The notes below the pieces were generated by a model. That model was not told where the DNA came from and ran no database searches. It saw only the letters and a list, made by a program, of their open reading frames with translations. A stretch of DNA of 64,000 nucleotides from Romeriopsis navalis LEGE 11480 (GTDB lineage: Bacteria; Cyanobacteriota; Cyanobacteriia; Leptolyngbyales; Leptolyngbyaceae), in the NCBI RefSeq assembly GCF_015207035.1, contig NZ_JADEXQ010000005.1:1-64000 (forward strand), in the 5' to 3' direction. The translations under genes and the position numbers were made by a program. This document shows, piece by piece, positions 1-64,000 of the stretch (its first letter is position 1; every line of letters starts with the position of its first letter).

Positions 1-302
1 GTGTTGGTCTGGGCGAGTGTTTGGATAATTAACGCGTGCCAATTGGGTGGCAACTGGGTATCAGCATGGAGAAATAAATAGATTTCTCCAGTGGCTTTTG
101 CTGCGCCATGATTGAGCTGGGTGGCTCTGCCGGGTGGCGATTGGATGACTTTGGCGCCAGCTTGTTCGGCCAGCGCGATCGTCGCATCTTGGCTCCCACC
201 ATCGGCAACAATGATTTCGATATTTGGGGTGTTGAGTCCCGCTAAGGTGCCGGGTAAATTCGCGGCTTCATTCAGGGTCGGAATAATGACCGAAATCTTC
301 AT
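1..302 (-). CDS. Arsenosugar-cluster glycosyltransferase, family 2 (3' part missing)
   Basis: Partial gene reading leftward off the window edge; about 100 N-terminal residues are visible. It opens with the family 2 pattern MKISVIIPTLNEA, followed by IIVADGGSQDAT (nucleotide-sugar binding) and FLHADTQLPP, where HAD is the metal-binding DXD-like site. This matches the TIGR04283 group of glycosyltransferases, which sit with ArsM and a radical SAM enzyme in arsenosugar loci. Its ATG overlaps the stop of the upstream gene by four bases (ATGA at 299-302), so the two are almost certainly co-translated. I infer that it helps attach or process the ribosyl part of arsenosugars; the sugar donor cannot be read from sequence. 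Confidence 0.88.
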   Translation of the reverse strand, partial: MKISVIIPTLNEAANLPGTLAGLNTPNIEIIVADGGSQDATIALAEQAGAKVIQSPPGRATQLNHGAAKATGEIYLFLHADTQLPPNWHALIIQTLAQTN

Positions 303-889
303 TGGAGCTGGGCTGGGAGGTGCGCTAAGTCGTCCGGGCGATCAATGTCAGATAGTTGTGGCAGTAATGTATAGCTGACAGCGTTAGCAGTGGCAATTTC
401 TAAGGTTTTGGCCAAAACGGCATCGGTACTCCAGGGAATTGCTTGAAATAATTCCGGCAATAGTTGGCGGAGTCCGATGAGATAGTAGCCGCCGTCGGTG
501 GCGGGGCCGATGACCAGGTCGTGTGTTGCCAATGCCGTGAAGGCGGTGCGGATGATGGCTTGATCGATAAACGGGCAGTCGGTCCCAATGATCACAATTT
601 GTTTGTGCCCCTGCTGGAAGCCATCGTGAAAAGCGTTGGCCATACGATCGCCGAGATCGCCGTCGCCTTGTGGCTGGTAATTGAGTTCATTGCCCAAGTG
701 CTGGCGGAGCTGGGTCGCAGTGCCACCACAAAACCGAATTTGGATTGGGACGGCGCAAGCCGTGGCCATCGCGATGGTATGTTGATTCATCCGGCGCTGC
801 AATTGCGCTGCACCTTCGGCACCCAAAGCCGGAATCAGGCGGGTTTTGGCCTGACCCGCGATGGGGTAACGGGCGAAAATCACCAACAT
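299..889 (-). CDS. Arsenosugar-cluster nucleotidyl/glycosyltransferase (DUF2064, TIGR04282 type)
   Basis: A 196-residue protein with a GT-A-like fold. The N-terminus MLVIFARYPIAGQAKTRLIP is the hallmark of the DUF2064/TIGR04282 family, and later motifs IGTDCPFID and PATDGGYYLIGL carry the acidic residues expected to bind metal and nucleotide sugar. Length is normal for the family. Its ATG directly abuts the arsM stop codon with no gap, and its own stop overlaps the next gene, so it is the middle gene of a tight leftward operon. Family members co-occur with TIGR04283 proteins and arsenic methyltransferases. The exact reaction is not established, so the function is inferred from neighbours. Confidence 0.88.
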   Translation of the reverse strand: MLVIFARYPIAGQAKTRLIPALGAEGAAQLQRRMNQHTIAMATACAVPIQIRFCGGTATQLRQHLGNELNYQPQGDGDLGDRMANAFHDGFQQGHKQIVIIGTDCPFIDQAIIRTAFTALATHDLVIGPATDGGYYLIGLRQLLPELFQAIPWSTDAVLAKTLEIATANAVSYTLLPQLSDIDRPDDLAHLPAQLQ

Positions 890-2104
890 TTAGCAGCAGC
901 TCTCACCGTTTGTGACTGTTTCGTTGTAGTCCATACCTTTGGTTTCACGGGGGTCGCGCTTGGCGTTGTCACGGCAGTCGAAGGATTTTGCCTGACCTGG
1001 CTCGACCGGTTCGATCGGTAACACAGGGATGAAGTCCTGATGATATGGCCCTTGAGGATCGGTGTAGAGGTTGAAGGTTTTCTCACAGACGGCCATCCGT
1101 TCACCGCGATAGAGAATATGGTCGTCGTCGTCTTTGACGGCTTTCCAGGGGCCTTTGTAGATGACGGCTTGGTTGTGGTCCCAGCATTCGCCTTGTTTGC
1201 CTTTGTAGGCTTGGACGGTGAGCGATCGAAATTCAATCCCATTAATGACTTGCCAGGGCGTTTCTTGGCGGGCCAGGATTTCGATGCCGTGAAAGCCGGC
1301 AGCTTCAAACATTTCGAGGAATTCGGCTTCTTGGAATGCGCCGGAGATGCAGCCGCTCCAGAGTTCGGGGTCGTTGAGGATTTCTTGGGTGACGGGTTCG
1401 TCGCACACAATGTCAGAAATCACGGCGCGGCCACCGCGTTTGAGAACGCGAAAGATTTCTTGGAAGAGTTGATTTTTGTCCTTGGGGCGAACGAGGTTTA
1501 AGACGCAGTTAGAGACGACTGCATCAACGCTCGCGCTGTCAATTAATGGTTGTGTTTGGCGTAGGCGATCGCACTCAGCTTCAAAGGCGACCATGCTTTC
1601 AAAGGTTTTGATCGGGTGGGCTTCGAGCCACTGCTGGGCGGCGCTCCAGTCCAGGGCGAGGTCTTGGATTTTGCCTTTGACGAAGGAAACGTTGTGGTAG
1701 CCGATTTGGTCGCCAATCGGGCTCAAATATTTGCGGGATAAGGCCAGCATGTCTTCATTCACATCGACCCCAATGACTTGTCCGGTGGGGCCAACTTTTT
1801 GGGCAATGATGTAGCAGTTTTTGCCTGCGCCAGAACCGAGGTCAACGACGGTTTCGCCCTCGTTGATGTAGCGGGTGGGGTCGCCGCAGCCGTAGTCTTT
1901 TTCGATGATTTCCTGTGGCAAGATCTTCAGATACCGACCGTCATAGCCATCGGTGGGGCAGCAGAGTGCGGCTTGAGCTTCTTTGGCTCCTTCAGCGTAG
2001 CGATCGCGGACCGCTTGCTCGATGTCGTAAGTAACCTGTGCATCTGTAACTTTGGTGCCGTTGTCTGGTGTAGTGGCACCCTGTGCAGTTTGGATTGCAG
2101 TCAT
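890..2104 (-). CDS. arsM: Arsenite S-adenosylmethionine methyltransferase (ArsM type)
   Basis: A 404-residue class I SAM-dependent methyltransferase that methylates trivalent arsenic in the cytosol. The SAM motif VVDLGSGAGKN lies near residues 86-96, with GVDVNEDML after it. Cysteines at 48/49, 73, 200 (VVSNCVLN) and 252 (WSGCISGA) match the conserved arsenic-binding and catalytic cysteine set of ArsM. The protein continues past residue 300 with a domain seen in arsenosugar-pathway ArsM proteins and ends in a Cys-Cys pair. It is the first gene of a leftward operon with two glycosyltransferases, which points to arsenosugar synthesis rather than simple volatilisation. The radical SAM partner ArsS is not in the window and may lie beyond the left edge. 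Confidence 0.93.
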   Translation of the reverse strand: MTAIQTAQGATTPDNGTKVTDAQVTYDIEQAVRDRYAEGAKEAQAALCCPTDGYDGRYLKILPQEIIEKDYGCGDPTRYINEGETVVDLGSGAGKNCYIIAQKVGPTGQVIGVDVNEDMLALSRKYLSPIGDQIGYHNVSFVKGKIQDLALDWSAAQQWLEAHPIKTFESMVAFEAECDRLRQTQPLIDSASVDAVVSNCVLNLVRPKDKNQLFQEIFRVLKRGGRAVISDIVCDEPVTQEILNDPELWSGCISGAFQEAEFLEMFEAAGFHGIEILARQETPWQVINGIEFRSLTVQAYKGKQGECWDHNQAVIYKGPWKAVKDDDDHILYRGERMAVCEKTFNLYTDPQGPYHQDFIPVLPIEPVEPGQAKSFDCRDNAKRDPRETKGMDYNETVTNGESCC

Positions 2105-2293
2105 AAAAAATCTTGATCCAGCGACTCTGAGAACTAAATATAGCCTTACTTTAGTTACGCCTGAGTCGATTCAACGGATTTAAATCGGTTTAAGGCAGGG
2201 TTAAGAAGTTTGCGGGTTTATCGTCATGATACGTTTAACACTGTAATTTTTTTGGCATGCAATCTGTTGAACATCATGTGAACCTTGCAAGCA

Positions 2294-2929
2294 CTACGCA
2301 TCATGTTTGAGTGGGGTTAATGTCTGAGTCACGATTGCCTGGGCCTCAGGTTCAGCCACGCCCAGGGTTTGGAGGATCAGCTTGGCGATCTGTTCTGGAT
2401 AATCCGATGGAGTCTGTCCTTCCAGAATGCTGCGAATCGCCATCAGTCCGGTGCCCATCACGAGATCGATCGCTGCCTGGACACTATCGACCTGAAATCG
2501 CTGCTGCTGGATGCCGGCCTCTAGGTCCGATCGGACCCCTTGGTGAATTGTTGCAGTTAAGGGTGCGGCCACGAGGCCAATTCGCACAATCAGCCATCCC
2601 CAAGTGGCATCGCGTTTCGCCTGATGTAAGAACTGGCGGATGGCAAATGCCATGCGTTCAGCTGGATCGGCGATCGCTGTTGACTCCGACCAAACGGCTT
2701 GATTCATCGCCTCAGCCAGAGATGCGACGACGGCCTTCAACACGTCTTCGCGCGTTTCAAAGTAGTTATAAAACGTGCCCCGTGCCACACCGGCGGCGGA
2801 AATGATGTCGTCGATCGTCACTGCGTCCAGCTCTTTGGCGGCAAATACTTGATACGCCGCCTCTAGCAGTTTTGCCCGCGTGCGTTCGCGCTTTGCTAAA
2901 CCAATGTGGGCACGACGAGAAGTATCCAT
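2294..2929 (-). CDS. TetR/AcrR family transcriptional regulator
   Basis: A 211-residue DNA-binding repressor. The N-terminal helix-turn-helix (about residues 12-60) contains RERTRAKLLEAAYQVFA, VTIDDIISAAGVARGTFYNYF and the following F/Y-rich helix typical of TetR. The rest is an all-helical ligand-binding domain with no close match I recognise. The ATG at 2929 is preferred; a TTG at 2941 would add four residues. It is divergent from a GT1-type glycosyltransferase, and the 110-base gap holds two TGAC-N6-GTCA palindromes, so it probably represses itself and that neighbour. The inducer is unknown, but a lipophilic compound glycosylated by the neighbour is a reasonable guess. Confidence 0.92.
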   Translation of the reverse strand: MDTSRRAHIGLAKRERTRAKLLEAAYQVFAAKELDAVTIDDIISAAGVARGTFYNYFETREDVLKAVVASLAEAMNQAVWSESTAIADPAERMAFAIRQFLHQAKRDATWGWLIVRIGLVAAPLTATIHQGVRSDLEAGIQQQRFQVDSVQAAIDLVMGTGLMAIRSILEGQTPSDYPEQIAKLILQTLGVAEPEAQAIVTQTLTPLKHDA

Positions 2930-2990
2930 TTTGCAAGACAAAACAACGATTTCACTTCAGCATATTCCGGCATTGGCACCTCCGTCAAAA

Positions 2991-3021
2991 TGACGATATA
3001 GTCAAAATGACAATATCGTCA
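2991..3021. promoter_or_regulatory. Paired TetR-type operators
   Basis: Two 14-base palindromes of the form TGAC-N6-GTCA stand at 2991-3004 and 3008-3021, 17 bases apart centre to centre, between the divergent TetR gene and the glycosyltransferase. They also sit inside a larger inverted repeat (2987-2999 with 3013-3025, 13 bases, perfect). A possible promoter for the rightward gene, TTGGCA at 2973 and TATAGT at 2997 with 18 bases between, overlaps the first palindrome, which would allow direct repression. Binding by the adjacent TetR protein is inferred from position and symmetry. Confidence 0.75.
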
Positions 3022-3039
3022 TTTTTGGGATATAAACTT

Positions 3040-4335
3040 ATGAAAATTGCGATTATTGCGCTCGGAAGCCGCGGTGATGTCCAGCCCTATGTGGCATTGG
3101 GTAAGGGATTGCAAGCGGCAGGGCATCATGTGCTGCTGTTGAGTCATGAGAATTTTGATGCACTGGCGGCAGCGCATGGCCTGGAATTTTGTGCGATGTA
3201 TGGCAATGTGCAGGCGATTGTCGAAGGCGAAGAAATGCGTCGGTTGTTAGCCAAGGGTAACTTTCTAGAAATTACGAAATACACAGCCCGAGAAAGTAAA
3301 CGCGCAGCAACGATGTGGGCCAAAACTGGCTTGGAAGTCTGTCAAGGTATGGATTTATTGGTGGCTGGGGTGGGTGGTTTGTACCTGGGGCAAGCACTGT
3401 CGGAGAAGTTGCGCCTGCCGCTGCTGCCTGCTTTCGTCTTTCCCTTTACGCCCACCAAAGCGTTTCCGGGGGCGTTGTTTCCCAATGTGATTGCCCGCTT
3501 TGGTGGCATGGTCAATTGGCTATCCCATCAGCTAGTGCGACAAATCCTCTGGCAAGGATCGCGCGGCGGGGATAATGCGGCGCGTCAGCAAATTCTCAAT
3601 ATACCGACTGCCCCGTTCCTGGGACCAAAGCTGGATAGTCGTTATCCGACGCTGTATGGCATTAGTCCGGCGGTGCTATCAAAACCGCAGGATTGGCGCA
3701 ATACGGAGGTGACGGGATATTGGTATTTAGATTCACCAGGGGATTGGACGCCGTCGGCATCGTTGGTTGAGTTTCTCGCAGCAGGTGCACCACCGATTTA
3801 CATTGGCTTTGGCAGTATGGGCAATCGGGATGCGGCGGCAACGGCGGAATTGGTTTTGAGCGCGATCGAGCAAACTGGCCAGCGGGCAGTGCTCTCCTCG
3901 GGCTGGGGTGGACTACAACCTGAGACGGTGCCAGATACGGTTTATCTAATCGATGCGATTCCCCACGATTGGCTGTTTCCCCGGATGGCGGCAGTGGTCC
4001 ATCACGGTGGTGCGGGGACAACAGCGGCAGGACTGCGAGCCGGAGTGCCTAGCATTATCATTCCGTTTTTTGGTGACCAGGGCTTTTGGGGCGATCGGGT
4101 AGCAAAACTGGGTGTCGGAACGGCTCCGATTCCCCGTAAGAAATTGACGGCGGAACGCTTGGCGCAAGCAATTCTGACCGTCGTGAGTGATGCGGCAATG
4201 CAGCAGCAGGCCGCTAGCTTAGGGGCGCAAATTCAAGCCGAAGATGGGATTGCCAGAGTGGTGACGACGATAGAAGAAATTAATCCGCTAAAACTTGTCT
4301 CAATCGCGCATGATGCGGAATTTTCCGGTGATTAG
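3040..4335 (+). CDS. GT1-family (MGT/sterol-glucosyltransferase-like) glycosyltransferase
   Basis: A 431-residue GT-B glycosyltransferase expected to transfer a sugar from a nucleotide donor to a lipid-like or small-molecule acceptor. The start MKIAIIALGSRGDVQPYVALG is the standard opening of this family. The C-terminal half has IGFGSMGN and the donor-binding block around residues 310-345 (AVVHHGGAGTTAAGLRAGVP, then PFFGDQGFWGDRV), including the HHGGAGTT and D/Q signature. The ATG at 3040 was chosen because homologues start there and a weak GGGA lies nine bases upstream; the reading frame stays open further 5' through the operators. Divergent from a TetR regulator that likely controls it. Confidence 0.92.
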   Translation: MKIAIIALGSRGDVQPYVALGKGLQAAGHHVLLLSHENFDALAAAHGLEFCAMYGNVQAIVEGEEMRRLLAKGNFLEITKYTARESKRAATMWAKTGLEVCQGMDLLVAGVGGLYLGQALSEKLRLPLLPAFVFPFTPTKAFPGALFPNVIARFGGMVNWLSHQLVRQILWQGSRGGDNAARQQILNIPTAPFLGPKLDSRYPTLYGISPAVLSKPQDWRNTEVTGYWYLDSPGDWTPSASLVEFLAAGAPPIYIGFGSMGNRDAAATAELVLSAIEQTGQRAVLSSGWGGLQPETVPDTVYLIDAIPHDWLFPRMAAVVHHGGAGTTAAGLRAGVPSIIIPFFGDQGFWGDRVAKLGVGTAPIPRKKLTAERLAQAILTVVSDAAMQQQAASLGAQIQAEDGIARVVTTIEEINPLKLVSIAHDAEFSGD

Positions 4336-4347
4336 CTGTACTGTTGA

Positions 4348-4611
4348 TTAGCGGTGCTGCGCCCAACATACGGTGTTGTTGTGTGGGCGTCGCTTGAAGT
4401 TGACAAAGTATGTTTCGAGGCTGGTTTCTTCTGTGATCTGACAGTCTTCGTCACAATGCCAATGAATCCGTTCGATGCCGGTGAACCATTCTATGACCCA
4501 TGCGCCGACGCGGTTGTCGGGCCAGAGGCTGTGGAGCTGTTCAAGGGTGTTTGTTTGGACGATCAGGATATTGCCGTTTTGGTAGGCGCAGCAGAGAAAA
4601 TCGATCAGCAT
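4348..4611 (-). CDS. Small hypothetical protein
   Basis: An 87-residue open frame, convergent with the preceding glycosyltransferase. I do not recognise a family. The composition is that of a folded soluble protein (many aromatic residues, WVIEWF, HWHCDEDC, YFVNF), with four cysteines and no signal peptide or membrane segment. A comparable open frame exists on the opposite strand (4354-4632), so one of the two is a shadow; the leftward frame is preferred because its translation is more protein-like. Function unknown. Confidence 0.5.
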   Translation of the reverse strand: MLIDFLCCAYQNGNILIVQTNTLEQLHSLWPDNRVGAWVIEWFTGIERIHWHCDEDCQITEETSLETYFVNFKRRPHNNTVCWAQHR

Positions 4612-4828
4612 CGGGGATTGACCGCATTGTAGTTTGTGAGATCGAAGGGAACATCCAATCTACTGCTACCAAATATTTATTTCAAAGAAGAAAATTTTAA
4701 CCTTATCTAAACCTTCTGGCGGATTGGTGGTGCGCGATCGTAGTCAAAATCCATAGTGGAAAGGGTACCCACGTTGAGCTAATTATTTGTTGGCTGTCAA
4801 GGAGTTGGGGGGTTGTGAGTCAGGCGGC

Positions 4829-5261
4829 TTAGGACTTTGAACGTCGATCGGCGATCCAATACACAATCAGGAAGCCCCCTGCGAGTCCACCGATCATCAG
4901 CCAGGGGTAACGATCGAACAGCCAGCCGATGCTGGAGCGTAAGAAGACTAATGCCCAGCCTGCCAGGAGTAGCAGTATGCCGACTCCGGCAAATACGGCG
5001 ACCATTTTGCCAAAGGTGATGAGGTAAATACGTGCTAAGCCTGCCGGGGTCTCGGTATCCCATTGATGGTTGGTAACGGCGATCGCGCCTAAGGCTGATA
5101 CGGCAGTAAAGAGTACTTCGAGGATAGCCAGCCCTGCAATCCTGTTAGTATCGAGCCACTCCCAATGCTGTTGAGTCAAAATCCCAGCCCAGGCGCTGAG
5201 GGAAAGCGCGGCGATCACGAGGATGATGAGTACGAGGTGTTTGATCAATTCTTGACTCATG
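4829..5261 (-). CDS. Hypothetical inner-membrane protein
   Basis: A 143-residue protein with four probable transmembrane segments: about residues 7-26 (LVLIILVIAALSLSAWAGIL), 42-60, 75-105 and 117-135, ending in a basic tail IADRRSKS. No catalytic or binding motif is visible. The ATG at 5261 is preferred over an upstream one at 5299 because the first hydrophobic segment then begins close to the N-terminus. It stands alone, with no evident operon partner. Function unknown. Confidence 0.7.
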
Positions 5262-5473
5262 CGTTTAAGTTTACTGCGCCAAGTTGTGGCGTAGTGCAAG
5301 CGCTTGATGCATCTTGCTAGATGGCTAACTCAGCTATATTTATTGCGGGTGGCGATCGATTTTGATATTCGTGACCATAGTGACTATCTTGGGAAGCAGC
5401 TGGAGGTATAGTGTTGCCTGCTTTATCCATTTAGAATAGAAGGTGCAAACTTATTGCCTCTCAGGTAGCCGGC

Positions 5474-5949
5474 ATGGTAAGAGCCTTTGCCAAAACGCTA
5501 ACACTGCAGGAATTTTTGCAACAGCCAGAGACTAAACCTGCGACTGAGTATCTTAATGGGGAAATTATTCAGAAGCCTATGCCTAAGGGTCGGCACAGAC
5601 GTTTGCAAGTAAAACTCTGCACGACGACTAATTAAGTCTCAGAGGACACAAAAATCGCCTATGCTTTTCCCGAATTACGGTGTAGTTTTGGGGAACGATC
5701 GGTGGTGCTAGATGTATCAGTTTTTCGCTGGAGCAACGGCCCAATAAGGTATTAGATAATATTCTCTATCGCTTAAAAAATGGTAGTCGTCTAGGCTGGT
5801 TTATCGATCCAGATGATTTCAGTATTTTGTTCTTACGACCTCAACAGCAGCCAGTGCTGTATCGTGGCGATCGAGTGGTGCCTGTTCTCTCTGACCTGGA
5901 CTTGATTCTTACAGCTAGTCAAGTCTTTAGCTGGTTAAATATGGTCTAA
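5474..5949 (+). pseudogene. Broken Uma2-family endonuclease gene
   Basis: The DNA reads as a Uma2 (DUF820) protein in pieces. From ATG 5474 it gives MVRAFAKTLTLQEFLQQPET, then EYLNGEIIQKPMPKGRHRRLQ, then a stop. Further on, in other frames, come IAYAFPELRCSFGERSVVLDVSVF and, near the end, RLKNGSRLGWFIDPDD, ILFLRPQQQPVLYRGDRVVP and LDLILTASQVFSWL, which is the family C-terminus. At least one frameshift and an internal deletion of the middle of the domain are needed to explain this. An intact relative lies at 32778-33431. Uma2 genes are numerous and often decayed in cyanobacteria. Confidence 0.8.
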
Positions 5950-6044
5950 CGGTTGAATTCTTCCAGTCGGCACTAGTGATACCAATTCTATTTTTATGCC
6001 CAGTCGCCAACTCGGGTGTGATTCTTTGTTCTGTTACATGCTGT

Positions 6045-8009
6045 TCAAGGAGTATCATTCTCTAGTTGGAGCGCTGCCAACAGTTTAGAATACAAGGTCT
6101 TGACGGCCTCGACAGCAGACTTTTCAACAATGTTGTGCTCGTTTTTTTCATCAACAACCCGATATGCTACTGAACGTTTGCTGGGTATTGAGCAATTGTG
6201 TTGTTCACACCATGATTCAAGTTGCTTTGGTCTGTTTGAACCGGAGAGTTTATTGTCAGGAATTGCCGGGCATCCAGACATTTCGAGGTCAACATTCACA
6301 CACCGCAAATACACGTCCGCGGAAATGTAGTCTTCCAAGACGGTTTCTTGTCCATTTAGCATCGGCAAGTCAACGATACGCGATTGGTCAACACCAGCCT
6401 TAAGGATCTTTGCCCTAATGGCGCGGCCCGCCGAATCGCCATCAACGAGATAAATGGTACGTGTTGATTCGCTGTCAATAATACCGATTTGTTCATTCGT
6501 TTGACTGGACAGCCCGGGCACAATCTGGAAACCAATCGAGTCTACTTCAAGTACCTGCTTTAAGATTGCGGGGACGAGTATCATGTCCGCTGCGCCTTCG
6601 CCAACCACGGAGTATCTCATTGGCATGAATGCTAGTGTTCTGGCCCCCATTGCAAATAGCAGTGGTGAGAATCCAGGGCGTTCACTCTGCCAAAACCAAT
6701 TTTCGACGATACTGTACGGATCATCAGTAGCGACCATTCTTATACCGGAGCCCAAATCTTCAGGAAGACAACCGACAGAGTGGGTTGTGTAGATGACCTT
6801 GGAGGCAAGATGCTGCTTCGCAAGCGTCTGAACCAAATCAGCTTGTGCGTCATAATGAAGGTGTATTTCGGCTTCGTCGATTAGAACAATCGGGCGAGTC
6901 TTCGATGTGGCACGCTTCGACAGAAACAATAGCAACGCAAGGAACTGTCGCAGGCCTTCGCTTCGCTCAATAACCTTGACGTAGTCTCCTCCTTGAGATT
7001 TCAAGAGGACTTGAAGGCGAAAAGAATCTAACTCAAGGCTGAGCGACAGTCTTGATTGAGTCCAAGCGTCCCTCAGCAAATCGTTGATAGTGTCTTCTGC
7101 TGCTTCGAGCAGCGTACGGACCTTGCCGCGATCATCATTTTTTTGGGCGGTATGTAGGGCCTGCAAATCCAGCCCCGAAGCGGCGCAGAGATTTTGCAAT
7201 GCGGTCGGTATTGGTTTCTTTCGTATGCCCCGTTTCCGATCCTCAAAAAAGTACCCTTGGATGTTGTATTCGGAAAGCAGATCTCGATCCGATGCGTCAA
7301 ACAGTAGAATGTGTGGGCGTGACTTCCAGAGATGCTCCATAATCCGAGTGGTCGGAGGCTGAAGCGACTCAAGACTATGTAATGAAGTCAGTTGTTCTGT
7401 GAGGACTGTTTGATTAAGGTTGTTGTTCTCTTCAGCAAGCTGTTCAGCAAGCTGCTCGATAGACTTCAGTAAGGAATTAGGGAGTTTCTCGCTTTCGGAA
7501 GAAAGGCCCGAAATGACCTCTTGGCATAAATCGAAATGAGTGTTGTCATGGCCGCCGTCGTTTCCCCTATCGTCTGATTCGCTAGGTCTCTGTGATTCAA
7601 TATATGCACGGATTGCGTCAATAGTCTTGACGCGGCGAGAAAGTGTGAGTTGTGGTCGCGGTTTTATATCATGTGTGTACTCACCATCAACCTTTTTGGT
7701 AACCACATACCACCGTACATCCTCAGATCCTTGGATATCTGATAGTTCTGCGTGATCAGATGCATCGAGTGCGAATGTCCACTCTGCGACAACATCCGTA
7801 GATGCCATTTGTTTCCTGCGTGTCAGTTCTTGGGCACTTCCTTGTTGGACAAAGGCAGAATCATCACTGAAATGGCGTAAGCAATGAAGCAAGGAGGTTT
7901 TTCCCGCTTCATTGGGACCAACAATCGCGACAAGTTTGCCATCGAGGTTTATTTTCGACTTGGCGCAAAAACGCTTGTAACCTTCAACTTCAAACCAAAC
8001 AAGATTCAT
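6045..8009 (-). CDS. OLD-like ATPase with C-terminal TOPRIM domain
   Basis: A 654-residue protein. The N-terminus MNLVWFEVEGYKRF and Walker A GPNEAGKTS (residues 31-39) are of the SMC/RecF/OLD type. An ABC-like signature SEGLRQFLALLLFL is followed by Walker B PIVLIDEAEIHLH near residue 375 and an H-loop YTTHS. The C-terminal part has a TOPRIM-like pair: VVGEGAADMILVPAIL near residue 470 (acidic glutamate) and YLVDGDSAGRAI near residue 524 (DxD). This is the layout of overcoming-lysogenization-defect nucleases, many of which act in phage defence. No helicase, HNH, reverse transcriptase or other defence partner is adjacent, so it appears to be a stand-alone class. The role is inferred from the family. 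Confidence 0.85.
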   Translation of the reverse strand: MNLVWFEVEGYKRFCAKSKINLDGKLVAIVGPNEAGKTSLLHCLRHFSDDSAFVQQGSAQELTRRKQMASTDVVAEWTFALDASDHAELSDIQGSEDVRWYVVTKKVDGEYTHDIKPRPQLTLSRRVKTIDAIRAYIESQRPSESDDRGNDGGHDNTHFDLCQEVISGLSSESEKLPNSLLKSIEQLAEQLAEENNNLNQTVLTEQLTSLHSLESLQPPTTRIMEHLWKSRPHILLFDASDRDLLSEYNIQGYFFEDRKRGIRKKPIPTALQNLCAASGLDLQALHTAQKNDDRGKVRTLLEAAEDTINDLLRDAWTQSRLSLSLELDSFRLQVLLKSQGGDYVKVIERSEGLRQFLALLLFLSKRATSKTRPIVLIDEAEIHLHYDAQADLVQTLAKQHLASKVIYTTHSVGCLPEDLGSGIRMVATDDPYSIVENWFWQSERPGFSPLLFAMGARTLAFMPMRYSVVGEGAADMILVPAILKQVLEVDSIGFQIVPGLSSQTNEQIGIIDSESTRTIYLVDGDSAGRAIRAKILKAGVDQSRIVDLPMLNGQETVLEDYISADVYLRCVNVDLEMSGCPAIPDNKLSGSNRPKQLESWCEQHNCSIPSKRSVAYRVVDEKNEHNIVEKSAVEAVKTLYSKLLAALQLENDTP

Positions 8010-8468
8010 TCTACGCCCGTACGCTTACTTTCATGGAACAATGTCCGGCTTTGACACCTAAATGATCAACTCAGCGACAGAACTGCAAATACACCGAAAG
8101 TTGACGGATGTCGAGATTATGTTTATATATCAGGAAACTTTCGGCATATCCCCTAGAATAACTCGAAAATTTGCTGCATATCTTGCCAATGGGGGCGATA
8201 TATCAGCTTATTTTTGAATATGGATCTGTCCATATAGCTACGCTCCAAAAAGCTCCTGGAACTTGTTCAAGAGAAAATTCGCCGGAAGCATTACGCATCA
8301 TCGTACCTAACAGAGCTATATTTAACGGGTTGGATTGACATTCTAATTTAGGAAAAATGACATCCGAATGAAATGGGTGTACCTGAGATCGAAGCATTGT
8401 TGAGCAACTTGGTAGTCACAGAAAAAGTGCTATTTCAATCCAGGTACTAATTCCCAGTTCCTCACCCT
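8010..8468. other. Gene-free stretch between chlN and the OLD-like gene
   Basis: 459 bases without a convincing gene. A 64-codon leftward frame (8203-8397) matches nothing I know. Two inverted repeats are visible: CCGAAAGTT at 8094-8102 with AACTTTCGG at 8136-8144, about 85 bases upstream of the OLD-like start, and a short ATATGGA/TCCATAT hairpin near 8218-8235. The stretch is more AT-rich than its neighbours and may contain the promoter of the OLD-like gene. Confidence 0.5.
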
Positions 8469-10052
<1,584 letters not shown>

Positions 10053-10057
10053 ACCCC

Positions 10058-10091
10058 AGCCAGACAATTTAAGCAGCCAGACAATTTAAGC
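10058..10091. repeat. Perfect tandem 17-base duplication at the chlL 3' end
   Basis: The 17-mer AGCCAGACAATTTAAGC occurs twice back to back (10058-10074 and 10075-10091). The right copy contains the chlL stop codon with the preceding alanine codon; the left copy lies just downstream of the gene. The perfect identity suggests a recent slippage duplication. Confidence 0.9.
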
Positions 10092-10940
10092 GGTGACTAG
10101 CGACGGTTGAACGGCTTGGCCATCCTGTGGATTGAGATAGAAATCAGAGAGCAAGTTGAACAGCTCACGATCGGGCGCATCCTGTGGCACGACCCCTTCC
10201 GGCATGGCCAAAATCTGGTCCGCAATATTCATGTAGAAATCGCAAACTGGCTCAAGCGCTGGATCGTCTTCGGCCAGCTCAAACATGGTTTTGCCCTTGA
10301 CCCGGGAAACCCGAATGTCTTCAATCAGCGGCAAGACTTCCAAAACCGGCATGGGCACGGATTCAACATACTTGTCGATCAGATCACGCTTGGATGTCCG
10401 GTTGCCAATCAACCCGGCCAGCCGCAAAGGGTGAGTCCGGGCTTTTTCCCGGACGGAAGCGGCAATCCGGTTTGCGGCGAATAATGCATCAAAGCCATTA
10501 TCCGTCACGATCAAACAGTAATCGGAATAATTCAGCGGTGCCGCGAACCCACCACAAACAACGTCGCCCAGGACGTCAAATAAGATCACATCGTATTCAT
10601 CGAAGGCATTCAATTCCCGTAGGAGCTTCACGGTTTCACCCACGACATAGCCACCACAGCCAGCACCGGCGGGTGGTCCACCGGCTTCGACGCAATGTAC
10701 GCCGCCATAGCCTTCATGGATCACATCTTCCGGCCAAATATCTTCGTAGTGAAAGCTCTTCTCTTGGAGCGTATCAATGATGGTCGGAATCAAATATCCC
10801 GTGAGCGTAAAAGTGCTGTCATGTTTTGGGTCACATCCGATTTGCAATACCTTCTTACCCCGACGGGCTAAGGCGACCGAAATGTTACAGCTGGTAGTGG
10901 ACTTGCCAATACCACCCTTGCCGTAAACAGAGAGTTTCAC
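10086..10940 (-). CDS. chlL: Light-independent protochlorophyllide reductase iron-sulfur ATP-binding protein
   Basis: A 284-residue NifH-like protein that forms a homodimer bridged by a [4Fe-4S] cluster and passes electrons, with ATP hydrolysis, to ChlN-ChlB. P-loop [10 protein letters not shown] spans residues 6-15. Cys95 (GAGCGGYV) and Cys129 ([10 protein letters not shown]) are the cluster ligands. Switch regions CDPKHDST and [10 protein letters not shown] are intact. Length is normal. It is the upstream gene of a leftward chlL-chlN pair with about 195 bases between them. It is divergent from a class V aminotransferase across a 429-base gap that must hold both promoters. Confidence 0.98.
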
Positions 10941-11369
10941 GCGCAGTTCTCCTATCGTTGTTTTTGAAGCGAGATCGACATACCGGATATCAACTTGGCG
11001 ATCATCAGCCGTACTGGAGGGAGTAGAGGCGGAATGTGGCCAAGCATTTTGCCAAGCATCGAGTGGTGTAGAACATCCCTTTTGGAGTGAATGGAATTAC
11101 ACCCCCACAAGAAGCATTGTTGTCGAAGTCAGCAGGAAAAGGAACGACTATCAACAATGGTTTATGTTCCGACAAGATGGTTTACATTCCAGTGCTTGTT
11201 GCCTCATCGATCCTGTAGAAAATCGGAAATTTCAGGGGGTTTAAGACCCGGAAACCATATTCCTTATGCGATTGTGGAGTATGCCTTTGGTGAGCTGGAA
11301 GCGGCGTTACTTACCCGTAACAAAAATCCGAGGTTAGAAGCAAGTTGAGTCAATGCGAGGACACGCGAC
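10941..11369. other. Divergent promoter region between chlL and the aminotransferase
   Basis: 429 bases. It holds a direct repeat ATGGTTTA-N2-TTCC at 11157-11170 and 11177-11190, exactly 20 bases apart (two helical turns), which is the spacing expected for a pair of protein-binding sites. An 85-codon frame at 11091-11348 is rejected as a gene. No known operator was identified. Confidence 0.5.
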
Positions 11370-12518
11370 ATGGATGACAAATTAATGCTGATGATTCCGG
11401 GGCCAACTCCGGTTCCAGAACGTGTATTGCAGGCAATGGCCAAGCATCCGATCGGCCATCGTAGTGCCGACTTTAGTGCGATTTTTGCCGAGGTGACGGA
11501 AAACCTCAAATGGTTGCATCAAACAAAAAATGATTTGTTGATTCTCGCAGGCAGTGGCACAGCGGCGATGGAAGCGGGCATTATCAATTTTTTGAGTACT
11601 GGCGATAAGGTCTTGGTGGGGACAAACGGTAAGTTTGGTGAGCGTTGGGGTAAAGTCTGCGCCGCCTATAACCTGGATGTGCAGTACATTACCGCTGAAT
11701 GGGGTAAACCACTGGACCCCAACGAATTTAAGCAAGCCCTAGAAGCGGATACGGCCAAGGACATCAAAGCCGTGATCATTACCCATAGTGAAACTTCGAC
11801 GGGGGTAATTAATGATTTACCGACGATCAACCAGTATATTAAGGCTCACGGTGCTTTAAGTATTGTCGATACCGTGACCAGCCTCGGTGCTTGCAGTGTG
11901 CCGATCGATGAGTGGGGCTTAGACGTGGTGGCTTCGGGTTCCCAGAAAGGCTATATGATTCCGCCGGGATTGGGGTTTGTCTCCGTCAGTGAGAAAGCCT
12001 GGAAAGCCTACGAAACAGCGAACTTGCCGAAGTTCTATTTTGACCTGGGTCCCTATCGCAAAAATGCCGCGAAGAATACGACGCCATTTACCCCGGCGAT
12101 TAATCTAATCTTTGCGCTGCATGCGGCCCTGGGCATGATGAAGCAAGAAGGCTTAGAGACCTTGTTTGCGCGGCACGATCGGCTCCGGAGTGCAACCCGA
12201 GCGGCGGTTAAAGCGATGGGGCTACCATTGTTTGGCCCGGATGAATGCGCTAGCCCAGCGGTCACGGCGGTCATGCCAACGGGGGTTGAAGCGGAAAAAA
12301 TCCGTTCAATCATGCGGAAGAAATTTGATATTGCTTTGGCCGGTGGTCAGGATTCCCTCAAGGGCAAGATCTTCCGGATTGGGCATTTGGGGTTTGTCAC
12401 CGATCGGGATCTGCTGACGGCGATCGCGGCGCTGGAAGCAACGTTGCAGGAACTGGGGCATACGGGTGCCACACCGGGTGCGGGAGTCGCAGCGGCGGGT
12501 GAAGTGTTGAATCGTTAG
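11370..12518 (+). CDS. Alanine--glyoxylate / serine--pyruvate aminotransferase (class V)
   Basis: A 382-residue PLP-dependent enzyme of fold type I, class V. The N-terminal LMLMIPGPTPVPERVL and HRSADF are typical of serine-glyoxylate/alanine-glyoxylate aminotransferases. The PLP lysine is in SGSQKGYMIPPG (near residue 192), preceded by DTVTSLGA, which carries the aspartate that contacts the PLP ring nitrogen. IFRIGHLGFVTDRDLL near the C-terminus is the conserved substrate-carboxylate region. In cyanobacteria this enzyme disposes of glyoxylate from photorespiration by making glycine, which fits a RuBisCO-based organism. GAGG lies about 12 bases before the ATG. Serine, alanine or aspartate as preferred donor cannot be told from sequence. 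Confidence 0.92.
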   Translation: MDDKLMLMIPGPTPVPERVLQAMAKHPIGHRSADFSAIFAEVTENLKWLHQTKNDLLILAGSGTAAMEAGIINFLSTGDKVLVGTNGKFGERWGKVCAAYNLDVQYITAEWGKPLDPNEFKQALEADTAKDIKAVIITHSETSTGVINDLPTINQYIKAHGALSIVDTVTSLGACSVPIDEWGLDVVASGSQKGYMIPPGLGFVSVSEKAWKAYETANLPKFYFDLGPYRKNAAKNTTPFTPAINLIFALHAALGMMKQEGLETLFARHDRLRSATRAAVKAMGLPLFGPDECASPAVTAVMPTGVEAEKIRSIMRKKFDIALAGGQDSLKGKIFRIGHLGFVTDRDLLTAIAALEATLQELGHTGATPGAGVAAAGEVLNR

Positions 12519-12528
12519 GTAGATTGGG

Positions 12529-12576
12529 GCTTAAACTTGCTAGGACGAATAGTCCAAACTCCTGGCAAGTTTAAGC
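12529..12576. repeat. Nested perfect inverted repeat after the aminotransferase gene
   Basis: GCTTAAACTTGC (12529-12540) is the exact reverse complement of GCAAGTTTAAGC (12565-12576); inside it GGAC-GAATA-GTCC (12543-12555) forms a second hairpin. It begins 10 bases after the stop codon. There is no T-run, so it would be an atypical terminator, or a 3'-end protecting structure for the aminotransferase mRNA. Confidence 0.7.
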
Positions 12577-13010
12577 TGATCCCAAAAACATTACGGAGTT
12601 TTACCGCGAACATCACGGCATGTAAATTACTGCAACCCTTCTGCAAAAAATGCCCCATGTCAAAATCCGGCTTGTTAGTCTACATACATGGCACGAAAGG
12701 GGCTGAAACCTCCTTCTCCAAGGCCGATTAATAGCGCGTGTCATCTTGCTTTAGTCGGGTTATCAGTTTTTCAATCAATCATTCCTTCGAACGCATTTCG
12801 TTGGCTCTGGGAATTGGTTTCGTTGTTCAAAGTTTTGAGTCTTCTCCAATCGGAACCTCACTTCACCCATCTAACACCACAGTCTGAATCGACTGAGCGG
12901 GTTGGAATATCGGGAGAGATTGATAATTAGTTTGTCCAGGCAACAGTTAGTTAGTTGAAACCCCAATAATGGGTTGATTTAACCAGATTAAAATCGAACA
13001 GTTGATTGGC
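12577..13010. other. Gene-free stretch between the aminotransferase and nadA
   Basis: About 430 bases with no gene I can support. Frames at 12537-12731 and 12688-12930 translate to sequence without recognisable domains. It may be a decayed gene, but no family can be assigned. Confidence 0.4.
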
Positions 13011-13044
13011 AAGGGCCGAGGTTTATATATAAACCTCGGCCCTT
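13011..13044 (-). terminator. 34-base perfect palindrome after nadA
   Basis: Positions 13011-13027 are the exact reverse complement of 13028-13044, so the whole 34 bases are a perfect palindrome (AAGGGCCGAGGTTTATA and its complement). It begins 28 bases past the nadA stop and would give an unusually stable hairpin in either direction. No long T-run follows on the nadA side, so termination is probable but not certain. Confidence 0.6.
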
Positions 13045-13072
13045 GAGCTGTGATTGTGGGTAACGTTGCGGC

Positions 13073-14044
13073 CTAAATGCTCATTTCCAACATGCGTTGC
13101 ATTGGTTTGAGTGCTGCTACGCGCGTTGCTTCTGGCATTGTGATTTCTGGTGTCTGATGTTTCATCGCCAGATATAACTTTTCCATCGTATTCAGCCGCA
13201 TGTGGGGGCATTCGTTGCAGGCACAATTACTGGTCGGTGGTGCGGGAATTAATTCCTTATCTGGCACGGCTTTCTTCATTTGGTGGAGAATGCCGGATTC
13301 AGTCACGACGATGAATTGTTGTTTGGGGCTTTGTTGACAATATTTAAGTAGGGCGGTGGTGGAACCGATAAAGTCGGCATGACGTAGGACGGGCGGTTCA
13401 CATTCTGGGTGAGCAATCACTTCGGCTGCCGGGTGTTGCATTTTTAGATCAATTAGCTTGCGTTCGGAGAAAATCTCGTGAACCATACAGCTGCCTTCCC
13501 ACAAGCGCATGTCGCGACCGGATTGCTCCATGACATAGCGACCGAGGTTTTTGTCGGGGGCAAAAATGATTGGTTGGTCGGCGGGAATCTGTTGCACAAT
13601 TTTGACGGCATTGGCACTGGTACAGATGATGTCACTCATCGCTTTGATTTCAGCCGTGCAATTTATGTAGGAAATCACCAAATGGTCAGGATGCTGCCGC
13701 TTGAAGTCCGCAAATGCCTCCGGTGGGCAGCTATCCGCTAGCGAGCAACCCGCATCGAGGTCGGGTAAAAGCACTAATTTGTGGGGATTGAGAATTTTTG
13801 CGGTTTCGGCCATGAAGTGGACGCCAGCGAAGACGATGACATCAGCATCGGTCTCGGCTGCCTGCTGTGACAGGCCAAGGGAATCGCCTAGGTAGTCAGC
13901 AATATCTTGAATGTCAGGGTCTTGATAATAGTGAGCCAAGATCACCGCATTCAGCTCTTTTTTCAATGCCTCGATCGCCCCAAACAGATCCTGGGGGATG
14001 TCTGCTTTTGGATCAGTGGTAGGTACAGCAAAAGATGTAAACAC
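13073..14044 (-). CDS. nadA: Quinolinate synthase A
   Basis: A 323-residue [4Fe-4S] enzyme that condenses iminoaspartate with dihydroxyacetone phosphate to quinolinate, the first committed unit of NAD synthesis. Motifs seen: [59 protein letters not shown], and the C-terminal CNECPHM; the cysteines in DAGCS, EGSCM and NECPH are the cluster ligands. The start is set at GTG 14044 because AGGAG lies ten bases upstream and homologues begin near here; an in-frame ATG at 14104 would add 20 residues. nadB and nadC are not adjacent. Confidence 0.95.
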
Positions 14045-14298
14045 GGCAGAATGGCTCCTCAAGCGGAAAATCGTTGATGAATCATTTATAGTATAATCCA
14101 CCAAAATAAAACTTGCTAGTTTTGGCGGATATTACAAGATGAGTTGGCCTATTATCCGTTATTTTGGGTGAGTTTGTCTGCCGATCGGATTTTTTGCGGT
14201 GGTGAAGCAGTTTTGGCTTGGTTGGCCGGGAAGTCTGGCAACCGTACTGTAAACAATCGTATTAAAATGAGAAATCTTTTCTTTCCCCTGCAATTCCC

Positions 14299-16725
14299 TT
14301 GATTCAAACTGAGACGCTCACATTGCTGGAATGGCCGCGCCTGTGTCAGCACCTTTCGACGTTTGCGGCCACGAAGTTGGGTGTGGCCGCGGCGCAGAGC
14401 TTGGCTTTGCCGGTGCAGCGTCAAGAGACTGAACAATTGTTGTGCCAAACCAAGGAGGTCTATGAGCTGGAAAACCGGCTGAATATTACGCTGCAATTTG
14501 ACGGGATTCAGGATATTCGGGATGCGCTGGCACGGGCGGATTTGCAGGGAATCTTGGCAGGAGTTGATTTGTTGGAAGTGGCAACGACGTTAGCGGGTGC
14601 GCGTCAGTTACGCCGGACGATCGATGATCAAGAAGATGGTGAAGTGCCGACATTGCTGATGTTGGTCGAGGAACTGCGGACTTATCCCGACTTAGAAAAA
14701 GAAATTTATCGTTGTATTGATGATCGAGGTCGAGTCACAGATCGGGCCAACCCAAAATTACTCGGGATTCGGGAAAAGCAGCGGACGACGCGGGACCAAA
14801 TTTATAGCAAATTGCAAAAGATGCTGAGTCGCAATAGTAATGCGGTGCAGGAAGCCGTGATTACGCAGCGGGATGGTCGCTATGTGATTCCGATTAAGGC
14901 GACGCACAAAGATTTAGTGCCGGGGATTGTGCATGACACATCGACGACGGGAGCGACGTTGTATGTGGAGCCACAATCAACCGTTGGGGCAAATAACCAA
15001 ATGCGACAACTGTTGCGTCAGGAGCAGGCGGAGGAGGAAGCGATTCGGCGACAGTTGACGGAGCAAATTGCGGCGGTCGGGTTGGATTTATTGCGACTGG
15101 TTGATATCTGTACGGTGCTGGATTTTGCAACGGCGCGGGCGCGTTATGGCTATTGGTTGGGGGCAAATCCGCCGCGGTTTGTGGATTGGTCGGGGGCAAA
15201 CTCGCGGCCGGTGGACGAATCAGCACCGAGTTTACCCACTGAAAAAATTGTTTTACGCCAACTGCGTCATCCCTTGCTGGTGTGGCAGCAATTGCAAGAA
15301 GCGGGACAGGCGGTGGTGCCGATCGACCTGACGATTCAGCCACAGATTCGGGTGGTGGCGATCACAGGGCCAAATACCGGCGGCAAGACTGTAACCCTGA
15401 AGACCTTGGGCTTAGCGGTGCTGATGGCGAAGGTGGGCATGTTTGTCCCGGCGCGGGAACCGGTTGAATTACCTTGGTTTGAGCAAGTATTGACGGATAT
15501 TGGGGATGAGCAATCGTTAGAGCAAAGTCTGTCCACCTTCTCCGGACATATTCGCCGGATTGGACGTATTTTGGAGGCCCTAGAGCAGACGTCGAATTCG
15601 CTGGTGTTACTGGATGAAGTGGGAGCGGGGACTGATCCTTCGGAGGGGAGTGCGTTGGCGATCGCCCTCTTGCAAGAACTGGCGGATAAAGCGGTTTTAT
15701 CCATTGCAACGACGCACTTTGGTGAACTGAAGGCGTTGAAATATCAAGATGCCCGATTTGAAAATGCGTCGGTTGAATTTGATGATGTGTCACTGTCGCC
15801 CACCTACAAATTGTTGTGGGGAATTCCCGGACGATCGAATGCGTTAGCAATTGCCCGACGTTTAGGACTGAAGCCGGATGTCATTGAGCAGGCACAAAAG
15901 TATGTTGGTGGAAAGCGTGAAGACTTGAATCAAGTTATTGCCGGATTGGAAACGCAGCGCCGGGAACAGGCGGAGAAGTCAGCGGAAGCCGATCGCTTGA
16001 TCAAGCAAGCCGAGTTTCTCTATGAGCAGGTCTCGCGTAAAGCCGATAAATTACGCGATCAAGAACGCCATCTCAAGGCCCAACAGGAAGAAGCGGTGCA
16101 GGCAGAAATTGGCCAGGCAAAGTCCGAAATTGCCAAGGTGATTCGGACTTTGCAACGGGGTAAGGTGAGTGGCCAAGATGCGCAGCAAGCAACGGCGAAG
16201 GTTGATCAGCTGGCGGGTAAATATTTGCCTTCACAACAGAAGAAAGCCAAACCGAAACCCGGTTTTCGGCCTCAAGTTGGCGATCGGGTGCGGATTCCAC
16301 GTCTGGGGCAAAAAGGTGAGGTATTGTCGATTGCGGCCGATGGGGATACCTTGGCGGTGCGATTTGGTTTGATGAAGATGACCGTTGGGATGGACGAAAT
16401 CGAGTCGCTTCAAGGCGAAAAAGTGCAGAAACCTGAGCGTTCGATGCCAAAGACGCCTGTACCACCACCGGCGCCGACGCCTTTGATTAAAACCAGCCAA
16501 AATACGATTGATATTCGGGGCAGTCGGGTGATGGATGCGGAAGTGACGCTCGATCAGGCGATTGCGACGGGCGATCGCGCGATTTGGATTATTCATGGCC
16601 ATGGCACTGGGAAGCTGCGCCACGGCGTGCATGAATTCCTGAAGCAGCATGGTCGGGTGACGCGGTTTGAAGCAGCGGCGAAAGAAGACGGTGGGTCGGG
16701 TGTGACAATTGCCCATCTTTGCTAG
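14299..16725 (+). CDS. mutS2: MutS2-family endonuclease/ATPase
   Basis: An 808-residue MutS2 protein. It lacks the MutS mismatch-recognition domain and starts directly with the clamp/core (LTLLEWPRLCQHLSTFA). The ATPase domain has Walker A GPNTGGKTVTLKTLG near residue 357, SLVLLDEVGAGTDPSEGSALA as Walker B, and TTHFGELK. A long charged coiled coil (about residues 525-640) precedes a basic linker and a C-terminal Smr nuclease domain (about 735-808) with IDIRGSR and IIHGHGTGKLR. Family members suppress recombination or rescue collided ribosomes. The start is TTG at 14299; no in-frame ATG fits better. It stands alone and is divergent from nadA. Confidence 0.95.
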   Translation: MIQTETLTLLEWPRLCQHLSTFAATKLGVAAAQSLALPVQRQETEQLLCQTKEVYELENRLNITLQFDGIQDIRDALARADLQGILAGVDLLEVATTLAGARQLRRTIDDQEDGEVPTLLMLVEELRTYPDLEKEIYRCIDDRGRVTDRANPKLLGIREKQRTTRDQIYSKLQKMLSRNSNAVQEAVITQRDGRYVIPIKATHKDLVPGIVHDTSTTGATLYVEPQSTVGANNQMRQLLRQEQAEEEAIRRQLTEQIAAVGLDLLRLVDICTVLDFATARARYGYWLGANPPRFVDWSGANSRPVDESAPSLPTEKIVLRQLRHPLLVWQQLQEAGQAVVPIDLTIQPQIRVVAITGPNTGGKTVTLKTLGLAVLMAKVGMFVPAREPVELPWFEQVLTDIGDEQSLEQSLSTFSGHIRRIGRILEALEQTSNSLVLLDEVGAGTDPSEGSALAIALLQELADKAVLSIATTHFGELKALKYQDARFENASVEFDDVSLSPTYKLLWGIPGRSNALAIARRLGLKPDVIEQAQKYVGGKREDLNQVIAGLETQRREQAEKSAEADRLIKQAEFLYEQVSRKADKLRDQERHLKAQQEEAVQAEIGQAKSEIAKVIRTLQRGKVSGQDAQQATAKVDQLAGKYLPSQQKKAKPKPGFRPQVGDRVRIPRLGQKGEVLSIAADGDTLAVRFGLMKMTVGMDEIESLQGEKVQKPERSMPKTPVPPPAPTPLIKTSQNTIDIRGSRVMDAEVTLDQAIATGDRAIWIIHGHGTGKLRHGVHEFLKQHGRVTRFEAAAKEDGGSGVTIAHLC

Positions 16726-17361
16726 CGCTTGATCCAGAGGCCGGCGATCGATTGGCTGATTGACTACTCTGTGCGATCACTGCATAAGTCGGTCACTGGT
16801 ATCCATAGATAACCTCCAAAGTTTGTGGATGCTGGGTTTAAATTAAGTGGCCGAAGAATTTGATTGAGGAATAAGCGGGAAATATTTTCCTTCTTTAGAT
16901 ATTCTTCAAGCCTCTATCAAGTTTCCGTGAATCCCCTTAGATCAACGGGTCGCTGGTGCTAACTTAGGATGACGCACCGGACAGGAATTGCGCATTTTCT
17001 TGCAGCATCCTGTTGGTCTTTAGTCAAAATGTCGAATGTGATAAATATCACAAAAATGTATTTTTTGAATACTGGATTTAACGCTAAAAGCAGTTGAATT
17101 TGTTCAAATAGTCGACATATTTTTGTTTGTGATAGCTCGTTGAATATTTCTGATTAAGTTGTGTCCCTTGGTTCAGAAATATCGTCATAAGCCAATTAGC
17201 TGTGAATTCGCCCGGGGAATTGTGGCTGTCGGTTTGTTGTTTGAGGAAGTGCCTCCAGCAAGGCATCACGACATTTTACGAGGGATTCTATTTATCCGTT
17301 TGATCGGTGGAATCCAATTAAGCAAACTTTTTATTGAATTTAGGCCCGAGGCAAATCAGGA
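16726..17361. other. Long upstream region of the multidomain lectin protein
   Basis: 636 bases without a supported gene. It contains a CRP-type palindrome at 17037-17052. AT-rich sequence around 17040-17160 is consistent with promoter DNA. The 85-codon frame 17159-17416 runs into the next gene out of frame and is rejected. Confidence 0.6.
17037..17052. promoter_or_regulatory. CRP-family binding site
   Basis: TGTGATAAATATCACA has perfect TGTGA-N6-TCACA arms, the consensus of cAMP receptor proteins including cyanobacterial SyCRP1. It is centred about 317 bases upstream of the large multidomain gene, with AT-rich sequence downstream suitable for a promoter. Regulation is inferred; no transcription start is known. 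Confidence 0.6.
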
Positions 17362-20300
17362 ATGCAAAAAACAGTGGATCGACTTATTTGTTTGGATGCC
17401 AATCTGTCGGAATTAGAAGTATTGCGTCAGGGGGCGATCGCTAATTCGAAAATTGTAGAACTTACAGTTGAGTACGATGGGTTCAGCCAAATTGCTGAGT
17501 CTTTAGCGGGATTGTTTCACCAAACAGGTGAGTTGGTGCGGGAACTGCATATTGTTTCCCATGGTGCGCCGGGGGCGTTGCATTTAGCCAGTGCGACGAT
17601 CGATGCTGCGGCATTGCATCAATATGCTGCTGTCTTTGCTACCTGGAATTTATATCTAGACCCGAATGCCGCTGTTTATTTGTATGGCTGCGAGGTTGCG
17701 GCGGGTGCGATAGGGCGGATGTTTGTGCAGCAGCTGAGCCAAGCCTTAGGGCGGGGTGTTGCCGCATCGGAAACCTTGACTGGTGCGACGACGCAGGGCG
17801 GCGACTGGGATTTGGCGGTGCGAGTCGGTCAAGTGCCTCAGCAGCTAGCGTTTACGACCATGATGCAGCAGCGTTATGCCGGCATCCTGAATAATCCGGT
17901 CTTTGCGTTCGATAACCTGGGGGCGATCGGCAGTGGCACGGACCTGTTGTATCGCAATGGTGATGCGGCGGTGACGGGTGATGCGCTCAAGCTGACTTCG
18001 AACCAGACGTTTCAGCGTGCTAGTAGCTATTTAGTGACGCCAGTTGAAATCGATGCGCGGGTTTCATTTAGCACGAGCTTCGAGTTTCAATTGGGTGGTA
18101 CAGCGGGCACGAATGGCTCCGATGGTTTTACCTTTGTGTTGCAAAACTCCGATGCTGGCGTCCAAGCGCTGGGCCTCGCTGGCGGTAACGTTGGTTATGG
18201 TGGCCTGGGCGGGAAGAGTCTCGCGATTAAATTCGATACCTATGAAAATCAGGGGATTGACCTGGGTAATAACAGCGTATCGATCGTCCGTGATGGCTCA
18301 GTTTTGTCTTATGTCGCAGCGGCGGTGGCGCCGGTTGATTTGAATGATGGTCAAGTCCATACGGCCTGGATTGATTACAACGGCCTGACGGATCAGTTGG
18401 ATGTGTATGTGGGCAATGGTGCAAAGCCCGGACAAGCACTGTTATCGGCTGACATCGATCTTTTAGATGTCGTGGGTAATCAGGCTTACATTGGGTTTAC
18501 GGGGGGGAGCGGCTCAATCGAGTCGGAACAGGAAATTCGGAGCTGGTCGTTTGCGGCGGAAGCCGTGAGTGTGTTGACGGGCAGTGTGCCACCGGCTGTG
18601 CCCGTAGCACAGGTGGACTTGGCGGATGTGAGTTCTGACCTGATTAGCTTTAATGGTTCGACCAGTCGTCGAGCTGGCTCGTTAGAACTGACTCCAGATG
18701 GGATTCAGCGTCGTGGGAGTGCCTTCTATACGACGCCGATCCAGGTGAACGACAACACGGGTTTTAAGACGCAGTTCAATTTTCAATTGGATGGCGGCTC
18801 GGGAACTGCTGGTTCGGATGGATTTACCTTTACACTGCAGAACTCTAACGCCGGCTCACGGGCGATCGGCGCAGTTGGCGGTAATGTCGGATTTGGGGGA
18901 ATTGAAAAGAGTCTCGCGATTAAGTTTGATACCTATCAAAATACCAATACCGATGACCCATCGGATAATAGTGTCTCGATTTTGCGGGATGGTAATGTGC
19001 TCGCCGCACTCAAGGATGCGCAAGGTAATCCATTGGCGGTGACGGTGCCATTTGATCTTAACAATGGCCAACAATATAGTGCTTGGGTCGAATACGATGG
19101 TGCGACCAATCAGCTCACGGTCTTTTTGTCTGGTGGTACGGAGCAGCCAGACACCGCAATTCTGACGGCGATTGTGGATTTGGCGGCGATTGTGGGCGAC
19201 GAAGCCTATATTGGCTTTACCGCTGGCACTGGAGCCGTCGCAAACCGTCAAACGATCACGGGGTGGAAATTTGAGACAGATACCCAAATCGGTGATGGCG
19301 ATGGTTTGCGGGGTGAGTATTTTGATAATGCGGACTTTACCAACTTGCGATTAGTGCGGATCGATCCGACCGTCGATTATGATTGGGTGCTCGGTTCGCC
19401 GGAACCGGATATTGCCCCCGATACGTTCTCTGTGCGTTGGACTGGCCAAGTGCAGGCGTTGTATAACGAGGAATATACGTTCTTCACAACGACTGATGAT
19501 GGCGCTCGATTGACGGTGAATGGTGAAGTCTTAATTAATCAATTGGTTGATCAGGCGGCAACTGAACGATCGGGCAAGATCACGCTAGAAGCGGGTCAGA
19601 AGTATGACATCGTTCTGGAATATTTTGATAATGCAGAAGATGCGTCGGCGCAGTTGGCTTGGTCGAGTGGCACCCAGTTGAAGGAAATTATTCCGCAGTC
19701 GCAGTTATTTACAACGCCATACAACCCCGGCACGATTTTGATGGGCAGTGAGCCGATTACGGTGCAGGAAGATGCGGGCTTTGTGCAGGTGCGCTTTGAC
19801 CGTGTCGATGGTAGTGACGGATATGCGACGGTTAACTACAACACGGTCGATGTGACGGCCTTGGGTGGCGAGGACTTTGTGGAAGTTGCGGCGAACGTCA
19901 CCTTCGCGCCGGGTGAAACTTCCAAGACCGTCAATATCGCCATCAGTGATGATAATGCGATTGAAACGACCGAACAATTTGGGGTCGCCCTGGGCCAGAC
20001 TTCTGGTGCCGATCTGGGGGCGCGGCGGACCGTCGGCATCACCATTTTGGATGATGATAGCGGTGTGGCGGTATTCGACTTGAGTCGGAATACCTATACC
20101 GTGGATGAGGATGCTGGTGTTGCGGTGATTACGGTACAGCGATCCGGGGATACGACGATTGCCGCCACGGTTAACTATGCGACAACCGCGGGTTCGGCGA
20201 CGGAGGGAGGTGATTTCACCGCGACAACGGGCACGTTGAACTTTGCGGCGAATGAGTTAACCAAGACCTTTGTGGTGAATATCACCGATGATGGCACAAC

Positions 20301-21678
20301 GGAAGTGAATGAGTCCTTGCGGCTTGATCTCAGTGCGCCAACGGCTGGCCGTTTGGGTGACATTACCACCTCAACCCTGACGATTTTGGATAATGATCTA
20401 GCCGGCGAATTTGTGCGGGATACAGTGGCGTTTGGCTTAGAAGATCCAACGGCGCTAGAGTTCGCCAATGGCTTGTCACCAAATGGTTCTCAGCTGCTGT
20501 TTGTGGCGGAGAAGCGCGGTACGGTGCGGGTGATTGATGATGGCAACTTGCTGGGTGATTTCTTTATTGATATCTCCGGTGAAGTGAATAACGTCCGCGA
20601 TCGCGGTTTGATTGGTATTGCGGTTCACCCCGAGTTCTACAACGGCAATCCCTATCTCTATCTGTCCTACACTTATGATCCGCCTGAAACGGCGAATGCC
20701 GCTCAGGGGAGCAGCGCTGGTGCGGATGGTGTCGGTAACCGGCCATCCCGGGTAATTCGGGTGACGGCGGATGCTGCCACGGGTTATACAACGGCGGTGG
20801 CGAACAGTGCCGTGGTGATTTTGGGGACAAACAGTACTTGGGCCAATACCAGCAGCCCGGAGCTCAACAGCACATCGGACTTTACGATTGCACCGTCAGG
20901 TCAGAATGCGGATGGTAGCTGGGTCCAGGATTACCTGGCCTCGGATAGTGAATCGCACTCGATTGGCGATGTGTCCTTTGGGTTGGATGGTGCCTTGTAT
21001 GTGAGTAACGGTGACGGTGCTTCCTACAGTAATGTTGACCCACGGGCAGTGCGCGTATTAGATGTGGATAATCTTTCCGGTAAGCTGCTCCGGATTGACC
21101 CAATTACGGGGGATGGTTTGGCGGATAACCCGTTCTATGACGGCAATCCCGACAGTAACCGATCGAAGGTACTGAACTTAGGTTTGCGGAATCCCTTCCG
21201 GTTTACGTTTAATCCGGAAACCGGCGATCCCGTGATCGGTGATGTGGGTTGGACCTTGTGGGAAGAAATCAATGTGGGTCGTGGGAAAAACTTTGGCTGG
21301 CCGTTCTTTGAGGGAGGGGATGGGACCTCTGCCCGCTCCGGTTACCAGATTTTGCCAGAGGCACAAGACTTCTATAACAGTGGTGAAGTAGTCACAGCTT
21401 CGGCGTTTGCCTATGAGCATGATGGATTTAATGCCATTGTGATTGGGGACTTCTATACGGGGTTGGCACCGGATTTACAGGATGGTCTGTTTATCTCTGA
21501 TGCGAGCCGTGGCACGATCGATGTTGTCTTTTTCAATGAAAGTGGGACGGATGTTGTGCAGACTCAACGCTTTGCTGAGAATATCTTCGGCGTTGTGCAG
21601 CTTGAAAGTGGCCCAGATGGCGGGATGTACTTTGCGAATCTGCTCAATGGCACAATTGAGCGTTGGCTCTTTCAATAA
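17362..21678 (+). CDS. Multidomain DUF4347 / lectin / PA14 / Calx-beta / sugar-dehydrogenase protein
   Basis: A 1438-residue protein. In order: DUF4347 (about 10-175; ELHIVSHGAPGALHL and VYLYGCEVAAGAIG), two L-type-lectin-like beta-sandwiches (about 180-400 and 415-645; repeated GSDGFTFVLQNS / GSDGFTFTLQNS and SLAIKFDTYQN), a PA14 domain (about 648-780; GLRGEYFDN, TTTDDGARLTVNG), two Calx-beta repeats (about 785-1010; each ending TILDDD or TILDND), and a PQQ-type glucose/sorbosone dehydrogenase propeller (about 1015-1438; DRGLIGIAVHPEF, GLRNPFRFTFNPETGD). There is no classical signal peptide, as is common for DUF4347 proteins. I infer a large surface or secreted carbohydrate-binding protein. 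The start ATG at 17362 fits the DUF4347 N-terminus. Confidence 0.9.
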   Translation: MQKTVDRLICLDANLSELEVLRQGAIANSKIVELTVEYDGFSQIAESLAGLFHQTGELVRELHIVSHGAPGALHLASATIDAAALHQYAAVFATWNLYLDPNAAVYLYGCEVAAGAIGRMFVQQLSQALGRGVAASETLTGATTQGGDWDLAVRVGQVPQQLAFTTMMQQRYAGILNNPVFAFDNLGAIGSGTDLLYRNGDAAVTGDALKLTSNQTFQRASSYLVTPVEIDARVSFSTSFEFQLGGTAGTNGSDGFTFVLQNSDAGVQALGLAGGNVGYGGLGGKSLAIKFDTYENQGIDLGNNSVSIVRDGSVLSYVAAAVAPVDLNDGQVHTAWIDYNGLTDQLDVYVGNGAKPGQALLSADIDLLDVVGNQAYIGFTGGSGSIESEQEIRSWSFAAEAVSVLTGSVPPAVPVAQVDLADVSSDLISFNGSTSRRAGSLELTPDGIQRRGSAFYTTPIQVNDNTGFKTQFNFQLDGGSGTAGSDGFTFTLQNSNAGSRAIGAVGGNVGFGGIEKSLAIKFDTYQNTNTDDPSDNSVSILRDGNVLAALKDAQGNPLAVTVPFDLNNGQQYSAWVEYDGATNQLTVFLSGGTEQPDTAILTAIVDLAAIVGDEAYIGFTAGTGAVANRQTITGWKFETDTQIGDGDGLRGEYFDNADFTNLRLVRIDPTVDYDWVLGSPEPDIAPDTFSVRWTGQVQALYNEEYTFFTTTDDGARLTVNGEVLINQLVDQAATERSGKITLEAGQKYDIVLEYFDNAEDASAQLAWSSGTQLKEIIPQSQLFTTPYNPGTILMGSEPITVQEDAGFVQVRFDRVDGSDGYATVNYNTVDVTALGGEDFVEVAANVTFAPGETSKTVNIAISDDNAIETTEQFGVALGQTSGADLGARRTVGITILDDDSGVAVFDLSRNTYTVDEDAGVAVITVQRSGDTTIAATVNYATTAGSATEGGDFTATTGTLNFAANELTKTFVVNITDDGTTEVNESLRLDLSAPTAGRLGDITTSTLTILDNDLAGEFVRDTVAFGLEDPTALEFANGLSPNGSQLLFVAEKRGTVRVIDDGNLLGDFFIDISGEVNNVRDRGLIGIAVHPEFYNGNPYLYLSYTYDPPETANAAQGSSAGADGVGNRPSRVIRVTADAATGYTTAVANSAVVILGTNSTWANTSSPELNSTSDFTIAPSGQNADGSWVQDYLASDSESHSIGDVSFGLDGALYVSNGDGASYSNVDPRAVRVLDVDNLSGKLLRIDPITGDGLADNPFYDGNPDSNRSKVLNLGLRNPFRFTFNPETGDPVIGDVGWTLWEEINVGRGKNFGWPFFEGGDGTSARSGYQILPEAQDFYNSGEVVTASAFAYEHDGFNAIVIGDFYTGLAPDLQDGLFISDASRGTIDVVFFNESGTDVVQTQRFAENIFGVVQLESGPDGGMYFANLLNGTIERWLFQ

Positions 21679-21732
21679 GCCAAGGGCACGGATAACACTG
21701 CCTGTTGCTTAACTGATTAGTTCGGGTTTACT

Positions 21733-21761
21733 GAGGGGGTGCGAATCGCACCCTCTTTTTT
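21733..21761 (+). terminator. Intrinsic terminator after the multidomain gene
   Basis: A GC-rich hairpin (GAGGGGGTGCG, loop, CGCACCCTC) followed by six T residues, about 55 bases after the stop codon. The two arms differ by two G residues, giving a small bulge. Confidence 0.85.
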
Positions 21762-21829
21762 CATGGAGGCGGGTGTGATGGATGGGAGCAACTACCAGGA
21801 TGATGTAATGCAGCGGCCTGGTGAGTCTG

Positions 21830-22558
21830 ATGACTTATTGTTTACGAATTGCGGATTTACCCAGGGATGAACGTCCCCGCGAGAAGCTTTGTTTATCTGG
21901 GGCGAAAGCGTTATCAAACGCCGAACTGATTGCGATTCTTTTGGGCACAGGGCAAGGGCCAGGAAAGCTATCGGCGGTGGGTTTAGGGCAGTATTTGTTG
22001 CAGCAGTTGGGGCAGCAAGCTGACGATCCATTGGCGCAGCTACGGGATGTGAGTCTGCATGATTTGACCCAGGTGCCGGGAATTGGACCCGCGAAAGCGA
22101 CGGCAATTTTGGCGGCGATCGAACTGGGCAAACGAGTTTATCAATCGCGGCCACCGGAGAAAGCGGTGGTTGATGATCCGAGTGTGGCGGCAAATGCGTT
22201 AAGTCATGATTTGATGTGGCAATCGCAGGAACGATTTGCGGTGTTGTTGTTGGATGTGAAGCATCGGATTTTGGCCAGTCAGGTGGTGACGATTGGAACG
22301 GCGACGGAAACCCTGGCGCATCCCCGTGAGATTTTTCGGGAGAGTATTCGGCAAGGGGCCGCGCGGGTGATTGTGGCCCATAACCATCCATCGGGTAGTT
22401 TGGAGCCGAGCGCGGCAGATATCGCGTTGACGCGGCAATTGCTGAAGGCCGCGCAGATTCTCGGGATGCCACTATTGGACCATTTGATTTTGGGCAATGG
22501 CGATTTTGCGAGTTTGCGGGAGCAGACGAGTTTGTGGCAGGAGCTGCCACAGGAGTGA
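21830..22558 (+). CDS. radC: RadC/JAB-domain DNA repair protein
   Basis: A 242-residue RadC protein. An N-terminal helix-hairpin-helix region ([35 protein letters not shown]) is followed by a JAB/MPN-type metalloprotease-like domain with the zinc motif [14 protein letters not shown] near residues 183-196 and the upstream glutamate. The family is named for a historical link to recombination repair; its true activity is unsettled. Start ATG 21830 ([11 protein letters not shown]) matches homologues; an in-frame GTG at 21821 would add three residues. It is a single gene between two unrelated ones. Confidence 0.94.
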
Positions 22559-22659
22559 CGATCGCTAAGGGCGGTGAGTGGAGGGATTCAGCCTGGCCAA
22601 AGCCGCATGGAGGAAGTTGAGAGGATTGAGAATTTCTCGACATAATGGAGAGGAATTGA

Positions 22660-23643
22660 TTGCGGGAAGTGGCTGTGGGATTTGGGCGATGTGGGAAATA
22701 TTTGGGGCTGATGTTGGTTTCGGTCAGTTTGGTCAGTGGTTGTAGTGTTGAGAAGGCAAGAACGCTGCAAGCGGCAGCGGCACAGTTTCGGAATGAATCT
22801 TTAGCGGCGATTGCGGCGATTGACAACCTGCGACAGCGTGAACTGGAACCGCCCCCCCGGAATGCTGGCGATACCCGTCAGGAGACGATCCGGAAACTGC
22901 TGAATTCCAAAAGTCCCTTAAATGCGGAACTGATTGAGCTGGCTTTGAACCCATATCAGCCGCCGCGAGATCGTGAATGGGAGGCGTTTATGACTGATTT
23001 GCAATCCCAATATGATGGGTTTGCAGCAATTTTCGATCGGCTCGAAGGGGGTGCCGTCGTGGGCAACCAAGATGTGCAGAAATCCGCCGAATATGCTCGG
23101 ACTTTGACGGTGCAAATGGCGTTATTTGCGGAGGCGATTCAGAAAAATCCTCCCGTGTTGGTGCGACATCGTAGTTGGGTGATTGCGAATTTACGGCGGG
23201 TGCGGCGCGATTACCAAGCGGCATCTAGCAATCCAACGCGCCAGAATACGTTGGAAAATCAAACGGGGGAATTGCTAACGCAGTGGCAACGATTGCGGCA
23301 AGAGGAGCGTCAAATCTTAGAAGCAACTGTCCGGCAATGTGCCAAAGCCGTAGCGATTGGTAAGGATGTGATTGAATTGGCCGATCGGTATGATGATTTG
23401 AGTCTGAATGAAATTAGTTTGGGTGTGTCGCGGATTCTGACGACGGCTTCGAGTTTGACCGGGCGCGACTATAGCCGGACGCAATCCCGGCTGAATCGGT
23501 TAATTGGCGATTTCCAAACCGATCCGTTTTGGCAGCCTGTGACGCGGGAATTGTTCGATCGGGTAAATACGGCGGCGAATCGTCGTAACCCATCGGTGCG
23601 GGCTTTGGAGCTGCCATCCAGTGAGCGATCAGTGCCGCGTTAA
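22660..23643 (+). CDS. Hypothetical lipoprotein
   Basis: A 327-residue protein with a basic N-terminus, a hydrophobic stretch LGLMLVSVSLVSGC and a lipobox (VSGC), so it is probably a lipid-anchored envelope protein. The mature part is almost wholly alpha-helical, with many R, Q, E and A residues, and shows no domain I recognise. The TTG start at 22660 is supported by GAGAGGA a few bases upstream. The next gene follows 38 bases later in the same direction, so the two may be co-transcribed. Function unknown. Confidence 0.75.
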   Translation: MREVAVGFGRCGKYLGLMLVSVSLVSGCSVEKARTLQAAAAQFRNESLAAIAAIDNLRQRELEPPPRNAGDTRQETIRKLLNSKSPLNAELIELALNPYQPPRDREWEAFMTDLQSQYDGFAAIFDRLEGGAVVGNQDVQKSAEYARTLTVQMALFAEAIQKNPPVLVRHRSWVIANLRRVRRDYQAASSNPTRQNTLENQTGELLTQWQRLRQEERQILEATVRQCAKAVAIGKDVIELADRYDDLSLNEISLGVSRILTTASSLTGRDYSRTQSRLNRLIGDFQTDPFWQPVTRELFDRVNTAANRRNPSVRALELPSSERSVPR

Positions 23644-23681
23644 TCGGTACTGCCGAGAGATTTTGTTTATTGAGTGCTGTT

Positions 23682-23999
23682 ATGTCTTCTGAAATTGAAC
23701 CGAGTCAGGCGTTTCTAAAACTGTCGGCGGATGTGTTGAGTGAACTTGATATTCGCTATATGGAGGCGAATCTTGATCAGCAATTGGCCTTACGCTATCA
23801 GCTCGACCGGGCCATGCTGACTTATTCACGGGCCCGCTTGGCGATTTTGAAAAATCAGGTGCAACTAACGCCGGAAGATGTCATAAAAATGCGAGAGCTA
23901 CGGGAGCAGCTCTCGCAAACGAGTCGGTTTAATCAGATTTTTGATTTGGCTTTAGGCTTTATCGGTCTGCTGCGCGATCGATTCACGACTTTCAGTTAG
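23682..23999 (+). CDS. Small helical hypothetical protein
   Basis: A 105-residue, charged, helical protein starting MSSEIEPSQ, with no signal peptide or membrane segment and no recognised family. It lies 38 bases after the lipoprotein gene. Its 3' end overlaps the 3' end of the opposing IctB-like gene by 48 bases, and its coding sequence also contains the terminator of that gene (23885-23917). An upstream TTG at 23670 would add four residues. Confidence 0.65.
   Translation: MSSEIEPSQAFLKLSADVLSELDIRYMEANLDQQLALRYQLDRAMLTYSRARLAILKNQVQLTPEDVIKMRELREQLSQTSRFNQIFDLALGFIGLLRDRFTTFS
23885..23917 (-). terminator. Intrinsic terminator of the IctB-like gene inside an opposing gene
   Basis: Read on the minus strand, TGCGAGAGCT, an eight-base loop and AGCTCTCGCA form a perfect 10-bp stem followed by TTTTTATGA. 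It lies 35 bases beyond the stop of the leftward IctB-like gene and entirely within the coding sequence of the rightward 105-residue protein. Confidence 0.88.
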
Positions 24000-25400
24000 A
24001 AAATCAGTCGGTTGACTGGCGACAATTCCGGCAATGATGGCGACGGCGAACCACCAGAGGCTATTGACTTGAGGGCGATACCATACCGTATCGAATAAGC
24101 CTTGAAACATGAGCCCGACGATCGTCGCGACGGCGGCAATTAACCAGTAACCCTGACGATCATTGGCTTGCCGTAATCGATTTAATTGTTCGAATGCTTG
24201 GCCAAACGTGACGAGGACGAGCCAGTTAAAGCAAGCGAAACCGATGAACCCGGCCTCGACGATAATTTCGAGTGGGACAGAGTATGCGCCCAGCGCGGTA
24301 AAGCGAGCCTTGGAGTAAATCGGGTAGACCAGGTTAAAGGCATCATTCCCTGGTCCAATTCCGAGAATGGGCCGATCCTTGATCATCTGGAATACCGAAG
24401 TCCAAACGTTCATGCGGAAATTATTACTGCTATCGCCGCGCATGGCGAAGATGCTGAGCACCCGCGATCGTACGGGTGGGACAAAAATGACACTGAGGGC
24501 AATAAAGCCCACCATGCCACCGACAATTGCGGGCAGGACCCAGGCCCGTTTGTAAAGATGTAGCCAATAACCGATGAGTAAGGCAATGGATACTAGCATC
24601 ACGACTAAGGCAATCCAGCCCGCGCGGCTGAAGGTGAAGATGAGGCAAGCGGTATTGATCACCGCCATCACCGCGGCCAGAAATTTTGGCCCCCGACGTT
24701 TCCAGGCGAAGATTGCCATGATGCTAAAGGCGATCGCGGGAATCAAATATCCCGCCAACAAGTTCGGATTCCGGAGGTAGCTATAAACGCGGGTGACATC
24801 TGCAAACTCCGAAGTTGGGTCGGACCAAGTTGCGAGTGGTTCTGCCCCAAAAATCCATTGACGGATACCGTAAGTGCTGACGATCAGTGAAACGTGAAGA
24901 TAGATGCCGATGAGCCAGTCACGGAGTTTGCGCGATCGCAACACGCGGGCCATAAAGACGAATAGTAATAAGTAGAGCGTGAGTTTGGCCAAACCCTTAA
25001 TGGCGGCGACTTTGACCGGGGATGTGCCGATCGAAACAACCGAGATGCCCCAAAACAACATAACGAGCAAGTGAATCGCCGTCAGGCCGCTGCGAACCTT
25101 GCCTTGTTCACCATCGGCGATGGTGAGCAGAAACCAAAAGCCAGCGCAGCCGACAAGGAGCACGGACATCAAGCTGGTGCTCACAAATGGTGCCAGACCA
25201 AAAAATAGGCCCAATAGCCAGAGCGAGATGGCATCGCTATGTTGCAAGCACCAACTGCCATATTTCCAGTTGTGGAACATCCCGACGATGCGGTAGAGCC
25301 AGCTGGCACCCCGCCATTCTGATAAAGACAATTGGCTCAGGGTTAGCTGTTGCCATATTGTCTGGATTGAAGGACGCGCCTTCACTGAACCTGAATCCAT
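23952..25400 (-). CDS. ictB: IctB / O-antigen-ligase-like membrane protein
   Basis: A 482-residue polytopic membrane protein with about ten transmembrane segments. The Wzy_C-type core is visible: RVYSYLRNPNLLAGYLIP, TFSRAGWIALVVML, NNFRMNVWTSVFQMIKDRPILGIGPGNDAFN, and a long periplasmic-type loop with conserved arginines and histidine-poor sequence. It matches IctB of cyanobacteria, first described as involved in inorganic carbon accumulation; the fold is that of O-antigen ligases and polymerases, so a role in glycan transfer is equally possible. It is transcribed leftward, overlaps the opposing 105-residue gene at its 3' end, and has a terminator at 23885-23917. Confidence 0.88.
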   Translation of the reverse strand: MDSGSVKARPSIQTIWQQLTLSQLSLSEWRGASWLYRIVGMFHNWKYGSWCLQHSDAISLWLLGLFFGLAPFVSTSLMSVLLVGCAGFWFLLTIADGEQGKVRSGLTAIHLLVMLFWGISVVSIGTSPVKVAAIKGLAKLTLYLLLFVFMARVLRSRKLRDWLIGIYLHVSLIVSTYGIRQWIFGAEPLATWSDPTSEFADVTRVYSYLRNPNLLAGYLIPAIAFSIMAIFAWKRRGPKFLAAVMAVINTACLIFTFSRAGWIALVVMLVSIALLIGYWLHLYKRAWVLPAIVGGMVGFIALSVIFVPPVRSRVLSIFAMRGDSSNNFRMNVWTSVFQMIKDRPILGIGPGNDAFNLVYPIYSKARFTALGAYSVPLEIIVEAGFIGFACFNWLVLVTFGQAFEQLNRLRQANDRQGYWLIAAVATIVGLMFQGLFDTVWYRPQVNSLWWFAVAIIAGIVASQPTDFLTESRESIAQQTDKA

Positions 25401-25517
25401 AGAACCCCGCCCGAGCAGCGAATAAATCTGCGGCTATATTATCGACAAAAATGGGGCGGTTAGTTGGCAGAATTTGGAATTGCCGGTTGAGAATGCCAAA
25501 ACTCGAAATTAAGTGAC

Positions 25518-26126
25518 TTAAAAGATTTGTGCGGTGTGTTGATGTGGATCGAATTCGTAGCGGGCGTTGTAGTCGGTTGCGCCATAGAGATTGAAACTGA
25601 CGGTGGGTTGATCGCCGAGGGCGGTAATGTGGTGGATCGCATCGGGAAGGATGCCGATAATATCGCCGCAGGCGAGGTTTTGGTGGCCAATTTGCGTAAT
25701 GCGATGGGGGTGTTCTGATGTCGCTGATCGTTGCCAGAAAGTATTCTTCTCTTCGCCTTGCAGCATGGCGACAATGCCCCAAGCACCGTGGTTATGGATC
25801 GGCGATTGGCTGCCCGGTTCCCAGGCAACGATTTGTACAGTCAGGGGAAATTCCGGTTCGTCATATAGCATTTGCACTTCCCAGCCTTTTTCTGGATCCG
25901 GCTGAAGTGGATCGAAGAAGAGCCACGGAGATTGTTCGAGCAGTTGTTGGACGCGAGGGATGATTTGTTTGAGCTGGGCTTCGGGCTCGGGTGTCGCGAT
26001 TAAAATGTCTTCGATTTCCGTGAGGAAGCGGTAGAGTCGATATTGCCGATCGATGGGAGGGGGCGCTGGCAGGTCAGGCCAATCGATGCATTGGCCATTG
26101 TTTTCGAGCAGATAAGTATTGGGCAT
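25518..26126 (-). CDS. Cysteine-dioxygenase-like cupin protein
   Basis: A 202-residue cupin. The metal-binding set is visible in PIHNHGAWGIVAMLQGEEKNTFW (two His and a Glu) and in DAIHHITAL (second cupin motif His). The N-terminal half has a helical stretch before the barrel, as in cysteine dioxygenase type I proteins, but the substrate cannot be assigned; thiol oxidation is a guess. ATG 26126 (MPNTYLLENN) is preferred over an ATG at 26219 that would add a 31-residue basic extension. The gene is alone between the IctB-like and dus genes. Confidence 0.82.
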   Translation of the reverse strand: MPNTYLLENNGQCIDWPDLPAPPPIDRQYRLYRFLTEIEDILIATPEPEAQLKQIIPRVQQLLEQSPWLFFDPLQPDPEKGWEVQMLYDEPEFPLTVQIVAWEPGSQSPIHNHGAWGIVAMLQGEEKNTFWQRSATSEHPHRITQIGHQNLACGDIIGILPDAIHHITALGDQPTVSFNLYGATDYNARYEFDPHQHTAQIF

Positions 26127-26283
26127 AAAATTACGGCGCAGGTATCGGAATGCGAGCAGATGTCTGCCAAAAACAGGGTAGCGGATTGTTATAGTTTTCA
26201 GGTGGTGGGTTGTTGGCATAAGCCGTAATTTTTAGCAGCCTTATCACTTCACTCGGCGGCATTCCCCGGTCTTTCGCGATCAA

Positions 26284-27348
26284 ATGGCTATGACTTTTCT
26301 CGATCGGCTCCCCACCCCCCAGATGCCACATCTACCGCTGACGGCCTTAGCGCCAATGCAGGATGTGACGAATCTGGATTTTATGCATGTGATTTCCCAG
26401 TATGGTTGTCCGGATTACTTCTTTACGGAGTACTTTCGGGTGCATACGGCGCATTCCAGTCTTGATAAAGATATTTTGCGATCAATTACGGAAAATGCCA
26501 CGGGACGGCCTGTATTTGCCCAGTTAATTGGGGAGAGTATTCCGGATTTGGTGCGGACGGCGAAGCAATTAAAGCAATATCCGATTGCCGGGATTGATCT
26601 GAATATGGGCTGTCCGGCCCCGCGGGTTTATCGCAAAAATGTCGGTGGGGGCTTGCTGCGCGACCCGGATGTGGTGGATCAAATTTTGGGTGAATTGCGA
26701 TCGGCGGTGGATGGTTTGTTTACGGTGAAGATGCGGACGGGGTTCGCGGATACAGCGCATTTTGATCAGGTTTTGACGCTAATCGATCGGCATGACATTG
26801 ACTTGCTGAGTTTGCATGGCCGGACGGTGAAGGAAATGTACCGTGGTGCGGTAGATTATGGCTTGATTGCCCATGCGGTAGAGCGGTTACGGTGTCCGGT
26901 GTTGGCGAATGGCAATGTCAGTTCGGCGGCGGCGGCGGTCGCGGTGTTAAAAGAAACGCAAGCTGCGGGTGTGATGGTTGGCCGAGCAGCGATTCGGAAT
27001 CCGTGGATTTTTCGGCAAATTCAAGCGGCCCTATCGGGAGCGCCGGTTTTCGTCGTAACTTTGGGGCAAGTCCGAGAATATATCGATCGACTCTACTACA
27101 GTCCGCGTGTGACCTCGATTCCAGAACGGTGTCGTGTGAGTTATCTGAAGATGTATCTCAACTACATTGGCCAAAGTGTCGATGCGGCGGGGGGATTTCT
27201 CCACGATATGCGGCGGGCGAAGACGGAAGCCGAACTATTTGGAATTTGCGATCGGTATTTGTTGTGCCAGCCGGATTTGCCCTTTGCCGCGGAGCCTTAT
27301 GGCGGATTATTTGCGCGGCCCAAGGCGGAAGCGGCAGTTGCATCGTAA
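26284..27348 (+). CDS. dus: tRNA-dihydrouridine synthase
   Basis: A 354-residue FMN-dependent enzyme of the TIM-barrel Dus family that reduces uridines in the D-loop of tRNA. The flavin- and RNA-binding motifs are present: LAPMQDVTNLDF at the N-terminus, DLNMGCPAPRVYRKNVGGGLLRDP with the catalytic cysteine, TVKMRTGF, LSLHGRTVKEMYRG, VLANGNVSS and GVMVGRAAIRNPWIF. The family's usual length is 310-350 residues. The subfamily (A, B or C type) is not certain. A second possible ATG lies two codons downstream. It ends 24 bases from the end of a convergent gene. Confidence 0.93.
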   Translation: MAMTFLDRLPTPQMPHLPLTALAPMQDVTNLDFMHVISQYGCPDYFFTEYFRVHTAHSSLDKDILRSITENATGRPVFAQLIGESIPDLVRTAKQLKQYPIAGIDLNMGCPAPRVYRKNVGGGLLRDPDVVDQILGELRSAVDGLFTVKMRTGFADTAHFDQVLTLIDRHDIDLLSLHGRTVKEMYRGAVDYGLIAHAVERLRCPVLANGNVSSAAAAVAVLKETQAAGVMVGRAAIRNPWIFRQIQAALSGAPVFVVTLGQVREYIDRLYYSPRVTSIPERCRVSYLKMYLNYIGQSVDAAGGFLHDMRRAKTEAELFGICDRYLLCQPDLPFAAEPYGGLFARPKAEAAVAS

Positions 27349-27371
27349 TGACTGATTTGGGGTGAGTGCAT

Positions 27372-29084
27372 TCAGTCCAATCGCCAGAGGCAAACCTTTG
27401 AGCCACGGTAGGCATCGTCAAGTGTCAATAGGGGACGAAGTTTGCCGGGATATTGCTGGTTGAGGCGATCGCGTAAGGTTTTGGAAGGCGTCACAACGAA
27501 TCGATCGCTAAAGCCGTCGGCAATTTTCATGGGTTCAGTGGTGGCCAAGCCGATTTGAAATTGGGTTTCCGGTTTGACGGTGCGACTGAGCGATAGCAGA
27601 TTGCTTAAAGCGTGATCAAAAAATACGCCGCCGGTGCCGTCTCCAATGATTAAGGGCTTGGGGGCTTGGTTGATGGTGCGGGTGATGGCAGGGTTGCAGT
27701 TGCTGAAACGTTTATTCCACCAGACTTCGGCGGATGCGGCTTGACCGCAGGAAAGCAGACCGATGCCGACGATCGCGGCCATGACGATCGGCCAGAATGG
27801 ATTATGCCGCGATCGTCGGATTGATTGCTGTCCGAGTAAGTAGGCTAGGGTGAGTTGAATCCCGATATAGCTAGGTAGGAGATAGCGAGGTGGGAGTAAG
27901 CCTTGCAGACTACGATCGATGAAACACAGTGGGAGTGGTGCGGTGAGTGTGAGAATAAACCACCAAATCCGTCGATGTGTGTGTTTGTATAAATGGGAAA
28001 AAGCGTAGACGATTAGCCCCAAGCTCACGGCGGATACGCTGACCAAGGCGATCGCCCAAAAGGTTGAGGTGCTCGGTGTGGTGTTGAAGTCAATGAATAA
28101 GCGGCGGCATAACGCGAACCAATTACGAACGGCCAGACGGCTACTATAGATACCGATAAAGCCTTCATTATCGTGGTTCTCAACAATTTGGCGGGTCAGA
28201 AAAATGCTTAACCAGGGGGCAAAACTCAGCAGACTGACACTGGCGGCAACGCTAAACCGCTGCAGAATCTGACGATCGCGCCAATCGACCACCAAGACAT
28301 AGCTGACATAGCCGATAAAGGTAATTACTGCGAGGAAATTGCTATAGAAGTTAAGGGTGAGCGTCAGGCTAAATAATATCCAGTAGGGCCAAGCACGTTG
28401 GCGGCTCGCTCGCAGTAAAAAGGCGCCGGAGAGGACTGTTGTGAGTGTCCAAAGACTATAGAGCCGTGCTTCTCGCGCCATGAGAAATTGTAGGGGAGAG
28501 CTGGCGACCAGGATCATGCTCCATTGGGCAATTGCTTGATTGCGGCGCCATCCGAGTTTGTCGGAAACCGGATTGTCTAAGTTCTGTGTGATGGGCCGGA
28601 AGAGCTCGATTGCGAGGTAGTAAGTGCTGGGGATGAGCAGTACCCCGAAGACTGCGGACAGGCCCCGCAGTGATGCGACCGAATCCCCAAACCAGTTGCC
28701 CCAAATCCGGGCGAGGACGAAATATAGTGGCGCGATATGCGAATCCTCGATCGCCATGCTCGCGATGGTTGACGCTATGCCGTTGGATGATTTCAGGGCT
28801 TGGAAGGATTGTAAGATGGATGCTTTGACCGGCTGGCTGTGGGCAATAGCGGTACGGAGATCAGTGGTGGTATGACCAAAGATCCGCAGGGATGAATACA
28901 CTTCATCCCCCCAGTAAGCCGTGGTATCTAAATGACTGAAGCGCAGAACTATTGCGCTCGTCACGATTCCCAGCACAAGCATCCAGGAACTAGCTGGCCG
29001 GATGCGGTCAAGGGGAAATGGTCGAAATTGAGTTTGCCCCAGCCAATTGTGGTCGTACCGGGTGGACTTGGAACCCATAAGCAA
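27372..29084 (-). CDS. Membrane glycosyltransferase of the GT39/ArnT-like (GT-C) type
   Basis: A 570-residue protein with about ten transmembrane segments and a C-terminal extracytoplasmic domain (from about residue 450). The first loop after TM1 carries HLDTTAYWGDEVYSSLRIFG, where the acidic WGDE is the catalytic motif of GT-C enzymes that use polyprenyl-phosphate sugars, and SLRGLSAVFGVLLIPSTYYLA follows. It probably glycosylates lipids or proteins on the outer face of the membrane. Single gene, convergent with dus. Donor and acceptor are unknown. Confidence 0.8.
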   Translation of the reverse strand: MLMGSKSTRYDHNWLGQTQFRPFPLDRIRPASSWMLVLGIVTSAIVLRFSHLDTTAYWGDEVYSSLRIFGHTTTDLRTAIAHSQPVKASILQSFQALKSSNGIASTIASMAIEDSHIAPLYFVLARIWGNWFGDSVASLRGLSAVFGVLLIPSTYYLAIELFRPITQNLDNPVSDKLGWRRNQAIAQWSMILVASSPLQFLMAREARLYSLWTLTTVLSGAFLLRASRQRAWPYWILFSLTLTLNFYSNFLAVITFIGYVSYVLVVDWRDRQILQRFSVAASVSLLSFAPWLSIFLTRQIVENHDNEGFIGIYSSRLAVRNWFALCRRLFIDFNTTPSTSTFWAIALVSVSAVSLGLIVYAFSHLYKHTHRRIWWFILTLTAPLPLCFIDRSLQGLLPPRYLLPSYIGIQLTLAYLLGQQSIRRSRHNPFWPIVMAAIVGIGLLSCGQAASAEVWWNKRFSNCNPAITRTINQAPKPLIIGDGTGGVFFDHALSNLLSLSRTVKPETQFQIGLATTEPMKIADGFSDRFVVTPSKTLRDRLNQQYPGKLRPLLTLDDAYRGSKVCLWRLD

Positions 29085-29259
29085 TGTCGCTAGTTTCAGT
29101 AGTTATGGGTTGTTAAAGTTACTTCCCGTGATTCTTTCTACTGAATTTAGCAATATGACTCAGGATGGAATAGGCATTTAAACTCTGTGATGTTTAGGAG
29201 GATTTGAATTCTGCGTGAATTTACGGGCTTTGGTCACTGAAACATAATCTTTAAGTTGA

Positions 29260-29739
29260 TTATCCTTCAACCACTAACGGATAGTCGGGAGTGGGATTGA
29301 GGGGACAACTGAAATCATATTCACCCGGTTTAAGTTCGATTTCATAATCCTGGGTTACCCCTTGAGTGAGCCCGCCGCCACTGACTTTGGGCAGCGTTGC
29401 GAAGCTGAGGCCTTTACCCCGGAGGTAGAACCCGAGTTCATAGGGGACGTTACTGTTGGTGACGCGGAAGATATATTTGCCAGGTTTCAGTTTGAGCGGT
29501 TTGAACTGGCTTTTGCGATCGCCTAAAGTCTTTTGATTGATCTGTTTGCAGTCATCACCGGATTTGGGCGTGAACGCGTAGTCTTTGGCCTCTGTTTCGG
29601 TGAACTGACAGCCGGTTTGGGTCAAGGTGATGATCGTGGCTGGGGTTGTGTCGTTGCTAGTTTGGGTATTGGCGTTATTGCAGGCAACGAGCCCGATCGT
29701 GAGTAAGCCGATGCTGAAATTGCGTAAATAAGTTCTCAT
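29260..29739 (-). CDS. Lipoprotein with a cupredoxin-like domain lacking copper ligands
   Basis: A 159-residue protein with signal sequence and lipobox GLVAC (Cys20). The mature part (about 75-159) follows a cupredoxin pattern: FKPLKLKPGKYIFRVTNSN and, at the end, IELKPGEYDFSCPLNPTPDYPLVVEG. There is no histidine anywhere and no internal methionine, so a type 1 copper site cannot form; the remaining cysteines (44, 63 and the one in DFSCPL) might bind another metal or form a disulfide. Divergent from the PCASKN-repeat lipoprotein 230 bases away. Function unknown. Confidence 0.78.
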   Translation of the reverse strand: MRTYLRNFSIGLLTIGLVACNNANTQTSNDTTPATIITLTQTGCQFTETEAKDYAFTPKSGDDCKQINQKTLGDRKSQFKPLKLKPGKYIFRVTNSNVPYELGFYLRGKGLSFATLPKVSGGGLTQGVTQDYEIELKPGEYDFSCPLNPTPDYPLVVEG

Positions 29740-29969
29740 AGGGATTTCGCGATGAGTTTAGCGATTGCTGTATTCAAGGTACCGGGGGATCAGCCAACTA
29801 GATTTAAATGGGCCGCTGGGGCCGAATTCTGGTGGGTTCCATTAAATTTCATCTCACTTTTAAAACCATTCTCAGTATCTGTTGTTTATATGACACAGAA
29901 CAAAGCGACCTACTCAGGTTGCTCTGCTGTCGGAAAAACATTTTCACATTTGATACTTCTGAGGTCTTT

Positions 29970-30242
29970 ATGCGCGTTAACTACTTAATCACTTTGGCGA
30001 CAGCTTCCCTTTTGGGCATGGGTGCCGTTGTTGGCTGTTCTAATCCTTGTGCTGCTAAAACTCCCAGTAGCTCTACTTCTGCGCCAGCTGATCCTTGTGC
30101 CTCGAAAAATCCTTGCGCTTCCAAAAATCCTTGCGCCTCGAAAAACCCTTGCGCCTCGAAAAACCCTTGCGCTTCCAAGAATCCTTGTGCCTCGAAAAAT
30201 CCTTGCGCTTCCAAAAATCCTTGCGCCTCGAAGAGCAACTAG
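29970..30242 (+). CDS. Small lipoprotein made of eight PCASKN repeats
   Basis: A 90-residue protein: signal sequence LITLATASLLGMGAVVGC with lipobox cysteine 23, a short linker with NPCAAKTP, then eight exact or near-exact hexapeptides PCASKN filling the rest. Ten cysteines in the sequence are regularly spaced every six residues in the repeat, with lysine beside each, which suggests metal binding or a disulfide- or wall-linked surface coat. The opposite strand also reads open across the repeat because the unit is 18 bases; that is a shadow. It is divergent from a cupredoxin-like lipoprotein and followed by a strong terminator. Function unknown. Confidence 0.85.
   Translation: MRVNYLITLATASLLGMGAVVGCSNPCAAKTPSSSTSAPADPCASKNPCASKNPCASKNPCASKNPCASKNPCASKNPCASKNPCASKSN
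30093..30236 (+). repeat. Eight tandem 18-base coding repeats
   Basis: Eight in-frame 18-base units (CCT TGC GCC TCG AAA AAC and synonymous variants) make up 144 bases of the lipoprotein gene. Units differ only at third positions, plus AAC/AGC in the last, so they arose by duplication under selection for the hexapeptide. Copy number is likely variable. Confidence 0.95.
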
Positions 30243-30272
30243 AGATAACGGCTGATAATACACTGAACACTC

Positions 30273-30310
30273 CATAAAAAAAGGGATAGCGCATGTGCTA
30301 TCCCTTTTCC
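30273..30310. terminator. Bidirectional terminator between the repeat lipoprotein and psaI
   Basis: AAAGGGATAGC, a six-base loop and GCTATCCCTTT form a perfect hairpin. On the minus strand it is followed by seven T residues, terminating psaI; on the plus strand TTTT follows the stem, terminating the lipoprotein gene. Confidence 0.9.
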
Positions 30311-30348
30311 GTTAGAAGGCTTTTTCGTAAAAGCACAGTAATCTTCGC

Positions 30349-30465
30349 TTATGCTTCTTTCTCGACATACAGGAAGAGCAAACCCATAACGACGGCAGGA
30401 AAAACCCAACCGATTAAGGGAATCATGATCCAGGGCAAAAAGGAAGCGGCGTATGATCCAGTCAT
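30349..30465 (-). CDS. psaI: Photosystem I reaction centre subunit VIII
   Basis: A 38-residue single-span membrane protein. The translation begins [20 protein letters not shown] and ends with [14 protein letters not shown], the near-invariant pattern of PsaI, which sits beside PsaL and stabilises the photosystem I trimer interface. AGGAA lies nine bases before the ATG. In many cyanobacteria psaI lies next to psaL; here it is alone, between the lipoprotein terminator and dxr. It is too short for routine gene calling and easily missed. Confidence 0.96.
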
Positions 30466-30634
30466 TTCAATGATTTCCTATGATTAAACTGTTCCAATCG
30501 TAAATCTACTCCGATCGCCTGGTACACATGACAACTTCTTAGAATTCTTAACAAATTCTGGAGTTGAATTAAGGATTCAGGCGTTTAGTGCAAATTGGCT
30601 GGGAATCTAGCTAGGTCAGCCATTGACAGTAATT

Positions 30635-31807
30635 CTATACGGCTACAGTTTGGCTCGCTTTCTCGACGCAATCGCGGGACCACCGATCGGCTTCGATGAT
30701 GTCTTCGAGTTCGGGATTTTGCTTGTTTTGATTGGTATAACGATCGCAGGCTTGTTCGATTACCTTGGGAATTTCCAAGAAGCGAATCTTCTCTTCGAGG
30801 AATAGTTCAACGGCTTTCTCGTTGGCGGCATTCAAAACCGCTGGCATGCAACCACCGGCGCGTCCAGCCGCGTAGGCAAGGTTCATGCAGGGATATTTGT
30901 TGTGGTCAGGCTCACGGAAGGTGAGACTCCCGACTTTGACCAAATCGAGTTGTTCCCAATCGGTATGAATTCGCTCCGGGTAGGACAGGGTGTACAGAAT
31001 TGGTAAACGCATGTCGGCCCAACCGAGCTGCGCTAAGACTGATGTGTCTTGGAGCTCGATCATCGAGTGGATGATGCTTTGGGGATGGATGACGATATCA
31101 ATATCGTCGTAGTCCAAGCCAAAGAGATAATGGGCTTCGATTACTTCCAATCCCTTATTCATCAAGGTAGCGGAATCGACCGTAATCTTGCGGCCCATAG
31201 ACCAGTTGGGATGGTTGAGTGCATCAGCCACTGTGACTTTGGGTAAATCGGCAACGTCCCAGTCGCGGAAAGCGCCGCCGGACGCGGTGAGGATAATCCG
31301 GCGGAGTCCGCGATCGGGGACGCCCTGCAAGCATTGGAAAATCGCGGAGTGTTCAGAATCAGCGGGCAGCAGCTTGACGCCGTACTTTTCAATTAACGGT
31401 AGAACAACCGGAGCTCCGGCAATCAGCGTCTCTTTATTGGCGAGGGCAATATCTTTACCGGCTTCGATCGCCGCGATCGTTGGCTTCAGACCGGCGTAGC
31501 CGACAATGCCGGTGACCACCACTTCAGCGTCGCCATAGCGGGCGACTTCGACCACGCCTTCGGAGCCGGACAGGATTTGGGGCTGGGGCTTGAGATCGGC
31601 GATCGCTTCCTTTAGTTCCGCCAGTTTGCTGGCGTCTTGGATGGCGATAATTTCGGGTTTGAACTGGCGCACTTGTTGTGAGAACAGTTCTACATTGCGA
31701 CCGGCAACCATCCCGACAATTCGGAACTGGTCAGGGTACTGGGAGACAATATCGAGGGTTTGGGTACCGATTGACCCAGTTGAACCGAGGAGAGTAATTG
31801 CTTTCAC
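30635..31807 (-). CDS. dxr: 1-deoxy-D-xylulose 5-phosphate reductoisomerase
   Basis: A 390-residue enzyme of the methylerythritol phosphate pathway, making 2-C-methyl-D-erythritol 4-phosphate for carotenoids, phytol and quinones. The NADPH-binding [12 protein letters not shown] is at residues 8-19. The metal- and substrate-binding segment [17 protein letters not shown], then [39 protein letters not shown] and [15 protein letters not shown] are all intact. Single gene; its upstream region (31808-32049) is shared with a divergent cytochrome gene and holds an HLR1-like sequence. Confidence 0.98.
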
Positions 31808-31922
31808 GGGCGCATTCCATGCAAAACATCCTTCTTATCTTACGGGAGCACGGTGCGGTGGAGAAATCACGCCGTCGTAACTCGGATGTAACAACTGCCG
31901 AAAATTCATCCATGCAAATTAC

Positions 31923-31940
31923 TTAACAAATAGTTACAAT
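31923..31940 (+). promoter_or_regulatory. HLR1-like (RpaB-type) direct repeat
   Basis: TTAACAAA, two bases, then GTTACAAT matches the HLR1 consensus (two copies of (G/T)TTACA(A/T)(A/T) spaced by two bases) at 15 of 16 positions. HLR1 boxes bind the response regulator RpaB at light- and photosystem-related promoters. It lies 110 bases upstream of the cytochrome gene start and 116 bases upstream of the dxr start, so it could serve either. Confidence 0.4.
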
Positions 31941-32049
31941 TAACTTATGAGGTTTGCCGATGCATTGAGTCATTGGTTTGCTTGCTGTGATGCTACGATT
32001 TTCCGCCTCACGATTGGAAATAACGCTACATTTTTTGCGGAGGCAATTC

Positions 32050-32658
32050 ATGACAACATTTCAGGTGAGTGTCCCGAAGTTGACTGGGGCCTTGCGACGA
32101 CTTTCGACGGTTTTGGCGATCGCGCTACTCACGCTCACCCTCACGGCGGCGGTAACGGGATTGTTGATTGCTTACTATTATCAGCCAGGAGCCGGGGTTG
32201 CCTATGATTCCCTCAAGGTGATTAGCCAAGATGTGAACTACGGCTGGCTGGTGCGACGATTGCATGATTTAGCCGGTAACGCCTTAATCATCCTGAGCTT
32301 GGTCCAGATCGTGGTGATGTTTTTAGGTGAGCGGCTGCGTAGGAGTTGGCTGGGTGCGTGGTTTACGGGTTTATTTTTGACCCTCACGGCGATGGGCTTG
32401 AGCTGGACGGCGATTATTCTGGATTGGTCGCAGGTAGGCTACTGGCGGATGAAGGTGGAGTTAGGCCAAGTGGCATCCATTCCGTTGATTGGCCCGACTT
32501 TGGCGGAGGTTCTGACCGGCGGTAGCTTGGGGACGCTGACGGTGGCGCATATGTATGCGATTCATAGCTATGTGTTGTCGCTGGCGGCATTGGGTTTATC
32601 GATCGCGCATCTCGTGAGCTTGATTTACCAAGAGCGGGATATGAATCGCCAGATTTAG
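32050..32658 (+). CDS. Divergent cytochrome b6-like membrane protein
   Basis: A 202-residue four-helix protein homologous to the N-terminal half of cytochrome b (PetB). Conserved pieces include LSWTAIILDWSQVGYWRMKV, IPLIGPTLAEVLTGGS and HSYVLSLAALGLSIAHLVSLIYQ. Of the four haem ligands, His72, His172 and His187 are present; the position 14 residues after His72, where PetB has the second helix-B histidine, is Gln86. The PetB cysteine that anchors haem cn is also absent from helix A. So it can hold one ordinary b haem, and perhaps an unusual second one. It is not the housekeeping petB and has no petD beside it. CGGAGG six bases before the ATG supports the start. Confidence 0.82.
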   Translation: MTTFQVSVPKLTGALRRLSTVLAIALLTLTLTAAVTGLLIAYYYQPGAGVAYDSLKVISQDVNYGWLVRRLHDLAGNALIILSLVQIVVMFLGERLRRSWLGAWFTGLFLTLTAMGLSWTAIILDWSQVGYWRMKVELGQVASIPLIGPTLAEVLTGGSLGTLTVAHMYAIHSYVLSLAALGLSIAHLVSLIYQERDMNRQI

Positions 32659-32777
32659 TCGCGATCAAATTTCTGTGAACGCGTTGGTTGTGAAAATTCG
32701 CAGCTGACGCATTTTTGTATGGCGAGGCGTTTGGTGCGGGTCGTTATACTTGAACTATCTGTTATGGGCAATCCGCT

Positions 32778-33431
32778 ATGGTGATGCTTCAATTTCGACA
32801 ATTGGTAGTGCAGCCGGGGCAACGGATTCAGTTGCAGGATGTGGATTGGGCCGAATTTGAAGCGATTTTGGCTGAGTTGGGCGATGAGCGCTCCAGTCGG
32901 ATTGCTTACTTCGGTGATGTGTTGGAGATTCGTATGCCACTACCAGAACATGAAGTGGATAATGAATTAATCGGTGATTTGGTCAAAATTCTGCTCGAAG
33001 AACTGGATATCGATAATGAATGCTTTGGTTCAACGACTTTTAGACGTCAAGGGATGCAAGCGGGAATTGAGCCAGATCAGTGTTTTTATATTGAAAATCA
33101 TGCTGTGATGATTGGGAAGCGACGAATTGATTTGACCATCGATCCACCACCGGATTTGGCAATTGAAGTAGATGTGACTTCTAAAACTGGACTTGAGGCG
33201 TATCAGGCTTTGGGTGTGCCGGAATTATGGCGATTTGAGGAAGGCGGTTTGCGAATTAGTCTGCTCCAAGATGGTGCTTACCAAGATGCAACGCAAAGTC
33301 GGCATTTTCCCCAATTTGATGTGATTGATTGGGTTGCGCAAGTGATTGTGCGATCGCAAACTGATGGTCGTAGTCAGACACTCAAGGCTTTCCGTAAACA
33401 AATTCGTGGTTTGATTGCGGCAACGAATTAG
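32778..33431 (+). CDS. Uma2-family endonuclease-like protein
   Basis: A 217-residue Uma2 (DUF820, PD-(D/E)XK superfamily) protein. The family core is visible: AYFGDVLEIRMPLPEHE, GIEPDQCFYIENHAVM, then DLTIDPPPDLAIEVDVTSKT with the EVD motif, YQALGVPELWRF and LRISLL. These proteins are abundant in cyanobacteria and their biological role is largely unknown. It ends 12 bases before the DUF167 gene, so the three genes Uma2, DUF167 and mobA may form an operon. An inactivated relative is at 5474-5949. Confidence 0.9.
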   Translation: MVMLQFRQLVVQPGQRIQLQDVDWAEFEAILAELGDERSSRIAYFGDVLEIRMPLPEHEVDNELIGDLVKILLEELDIDNECFGSTTFRRQGMQAGIEPDQCFYIENHAVMIGKRRIDLTIDPPPDLAIEVDVTSKTGLEAYQALGVPELWRFEEGGLRISLLQDGAYQDATQSRHFPQFDVIDWVAQVIVRSQTDGRSQTLKAFRKQIRGLIAATN

Positions 33432-33443
33432 GGATGCGATCGG

Positions 33444-33665
33444 ATGATTTTGCAGATCAAGGTGAAGCCAAATGCGAAGCAGCAGGCTTTGACTCAGCAG
33501 GAAGATGGCACCTGGTTTGCGTCGCTCAAGTCGCCGCCGGTGGATGGCAAGGCAAACGCTGAGCTGATCAAGCTACGCTCAAAGGCTTTTAAGGTGTCGA
33601 AGTGCGATATCACGATTAAGACGGATGCTGAGGCCAAACTAAAGTTGGTGGAAATCGATGATTAG
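33444..33665 (+). CDS. DUF167 (YggU-like) protein
   Basis: A 73-residue protein of the DUF167 family. The signature KVKPNAKQQALTQQEDGTW, then SPPVDGKANAELIKLRSKAFKVSKCDITI is complete. The function of the family is unknown; structures show a small alpha/beta fold. It overlaps the start of mobA by eight bases and follows the Uma2 gene by 12 bases. Confidence 0.9.
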   Translation: MILQIKVKPNAKQQALTQQEDGTWFASLKSPPVDGKANAELIKLRSKAFKVSKCDITIKTDAEAKLKLVEIDD

Positions 33666-34248
33666 CGATCGGCTCAGCACGATCGTCCTCGCTGGCGGTT
33701 TAAGCCGGCGGATGGGACGCGATAAGGCGTTGCTTGAAATCCAAGGGGTGCCATTGTTGAAGCATGTCACCGATCGAGTTTTGCCATTTAGTCAGCCGGT
33801 GTTTGTTGTCACGGCTTGGCCTGAGGCTTACCAATCGATCGTTGCGCCGGACTGTCATTTAATTACAGATGAAATCTCAGCTGGCCCGATGATGGGATTT
33901 GCCCAAGGGTTAGCAAAGGTCGAAACGAATTGGATTTTGCTGTTGTCCTGTGATTTGCCGCAGCTTGATCAAACGACTATTTTGCGGTGGATACAGCATT
34001 TAGGTGCGGTTCCAGAGACAGCGATCGCCTATTTGCCCCAGGGTGAAAAAGGCTGGGAGCCGTTGTGTGGGTTTTATCGGCTGAGTTGCCGGGAAGCGCT
34101 CCAGACGTTTATTGATCAAGGCGGACGATCGTTTCAAAAGTGGTTACAGACTCAGGTTGTGGAAGTTTTGTCAGTGGAGGACCGGCGCGTATTGTTTAAC
34201 TGCAATACGCCGGAAGATTGGCAACAGGTGAGCGATCAGTACAAATAA
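33658..34248 (+). CDS. mobA: Molybdenum cofactor guanylyltransferase
   Basis: A 196-residue GT-A-fold enzyme that attaches GMP to molybdopterin, giving the guanine dinucleotide form of the cofactor used by enzymes such as nitrate reductase. LAGGLSRRMGRDKALLEI (residues 11-28) is the nucleotide-binding signature; DEISAGPMMGFAQGL and LLSCDLPQL supply further substrate and metal contacts. The start overlaps the DUF167 gene by eight bases, indicating coupled translation. No other moa/moe gene is nearby. Confidence 0.93.
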   Translation: MISDRLSTIVLAGGLSRRMGRDKALLEIQGVPLLKHVTDRVLPFSQPVFVVTAWPEAYQSIVAPDCHLITDEISAGPMMGFAQGLAKVETNWILLLSCDLPQLDQTTILRWIQHLGAVPETAIAYLPQGEKGWEPLCGFYRLSCREALQTFIDQGGRSFQKWLQTQVVEVLSVEDRRVLFNCNTPEDWQQVSDQYK

Positions 34249-34338
34249 ACGCCTGTAAAATTGTATAATCTTGGCCTCCAGAGCAAGTTGGCTTTTTAGA
34301 CAAGTTGGTTTTTCGATAAGCGCACGATCGCAGAATTT

Positions 34339-34965
34339 ATGCTGAGTTACCTCAAGGGCAAAGTCATTCATACACAGCGGTTGCAGAACAACCGGATTCA
34401 CCTTGTCTTAGAAGTGAATAATCTGGGCTACGATTTGCAGATCACCAGTCGGCATTTGCTGGAGCTACCGGCCTACGGGGATACGACCCATATCTTTACC
34501 CACCTCAATGTCAAAGATGATGGGATGACCCTATTTGGCTTCACCTCCATGGCGGAGCGGGATTTATTTCGGCAGTTGGTCAGTGTGAGTGGAATTGGGC
34601 CACAGTTGGGCATGGCCTTGCTCGATAGCTTGAACTTGCAGGAATTGGTGCAGGCGATCGTCTCGGGCAATACGCGGTTGCTTTCCCGCACACCTGGCGT
34701 TGGGAACAAAACTGCCGAACGGATCGCCTTGGAATTAAAAACTAAATTAGCGGAATGGCGCGAACAAAGCGGCTTGTCGTTGCAACCTGCTGCTGGCCCT
34801 GTGGTGTCGGTACGGGAAGATGTCGAGATGACGCTGTTGGCTTTGGGCTATACCGATGCGGAAATTACCAAGGCCCTGAATGCGGTGGGTCAGAGCAGTA
34901 CTTTAGCGAAGACAGCCGATGCGGAGGAGTGGATTCGTCAGGCGATTTCTTGGCTGAGTCAGTAA
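34339..34965 (+). CDS. ruvA: Holliday junction branch-migration protein RuvA
   Basis: A 208-residue protein that binds Holliday junctions as a tetramer and recruits RuvB. Domain I starts MLSYLKGKVIHTQ with an OB-fold; domain II has the two helix-hairpin-helix motifs (LVSVSGIGPQLGMALLDSL and LLSRTPGVGNKTAERIALELK); the C-terminal domain III (VREDVEMTLLALGYTDAEI) is the RuvB-binding part after a flexible linker. Single gene 90 bases after mobA; ruvB and ruvC are not in the window. Confidence 0.97.
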   Translation: MLSYLKGKVIHTQRLQNNRIHLVLEVNNLGYDLQITSRHLLELPAYGDTTHIFTHLNVKDDGMTLFGFTSMAERDLFRQLVSVSGIGPQLGMALLDSLNLQELVQAIVSGNTRLLSRTPGVGNKTAERIALELKTKLAEWREQSGLSLQPAAGPVVSVREDVEMTLLALGYTDAEITKALNAVGQSSTLAKTADAEEWIRQAISWLSQ

Positions 34966-35029
34966 GGGGAAACGACCGTTCGCCCTTACTAGCTGGCGCT
35001 GTTATACTGGCTCAGTCGGTTTTGCTTAA

Positions 35030-35205
35030 TTGGGTTGGCGATAGCCGTTTCAATTGGGCATTTGGGGAAAGTCTGGTGCAACTCCAACGCTGTCCCGCAA
35101 CTGTGATGAGTGGTTCTTGGCGGGTGGGTTGGTTTCCTTCCTGGGAGACTGGCCACTCTTAAGTCAGAACACCCACCGATCGGGTCTTACGACGACCTAT
35201 TTATT
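35030..35205 (+). ncRNA. Cobalamin riboswitch
   Basis: The leader of hupE contains the B12-box-like core: GGGGAAAGTCTGGTGCAAC, then TCCAACGCTGTCCCGCAACT, which matches the conserved GGGAA, GGTG, AACTCC, GC-G-CCCGCAACTGT pattern of cobalamin riboswitches, and further on AGTCAGAACACCCACC as the closing arm. The outer limits are approximate. The coding start follows about 20 bases after the element, so control of translation or of a short terminator is possible; it implies repression of hupE by cobalamin. Confidence 0.88.
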
Positions 35206-35226
35206 GATGTCTGCGAGGTACAGATA

Positions 35227-35892
35227 ATGAGAAATTCCGATAATGCGGGTTTGATTGCGCCTTTGCGTAAGTATGGATTGCCAACGGTTGTCGCGATCGC
35301 GGGCTTAGCGTTGACGGCAGCGCCGTCGCTGGCACACCATCCGATGGGCGGCGCGACCCCGGCGACTTTCTTTGAAGGCTTTATGTCGGGTGTGGGACAT
35401 CCGATTTTGGGTGTTGACCACTTGGCTTTTGTGGTGGCGATCGGCCTATTTGCTGCAATGAAGCGCCAGGGTTTCTTGATTCCGGTGGCGTTTGTCTTGA
35501 CGGCAATGTTGGGGACGGCGGCACACCTGATGTCGGCAACGCTTCCTGGTGCGGAGTTGTGGGTTGCCGGTTCAGTATTGGCTTTGGGCCTGCTGATGCT
35601 GTTGCAGGATCGACTTAATTTGGCGGCGATCTCAGGTCTAGTTGGCCTCGCCGGTTTGTTCCACGGTTATGCCTATGGTGAAGCGATCTTTGGCGCAGAA
35701 ATGACGCCGCTAGTAGCTTACCTCGCTGGCTTTACGGCGATTCAGTTGGCGATCGCGCTCTTTACTGCGCAGGTTGCCCGAATGACAATGACCGAGAGCT
35801 TGGCCAAGTTCCGTTCAGCCGGTTTTGTTGTCGTTGGTATCGGATTTTCGCTGTTTGCATCCCAGGTATTGTCAGTTGCCTTCCCTGGATAA
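35227..35892 (+). CDS. hupE: HupE/UreJ-family metal transporter (probably cobalt or nickel)
   Basis: A 221-residue membrane protein with an N-terminal signal-like helix (LPTVVAIAGLALTAAPSLAHH) and about six more helices. The family signature HPILGVDHLAFVVAIG and the later GLFHGYAYGEA are intact; these histidines and the aspartate are the metal-binding residues of HupE/UreJ permeases. Upstream lies a cobalamin riboswitch, so cobalt uptake for B12 synthesis is the likely role. ATG 35227 is chosen because the frame further 5' passes through the riboswitch; GAGG lies about 10 bases upstream. Confidence 0.93.
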   Translation: MRNSDNAGLIAPLRKYGLPTVVAIAGLALTAAPSLAHHPMGGATPATFFEGFMSGVGHPILGVDHLAFVVAIGLFAAMKRQGFLIPVAFVLTAMLGTAAHLMSATLPGAELWVAGSVLALGLLMLLQDRLNLAAISGLVGLAGLFHGYAYGEAIFGAEMTPLVAYLAGFTAIQLAIALFTAQVARMTMTESLAKFRSAGFVVVGIGFSLFASQVLSVAFPG

Positions 35893-35912
35893 TTTGATCA
35901 AATCGTAAATGT

Positions 35913-36061
35913 CCGTAGGGGCGCGTCCCCCGCGCCCTAGATGGTTTATTCCAGAAATTAATCGCCCCTGGCCAGATGAATTGGTCGGGGGCGATTGATT
36001 TCTGGGAGGATATGGGTGGAATGGACGATTGGGATTGGGCGCGGGAAGCGCGCCCCTACGG
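35913..36061. repeat. 149-base nested inverted repeat (MITE-like)
   Basis: The outer arms 35913-35937 and 36037-36061 are complementary over 22 of 25 bases (CCGTAGGGGCGCG with CGCGCCCCTACGG, and CCCGCGCCC with GGGCGCGGG). Inside, CCAGAAATTAATCGCCCC (35951-35968) pairs with 35988-36005 with one wobble, closed by GGCCA/TGGTC. The GTAGGGGCGCG-type arm is a common dispersed repeat in cyanobacterial genomes. It fills the gap between convergent hupE and phoH, where it could also act as a bidirectional terminator. No transposase is present. Confidence 0.8.
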
Positions 36062-36070
36062 GTGTGTGGT

Positions 36071-37024
36071 TTATTGGCCATGTTTGTCGTAGGCTTCAAC
36101 GATACGTTGAACCAGGGGATGTCGGACAACATCAGTCCGATTCAGACGACAAAAAGCAATGCCTTCAACGTTACTCAAAATCTTCTCGGCCACTGCCAGT
36201 CCAGAGTCTTCGTGCCGTGGCAAGTCAGTCTGAGTAATATCGCCAGTCACGACCATCTTCGAGTTTTGGCCGATGCGGGTCAGCAGCATTTTCATCTGGG
36301 CAGCAGTCGTATTCTGTGCTTCGTCCACGATGACAAAGGCATTGCTGAGTGTGCGGCCCCGCATGTAAGCGATCGGCGCAATTTCAATCACCTGCCGTTC
36401 GATCAAACCCGTAATCTTATCGGGATCAACGAATTCGTGCAGTGCATCGTAGATTGGTCGAAGATAGGGGTTGACTTTTTCTTGCAGATCACCTGGCAGG
36501 AAACCGAGTTTTTCTCCGGCTTCCACCGCCGGTCGGGTCAGAATCAGGCGCTCAAATTGATTGGCAAGTAGGGCTTGAACCGCAAGGACTGCCGCTAGAT
36601 AAGTTTTGCCAGTTCCGGCAGGGCCAATGCAAAACGTCAGGTCATGTTTGCGCACCGATTGAACGTATTGCTGTTGTTTTAGGGTCTTGGCTCGAATCAC
36701 CTCGCCTTTGCGGGATTTGGCCAAGACATCTTGACGAATATGCTCTAAATCCGCGCCCCGATCGCTGTTAAGGACTTGCAACACGGTTTGGATATCCACG
36801 ATCGTGATCGCTTTGCCACTACTCCAATCTGGTTCCAAGGTATTGACGACTTTTGCCGCTCGATCGATATATTCCGCTTGACCACTAATGACTAGATCTT
36901 GCCCGCGCATGACGAGGGTGGCGCTGGTCATGCGACTGATATAACGGAGATTTTCTTCGTTTGCACCCGATAGAGCGATCGCGCTTTCATTGGTTGGCAG
37001 TTGAATCGTCAGGGTTTCTTGCAT
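36071..37024 (-). CDS. phoH: PhoH-family ATPase
   Basis: A 317-residue PhoH protein. An N-terminal KH-like part (LTIQLPTNESAIALSGANEENLRYI) is followed by a helicase-type ATPase with Walker A CIGPAGTGKTYLA, RPAVEAGEKLGFLPGDLQEKVNPYLRPIYDAL, Walker B AFVIVDEAQN and the arginine-bearing VVTGDITQTDLP. Family members bind RNA and ATP and may act in RNA processing or ribosome maturation. ATG 37024 (MQETLTIQLP) matches homologues; the frame is open 24 bases further. It is downstream of the rpsP-KH operon but separated from it by a terminator. Confidence 0.95.
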   Translation of the reverse strand: MQETLTIQLPTNESAIALSGANEENLRYISRMTSATLVMRGQDLVISGQAEYIDRAAKVVNTLEPDWSSGKAITIVDIQTVLQVLNSDRGADLEHIRQDVLAKSRKGEVIRAKTLKQQQYVQSVRKHDLTFCIGPAGTGKTYLAAVLAVQALLANQFERLILTRPAVEAGEKLGFLPGDLQEKVNPYLRPIYDALHEFVDPDKITGLIERQVIEIAPIAYMRGRTLSNAFVIVDEAQNTTAAQMKMLLTRIGQNSKMVVTGDITQTDLPRHEDSGLAVAEKILSNVEGIAFCRLNRTDVVRHPLVQRIVEAYDKHGQ

Positions 37025-37052
37025 TAATTCTGGTGCAACTAGGGGCAAAACT

Positions 37053-37089
37053 AAAAAGCATCTGGAACCATTATTGATCCCCAGATGCT
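37053..37089 (-). terminator. Intrinsic terminator of the rpsP-KH operon
   Basis: On the minus strand AGCATCTGG, a 15-base loop and CCAGATGCT form a perfect 9-bp stem followed by a T-run. It lies 76 bases past the KH gene and 29 bases before the phoH start, so phoH probably has its own promoter or is expressed by read-through. Confidence 0.8.
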
Positions 37090-37164
37090 GAATTTGATTT
37101 AATTCAATAATTTTGAGCCGTTAGACGTTGTGTAAGCCATGAGATACGACTCGCACTTTTTAGC

Positions 37165-37533
37165 TCATGTTTTCGGCTTGGGTTTTGGTTTAGGGGGACT
37201 ACTGCTCGGCCGTGACGGTCGGCGATCGTGAGTCCCTCGTGAGGATTGTTCTGGTTCCGTCCCAAAAACCTGAAGCCGGGCCGATTGCCCTGCTACCTGC
37301 GCAATTCCCTCAATCGTTGTACTGACTGCTTTGATATTGCGGCCACCACGTCCAAAGACGCGCCCTCTGTCTTCTGCTTCATCAAACGCCACCCGAATCA
37401 AAACACGGGTATGCGCGTGAGAAAATTCTGCATTGACCTTCAAAGCTTCAGGCACAGCCAAAAAAGGCTGAAGCAAAAACTTTGCCAGTTCAGCGTAGTT
37501 GGGTGATTGGGCGATTGCTTCAGGCGCAGACAT
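37165..37533 (-). CDS. KH-domain RNA-binding protein (KhpA-like)
   Basis: A 122-residue protein with one KH domain: FLLQPFLAVPEALKVNAEF, RVLIRVAFDEAEDRGRVFGRGGRNIKAV (the GRGGRN loop is the RNA-binding GxxG), then a disordered, arginine- and proline-rich tail ending PPKPKPKPKT. It is the standard partner of rpsP: it starts two bases after the rpsP stop, in the order rpsP then KH gene, as in most cyanobacteria and Firmicutes. It probably binds rRNA or other RNAs during ribosome assembly. Confidence 0.93.
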   Translation of the reverse strand: MSAPEAIAQSPNYAELAKFLLQPFLAVPEALKVNAEFSHAHTRVLIRVAFDEAEDRGRVFGRGGRNIKAVSTTIEGIAQVAGQSARLQVFGTEPEQSSRGTHDRRPSRPSSSPPKPKPKPKT

Positions 37534-37535
37534 AT

Positions 37536-37772
37536 TTAGTTAGCTTCAGCGGCTTTAGTCAGAAGCTTCTGCACAACATCAGTTGGCTGAGCTCCGTTTT
37601 TAATCCATTCTTGGATGGCTTCCATATCAAGGCGAGTTTCCTTGGTCCGAGGATTGTAGAAACCGACTTCCGCGATCGGACGACCGTCGCGACGGGAAGT
37701 GCTTTGAGCTACGACGACGCGGTAGCTAGGTTCACGCTTTTTGCCTAAGCGCTTCAGACGCAATTTGAGCAT
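37536..37772 (-). CDS. rpsP: 30S ribosomal protein S16
   Basis: A 78-residue ribosomal protein. [22 protein letters not shown] and [12 protein letters not shown] are the S16 signature; length is normal. The start at 37772 is taken because this is the conserved N-terminus; the frame remains open 66 bases further 5'. First gene of the leftward rpsP-KH operon. Confidence 0.98.
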
Positions 37773-38108
37773 TGTAGGAAGGTTGACTCCGTTAAAATTA
37801 TTCAGTCCTTGCCCCGTCATGACGGTTCGCCGAGTCAAGGTAAACGTACCGAACTGGCACGCCGATTAATCATCATAGCGTATTTAGTCTATCTGGCAAA
37901 TGGAGCCAGCGAATTTAACCATCCAGGCGGTTTTGATCACCTTCAGCGGATTACCATCATCGACTGATCGCCCAATTTTACAAGAGTATTCCGAACTATT
38001 ATCCTTACGCGCATAATGTAGCTTGCAATCTTACTGCATCTGATTGATGGATTGCTCCTGATGCTGACTAGTTTCGCTCAGCTGTCGTTCGAACTAATAC
38101 AAACTCAT
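37773..38108. other. Divergent promoter region between rpsP and the amidase
   Basis: 336 bases. It must contain the promoters for rpsP (leftward) and the amidase (rightward). No known operator or RNA element was recognised. Confidence 0.5.
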
Positions 38109-39548
38109 ATGCCTTTTACTAATCTTGCTTTCACGGCAGCGACAGAACAGGCTCGGTTGATTCGCCAGAAACAAGTCTCGCCGCTTGAATTAACGCAACT
38201 CTACATCGATCGCATTACTCAGCTTGATCCGGATATTGGCAGTTTCTTCTATGTGGCGGCGGAACAGGCGATCGCCGATGCCAAAGCTAAGACTGAGCAA
38301 CTTATTACTCAAGATCTAGAAACCCTACCACCTTTTTTTGGGGTGCCGACGGGGATTAAAGATCTGAGTCCAGTGGCAGGTATGCCCTGTTCCTATGGGG
38401 TGAAGATCCTAAAAAAACGTCCGAGTGACCCCGATGACGGTTTGGTGACTCGGCTCAAACAAGCGGGCTTTGTGATTCTAGGCAAAACGGCAACTTCGCA
38501 GCTGGGCGGTTTGCCTTATACGGAGCCACCGGGATTTGCACCGACTCGATCGCCCTGGAATTTGACCTATACCGCTGGTGGGTCGAGTGGTGGTGCAGGG
38601 GCGGCGGTGGCTGGCGGTTTATGTGCTGTTGCGGTGGGTAGCGATGCCGGTGGTTCGGTGCGGATTCCGGCGGCTTGCTGTGGGTTGATTGGGCTGAAGC
38701 CTTCACGGGGCCGGGTTTCGAATGCCCCGGCAGCGGAGTTGTTTGGGGGTTTCTTGGTGCATGGGCCGATGGGCCGATCGATTGCCGATGTGGCGACTTT
38801 ATTGGATGTGATGTCGGGTTATATGCCGGGTGATCCATACTGGCTGTCGTCGTCAGAGCTGTCGTTTGCGATGGCGGCGCAGGATGAGTGTCGGTCATTA
38901 AAAATTGGCTTGTTGCGGGAAATATCGCCGACGGGGCAGGCTGATGCTGAGACAATTGCGATGCTAGAGCAGACTGCGATGAAGCTAGAGGGGATGGGTC
39001 ATATTATTGAGCCGGTTGACCCAGCAGGTTTTGATGGGACGGATTTAATTGAGCCATTTCGGATAATTTGGCAGACGCAGATGGATGTCGGGATTCCTGG
39101 AATTTTCCTTGAAAAGATGAATCGCCAGCTTTGGCTCCAAGCACAAGTCACCAAGGCTTCTCGTTTTACCAAGGCCCAGCAGCAGCTGCACTATTTGGGG
39201 CGGCGGATTGTGCAAGCGAGTCAGCCCTATGACTGCCTCTTGATGCCGACGGTGATGTCCTGCCCACCACAAATTGGTGAATGGAAGTCTTTGAATACGC
39301 GCAAGTTATTCCAGCAGATAATTAATTGGATTGCGCCCTGTCCTTTATTCAATGTCAGTGGCCAACCGGCGATCGCGCTGCCCGTAGGAATGCGATCGAA
39401 TGGATTACCTTTGTCTTTACAATTGGTTGGTTTACCGGCACAAGAGGCGTTGTTGTTGCAGTTGTCAGGGCAGATGGAGCGGCATGGAATGTTAGTTGTC
39501 GACCAACCAGAGGCGATCGACAATTTAACGGTGGGGGTGAAGCGGTAA
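38109..39548 (+). CDS. Amidase-signature enzyme
   Basis: A 479-residue amidase-signature hydrolase. The Ser-Ser-Lys triad is visible: Lys in GVPTGIKDLSPVAG, Ser in AGGSSGGAGAAVAGG and Ser in GSDAGGSVRIPAACCG, followed by GLKPSRGRVS. It is not GatA of the tRNA amidotransferase, as the remaining sequence is unlike it and no gatB or gatC is adjacent. The substrate (an amide, ester or aryl acylamide) cannot be assigned. ATG 38109 (MPFTNLAFTAATEQARLIR) is the family start; an upstream frame to 38052 is a non-conserved extension. Single gene before the rbc operon. Confidence 0.9.
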   Translation: MPFTNLAFTAATEQARLIRQKQVSPLELTQLYIDRITQLDPDIGSFFYVAAEQAIADAKAKTEQLITQDLETLPPFFGVPTGIKDLSPVAGMPCSYGVKILKKRPSDPDDGLVTRLKQAGFVILGKTATSQLGGLPYTEPPGFAPTRSPWNLTYTAGGSSGGAGAAVAGGLCAVAVGSDAGGSVRIPAACCGLIGLKPSRGRVSNAPAAELFGGFLVHGPMGRSIADVATLLDVMSGYMPGDPYWLSSSELSFAMAAQDECRSLKIGLLREISPTGQADAETIAMLEQTAMKLEGMGHIIEPVDPAGFDGTDLIEPFRIIWQTQMDVGIPGIFLEKMNRQLWLQAQVTKASRFTKAQQQLHYLGRRIVQASQPYDCLLMPTVMSCPPQIGEWKSLNTRKLFQQIINWIAPCPLFNVSGQPAIALPVGMRSNGLPLSLQLVGLPAQEALLLQLSGQMERHGMLVVDQPEAIDNLTVGVKR

Positions 39549-40077
39549 ATCTGGGTGATGTGATTAAGGAAATTAATCAGTCTACATGCGGACAAATGCT
39601 AGAAATATCATCGCGGAATCCTACAGCACAGCCGTTAAGACGATTTCGATCAAACTTTAGAATTTATTTATTATCAAATATGAAATTGCTGAGTGATTAC
39701 TTTAGATTTGCTTAATAATTCTTCTCATCCTTTGATTTTTGGGGCTTAGCCCCTTGTGGTAGGCATCTTTGGAATGATAGCCCAGGCTTATCAAACGCTA
39801 AAGTAAGTCTAAATTAAAGCTAATACACAAGCTGATATGATTCTTAAGAACAACGCGCCAGAGCCTGGAGTCATGCCTCGTAGCCGGGTTTTACCCAGTT
39901 CGAGCATTCGATAAATTGTTTTTGGTGCATGAGCAGTTGTGTCACATAGCTGAGATAATACTCAGTGCTAAGTCTGCTAGATGCGTAGCTTAGCGAGTGA
40001 TGGCTGAAGCTGGATCTGAATTGATCGGCTTGATTTTAGATCGAACTTGATTCGACATTTTCACAGGAAGGGAATAT
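39549..40077. other. rbc operon upstream region
   Basis: 529 bases without a gene. A weak GGGGC-TTA-GCCCC hairpin at 39741-39753 may end the amidase transcript. CTGAG-N6-CTCAG at 39950-39965 encloses a GATAAT sequence that could be the -10 element of rbcL, so a regulator could bind across it. AGGAAGGG lies about 10 bases before the rbcL ATG and is a strong ribosome-binding site. LysR-type control (RbcR/CmpR) is known for this operon in other cyanobacteria, but no clear site was identified. Confidence 0.5.
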
Positions 40078-41508
40078 ATGTCTTACGCACAAGCAAGAAC
40101 TCAGTCGAAGGCTGGGTACAATGCAGGGGTTCAGGACTACAAGCTGACTTACTACACCCCTGATTACACGCCGAAGGATACAGACATCCTAGCGGCGTTC
40201 CGGATGACACCTCAGCCTGGCGTTCCGCCGGAAGAGGCGGCAGCAGCGGTTGCGGCTGAGTCCTCCACGGGTACTTGGACAACTGTATGGACTGACTTGC
40301 TAACTGACCTTGATCGCTACAAAGGTCGTTGCTATGACCTCGAGCCAGTTCAGGGCGAAGACAATCAGTACATTTGCTACATTGCCTATCCTTTGGATCT
40401 GTTCGAAGAAGGTTCTGTAACTAACTTGCTGACTTCCTTGGTTGGTAACGTATTTGGTTTTAAGGCCCTGCGGGCGCTGCGTCTTGAAGACTTGCGGATT
40501 CCGGTTGCTTACCTCAAGACTTTCCAAGGTCCTCCCCACGGTATTCAGGTTGAGCGTGACAAGCTGAACAAGTATGGCCGTCCGATGCTCGGTTGTACAA
40601 TCAAGCCGAAATTGGGTCTGTCGGCGAAGAACTATGGTCGTGCGGTTTACGAATGTCTGCGCGGCGGTTTGGACTTCACGAAGGATGACGAGAACATCAA
40701 CTCCCAGCCGTTCCAACGCTGGCGCGATCGCTTCTTGTTCGTTGCGGATGCAATCCACAAGGCGCAAGCGGAAACTGGCGAAGTTAAGGGTCACTACTTG
40801 AACGTGACCGCTGCAACTTGCGAAGAGATGATCAAGCGTGCCGACTTTGCGAAAGAGTTGGAAATGCCGATCGTCATGCATGACTTCCTCACCGGTGGTT
40901 TTACTGCTAACACTTCTTTGGCGCACTGGTGTCGTGATAACGGCGTCCTCTTGCACATTCACCGTGCAATGCACGCGGTAATTGACCGTCAGAAGAACCA
41001 CGGTATCCACTTCCGGGTGCTTTCAAAGTGCTTGCGGATGTCCGGTGGTGACCACATTCACACTGGTACTGTCGTTGGTAAGCTCGAGGGTGACAAAGCG
41101 GTTACTTTGGGCTTCATCGATTTGTTGCGCGAGAACTACATCGAGCAAGATCGCTCCCGTGGTGTTTACTTCACCCAGGATTGGGCTTCCATGCCGGGCG
41201 TGATGGCCGTTGCTTCTGGTGGTATCCACGTATGGCACATGCCTGCGTTGGTCGAAATCTTTGGCGATGAGTCGGTCCTCCAGTTTGGTGGTGGTACTTT
41301 GGGTCACCCTTGGGGTAACGCTCCTGGTGCGGCAGCTAACCGTGTTGCACTTGAGGCTTGTGTCCAAGCGCGTAACGAAGGTCGTGACCTGATGCGTGAA
41401 GGTGGCGACATCATCCGCGAGGCTTGCAAGTGGTCGCCTGAATTGGCTGTTGCTTGTGAACTGTGGAAGGAAATCAAGTTTGAGTTTGAAGCTCAAGACA
41501 CTATCTAA
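40078..41508 (+). CDS. rbcL: RuBisCO large subunit, form IB
   Basis: A 476-residue catalytic subunit that carboxylates or oxygenates ribulose 1,5-bisphosphate. Catalytic segments are intact: TIKPKLGLS (active-site Lys), [17 protein letters not shown] (Lys carbamylated by CO2, metal-binding Asp-Glu), HIHRAMHAV and GKLEGDK (loop 6). The N-terminal [29 protein letters not shown] and linkage to rbcX and rbcS are those of cyanobacterial form IB. The C-terminal [12 protein letters not shown] retains the EIKFEF peptide that RbcX grips during assembly. First gene of rbcL-rbcX-rbcS. Confidence 0.99.
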
Positions 41509-41584
41509 GGTTCTTGCTTTACCTCTGGTAGTGATGTATCCCTAACCTGTAACGGAATGTAAGGGAATCCTGACGAGTCGCTGA

Positions 41585-41620
41585 AAGTTAAACAAACCTA
41601 AGTTAATCTTTGTTTAACTT
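41585..41620 (+). repeat. Perfect hairpin in the rbcL-rbcX spacer
   Basis: AAGTTAAACAAA at 41585-41596 is the exact reverse complement of TTTGTTTAACTT at 41609-41620, across a 12-base loop. It stands 39 bases before the rbcX start and has only a two-T tail. It may mark mRNA processing or partial termination, keeping rbcX expression below that of rbcL. Confidence 0.75.
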
Positions 41621-41658
41621 CGAACAAGTCGGTTTCCCTCATTCCTTCTTGGCAGCAT

Positions 41659-42042
41659 ATGGATATTAAAAAAATTGCCAAAGACACGAACAAAACACTG
41701 ATTAGTTATCTGACCTACCGTGCCGTGCGGGTCGTCTACGAGCAGCTCGATGAGATGGAACCCAAGCGTGCTTACTGGCTACATCAGTTCTCCTCCCGCG
41801 AGAGTATCAAGGATGGAGAGCTGTTTATGCGGAAGTTGTTTCAGGAACGACAGGACTTAGCCTTTCGGATTCTGACGGTGCGGGAAACCTTGGCGGATGA
41901 GCTGGCGGATTTTCTGCCGGAGATGCTGCGTTCGGGAATGCAGCAAGCCAATATTGAGCAGCGTAAGAATCAGTTGGAGCGGATGACGCAGGTGAGTGTT
42001 GAAGGTGATCACCCAGAGCAAGAGCGACCAGAATCCGCTTAA
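41659..42042 (+). CDS. rbcX: RuBisCO assembly chaperone RbcX
   Basis: A 127-residue helical chaperone that acts as a dimer, holding the C-terminal tail of folded RbcL until the L8 core forms. Conserved blocks are LISYLTYRAVRVVYEQLDEMEPKRAYWL and FSSRESIKDGELFMRKLFQERQDLAFRILTVRETLADELADFLPEML; the tyrosine and glutamine in the central groove are kept. The tail after residue 105 is variable and acidic. It lies 150 bases after rbcL and 35 bases before rbcS, the classical order. Confidence 0.97.
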   Translation: MDIKKIAKDTNKTLISYLTYRAVRVVYEQLDEMEPKRAYWLHQFSSRESIKDGELFMRKLFQERQDLAFRILTVRETLADELADFLPEMLRSGMQQANIEQRKNQLERMTQVSVEGDHPEQERPESA

Positions 42043-42077
42043 TCCCTTTCAAGCTATAGCAATCTTTCGAGGAAATC

Positions 42078-42422
42078 ATGAAGACTCTCCCACTAGAGCA
42101 GCGCTACGAAACTTTTTCATACTTGCCAGCATTGACTGATGCACAGATTGTGCGTCAGATTCAGTACACTTTGGACCAGGGTTTTCACCCGTTGGTTGAA
42201 TTTGAAGCTGAGCCTGCGCCTTTGATGTACTACTGGACAATGTGGAAGTTGCCCTTGTTCGACTGTAGCTCCCCCCAGGAAGTATTGGCAGAAGTGCAGC
42301 AGTGTAAGTCTGAGTACCCTGGTAGCTACATTCGCATCGTGGCTTTCGATAACATCAAGCAGTGTCAGGTGATGAGCTTCATCGTGCACAAGCCGAATCA
42401 GAGTGGCGGTTACCGCTACTAA
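42078..42422 (+). CDS. rbcS: RuBisCO small subunit
   Basis: A 114-residue small subunit that caps the L8 core. Features are [26 protein letters not shown] at the N-terminus, the [20 protein letters not shown] segment and the [22 protein letters not shown] ending. The beta-A/beta-B loop is short, as in cyanobacteria. It is the last gene of the operon and is followed by an intrinsic terminator. Confidence 0.98.
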
Positions 42423-42456
42423 TTGTTGGTCTGAATTTCTCAGATTTTTATTGGCT

Positions 42457-42486
42457 CGCAGGAACCTTGTTTCTGCGGGTTTTTTG
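42457..42486 (+). terminator. Intrinsic terminator of the rbc operon
   Basis: CGCAGGAAC, loop CTT and GTTTCTGCG form a 9-bp stem (one wobble) followed by GG and six T residues, 34 bases after the rbcS stop. Confidence 0.92.
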
Positions 42487-42504
42487 GTTGCTTTAACGAC
42501 TTAC

Positions 42505-42559
42505 TTTAAAAAATAGCAATTGCCTGACTTTCTACAATAAAGTCAGGCAATTGCTATTT
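42505..42559 (-). terminator. Long terminator hairpin of the TPR gene
   Basis: Perfect 21-base inverted arms (42511-42531 and 42539-42559) with a seven-base loop. On the minus strand the stem runs into TTTTTT, as expected for a terminator of the leftward TPR gene, whose stop lies 22 bases away. It also ends the intergenic zone facing the rbc operon. Confidence 0.85.
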
Positions 42560-42580
42560 GTTGCTTGAATTGTTCTGTAT

Positions 42581-43504
42581 CTAGCGCAATGTCCGTATAT
42601 TGGATTGCGCTTCTTGGGCTTTGACAATCGCTGCTTTGACGATCGGGTGCTCTAGAATTTTGATTGTGTCGGCAATTAGCTCTTCGCTCCAGAGGTTATC
42701 GCGCATGTATTGTGGTTCGCTATAGCGGAGATTGAGTTTCACGGCCTCAGAGGCGAGACGAATGGCTTGGAATCGTTCCCCTTTCTTGCTGTAGAGTGCG
42801 GCAGCGAGGGCCAGCTTGGGTTCGGCCTCACGACTATCGATCGCGATGCAGGCACGCCATAGACGAATTGCATCATCAAAGTCGCCTTGCTTGTAGCGAA
42901 TCAAGCCAATGTTATTGAGTGGAAACCAGAAAGCTGAGTCCTGAGCGTAGGCTTTTTGATAAATCTCGATTGCCTTGGGGATTTCCTCATTCAGGAGATA
43001 CGCGTTGCCCAAGTCGAACATTGCACTAGGGATATTCGGCTTGATTTTTAGGCCAGTTTGGAGGGATGAAATCGCTTTCTCATATTCCTTAGTTTGGAAA
43101 TATGCGCTACCTAGGCGGAACCAGACCACAGGTTCTTTGGGGGCAAGGGCCTTGGCTTTTTCCAGGGCTGTAATACTTGCCTTGGCTTGATTGTCGAGTA
43201 AATAAATGCCGCCAAGAATTGCCCAGGAATCGGGATTCCGTGGTGCTAGCTGGGTTGCGAGTTTGGCGCGCAGAATTGCGAGTCGCCGCTGTTGTGGCAA
43301 CTGTGCTAACTGCCGTGCTTCTTCCATCAGCAAATTGGCATCTTGCTCGAGTCGCTGATCGTCGATCGACGGTAGATAGGGGGCATATATCTGCGCACGG
43401 GCGATAGGTGCCGTTGCACTTAAATTAAATAAGGCGAGTATGAGTGCCGGTGCTAACCGCTGAGCAGACCGGAAATAGGGCTTTAATTGAGCGAATGCAG
43501 GCAT
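42581..43504 (-). CDS. Secreted tetratricopeptide-repeat protein
   Basis: A 307-residue protein with a signal peptide (LAPALILALFNLSATAPIARAQ) and tandem TPR motifs from about residue 80 to 260: WAILGGIYLLDNQAKASITALEKAKALAP, WFRLGSAYFQTKEYEKAISSLQTGLKIKP, MFDLGNAYLLNEEIPKAIEIYQKAYAQD and WFPLNNIGLIRYKQGDFDDAIRLWRACIAID. TPR proteins mediate protein-protein contacts; this one presumably acts in the periplasm or thylakoid lumen. It resembles cyanobacterial proteins of unknown role. Single gene with its own terminator. Confidence 0.85.
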   Translation of the reverse strand: MPAFAQLKPYFRSAQRLAPALILALFNLSATAPIARAQIYAPYLPSIDDQRLEQDANLLMEEARQLAQLPQQRRLAILRAKLATQLAPRNPDSWAILGGIYLLDNQAKASITALEKAKALAPKEPVVWFRLGSAYFQTKEYEKAISSLQTGLKIKPNIPSAMFDLGNAYLLNEEIPKAIEIYQKAYAQDSAFWFPLNNIGLIRYKQGDFDDAIRLWRACIAIDSREAEPKLALAAALYSKKGERFQAIRLASEAVKLNLRYSEPQYMRDNLWSEELIADTIKILEHPIVKAAIVKAQEAQSNIRTLR

Positions 43505-43779
43505 AGTAGCAAATATGACGATCGTGGCAGTCGAGTTAGCGCTAGGACAAGATTAATACGCATATCCATTGACAGCTTAATCGATCTGTCCGGGTTCTTA
43601 CATTTTATTCGGGAGATTTTGTGGGCTTTGTCCAGGAAATGCGGCTATGGATTTCTGTGTTGTCAGTGGGGAGAATTTTGATGGATCTATGGTGATGTCT
43701 TTGGTAAAGTCTGGTGATATTGATCTGCTACTTAACGATTGCCGCATCAATTTTGTTTGTACGTGTCACTTCTTGCCCT

Positions 43780-44505
43780 ATGGACTCCCGCTTCACTGTC
43801 AAAGTACTTTCCCAAAGCCCTAACCCGCAGCAAGCAATTTATGCGGCGATGCATCAGGACTATTCTGAGGCATTTGTTTGGGACGATCGTTCGCAATTTC
43901 CCGATGAGGAAAAAGCGGGTGAATTAGTGATTCGTAATCTCCTGGCTGGTAATCGAGGGCATTTTGGGCCATTGGAGCATCCCCAAATCGTATTGAATAT
44001 TGGCTGGTTTCCCCACAGCTGTATGCAGCAAATTCGGACGCATCGAGTCGGTGTGAGTTTTGATGTGCAGAGTTTTCGCTATACGGGGACGCGGATTGTG
44101 GCAGTGGCGGAAGGGAAGACTGAGGTGGAAGAAGTCTTTTATCTCCGGCCTTTAGGGTTTTATACCGATCGACAGGGAAAAAAGTACGAATATACTGAAT
44201 CGGTTCGGCAAGAGGATATTGCTTGGTGTCTTGAAGGCGCAAAGATGTACAAAAAGCGGATTGAACAAGGATTTTCGGAAGAACATGCCCGCAGTTTAAT
44301 TCCGTTTGATGTGCGGCAGCATTGGGTGATGAGTGCAAATGCGCGATCGGTGATGCATCTATTGGATTTACGAGCAAAGGGCGATGCGCAGTTAGAAGCC
44401 CAGCAAATGTGCGAGTTGATCTGGCCGCATTTCGAAGCCTGGGTACCAGCTGTCGCCGCTTGGTATCATAAGCAACGTTGGGCGAAAGCTCGGCTATCTC
44501 CCTAA
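43780..44505 (+). CDS. thyX: FAD-dependent thymidylate synthase
   Basis: A 241-residue flavoprotein that makes dTMP from dUMP with methylenetetrahydrofolate and NADPH, replacing ThyA. The ThyX motif is RTHRVGVSFDVQSFRYTGTR; the following conserved segments include LIPFDVRQHWVMSANARSVMHLLDLRAKGDAQLEAQQM, with the Arg that activates dUMP. ATG 43780 (MDSRFTVKVL) is preferred; the frame is open 66 bases further 5' but adds a hydrophobic stretch not expected in ThyX. Single gene. Confidence 0.96.
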   Translation: MDSRFTVKVLSQSPNPQQAIYAAMHQDYSEAFVWDDRSQFPDEEKAGELVIRNLLAGNRGHFGPLEHPQIVLNIGWFPHSCMQQIRTHRVGVSFDVQSFRYTGTRIVAVAEGKTEVEEVFYLRPLGFYTDRQGKKYEYTESVRQEDIAWCLEGAKMYKKRIEQGFSEEHARSLIPFDVRQHWVMSANARSVMHLLDLRAKGDAQLEAQQMCELIWPHFEAWVPAVAAWYHKQRWAKARLSP

Positions 44506-44721
44506 TGTGTGAGTGATACCTAAGCTATCGCTGTCCGAGCAGAAATTTCCCTGATCATCCGGCTTTTGCGCGTAGAAGGGTAGTGGCTTTTGTCAGGCGC
44601 TTGACGATCAGTGCTTTACGTAAAACCATTACACGGCGCGCATAATTAGGTTAAATTGCTTTAGGCTAGATTTTACTCTCATCCCCGAATTGCTGTTGCC
44701 CGGCAGATTACAAGAACGCGC

Positions 44722-45381
44722 ATGAATATTTTCGAACTCCTAAAAGCGGGTGGAATCACAATGATTCCACTAATTATTTTGTCAATGTTGGCCCTGACCG
44801 TGATTTTTGAGCGGGTCCGCTTCTGGTTCAGCGTGCTGAATAAAGAAAAAGAAATCTCGAATCGCATTTTGGATGCTTGTCGGCGTGATTGGGCGGCAGC
44901 GGCGGAGATTGCCCGTCAAGCCTATGATCAACCGATCGGCCGGTTTTTGTATGCACCGCTGCGGCTGCAGAATCCTGATCCTGAGTTATTCCGATTAGCA
45001 CTAGAAGCGGCGGCGGATGAAGAAATTGTTTCTATGCGCCGGGGTGACAAGCTGTTAGAAGCGGTGATTGCGATGTCGCCGCTGTTGGGGTTGCTTGGAA
45101 CCGTTTTAGGTCTGATTAGTTCCTTGGGTTCGATTACGCTGAGTCAGATTGGCACATCTGCCACGGATAAAGTCACGGGTGGTATTGGTCAGTCCTTGAT
45201 TAGTACGGCAACGGGTCTGATTGTGGCGTTGCTCAGCTTGGCCTTCTACCGGATTTTTCAAGGTCTGGTGTTTAATCAAGCAAAAGTGTTTCGACAAGCC
45301 GGGAATGAGATGGAGCTACTGCACCGTCAGCAGTGGCAATTGGGTGAGGGAATACCGCTGGATCGAGCCGAAGAGTCTTAA
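44722..45381 (+). CDS. exbB: MotA/TolQ/ExbB proton-channel protein
   Basis: A 219-residue inner-membrane protein with three transmembrane segments: near residues 10-30 (GITMIPLIILSMLALTVIF), about 118-140 (VIAMSPLLGLLGTVLGLISSLG) and about 160-180 (SLISTATGLIVALLSLAFYRIF). The TLLGTVxG and T-x-x-G-L polar motifs that build the proton path are present. It partners the ExbD protein encoded 227 bases downstream to energise a TonB- or Tol-type outer-membrane machine; no TonB is adjacent. Confidence 0.92.
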   Translation: MNIFELLKAGGITMIPLIILSMLALTVIFERVRFWFSVLNKEKEISNRILDACRRDWAAAAEIARQAYDQPIGRFLYAPLRLQNPDPELFRLALEAAADEEIVSMRRGDKLLEAVIAMSPLLGLLGTVLGLISSLGSITLSQIGTSATDKVTGGIGQSLISTATGLIVALLSLAFYRIFQGLVFNQAKVFRQAGNEMELLHRQQWQLGEGIPLDRAEES

Positions 45382-45608
45382 TTATTCCTTAGGATTTTCT
45401 GACATCTGGCTTGACAGAGTGAGAGATAGACCTCTACGTTACTGAGATGATCCGTTTTGATTAAACTGTGTTTCAATTGGTTGCCTAACGCTGAAATTTA
45501 GACAATCAATCGCTGTTTGACTCAACGTGGTTGAGGTTGTTGTCAGGTTTCAAGCATCGCCATCCGGCACAGATTACGCGGGTAAGCTCAGAGCTAGCTA
45601 AACTTTCT

Positions 45609-46316
45609 ATGAAAATAAACCTGGACACCGTCGCTGATGATGCGCAAATACAGATTATCCCGATGATTGATGTCATCTTCTGTATTCTGACGTTTTTTAT
45701 TTTGGCGGCGCTACAGTTGACTCGCCAGCAGGGAATTAACGTCGATATTCCCAAGGCGAAGTCAGGCGTGGTGCAGATGCGGCAGATGTTAGTAGTGAGC
45801 ATTGATGCTTCGGGACAGACGTTTATCGATCAAAATATGGTCGATCGGGCACAGCTCTTTACGTTGCTGAAGCAATACCGCGAGAAAAATGCGGATGGTT
45901 TATTGGTTTTGAATGCATCTCAGAATGCGTTCTATAACGATGTGATTCAAGTTTTGGATGTGCTGCGATCGGTGGGTGGTGATAAAGTTGCCTTGGCGAC
46001 GATTCCGGCACCTTCGATTAATCCTGGGACGAACCAGAATGGGGCTGGACCGTTAGGCTTGCCTTCGAATTCACCGGGCTTGTTTCCTTCGGGTAATGCG
46101 GGGTCGGGTTTGCAGAAGTTGCCCAGCACGACTGATCCACTGTTGCCCGGAATTACTAACCCCCTAGTTACACCAATGCCGTTTCCCCCAGGGACAGTGT
46201 TGCCGTCCAATCCCTCACAGCCGGAGACGGGGTCAGCGCCTTCAAATAGTAATGTTGAGCCGAGTCCGAGTAGTAATTCTGCGGCACCGGATACGACGGT
46301 CACACCAGCCCCATAG
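45609..46316 (+). CDS. exbD: ExbD/TolR-family protein with a proline- and serine-rich tail
   Basis: A 235-residue protein. The ExbD domain occupies residues 1-140: one transmembrane helix with the essential aspartate in IPMIDVIFCILTFFILAALQL, then a periplasmic domain (VDIPKAKSG, VVSIDASGQTFID, VLDVLRSVGGDKVALATIP). Residues from about 145 to the end are a low-complexity Pro/Ser/Asn-rich tail, about 90 residues longer than typical ExbD. ATG 45609 is preferred over 45531, because it places MKINLDTVADDAQIQIIPMID at the N-terminus. Pairs with the exbB gene. Confidence 0.9.
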   Translation: MKINLDTVADDAQIQIIPMIDVIFCILTFFILAALQLTRQQGINVDIPKAKSGVVQMRQMLVVSIDASGQTFIDQNMVDRAQLFTLLKQYREKNADGLLVLNASQNAFYNDVIQVLDVLRSVGGDKVALATIPAPSINPGTNQNGAGPLGLPSNSPGLFPSGNAGSGLQKLPSTTDPLLPGITNPLVTPMPFPPGTVLPSNPSQPETGSAPSNSNVEPSPSSNSAAPDTTVTPAP

Positions 46317-46487
46317 TCCGGATAATACGGGCTTTATAGGACCGAAATCGGACTGTTTGAATCGGACTAATCTTTGTCTAACTTCACAAAAATTTGGGTC
46401 AAATCTAAATTTAGGTTTACGAGCAAATCAGCTTGCTAATTTTGTCCGGTAATCTGTAAGGCAATCTGAGTTCGGGAGAACGAGTTT

Positions 46488-46880
46488 ATGTCTTGGATAA
46501 TTGGGATTTTGGTGACCATGGTTGTGGTTGCTTTAGGTTTGTTGATTGTTTCGAAAATTCCTGGTTTAGGTGTCGAGGTCGACAGCTTCGGTATTGCGGT
46601 TGTTTCGGCAATTGTGTTTGGCGTCCTGAATGGCTTGTTGGGATGGCTCGTGAACTTTTTCAACTTCACAGTCTTATTGGCGCCGTTAGCCTGGGTCTTG
46701 AATGTAGTAATTTTTGGTCTTGCAGCTTGGTTGGTCCAAGGCTTCCGTTTGCGTAACGGTATCCTAAGCGCTGTGCTGGGTGCGATCGCCTTGGCCGTGA
46801 TCAACCAAATTGTGTTTGCGCTGCTCGGTAAAGCTGGGATTACAGCGGCAACGGCGATTACTAGTCTTAGTATCGGTTAA
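46488..46880 (+). CDS. Holin-like (phage holin 4 family) membrane protein
   Basis: A 130-residue membrane protein with four hydrophobic segments separated by short turns (IIGILVTMVVVALGLLIVSK; IAVVSAIVFGVLNGLLGWLV; FTVLLAPLAWVLNVVIFGLAAWL; GILSAVLGAIALAVINQIVFALLG). It belongs to the phage holin 4-2 (PF04020-type) family, which is widespread in cyanobacterial chromosomes without nearby phage genes. A lysis role is unlikely here. It is a single gene with a terminator about 65 bases downstream. Confidence 0.85.
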   Translation: MSWIIGILVTMVVVALGLLIVSKIPGLGVEVDSFGIAVVSAIVFGVLNGLLGWLVNFFNFTVLLAPLAWVLNVVIFGLAAWLVQGFRLRNGILSAVLGAIALAVINQIVFALLGKAGITAATAITSLSIG

Positions 46881-46945
46881 GCAATCTTGGCATAGCCCTG
46901 CAGCGTAAGGGTTGTCGAGACTCTAGACACAATTTTGATTGAAGG

Positions 46946-46974
46946 AAGGGGGAGCATTTGCTCTCCCTTTTGTT
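46946..46974 (+). terminator. Intrinsic terminator after the holin-like gene
   Basis: AAGGGGGAGC, loop ATTT and GCTCTCCCTT form a 10-bp stem (one wobble) followed by TTGTTT. It lies in the gap between convergent genes. Confidence 0.8.
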
Positions 46975-46990
46975 TATGCGTAACTCCGGT

Positions 46991-48160
46991 TTAGTGCGAG
47001 CGAATTGGTGTGCCGCAAGGGTACGTTGCAACTGGTATGGTGGTTTGGGCTGGTGGTGTTGAGGAATTTGATGGGGCGACTTGGATGGCTGCCTGGAGTT
47101 GTTGCATGAGGGCTGGCCGCTGATCGTAGAGTCGTTTGAGCGGTCGTGGAGCGGTTTTGTTGAGGCTGTAGGCGGTGATTAGTGGTAGGGCAATTGTACT
47201 ATCGGTATAGCAGACGATCGCGTTCGGTAATTCTTGTGGATCGACTTTGCCCCAGCTGACGGCTTCACTCGGGGTGGCCCCGGAAAGCCCGCCGGTATCG
47301 GGCCGGGCATCAGTAATTTGGATAAAGTAATCATGGCCGCGTTCTTCCAGACCTAAGATTTCGTGGAGGTGCGGTTGTGTCTGAAGGAGGAAGTTTTTGG
47401 GACTCCCCCCCCCGATGATGATGGCGGCGCTTTTGCCGGTGACGTCGGGATTATTGCTTCTGGCGCTGTAGGCGATCGCGGCGGTTTCATTGACATCAAT
47501 CATGGAATCGATTTGTAGCCCATTGCCAGCCAGTGCTAAAGCGGCAATATTCATGCCGATCGAGCTGTCGCCAGGAGAAGATGTATAGATTGGTACGCCA
47601 CATTCATAGGCGGTTGAAAGGAGGCAGGGGTGTTGAATCCCCAAACGCAGTTCGACTTCCCGCACATACTTGCCGAGTAAATAGTGAAATTCGGCTGTCC
47701 CCATACGTTTTTGGAAGGGCTCAGACTGGATGATTTGGCGAATGAAATCATCGGTGCTGAGTAAGACGTCATAGTCAAAAACAATGTCGTAAATGCGAAT
47801 CAAGCCTTCTTCGCGAAGCTTGATATCGTTCATAAAGGGATTGCCACTGTAGAGATTGAGGCCGAGCCCAAAATGTAGATCGTGATAAAGATTGGCGCCT
47901 GTACTTACGATCCAATCGACTAATCCCGATCGCAGCAGGGGAGAGAAAACGGATGTACCAAGACCCGCTGGGGTCATTGCACCAGAAAGACTCAAGCCAG
48001 TTGTGACACCCGGTTGAAATACCGATTGTTGAAGGAGCTGACAAACTTCACGTAATCGAGCGGAATTATAAGCGCTGAAATACCCATCAATTAATTCAGC
48101 CACAGTAATATCCGTTGGCATGGGCACCGGGGTAATTCTGTAGCCAGATGGTTCGGGCAT
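46991..48160 (-). CDS. Deoxyhypusine-synthase-like enzyme
   Basis: A 389-residue homologue of deoxyhypusine synthase. NAD- and spermidine-site motifs are visible: [51 protein letters not shown] (the lysine corresponds to the catalytic one of eukaryotic DHS), [23 protein letters not shown] and [15 protein letters not shown]. Bacteria lack eIF5A, so such enzymes make homospermidine or guanidino-polyamines. ATG 48160 ([18 protein letters not shown]) is the family start; the frame continues 147 bases 5' from a TTG that overlaps a hairpin at 48306-48337, which argues that the extension is leader RNA. Confidence 0.88.
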
Positions 48161-48726
48161 GGTCAAAACTCTGTCAATTGTTGATGAAACTGATTGCTGG
48201 AGGTACGTGCAAAAATGCTGTTTGAGCATCAATCCAGGACTCAATCTAGTAAACCCATCTTGCGCTGAAAATTCAAATGCGTGTGTGATATTGATCGGCG
48301 TGAGCAAAACTTATCAGCTAAATTGCTGATAAGTTTTCATGAACTAGGGATTATTTTCAGGTCATTCCCTGAGTTCATCGGCTAACATGAATCAATTTTC
48401 CGAATTGCTACGGATTATGTAATTTGAAAAATTCCGTAGGATGGCTCTCATTAACCGTCGCTAGATGCTGCTAAGCGACAGTTAAATGTCTCGGATTGTA
48501 ATTTTGATGGGGCTGTTAGTGAAGTTGGAATTTGACTTTGCTATCGGCCGTGATCAGTTGAATGCACTGGATCTAGACAGAATTTATACTTTGTCTCCAG
48601 ATAATTTTTTCGGGCGTCAAAAACTTAATCAGGATGATTCTGAAAATTTTTTGGCGCTGGAGGGAATACTAAGTATTGAGTTTTTAGGACATTCACAGCT
48701 AGAGAATCACTCTAAGGTACGCACTC
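48161..48726. other. Promoter region between the DHS-like gene and the PPC repeat protein
   Basis: 566 bases without a supported gene. It contains a perfect hairpin at 48306-48337 (13-base arms AAAACTTATCAGC and its complement, loop of six, followed on the minus strand by TTTT), which looks like an attenuator or terminator in the leader of the leftward gene. A second inverted repeat, TTAACCGTCGCT at 48451-48462 with AGCGACAGTTAA at 48474-48485 (one mismatch), lies about 240 bases upstream of the rightward gene. The frame 48486-48743 is rejected as a gene. Confidence 0.55.
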
Positions 48727-51648
48727 ATGCCAGACCTGACTAACAACACCGCCCAAACCGCTCGTGGGATTACGCTGTCCAAGGGGACATTTCAAACCTT
48801 GGCGACGGGGGATTTGACAACCGCGACTGATCCGATTGATTACTTTACATTTACGACGACCAGCGCGAGTAGCAACTTGAACTTGGCCCTGAATGGGCTA
48901 AGTGGCAATGCTCAGATGAAGGTCTATCAACGTCAGGGTGACGGTAGCCTGGGGGCTGAGTTAACAAGTAGTGCGACCTCTAGCAATACTGGCACGCTAG
49001 CTGAGTCATTTGTGCTCAATAACTTGTCAGCGGGAAGCTATGTGATTGAGGTGCAGTTGCCTACCGGCGTGACGGAGGCAAACTATACGCTGCAAGGGTT
49101 CGCTAGCGATTCGGGCAAAGCGAATACGCTGTTATGGCGTCAAGCCTCAACGGATACCCTGACGTTCTGGCAAGTTAATGGCACTACCTATGTTGGTTCT
49201 GATTATGTGAATGCAGGAATCCCGGGTTATGAAGTAATTGGGGTTGGCGACTTCGACGGCGATAAAATTGAAGATCTCGTCTGGCGTGAGAATAATGGTC
49301 CAGCGGATGATACTGTCACGATCTTTTTCATGAATGCGGATAATTCCGTGCGCGATGTTCAGTTCATCCTGGATGCGGCGAATCAGCCGTTGAAGTTCTC
49401 TGACCAGTTTCAATTGGGCGGGATTGCCGATCTCAACGGTGATGGTAAAGCCGATATGGTGATTACCTCAGATTTTGGAGCGGTATTTGTCTGGCGGATG
49501 GATAATGGCCGAATTGCCGAGCAGCAGGTCTACGATGGCTTGTCCGGTTATGAAGTGAGCGGCTTTGGCGACTTTGACGGCGATAATAAGCAAGATATTG
49601 TTTTCCGGAATACGACAAACGGGCAGGGATTGCTGGCTGTTTGGTTGATGGATGGCGCGTCCCGGACGGCGTCCGGGTTTGTCTCGACGGGGTTGACCGC
49701 GGACTGGAAGATTGAAGGGATTGGGAATGTGAATCGCACTATCGGTGGTTCGGATTCTGCTTCGGGTGCCGATGGTAATGATGACTTTATCTTCCGCAAT
49801 TCCGGTACAGGACAGGTCGCAATTTGGCAGATGAATGGTCTGCAGTTGCAAAATGCCGCCATCGTTGGTGGTGCGATTCCAAGTTTCTATGACATTGTGA
49901 AGACGGCGGATGTCAGTGGTGATCGGAACGTTGACATTATCTGGCGGGATAACAGTGCGGCGGCTCAGGTAGGCTTCTGGCTACTTGAAGGGGCATTTGC
50001 CAAGCAGGCGCAGTTTGCGCAGCGCGCGATCGGCCTTGAATATGTGCCAGTAGCATTTGCTGATTTTGATGGTGATGATCGGACCGATATTTTCTGGCGT
50101 AATACCAATGCCGCTGGATCGGGTGACCCATTTGCGGAAGCGACGGCAATTTGGTTGTTAGATGGGGTGAATTCGAAGTCGGAGGCCTTTGTGAATGTGC
50201 CTGGCTCGAACCCTGAAACCCCAGCATTGCGTCCAAGTAACTTGAACTTGGTGGGTACAATCAGCGCCGAGTTTACGAAGCAGACGCAGTCAACGGCGGG
50301 TAATGCTGTATCAACAGCGTTCAATATTGGCTTGCTGGAAGGTGCGGGTGATTACCAAGATGCGGTGATTGGGCCGGCGAGTGATTTCTTCCAATTCAAG
50401 CTAGAGCGTTCTTCGGATGTGACCGTCGCTTTGTCGGATGCCTTTGGTAGCACAGGTGCGGTCAATGCGACTTTTGTGTTGCAGCAGCAGACGGGCTTAA
50501 ATCAGGATGGAACGCCTATTCTGACGACTGTTAACGACTTGAATACGCCATTGGCTGCAGGAACCTACTTCTTGGAAGTTAAGAGTTCGGCGTTGGTTGG
50601 TCAGTCCGTAGCTTATAACTTGAAGATTGAAGGTACGCCGAATATTGTGAACCTTCAGGGTAGTGCGTTTGCGTCGGTCACGCCTGATTCAGGCTTTGAG
50701 GGTACGGCCAATGGCGCGATTCGTCTGGCTGATTTGACGGGTGTGACAAATCAGACGCCAGAAGCCGATAAGCCCAAAGCGACGGTTGATATCAACTTCA
50801 CAGTGGCGAATACGGAAGCGACGCAGTCGGCTCCGGTCGATGTGCGGTTCTATTTGTCACGGGTCCAAACCATTGACCCAACGAATACGAAAACTGTGGA
50901 TGAAGTCAGCAGTGCCCAAACAATCGATTTGGGGACGTTTAATATTGCCGCTGGTGTAGCCGGTAATTCGACCTTCTCCGGTGTGTTTGAAAATGTTGAG
51001 TTGCCAGCGGGTGACAATAATTTCTGGACCACCGATACCAACTATTTCATTGGTTATGAGGTTGATCCAGTGAGTCAAGGCGCACCGACAGGCGCGTTGT
51101 TCGAGACGAATGAAACCGACAATATTAATCGCGGCCTAGATATTGACGTGAAGCAAATCGCGATCGAAAACACCCAGACTCCTGATCTAGCGGGTGCTGG
51201 ACTGACTGCGACAGCTGGAACCGCGGCGGTGAAGGGAGGCAATGTGGCCTTGAGCTATGCGGTGCAAAACCTGGGTAAGAAATCAACCGGTAGCGTTGCG
51301 AATGATGTGGCAGTGCGGTTCTTCTTGTATCGCTTAGATGCAAATGAAGCGAATGTGCTGAATATCAGTGATACACAGCGGACGGTGGCGCTAGCGGTAA
51401 CGGATGATAATGCTCTCTTCTTGCCGAATATTGATGGTGAGACAACGGCACCGGCTCAAGCGATTGAGGTTATCTTGCCGAATCTCAATAATGCGTTCTG
51501 GCAGAATAATCCGGTTGGGACGCAGTACTTCATCGGTATGCAGTCTGACTCCGGTAGTCTGATCGCTGAGTCAAATGAATTGAACAATATCAACATTGGT
51601 GCCGGTACCGATAGTATTCAAATCACGGTATCTGACCCTGTTGCCTAG
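48727..51648 (+). CDS. PPC / FG-GAP-like repeat / CARDB-type exported protein
   Basis: A 973-residue protein. An N-terminal bacterial pre-peptidase (PPC) domain (about 8-130) is followed by a propeller of VCBS/FG-GAP-like repeats (about 133-500) with calcium-type loops DFDGDKIED, DLNGDGKAD, DFDGDNKQD, DVSGDRNVD and DFDGDDRTD, each paired with a W-R/F-R and I-W-L-M-D strand. A second PPC domain (about 515-640) and two CARDB-like beta domains (about 680-810 and 820-973) end the chain. There is no classical N-terminal signal, as in many cyanobacterial RTX-like or DUF4347-type surface proteins. Likely a secreted or surface calcium-binding protein; function unknown. Confidence 0.85.
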   Translation: MPDLTNNTAQTARGITLSKGTFQTLATGDLTTATDPIDYFTFTTTSASSNLNLALNGLSGNAQMKVYQRQGDGSLGAELTSSATSSNTGTLAESFVLNNLSAGSYVIEVQLPTGVTEANYTLQGFASDSGKANTLLWRQASTDTLTFWQVNGTTYVGSDYVNAGIPGYEVIGVGDFDGDKIEDLVWRENNGPADDTVTIFFMNADNSVRDVQFILDAANQPLKFSDQFQLGGIADLNGDGKADMVITSDFGAVFVWRMDNGRIAEQQVYDGLSGYEVSGFGDFDGDNKQDIVFRNTTNGQGLLAVWLMDGASRTASGFVSTGLTADWKIEGIGNVNRTIGGSDSASGADGNDDFIFRNSGTGQVAIWQMNGLQLQNAAIVGGAIPSFYDIVKTADVSGDRNVDIIWRDNSAAAQVGFWLLEGAFAKQAQFAQRAIGLEYVPVAFADFDGDDRTDIFWRNTNAAGSGDPFAEATAIWLLDGVNSKSEAFVNVPGSNPETPALRPSNLNLVGTISAEFTKQTQSTAGNAVSTAFNIGLLEGAGDYQDAVIGPASDFFQFKLERSSDVTVALSDAFGSTGAVNATFVLQQQTGLNQDGTPILTTVNDLNTPLAAGTYFLEVKSSALVGQSVAYNLKIEGTPNIVNLQGSAFASVTPDSGFEGTANGAIRLADLTGVTNQTPEADKPKATVDINFTVANTEATQSAPVDVRFYLSRVQTIDPTNTKTVDEVSSAQTIDLGTFNIAAGVAGNSTFSGVFENVELPAGDNNFWTTDTNYFIGYEVDPVSQGAPTGALFETNETDNINRGLDIDVKQIAIENTQTPDLAGAGLTATAGTAAVKGGNVALSYAVQNLGKKSTGSVANDVAVRFFLYRLDANEANVLNISDTQRTVALAVTDDNALFLPNIDGETTAPAQAIEVILPNLNNAFWQNNPVGTQYFIGMQSDSGSLIAESNELNNINIGAGTDSIQITVSDPVA

Positions 51649-51723
51649 GTCGCTCAAGATCATGTAAAGCCTGAAGCGAGCGAAGTTGACTTGCGATGGC
51701 GAAGTTAGATTAATGTTGTATGG

Positions 51724-51749
51724 GGGAGTATCCACTGGATACTCCCTTT
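51724..51749 (+). terminator. Intrinsic terminator after the PPC repeat gene
   Basis: GGGAGTATCC, loop ACT and GGATACTCCC form a perfect 10-bp stem followed by TTTATTTA, about 75 bases after the stop codon. Confidence 0.88.
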
Positions 51750-51887
51750 ATTTATGGTTGCATGTGAGTTTTATGCCGCCACCAAAATTTAGCGCCCCGG
51801 TAAATCTGTCAGAATTATGTAAAATTCGGCTAGTATAAAAGCCTAGATACAGCCCTAGCCCCCGGTTTCTAGTCAGGTTTTTGCGAT

Positions 51888-52529
51888 ATGAAGATGCGAG
51901 CTATTTTAGCCCGTACAAATCAGAGTCCGCGGCGTCGAAAAATTGTTCGGCGGCGGTTATCTGTGCCGCGTCTGCTGCTATTAACCGTGGTTGTTGGGGT
52001 TGGCTGGGTGGGCTATCGTCATGTTCAAGCGACGATGACCAAACCGCAGGCAGTGTTGGTGTTAGGTGGTGAAGCGGAACGTGAACGTTATGCGGCGAAG
52101 TTTGCGTTGAAACACCCGAATCTGCCCATTTGGATTTCGTCTGGGGCACCCCGAGAATATAGTGAGTGGGTGTTTTCCGAGGCGGGCGTTGATCTACAGC
52201 GGTTGAAGCTGGATTATCGGGCGGTGGATACGCTCACGAATTTCACAACTTTAGTTGATGATCTCAAAACCCAAGGGGTAACGAAAGTTTATTTGGTGAC
52301 TTCGGATTACCATATGCGCCGATCACGGATGATTGGAGAGATTATTCTGGGCAGTCGAGGGATTGACTTTCAGGCAGTGGCAATTCCCTCGCAGGAACCG
52401 GAGGAGGATGTCGCGAAGGTTCTGCGGGATGGTGGTCGAGCGGTTCTATGGGTGATGACGGGTTATACCGGGTATGGTGAGTCGCCGTCCGTAACGCCAC
52501 CGGCTGTAACGCCGACACCCACTCGCTAA
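51888..52529 (+). CDS. YdcF (DUF218) family protein
   Basis: A 213-residue protein anchored by one N-terminal helix (LLLLTVVVGVGWVGYRH) after a very basic tail (RRRKIVRRRL). The DUF218 domain follows: AVLVLGGEAERERYAAKF, WISSGAPREY, DYRAVDTLTNFTTLVDDL and YLVTSDYHMRRSRMIGEIILG. DUF218 proteins of the ElyC/SanA/YdcF type act in cell-envelope metabolism, but the reaction is unknown. It is a single gene, convergent with the histidine kinase. Confidence 0.88.
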   Translation: MKMRAILARTNQSPRRRKIVRRRLSVPRLLLLTVVVGVGWVGYRHVQATMTKPQAVLVLGGEAERERYAAKFALKHPNLPIWISSGAPREYSEWVFSEAGVDLQRLKLDYRAVDTLTNFTTLVDDLKTQGVTKVYLVTSDYHMRRSRMIGEIILGSRGIDFQAVAIPSQEPEEDVAKVLRDGGRAVLWVMTGYTGYGESPSVTPPAVTPTPTR

Positions 52530-52574
52530 GCGGCAGTTATGATTTCTGAGTCTGGTTTAGTGATGTATTGAAAT

Positions 52575-53981
52575 TTACTGGATTTGTTGTTGTGGCAGCT
52601 TGATCTGGAGCCAGGCACCGCCGGTGTCAGGGTGATTGCGAGCTGTGATATGTCCGTTATGACGCTCGATAATTTGCCAGACTATCGCTAACCCGAGGCC
52701 GCTGCCACTACCAGTTTGAATGCCACTATTATCGGTTTGAATGCCACTATTGCGCTTGTGCCGGTGGGGGGTGTTGGCTGGCTGGTGCTGTTCCATGTTG
52801 CGGCTGGAGTTGCGGGCGCGTGATGGATCGCCGCGATAAAATCGTTCGAAAATTAATGGTAAGTCTGATTCTGGAAACCCTTGGCCGGCATCAATCAAGT
52901 CGATTTGAATCATGGATGGTCGTTGGTTGGTCGCTGTTTGGCTTGATGATTGTGTTGGTAATTTCGACTCGATTAGTTGGACTTTGACCTGAATTTTTTG
53001 ATGGTCCGGTGAATATTTGAGGCTGTTATCTAAGAGATTGAGCATGACTCGGAATAGTCGCGATTCGTCAGCGTGGATAATCAGATAATTGGGGCCTTGG
53101 TAGCTGAGGGTGATGTTGTGATCCTGAGCAAGGGGTTCAAGGCTGTGCCAAGCCGATCGAATCATCTGCGCTAAATCGACGCTGTGAAATTTCAGGGCGC
53201 GATCGGGACGACTTTCTAACTGACTGAGGTCGAGGATTTCCTGCACGAGTGTACTGAGTCGAATGATTTCGGCTAAGAGGCGATTGACCCATTGGCGTAG
53301 GGATGGATCAACGCGTGTTTGGAGGGTTTCGGCGACGAGTCGAATTGACGTGAGTGGAGTTTTCAGTTCGTGGGCGACATCGGAGGCCCAACGATCACGC
53401 TGCTGAGATAGAAAAACTTCCTCCTGACGACTTTCAAGCAGCACTGTAATGTGGGAATTGGTCAGAGGAAAGGCATATCCTCGCAGATGATTAATCTGTT
53501 GGGTGGTGGCGGTAATATTCTCAACGTCAGCGCTGATCGGATAAAGTCGCCAGTCTTTTTGGCAAAGTTGCTGACGATCGCGCGCTTTTTCAATTAATTG
53601 ATCTAAATCATAGGAGCGGACCAACTCCAACAGAAGGCGTGGGTCGGTGGTGCGATATTGTTTTAGATCAAGCTGGATGTTCAGCAATCGTAGGGCTTGT
53701 TGATTGGCGTCAACCATTTGGTTATCGGCATCTACTAAGAGATAGCCCATGGGACCTTGATTAATCACATTTTTCCAAGCGCGAATCTCGTCTTGTTGCT
53801 TCTGACGATGTTGTTGTACGTCAGTGAGTAGATTTGCGAGTCGATTGCTCAGCGAAAAGCCTGATTGATGATGCATGTTGCTATGCAACATGCCCTCTAG
53901 TTGGCGGCGGAGTCGGGCACGATACAAGAGTAATGTGATACCGCCGATAAGGAGTCCAAATAGAAAACTGAGCAAATTCAC
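52575..53981 (-). CDS. sphS: Phosphate-sensing histidine kinase (SphS/PhoR-like)
   Basis: A 468-residue sensor kinase: one N-terminal membrane helix (LLSFLFGLLIGGITLLLY), a PAS domain (about 70-185), HisKA with the phosphoacceptor His204 in DVAHELKTPLTSIR, and a HATPase domain with N box (MLNLLDNSLKYSP), G1 (DAGQGFPESDLP), F box (IFERFYRGDPSR) and G2 (GSGSGLGLAIV). Between F and G2, where homologues have about 10-15 residues, there is a roughly 30-residue insert containing the duplicated peptide NSGIQTDNSGIQT. It follows the response regulator gene in the same direction, as in the SphR-SphS (PhoB-PhoR) phosphate-starvation system. Activity despite the insert is likely but unproven. Confidence 0.9.
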   Translation of the reverse strand: MNLLSFLFGLLIGGITLLLYRARLRRQLEGMLHSNMHHQSGFSLSNRLANLLTDVQQHRQKQQDEIRAWKNVINQGPMGYLLVDADNQMVDANQQALRLLNIQLDLKQYRTTDPRLLLELVRSYDLDQLIEKARDRQQLCQKDWRLYPISADVENITATTQQINHLRGYAFPLTNSHITVLLESRQEEVFLSQQRDRWASDVAHELKTPLTSIRLVAETLQTRVDPSLRQWVNRLLAEIIRLSTLVQEILDLSQLESRPDRALKFHSVDLAQMIRSAWHSLEPLAQDHNITLSYQGPNYLIIHADESRLFRVMLNLLDNSLKYSPDHQKIQVKVQLIESKLPTQSSSQTATNQRPSMIQIDLIDAGQGFPESDLPLIFERFYRGDPSRARNSSRNMEQHQPANTPHRHKRNSGIQTDNSGIQTGSGSGLGLAIVWQIIERHNGHITARNHPDTGGAWLQIKLPQQQIQ

Positions 53982-54021
53982 AGTGGCGATGTTGCGTAGA
54001 GAGCACGATAGCAGCGGAAGG

Positions 54022-54058
54022 GTTCGACGGAGCGATGACTAGTGTTCGACGGAGCGAT
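54022..54058. repeat. Short direct repeat in the sphR-sphS spacer
   Basis: GTTCGACGGAGCGAT occurs at 54022-54036 and again at 54044-54058. It lies in the 144-base spacer between the regulator and kinase genes and has no evident function. Confidence 0.8.
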
Positions 54059-54125
54059 TACTTGAGCTGTGATGTAGCGATCGACGGTATGTTTGGTTGC
54101 GTTAGCTCTGACTCGGTACTCCGAT

Positions 54126-54833
54126 TTAACCAAACCGATAGCCAAAGCCGCGAATCGTGACTAAATGCTTAGGATGGCTGGGTTCCTGCTCTAACTTTTC
54201 GCGCAGCCATCGAATATGGACATCAACGGTTTTACTATCCCCAATGAAGTCATGGCCCCAGACCTTTTCCAGCAACTGTTCGCGGGACCAAACGCGCTTG
54301 GGATGTGACATAAATAGTTCCAGCAATTTAAATTCTTTCGGAGATAGATTAATTTCATCGCCGCTAACCGTGACCCGACATTCCTGGGGATATAACGCGA
54401 TGCTATTAAAGGAAAGATGTTCGCCGTTTTGTTGATCTTGGAATTGCTGTTGCCGTCGCAATAAGGCACGACATCGGGCAATTAGCTCACGCATGCCAAA
54501 GGGCTTAGTCAAATAATCATCAGCACCAACTTCGAGCCCAACGACACGATCGGTCTCAGTCCCTTTGGCGCTTAGCATCAAAATGGGCACGAGGTTGTTT
54601 TGGCGTCGCAGGAGCCGACAGATATCTAACCCATTTACATTAGGCAGCATCAGATCGAGGATGATTAATGCAAAGTCGCGGTTTGCCGCTTGATCGTTGG
54701 CCTGCATGAGATCGAGTGCCATGCGTCCATCGGCAATCGTGCTAACTTCGAATCCTTCTTCCTGTAATGCAAGTTCGATCGTCTCACGGATCAGATCTTC
54801 ATCTTCAACCACTAAAATTTTGCCTAGGCTCAT
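54126..54833 (-). CDS. sphR: Response regulator of the phosphate regulon (SphR/PhoB-like)
   Basis: A 235-residue OmpR/PhoB-type regulator. The receiver domain has the acidic pair in ILVVEDEDL, phosphoacceptor Asp60 in LIILDLMLPNVNG, the Thr/Ser of LMLSAKGTE and Lys in YLTKPFGMREL. The winged helix ends with LSPKEFKLLELFMSHPKRVWSREQLLEKVWG and VDVHIRWLREKLEQEPSHPKHLVTIRGFGYRFG. ATG 54833 (MSLGKILVVEDE) is chosen; an ATG at 54869 would extend the protein and nearly touch the PHO box. It precedes the kinase gene in one leftward unit. Confidence 0.9.
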   Translation of the reverse strand: MSLGKILVVEDEDLIRETIELALQEEGFEVSTIADGRMALDLMQANDQAANRDFALIILDLMLPNVNGLDICRLLRRQNNLVPILMLSAKGTETDRVVGLEVGADDYLTKPFGMRELIARCRALLRRQQQFQDQQNGEHLSFNSIALYPQECRVTVSGDEINLSPKEFKLLELFMSHPKRVWSREQLLEKVWGHDFIGDSKTVDVHIRWLREKLEQEPSHPKHLVTIRGFGYRFG

Positions 54834-54879
54834 GTCAGGTGAGGAGAAAAGTGCTCTGGCAAGCATCATACGGCAATCT

Positions 54880-54909
54880 TGGTCAACCGTGATTTAAGGT
54901 GGGGTTAAC
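54880..54909 (-). promoter_or_regulatory. Candidate PHO box upstream of sphR
   Basis: Read on the minus strand there are three octamers in a row, GTTAACCC, CTTAAATC and GTTGACCA, each separated by three bases. This is the arrangement of the cyanobacterial PHO box, three copies of (C/T)TTAA(C/T)(C/T)(A/T) at 11-base spacing. It lies 47 bases upstream of the sphR start and suggests autoregulation of the phosphate system. Confidence 0.6.
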
Positions 54910-55081
54910 GTTCCTGGATTGACGGAATAGCTGAGTTGTTATTTCTAGGATTTGCTGAATTAGCGACATGTCGCTCAGCCGATTTTGAGCCAATTGGGCA
55001 AAAAAATGGGTAACGCCGTAACGCTACCCGATTGAACTTTATGTGATTACCGCCGGAGACAAATTGAATTTGTTTGATGAA

Positions 55082-55915
55082 TTAGTCGATGAAGCCCATT
55101 AGTTCGTAAGCATTATCGATTTCATTGGAAAAGATCGGACGATCGCCGGGCAGCTTGTCTGACTCGACTAAGCCATTCGGGCTCGCCATTACAGGACGAC
55201 CACCGGGCAAATCCAAACCTTCAACGGCGTGGAAGTCGCTGATGAAGATCGCGCTACCACCAGGCAGGGCATCATATACTTTCAGGTCCGATGACTGAAT
55301 CGGACGACCATTCAAAATTGTCCCAAATACAGCCATAGCACTAGCGGCGACAGGTCGCTCACCGGCCATCTGCAATGTGCCAACCATTTCAACTTCATTC
55401 GGCATAACGGGACGCTCCCAAATAGATAAAGACGGGGTTTGCTTGACAATCGAACCTTTGGCGGCAGCCTTTGCTTTGACCGGTTTGGGATCGACCTTAA
55501 CTTCTGCTTGGCTCATACTACTGCTTCCTGATTTGGTGGATTTTGCTGCCGTAGTTTTGGCGGTAGTCGTTTTGGCGGCGGCCTTAGATGAACTAGACGT
55601 CTTACTGCTAGCAGTTGCAGTGGCCTTGGCTTTCGATGTACCGGTGCTAGCTTTAGCGGCGGCAGCTTTGACTGCAGATGCATTGGATTTAGTGGTTTCT
55701 GACCGAGAATTAGTGGTCTGAGTGGTCGTCGGCTCAGTGGAACCTGTGGTTTTGCTGTCTGCGACACCATCGGCTTTCGAGGGAACTTTCTTGGCCGAGT
55801 CGGAAGTAGCAGCTTTGGTCTCAGGTGCGGCAGTTGGTTTTGAGTCAGTGGTTGACTGCGATGCCGGAGTCGTTGCTTTGCGAGTCGAGGCTTTTCTAGT
55901 TCTGCGGACTGCCAT
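55082..55915 (-). CDS. Protein with a histone-like basic region and six RP-type repeats
   Basis: A 277-residue protein starting MAVRRTRKAS after a GGAGGAG ribosome-binding site. Residues 1-155 are low-complexity Ala/Thr/Ser/Lys (AAKTTTAKTTAAKSTK and similar), like a histone H1 tail. Residues from about 165 to the end are six repeats of roughly 19 residues: ERPVMPNEVEMV, ERPVAASAMAVFG, GRPIQSSDLKVYD, GSAIFISDFHAVEG, GRPVMASPNGLVES and DRPIFSNEIDNAYEL, most ending in LPG or similar. I know related repeats from other cyanobacterial proteins of unknown function. DNA or polyanion binding through the basic part is a guess. Confidence 0.82.
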   Translation of the reverse strand: MAVRRTRKASTRKATTPASQSTTDSKPTAAPETKAATSDSAKKVPSKADGVADSKTTGSTEPTTTQTTNSRSETTKSNASAVKAAAAKASTGTSKAKATATASSKTSSSSKAAAKTTTAKTTAAKSTKSGSSSMSQAEVKVDPKPVKAKAAAKGSIVKQTPSLSIWERPVMPNEVEMVGTLQMAGERPVAASAMAVFGTILNGRPIQSSDLKVYDALPGGSAIFISDFHAVEGLDLPGGRPVMASPNGLVESDKLPGDRPIFSNEIDNAYELMGFID

Positions 55916-56140
55916 GGGCTTTGACTCCTCCAGACGACACATAGCAAGTAGCGCAATTGAATGAAATTGCGCTAAAACGCTACTCGATCAAATCAGTAAA
56001 TCTTAAGTAAACATTATAGGTGCAAATGGCTCGTCCATCGTCGGTGGGATTGCTTGGGAGAACTTATGCGTCGAATTTTAGATGCTAATGAGTTGGTTTG
56101 GTTTAACGATTGGTCAATTGCTGGAAGGGGCAATCGACAC

Positions 56141-56173
56141 AAAAAGCGTGCATCATTTTAGACGCACGCTTTT
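56141..56173 (-). terminator. Intrinsic terminator of prk
   Basis: On the minus strand AAAAGCGTGC, a 12-base loop and GCACGCTTTT form a perfect 10-bp stem followed by TTTTTG. It lies 37 bases past the prk stop. Confidence 0.88.
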
Positions 56174-56209
56174 GCTGAAGGCACTGGATTTGAGTGCTAG
56201 CAGATGGGA

Positions 56210-57217
56210 TTAAACGCCAGCTGTGACTCGAGCAGCTTCTTTTTTGCCAACCAAACGCTCATAGGTGGCACGCATTTTAAGACCCGTCAACACCTGCCAT
56301 AGCCCGGTGCCGTTGTTTGAACCGGGATACTCTTTGTGCTGCAGAAGTAGCTCAGTTGCTTCACCGGCATAACGAGTTGAGAGGTTACTCAGGTGCTTCT
56401 CGATATAAATTACTTCTTCGAGGTTGTCAAACTGACCGTCGACCTCGAGTACCGATACACTGTGGCCGAAGTACTCGTCAGGGCCATAATGCATTTTAAT
56501 TCCCGGGTAGGAACAAGTCAGCTTACGACCGCAAGGGATCCAGTCAATTGTGGAGCCTTCATCAAATAGATAAGCCGGCTCAAATCCTTCAATGCCCTCG
56601 CGCTGGATCATCTGGACTCGCAGCACTTTACGCTCGGTATCATCTTTAATCAGCTGAGTCGGCAAGACGCGAATGACAACGTCAGCTTCGCCTTTCTGCG
56701 GATCGATGAACTTATCGAAGTCAGGCTTGCGCGATTGGATTTGGGCCAATACGTCTTCATAGGTGTGACCACGCTCAGCCATGTCACGCTGGATCTTCCA
56801 GGCGATCTTAACTTCGTCATCAATGTCGAGATAAACGCTAAAGTCGAGGAGGCCGCGCACTCGCTCATCATAAATTGGGTGCAAACCTTCGATGACCACA
56901 ACGTGGTTCGGGTCGATCGGTTCTGGGGGATCAAGCTCACCAGTTTCATGGTTGTAGATCGGCTTCATGATCTGATTGCCTTCTTTCAGAGACTTGATTT
57001 GCTCGTACATCAAGTCAAAGTTGTTGGCACGGGGGTCGAGGGCTGTAATACCAGTCTCTTTACGCTGCTTCCGATCCAGACTGTGGTAATCGTCGAGGCA
57101 AATTACCGTTACAAAGTCTTCACCAAACAGGTCGGTGATACGACGCAAAAAGGTCGACTTACCGCAACCTGAGTCGCCGGCCACGCCGATGAGAACCACA
57201 CGGTCTGGCTTAGTCAT
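56210..57217 (-). CDS. prk: Phosphoribulokinase
   Basis: A 335-residue Calvin-cycle kinase that makes ribulose 1,5-bisphosphate. The P-loop GDSGCGKST contains Cys18, and Cys40 is in VICLDDYHS; these form the redox disulfide that inactivates the enzyme in the dark. The second cysteine pair is in WIPCGRKLTCSYPG near the C-terminus, which binds CP12/GAPDH. Other landmarks are LDPRANNFDLMYEQIKSL, VIEGLHPIYDERV and IDPQKGEADVVI. It is divergent from petH across a 592-base gap. Confidence 0.98.
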   Translation of the reverse strand: MTKPDRVVLIGVAGDSGCGKSTFLRRITDLFGEDFVTVICLDDYHSLDRKQRKETGITALDPRANNFDLMYEQIKSLKEGNQIMKPIYNHETGELDPPEPIDPNHVVVIEGLHPIYDERVRGLLDFSVYLDIDDEVKIAWKIQRDMAERGHTYEDVLAQIQSRKPDFDKFIDPQKGEADVVIRVLPTQLIKDDTERKVLRVQMIQREGIEGFEPAYLFDEGSTIDWIPCGRKLTCSYPGIKMHYGPDEYFGHSVSVLEVDGQFDNLEEVIYIEKHLSNLSTRYAGEATELLLQHKEYPGSNNGTGLWQVLTGLKMRATYERLVGKKEAARVTAGV

Positions 57218-58970
<1,753 letters not shown>

Positions 58971-59012
58971 GTCGATTAATTCTGCTTCAACTCGTCCGAA
59001 GTGATCACCTTA

Positions 59013-59046
59013 AAACGCCGTAATCATTCAGATGATTACGGCGTTT
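59013..59046 (+). terminator. Hairpin after petH
   Basis: AAACGCCGTAATCAT, loop TCAG and ATGATTACGGCGTTT make a perfect 15-bp stem 42 bases after the petH stop. Only three T residues close it, so termination is likely but weak as a U-tract signal. Confidence 0.75.
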
Positions 59047-59137
59047 CAGCTATGAGTGTGGCTGGCAATTGACTTCTATAAATAAATTAGGTGACTTCTA
59101 TCAACAGGTTGTGGGTTGTCTGTCGGATCAATTGGGT

Positions 59138-59836
59138 TCAAAGCGTCGGGTCGTTTGTCTGACGCCGTTGAGTCAAATTGGTGGGGGAGTTGGCGGCGGC
59201 GGTTAGCTCTTCCTGTAAAAACTGTTGGTAGAGTTCGGGAAGCTTGGCGCTCATTGAATTTGTTTCAATCCCATAGCCGAGACTTGTCCAGGTGTTTGAG
59301 AGTTTGGCCAAGACATCGCGGACATACCCTTGCTGTAGCGTCACGCGTAAATCGCTGCCCCAAGCGGCGGGATCGGTGAGCCACGCATAGAGTACGGCGT
59401 CTTGGTACTGTGGCTCAAAGCTGTAGCGTTCCCAGACGATAAAGCGGGAGGGGTAGGGATGGTAAATCCGGGCTTTTTCTGTCCAAGTGGTGCTCAGAAA
59501 TTGATAGCGTCCGGCGGCGGTTGAGCAGCGGCCGGTGTTGGGGCCAACAGTGATGCTAGTGCAGCGATCGGGGTGTTGGGTAAGGTCCTCGGCATATTCG
59601 CCGCCGTGAATGATGGCGTAGGGATTGGGGTAGTTGGACTCACTCATGGAGATGGTCCGCATTAAGGCCCGAATATAGGGATCACCACCTTGCATCACGA
59701 GCGGCGCGTTACCGCCTTTAAATTCTTGTGTTTCAACCACGGGACTTTTTCCCCGCAGACCCTGTACGGCAAACATGAGCCATAGCAGGATAGTGGCGTG
59801 GGTTAAAAATTTACCGAGTGAATAACCTTTGGACAT
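59138..59836 (-). CDS. Lambda-endolysin-like muramidase (GH104 type)
   Basis: A 232-residue protein with an N-terminal membrane or signal segment (LTHATILLWLMFAVQGL) and a lytic domain like phage lambda R protein: TISMSESNYPNPYAIIHGGEY, with Glu66 in the position of the lambda catalytic glutamate, TSITVGPNTGRCSTAAGRYQFLSTTW and the C-terminal VRDVLAKLSNTWTSLGYG. Lambda R is a lytic transglycosylase cleaving peptidoglycan between NAM and NAG. No holin, spanin or phage gene is adjacent, so it is probably a housekeeping cell-wall remodelling enzyme of cyanobacteria. Confidence 0.87.
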   Translation of the reverse strand: MSKGYSLGKFLTHATILLWLMFAVQGLRGKSPVVETQEFKGGNAPLVMQGGDPYIRALMRTISMSESNYPNPYAIIHGGEYAEDLTQHPDRCTSITVGPNTGRCSTAAGRYQFLSTTWTEKARIYHPYPSRFIVWERYSFEPQYQDAVLYAWLTDPAAWGSDLRVTLQQGYVRDVLAKLSNTWTSLGYGIETNSMSAKLPELYQQFLQEELTAAANSPTNLTQRRQTNDPTL

Positions 59837-60016
59837 GCTTTTTATTGCTTCGTGATGCCAATTGGCTTGGCTGGATCAGTAGACGCGATCAACACCCGCC
59901 AGAATTCTACAGCGAGTTGGGGATCGGTCAAATCTTTTTGTTCACGGTTTCCTAACCTCAAGTTGTGTGCATTTGATGGTGACTTAAACCGGATTATGCG
60001 GGAGTTCAATCATGGT

Positions 60017-61651
60017 TTAACCGGTGCTTTGGCTGAGGAGGGGCGCTGCCCCAAGCAGGGTTTTAGTGTATTCCGCTTGAGGGGATTTGAAAATTGCTTC
60101 TGTAGCATCTAATTCAATGATTTTGCCGCCATTCATGACGGCGATGCGATCACAGAAAAACCGGGCGACCCAAAGGTCATGGGTGATGAATAAATAGGTC
60201 AGGTTGAGCTCGGCTTTGAGATCGCGCATTAAGTCGAGGACCTGGGTCCGCACTGTGGCATCGAGCATGCTCACCGGTTCATCACAGATGACTAATCGGG
60301 GTTTGGTGATGAGTGCCCGGGCGATCGCGACGCGTTGCTGTTGCCCGCCAGAGAGTTCGCCGGGGTAACGATCAAAAAATATTGTCGGATCCAAACCAAC
60401 GCGTTCCATAATTGCTTCAACTTGGATCCGACCTTCCCCTGGGGCCGCCATTTTGTGAATTAGGAGTGGATCGAGAATACTAGCGCCCACGGTCATGCGG
60501 GGATTGAGGCAAGCGCGGGGATCCTGAAAGATCATTTGAATCTCGCGGCGTTGTTGTTGCATGGCTTGCCGGCCAAAGCCGGAGAGGTTTTGGCCGGCGA
60601 ATTCGACATTGCCGGATGTGGGTTTAATCAGTTGGAGAATGGTGCGGGAAAGGGTGGATTTGCCGCAGCCGGATTCGCCGACGAGTCCGAGGGTTTCGCC
60701 GGGATAAATTTCTAGGTCGATGCCATCAACGGCGCGGATTGTGCGATCGGACTTTTTGCCAAGCAGATTGCTGAGGAAGTTCGATTCGAGGCTGTAGTGC
60801 TGCTTCAGGTTAGACAGTTTGAGCAGGGGTTTTGTATCGTTCAGGGCTTGTGCGACTGAAGATTTGGCGCCAGATTCCAAGTAGAGTGCCGATTTGAGGA
60901 GGGTTTTGGTATAAGGATGCTCGGGGGTTTGGAATACCTTTTCCGTGCTACCAAGCTCAACAATTTTGCCGTCGTACATGACCGCAATGCGATCGCAATA
61001 TTGCCCGACCACGGCTAGATCGTGCGATACCAGGACCAAAGCCATTTGCCGCTCATTACAGAGGCGCGTTAGCTCGTCGAGAATTTGGGCGGAGACGGTG
61101 ACATCAAGGCTGGTTGTTGGTTCATCGGCGACAATGAGTTGGGGGTTGAGTAAAAGGGCGAGGGCGATCGCCACCCGCTGGCGCATGCCCCCACTAAACT
61201 CATGGGGGTACTGTTTCCAGCGATCGGCGGGAATATTGACGGCCGTTAGGGCGTCGAGGGATCGCTGCTTGGCTTCAGCTTGTGAAAGTTCTGGTTCGTG
61301 GGAAAGCAGAGTTTCAATACAGTGATCGCCGATCGTCAGCAGCGGATTTAGCCGGGTCATGGGGTCTTGGAATACCAAGGATACGACTTCGCCGCGAAAG
61401 CGCCGCGCTTGGGCGGGGGTAAGCCGTGCGGTGGATTGGCCATTGACGAGCACATCCCCATCGATCCGTGAACCATCGGGCAGCATTTTGAGAATGGCCC
61501 GGCCGAGAGTGGATTTGCCACAGCCTGATTCGCCAACGAGACCGATACGTTCGCCGGGTTTGAGCTGAAAGGAGACGTTGTCTACCACCCATTGCTCACT
61601 GCGAGGATAGGCAATGCTGAGGTTTGCGACGGATAGAAGAGAATCGCTCAT
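60017..61651 (-). CDS. Dual-ATPase ABC subunit for peptide/nickel-type uptake
   Basis: A 544-residue fusion of two ABC ATPases, corresponding to DppD and DppF (OppD/OppF) in one chain. The first half has Walker [19 protein letters not shown] (near residue 37), signature [18 protein letters not shown] and Walker [13 protein letters not shown]; the second repeats these ([47 protein letters not shown]). Both halves carry the extra FQDP and [10 protein letters not shown]-type C-terminal extension of oligopeptide transporters. No permease or binding protein is beside it, so it must work with subunits encoded elsewhere. Confidence 0.92.
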
Positions 61652-61823
61652 AGCGGCAATCGGGCGGAGGGCATTTAGATTTGCTTAATAGTCTAACAGT
61701 GGAGCTGTGATTGCAGACTTGCGGGAGACTTCATGGGCCGATCAAAATTTTCCGCAAAGAAATCTTGGTTCAAGGGAGCAAGCCAAGTCAAAATAGGAGG
61801 CGATAAAGCATCCCGACTGTTGA

Positions 61824-63197
61824 TTGGTCTTGCCTGTGGCTGTTCAAAATCCCCAAGAAGTACATTTGCAAAGTGCGCGTGATAGTTTGGCGCAAACATT
61901 AGGTAATTATTGCCAGTGTATGGATGCTGCTGCTAAACGGCCGGGCGGTGAGACGTTGCGGGCGTTGTTGGAAAAAGAACTTGACCAGTTGGCCACGACG
62001 CTAGAAAAAATTGATCAACAGATCGTCCGAATTGCAGTGTTTGGTTTGGTGAGTCGAGGTAAATCGGCGGTGCTCAATGCAATTGTGGGTGAAAACCGGG
62101 CGGCAACGGGACCTTTGAACGGGGTGACGCGCCAAGTCAATGTGCTGAAATGGTCGCCGACGGATGCGGCGGATATGACGGCGATCGCCGTTGAGTTAAT
62201 GGATACGCCAGGACTCGATGAGGTTGAGGGCGAAGCGCGAGCCGTGATGGCGGCGGATGTGGCAACACAGTGTGATCTGATTTTGTTTGTGGTGGCGGGG
62301 GAGATTACGCGGGTAGAGTATGAGGCGTTATGTGAGTTGCGAGTCGCTCAAAAGCCTTTGATCTTGGTCTTTAACAAAGTTGATCTATATCCTAATCAGA
62401 GCCGTGCCCAGGTCTACCAAGATTTGCTGGAGTTGAGTAGTCAGTCGATGCGGGATAGCCAGTTGCAGCAACTGTTGTCTGAAGATGAGGTCGCTTTGGT
62501 TGCTGCGGATCCAAAGCCGGAACAGGTTCGGGTTGAACGTGCAGATGGCGAGGTTGAGTATCTTTGGGAAAAGCCCCCGGTGCAGATTGCGGCTTTGCAA
62601 CAGCGGTTGCTGAAGCTGTTGAAGCAAGAGGGGCGATCGCTGTTGGCGCTGAACGCTTTAACGCAGTCGCGGCGGGCGGAAAAAGTCATGGCTGAGGCGA
62701 TTATTGCGAGCCGTGCGGTCGAGGCGGAAGCTCTAATTTGGCGATTCACTCGATATAAGGCGATCACGGTGGGCCTCAATCCGTTTGGGTTCTTGGATTT
62801 TGTGGGGGGGGCGATCGCGGATTTGACCTTGATTCGTGAATTGTCGAAGTTATATGGGTTGCCGATGACGCGCTACGAAGCCGGTAATTTGCTCAAAACA
62901 ATTCTGATTAGTTCGGGTGTGTTGTTGGGATCGGAGTTGTTTGGCTTAGTTTTGGGTGTGGGTAAGGGGTTTTCGGCGTTGGTTGATGGCGGTAATTTGG
63001 CGGTGTTTACAGGGGTGGGTCTAGTGCAAGCGGGTGCGGCTGGGTATGGCGCTTATTCCGTGGGACGGGCGGCGCAGGTGTATTTAGAGCAAGGATGTAG
63101 CTGGGGTGAAAAAGGCGCAAATACGGTGATCCAAGAAATTCTTGGTCAGATTGATGAGGAAGGTGTGATGTATCGGATTAAAGAGGAATTGCTTTAG
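61824..63197 (+). CDS. GTPase with a C-terminal membrane-associated domain (DUF697-like)
   Basis: A 457-residue protein. The dynamin/Era-like GTPase has G1 GLVSRGKSAVLNAI (about residue 73), G3 MDTPGLDE and G4 VFNKVDLYP; G5 is less clear. From about residue 310 hydrophobic, glycine-rich segments (ITVGLNPFGFLDFVGGAIADLTLI, LLKTILISSGVLLGSELFGLVLGVG, AVFTGVGLVQAGAAGYGAYSVG) resemble the DUF697 domain that associates with membranes. The start is TTG 61824 or GTG 61836; the first residues are not conserved. Such GTPases are widespread in cyanobacteria with no assigned role. Confidence 0.82.
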   Translation: MVLPVAVQNPQEVHLQSARDSLAQTLGNYCQCMDAAAKRPGGETLRALLEKELDQLATTLEKIDQQIVRIAVFGLVSRGKSAVLNAIVGENRAATGPLNGVTRQVNVLKWSPTDAADMTAIAVELMDTPGLDEVEGEARAVMAADVATQCDLILFVVAGEITRVEYEALCELRVAQKPLILVFNKVDLYPNQSRAQVYQDLLELSSQSMRDSQLQQLLSEDEVALVAADPKPEQVRVERADGEVEYLWEKPPVQIAALQQRLLKLLKQEGRSLLALNALTQSRRAEKVMAEAIIASRAVEAEALIWRFTRYKAITVGLNPFGFLDFVGGAIADLTLIRELSKLYGLPMTRYEAGNLLKTILISSGVLLGSELFGLVLGVGKGFSALVDGGNLAVFTGVGLVQAGAAGYGAYSVGRAAQVYLEQGCSWGEKGANTVIQEILGQIDEEGVMYRIKEELL

Positions 63198-63378
63198 GTG
63201 GGAAATTCGACGCTGCGCATTAATTTCAGTGCCCCGTAACAGGGTCGACTTGGTTGCGATCGATGGGGTGAGTGGATTAGCCAGCCAATTGCTCTGGCGA
63301 GGTGTTGCCTGGGTGGACATCTGATTTAGTCAAGGTGTCACCGATTTAGTCGAGGTGTAAGCCGATTTTCCCCGAAAC

Positions 63379-64000
63379 CTATCTGGCAAATAGTGGCCAT
63401 TCAAATAAGGCGATTTCGGGCGTCGCACCTAAGCGTGCGCGGGTATGTGATCCCCCCAAACCTTGTGAAACGTATAGTTGTGGCGCACGATCGTCGTACC
63501 AACCGCGAATATACTCGCCAGAACCGCGTGGCAAGATTGGAGCAAATCCGAGAAATGTGATTTGTCCACCGTGTGTATGACCGGAAAGCATTAGCTGTGG
63601 TTTAAAGCGGGCTAATGCCTGTCGTTCTGGCTGGGTCAGTAAATCTCGCTGATCGGGCGCATGGGCCAAAATTAGATGATTCGCTTCTGGTTCAACATCT
63701 TGGAGCGCCTGGAGTAGGTTGGGTTTGCCTTCGACGGTGTCATCCAGCCCAGTCAGTAAAATCCGGTGGGTTTGGTGCTGATGCACAATACTTTCGTTGA
63801 TCATCAGCGTACAGTCATATTTGGCATAGCTGGCTTTTAAATCTTGGAGATCGACGTTGGAATGATTTTCCCAGTTGCCGAGAATTGCGTATTTGGCTGG
63901 TGCTTGATCGATTAAGGCGAGAAATTCTTCGAGAATCGGTAAGGTGGTGGTTCGATCGACGATATCCCCGGTGAATAAAATTAAGTCCGGTTTGAGTTGA
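63379..64000 (-). CDS. Calcineurin-type metallophosphoesterase (5' end beyond the window)
   Basis: About 207 C-terminal residues of a leftward gene whose start lies past 64000. Visible motifs are LILFTGDIVDR (metal-binding GDxVD), ILGNWENHS (a variant of GNHD/GNHE in which Trp-Glu-Asn stand between N and H), LILAHAPDQ and LSGHTHGGQ, the metal-binding GHTH of the family; the end is EIALFEWPLFAR. YaeI-type phosphodiesterases of this shape act on lipids or cAMP-like substrates at the membrane. The ATG at 63804 is internal and is not the start. Confidence 0.88.
   Translation of the reverse strand, partial: QLKPDLILFTGDIVDRTTTLPILEEFLALIDQAPAKYAILGNWENHSNVDLQDLKASYAKYDCTLMINESIVHQHQTHRILLTGLDDTVEGKPNLLQALQDVEPEANHLILAHAPDQRDLLTQPERQALARFKPQLMLSGHTHGGQITFLGFAPILPRGSGEYIRGWYDDRAPQLYVSQGLGGSHTRARLGATPEIALFEWPLFAR

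Follow-up and report, generated by a model that had tools for sequence, protein, structure and literature searches.

Gene and domain organization

The window analysed here is a stretch of 64,000 nucleotides from the cyanobacterium Romeriopsis navalis LEGE 11480 (contig NZ_JADEXQ010000005.1, positions 1–64,000). Between mutS2 upstream (14299–16725, + strand) and radC downstream (21821–22558, +) lies a gene (17362–21678, +) that consists of one ATG-started, uninterrupted frame of 1438 codons. The open frame in the genome measures 1444 codons, so no N-terminal extension is hidden ahead of the 1438-residue chain. The encoded protein has the order DUF4347-LecL-LecL-PA14-Calx-Calx-GSDH. Every module named in the initial annotation was found on the chain by Pfam, and each scores above its curated cut-off; the count of six modules given there becomes seven domains of five kinds.

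The DUF4347 head

DUF4347 occupies residues 8–176 (17383–17889, +; Pfam E 3e-43) and is one of 11 copies in the genome. Its AlphaFold2 model (pLDDT 90.5) is nearest among solved structures to Tce1 (9qpe; Z 12.7), the product of PA0256 and itself a DUF4347 protein, and the next PDB matches are SAVED-CHAT (Z 8.8) followed by legumain, C11, caspases and CPDs (Z ~6). The domain thus confidently models as a caspase/C80-like fold of clan CD, the caspase–hemoglobinase fold, and the His/Cys dyad of this clan is present as His67 (17560–17562, +) and Cys110 (17689–17691, +), both conserved column residues. Cys110 occurs in all 22 rows of the alignment and His67 in 20, with Asn in the other two. Peptidase_C80 is the most frequent weak second Pfam match of DUF4347, and PF11713 gives no match in the 1438-residue protein itself. 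A His/Cys dyad has been proposed for Tce1; Tce2, a putative cysteine protease, is predicted to share its fold and requires its active-site Cys for toxicity in yeast (PMC13323088). The view of DUF4347 as a mere marker of giant surface proteins is not supported by this model and dyad, on the strength of which the domain may be a self-processing peptidase.

Lectin, PA14 and Calx-beta modules

The head is followed by two L-type (legume) lectin domains (17902–18561, +, Lectin_legB 111 bits; 18640–19284, +, 125 bits), detected together as two stretches with an E value of 5e-67. The two had been described as near-duplicates. Their identity, however, is 46% across 221 aligned columns, and neither resembles the other more closely than it does lectins elsewhere; a recent tandem duplication was therefore rejected. 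Both domains retain Asp/Asn/Asp in the residue alignment at the positions assigned to the Ca2+ site of legume lectins. At the Mn2+ site both carry Lys for Glu and Ser for His, and most relatives have Glu and His. This Glu and His define plant legume lectins, but are not found in every L-type lectin.

The single PA14 domain (residues 647–780; 19300–19701, +; Pfam E 9e-23, 81 bits against a cut-off of 24) has the PA14 of RsgI3 as its nearest PDB sequence (6qe7; the chain with both of its domains gives E 3e-76). This match makes the earlier suggestion of a carbohydrate surface as the protein's target plausible. Two Calx-beta domains (residues 790–899, 19729–20058, +; residues 904–1012, 20071–20397, +) complete the middle of the chain, with an E value of 2e-40 in two stretches and 138 bits against a cut-off of 27.

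The GSDH propeller

The C-terminal GSDH domain (residues 1014–1438; 20401–21675, +) is matched by Pfam in two stretches (E 9e-26) and aligns over its full length with Asd/YliI in hhalign (probability 99.95). Its model (pLDDT 91.5) is a complete six-bladed propeller whose nearest structures are PQQ sugar dehydrogenases, with a Z score of 41.7 to 3a9g, and on this model the propeller fold is certain. NCBIfam TIGR03606 was discarded as a test of membership, because even YliI scores far under its cut-off. The catalytic residues of sGDH are retained: His1199 (20956–20958, +) corresponds to catalytic His144 and Arg1276-Asn1277 (21187–21192, +) to Arg228-Asn229, and these residues, likewise Asp1218, are invariant in 94/94 sequences, the relatives spanning two phyla. 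Among the other basic residues of the family, Arg1081 and Arg1280 are invariant and His1353 is nearly so.

The initial annotation had also called for the PQQ- and calcium-binding residues to be compared, and here the agreement is partial. Residues 1405–1417 (21574–21612, +) occupy the site at which the RxR(D/E) motif of bacterial PQQ enzymes anchors the PQQ carboxylates, and they contain no Arg; the anchoring pair (sGDH 406/408) is absent from the protein, and no conserved Arg stands there in the family. The motif is present in YliI, 7cdy, 2ism, 3a9g and the Asd of the same genome. The Gly-Pro that provides main-chain Ca2+ ligands in sGDH is Gly-Trp here. Lys377 of sGDH was set aside as a diagnostic residue since it varies among known bacterial enzymes. 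Neither PqqC nor PqqE is encoded in this genome or in eight of the nine other genomes checked. The missing genes were not accepted as proof against the use of PQQ, since neither E. coli nor fungi make the PQQ that they use (PMC6881810); this genome, although it lacks pqqC and pqqE, also retains a canonical GSDH that stands alone and carries RVRDV. In fungal AA12 the PQQ anchors are altered and catalysis is retained (PMC6881789, PMC6881810). Given the lost Arg pair together with the absence of PqqC and PqqE from this genome and eight of nine others, the designation 'PQQ-type dehydrogenase' is unproven, and a working PQQ dehydrogenase is so far not supported. The propeller may be an oxidoreductase that binds its cofactor in an altered way, or it may serve for binding.

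Family architecture and genomic neighbourhood

Relatives of the GSDH propeller occur in cyanobacteria, Planctomycetota and one actinobacterial MAG. The modules ahead of GSDH swap among them (lectin, PA14, CBM60, C-type lectin and laminin-G), the module order having been checked with Pfam in 13 further proteins. Paralogs in the same genome share the general frame and carry CBM60 ×2 or LecL + PA14 ×3. GSDH is last in all 83 relatives with an N-terminus that no contig edge truncates, and DUF4347 is the most N-terminal domain in all 28 relatives that carry it. The sequences thus indicate an architecture in which the GSDH payload is held at the C-terminus and DUF4347, where present, at the N-terminus, with exchangeable binding modules between them. 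With the binding modules exchanged between relatives and GSDH constantly at the end, the proposed targeting of a propeller by such modules is supported. The exact order of the 1438-residue chain occurs once among the 83 relatives, so that it is the general frame, not this order, that is common; in the literature searched, no characterized family member and no study of this domain combination was found. The protein belongs to a widespread, uncharacterized family.

Six related genomes likewise have a GSDH-family gene adjoining mutS2 (seven with this one). The simple view that one orthologous locus follows mutS2 and exchanges its modules in place was considered and rejected, since the GSDH tree splits the mutS2-linked rows: they require five changes, four of them forced by starred branches, and the GSDH of the 1438-residue protein sits on a long, open branch. 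As the tree has no single mutS2-linked group, strict orthology is not claimed.

Export

A simple hydropathy check found no Sec signal peptide in the protein, and Pfam found no RTX repeats on the chain, which ends with the propeller and thus lacks the layout of an RTX adhesin. Of the two HlyB-like exporters encoded in the genome, neither reaches the family cut-off or adjoins the gene. Export of the protein is probable but, with neither a Sec signal nor RTX repeats, unproven.

Proposed function

We propose, with a probability of about one half, that the gene encodes an exported, calcium-rich surface protein with a caspase-like head, glycan-binding modules, a stalk and a GSDH payload of the oxidoreductase type, in which secretion, peptidase activity and catalysis are all inferred. 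The DUF4347 head would most likely trim the chain, or release it, while it is being exported or afterwards. The two lectins and PA14 may attach to glycans, either those in the sheath of the cell itself or those of a biofilm or another organism, and the two Calx-beta domains could form a Ca2+-stiffened stalk. The C-terminal propeller would be the delivered payload, with an oxidoreductase-type site built on the catalytic His, Arg and Asn of sGDH, and its substrates would probably be the exposed sugars of the bound glycan. Its cofactor may be held unlike that of bacterial PQQ enzymes, either as scavenged PQQ bound through other residues or as another cofactor.

The propeller could instead have lost its cofactor and serve as one more binding module of a non-enzymatic adhesin, as that of HHIP does for Hedgehog and heparin. 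The absence of the PQQ anchors and of PQQ-synthesis genes is consistent with this, as is the match of the fold to heparin-complexed HHIP (7pgm; Z 32.4), and every other module except DUF4347 is a binding or stalk module. Such an adhesin is nevertheless rather unlikely: the propeller is closer to sugar dehydrogenases (Z ~40) than to HHIP (Z ~32), and the His, Arg, Asn and Asp that are invariant across two phyla include the Arg-Asn pair that HHIP does not have. A further possibility is an ordinary PQQ sugar dehydrogenase that runs on PQQ scavenged from neighbours, with Arg1081, Arg1280 and His1353 as candidate replacement anchors. The use of PQQ without synthesis by E. coli and fungi (PMC6881810) sets a precedent, anchors have been re-placed in fungal AA12, and the stand-alone RVRDV enzyme persists in this genome; the Gly-Trp in place of the Ca2+-ligating Gly-Pro argues against this reading, which we regard as improbable.

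A different doubt touches one step and not the whole explanation, namely that DUF4347 serves for folding or export targeting alone, without peptidase activity. The two rows with Asn for His67, the N-terminal position in giant proteins lacking a signal peptide, and a best Peptidase_C80 score of 20.5 bits in a paralog from the same genome, below the cut-off of 23.8, all point this way. Set against them are the dyad in 20 of 22 rows, the clan CD-like fold and the dependence of Tce2 toxicity on its active-site Cys (PMC13323088), and we hold a purely structural or targeting role to be possible but doubtful.

Two labels on bacterial surface proteins thus become testable claims. A 'domain of unknown function' becomes a putative caspase-like processing head, and a 'PQQ dehydrogenase' becomes a GSDH family that has the catalytic residues and lacks the established grips for PQQ. 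Such proteins, should they be active, could give cyanobacteria and planctomycetes a means of direct sugar oxidation on a selected glycan surface. A broader claim, which we advance only as speculation and would not expect to hold in full, is that this is an unrecognized, widespread extracellular family of Cyanobacteria and Planctomycetota that combines a caspase-like self-processing head with a glycan-targeted GSDH oxidoreductase that holds its redox cofactor, PQQ or another, in a manner so far undescribed.

Comparison with known systems

The predicted fold and His/Cys dyad of DUF4347 are shared with Tce1 and with the clan CD peptidases (C80 CPDs, C11, legumain and caspases). Tce1, however, is cargo packed in the Hcp tube, whereas DUF4347 here forms the N-terminal part of a protein of surface type, with a predicted peptidase role. 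The PA14 domain is held in common with the RsgI3 PA14 dyad (6qe7), which comprises two copies within an anti-sigma factor in contrast to the single copy here. HHIP has the same propeller fold in an extracellular, heparin-binding multidomain protein (7pgm) and keeps the catalytic His, but has His-Asp where the GSDH family has the invariant Arg-Asn.

The fungal CcPDH (AA8 cytochrome b + AA12 + CBM1) resembles the present protein in joining a GSDH-type propeller with altered PQQ anchors to a carbohydrate-binding module (PMC6881789). It differs in its binding modules and in its cytochrome domain, which the 1438-residue protein lacks; AA12 also retains Arg621 at an sGDH anchor site, and its structural match to this GSDH domain is weaker (Z ~30). 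The bacterial GSDH enzymes (sGDH 1c9u, Asd/YliI 2g8s, 3a9g and 2ism) have the six-bladed propeller (Z 33–42) and the catalytic His, Arg-Asn and Asp in common with the protein described here. These enzymes stand alone, whereas its GSDH domain is fused C-terminally to glycan-binding modules.

Domain architecture and genomic context

P0001 is encoded by a single open frame of 1438 codons (17362–21678, forward strand) and comprises a DUF4347 domain, two legume-type lectin domains, a PA14 domain, two Calx-beta domains and a six-bladed GSDH propeller, all scoring above the curated Pfam cut-offs, which bears out the domain-level reading of the initial annotation. In the Romeriopsis navalis genome (6.47 Mb; completeness 99.5%), where the window makes up the initial 64 kb of contig C5, the gene is flanked by mutS2 and radC, with no sugar-metabolism operon around it. 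A GSDH-family gene adjoins mutS2 in six further genomes; these copies do not form one group in the propeller tree, so that strict orthology is not claimed from the shared position. One mutS2-linked relative (L060, on contig C188 of G009) is split into several frames, with internal stops in neighbouring matches, and represents either a decayed gene or an assembly error. The window also encodes a second surface-type protein (48727–51648, forward strand; 973 amino acids) that has a PPC domain in addition to FG-GAP repeats, a bacterial deoxyhypusine synthase family protein (46991–48307, reverse strand; Pfam DS, 238 bits) and a short ORF (29808–30242, forward strand) in which a lipoprotein-like leader is followed by about eight tandem NPCASK repeats at the end, its C-terminal part having no Pfam match.

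The family was surveyed in 58 relatives and across GTDB with a single genome for each species (80 of the 157 places found were retained), using profiles built for the analysis, with a Pfam check in 28 sequences. Members occur in many cyanobacteria, in Planctomycetota (mostly Pirellulaceae) and in one actinobacterial MAG. GSDH is the last domain recognized by the built profiles in all 83 proteins whose N-terminus is not cut by a contig edge, and DUF4347 is the first in all 28 family proteins that carry it. The G047 protein departs from this frame, showing GSDH alone in the built profiles and PKD/Big domains after it. Legume-type lectins, one to four PA14 domains, CBM60 copies, C-type lectins or laminin-G lie in between, and one or two Calx-beta domains precede the propeller, either immediately or with one module intervening. 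P0001 shares its frame with a broad, uncharacterized family. That its exact domain order might prove common and already characterized, as the initial annotation allowed, is not what was found: among the family proteins surveyed the order occurs in P0001 only, none of the 42 genomes of the taxonomic order apart from R. navalis has a whole-chain match, and a literature search found no paper on the combination. Two tandem paralogues on another R. navalis contig (C4) carry two CBM60 domains and a lectin plus three PA14 domains, respectively. Three planctomycete members (L087, L088 and L120) have an LE(E/D/P)RxML motif near the N-terminus, unlike the cyanobacterial members.

Binding modules and export

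The PA14 domain is closest to those of RsgI3. In the residue alignment both lectins contain the Ca2+-site residues, and at the Mn2+ site both have Lys for Glu and Ser for His, residues kept in most relatives. Sugar binding by these putative binding modules is plausible. Export of P0001 is likely, judging from its domain content. Hydropathy reveals no hydrophobic signal peptide (1.15 versus approximately 2.2 in two signal-peptide controls), and P0001 contains no RTX repeats. Two HlyB-like exporters in the genome match the whole model with scores below its cut-off.

The DUF4347 domain

A model built from the alignment of 22 family members (mean pLDDT 90.5, pTM 0.88) has as its top solved match chain G of 9qpe, the effector Tce1 bound to Hcp3 (Foldseek E 2e-5; Z 12.7, rmsd 3.0, 151 residues), followed by a SAVED-CHAT filament (Z 8.8). 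The C11, legumain, caspase and C80 domains give Z scores of 6–7, a range in which a shared overall arrangement could be enough to produce a match, so that weight is placed on the agreement of these matches among themselves and with the sequence. Peptidase_C80 is matched weakly in nine of the 22 members, and a His67/Cys110 dyad is conserved (His67 in 20 of 22 rows, Cys110 in 22 of 22). Tce1, too, belongs to the DUF4347 proteins (PMC8262886), and His186 and Cys240 have been proposed as its dyad (PMC13323088). Taken together, these structural and sequence matches make a clan CD fold very likely for the modelled domain. By analogy with domains that process large surface proteins (PMC3482391), DUF4347 may cleave its own chain. 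This caspase-like identity is one of two useful additions to the domain-level reading. Two giant DUF4347 proteins of R. navalis, with open frames of 7612 and 4922 amino acids, are encoded near each other on contig C43; the fragments read contain RTX-like glycine/aspartate-rich repeats.

The GSDH propeller and its cofactor

Profile–profile comparison aligns the whole domain with Asd/YliI (probability 99.95), and the propeller model (pLDDT 91.5) superposes on the PQQ sugar dehydrogenase 3a9g (Z 41.7, rmsd 2.0, 323 residues), on sGDH (Z 33–34) and on fungal AA12 enzymes (Z 30–31). PqqE is absent from the R. navalis genome and was found in one of the 58 relatives; PqqC is absent from R. navalis and from eight of the nine further family-carrying genomes searched. 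G033 carries both and therefore demonstrates that the search works within the clade. In this single cyanobacterial relative the two genes are adjacent (L072 and L074, at approximately 5.406 Mb of the chromosome); none of the remaining 57 relatives has PqqE. Horizontal gain is possible. The missing PqqC and PqqE are compatible with scavenged PQQ; R. navalis further encodes a stand-alone GSDH whose RVRDV motif is intact.

The second useful addition is that the propeller active site is split, with catalytic residues kept and PQQ grips lost. We consider P0001 most likely, at roughly even odds, to be a GSDH-type oxidoreductase that is targeted to glycans and binds its cofactor in an altered way; the main rival, a propeller that serves in binding only, appears possible but distinctly less probable. 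The equivalents of sGDH His144, Asp163, Arg228 and Asn229 are kept in all 94 GSDH-family sequences. In HHIP, the non-enzyme control, which the model also matches (Z 32), the His is kept and His-Asp replaces the Arg-Asn that is invariant in the P0001 family. In sGDH, Arg408 and C-terminal PQQ anchors have been described (PMC6881789), and five bacterial sequences have near the C-terminus an RxR(D/E) motif whose Arg pair holds the PQQ carboxylates. In P0001 the bacterial Arg pair is replaced by FGVVQL, and its family has no conserved Arg in this anchor region. P0001 is not classed here as a PQQ dehydrogenase, since one tested defining feature, the Arg pair, is missing. Arg1081 and Arg1280, both invariant, and the near-invariant His1353 are family-specific basic residues and candidates for a different cofactor site.
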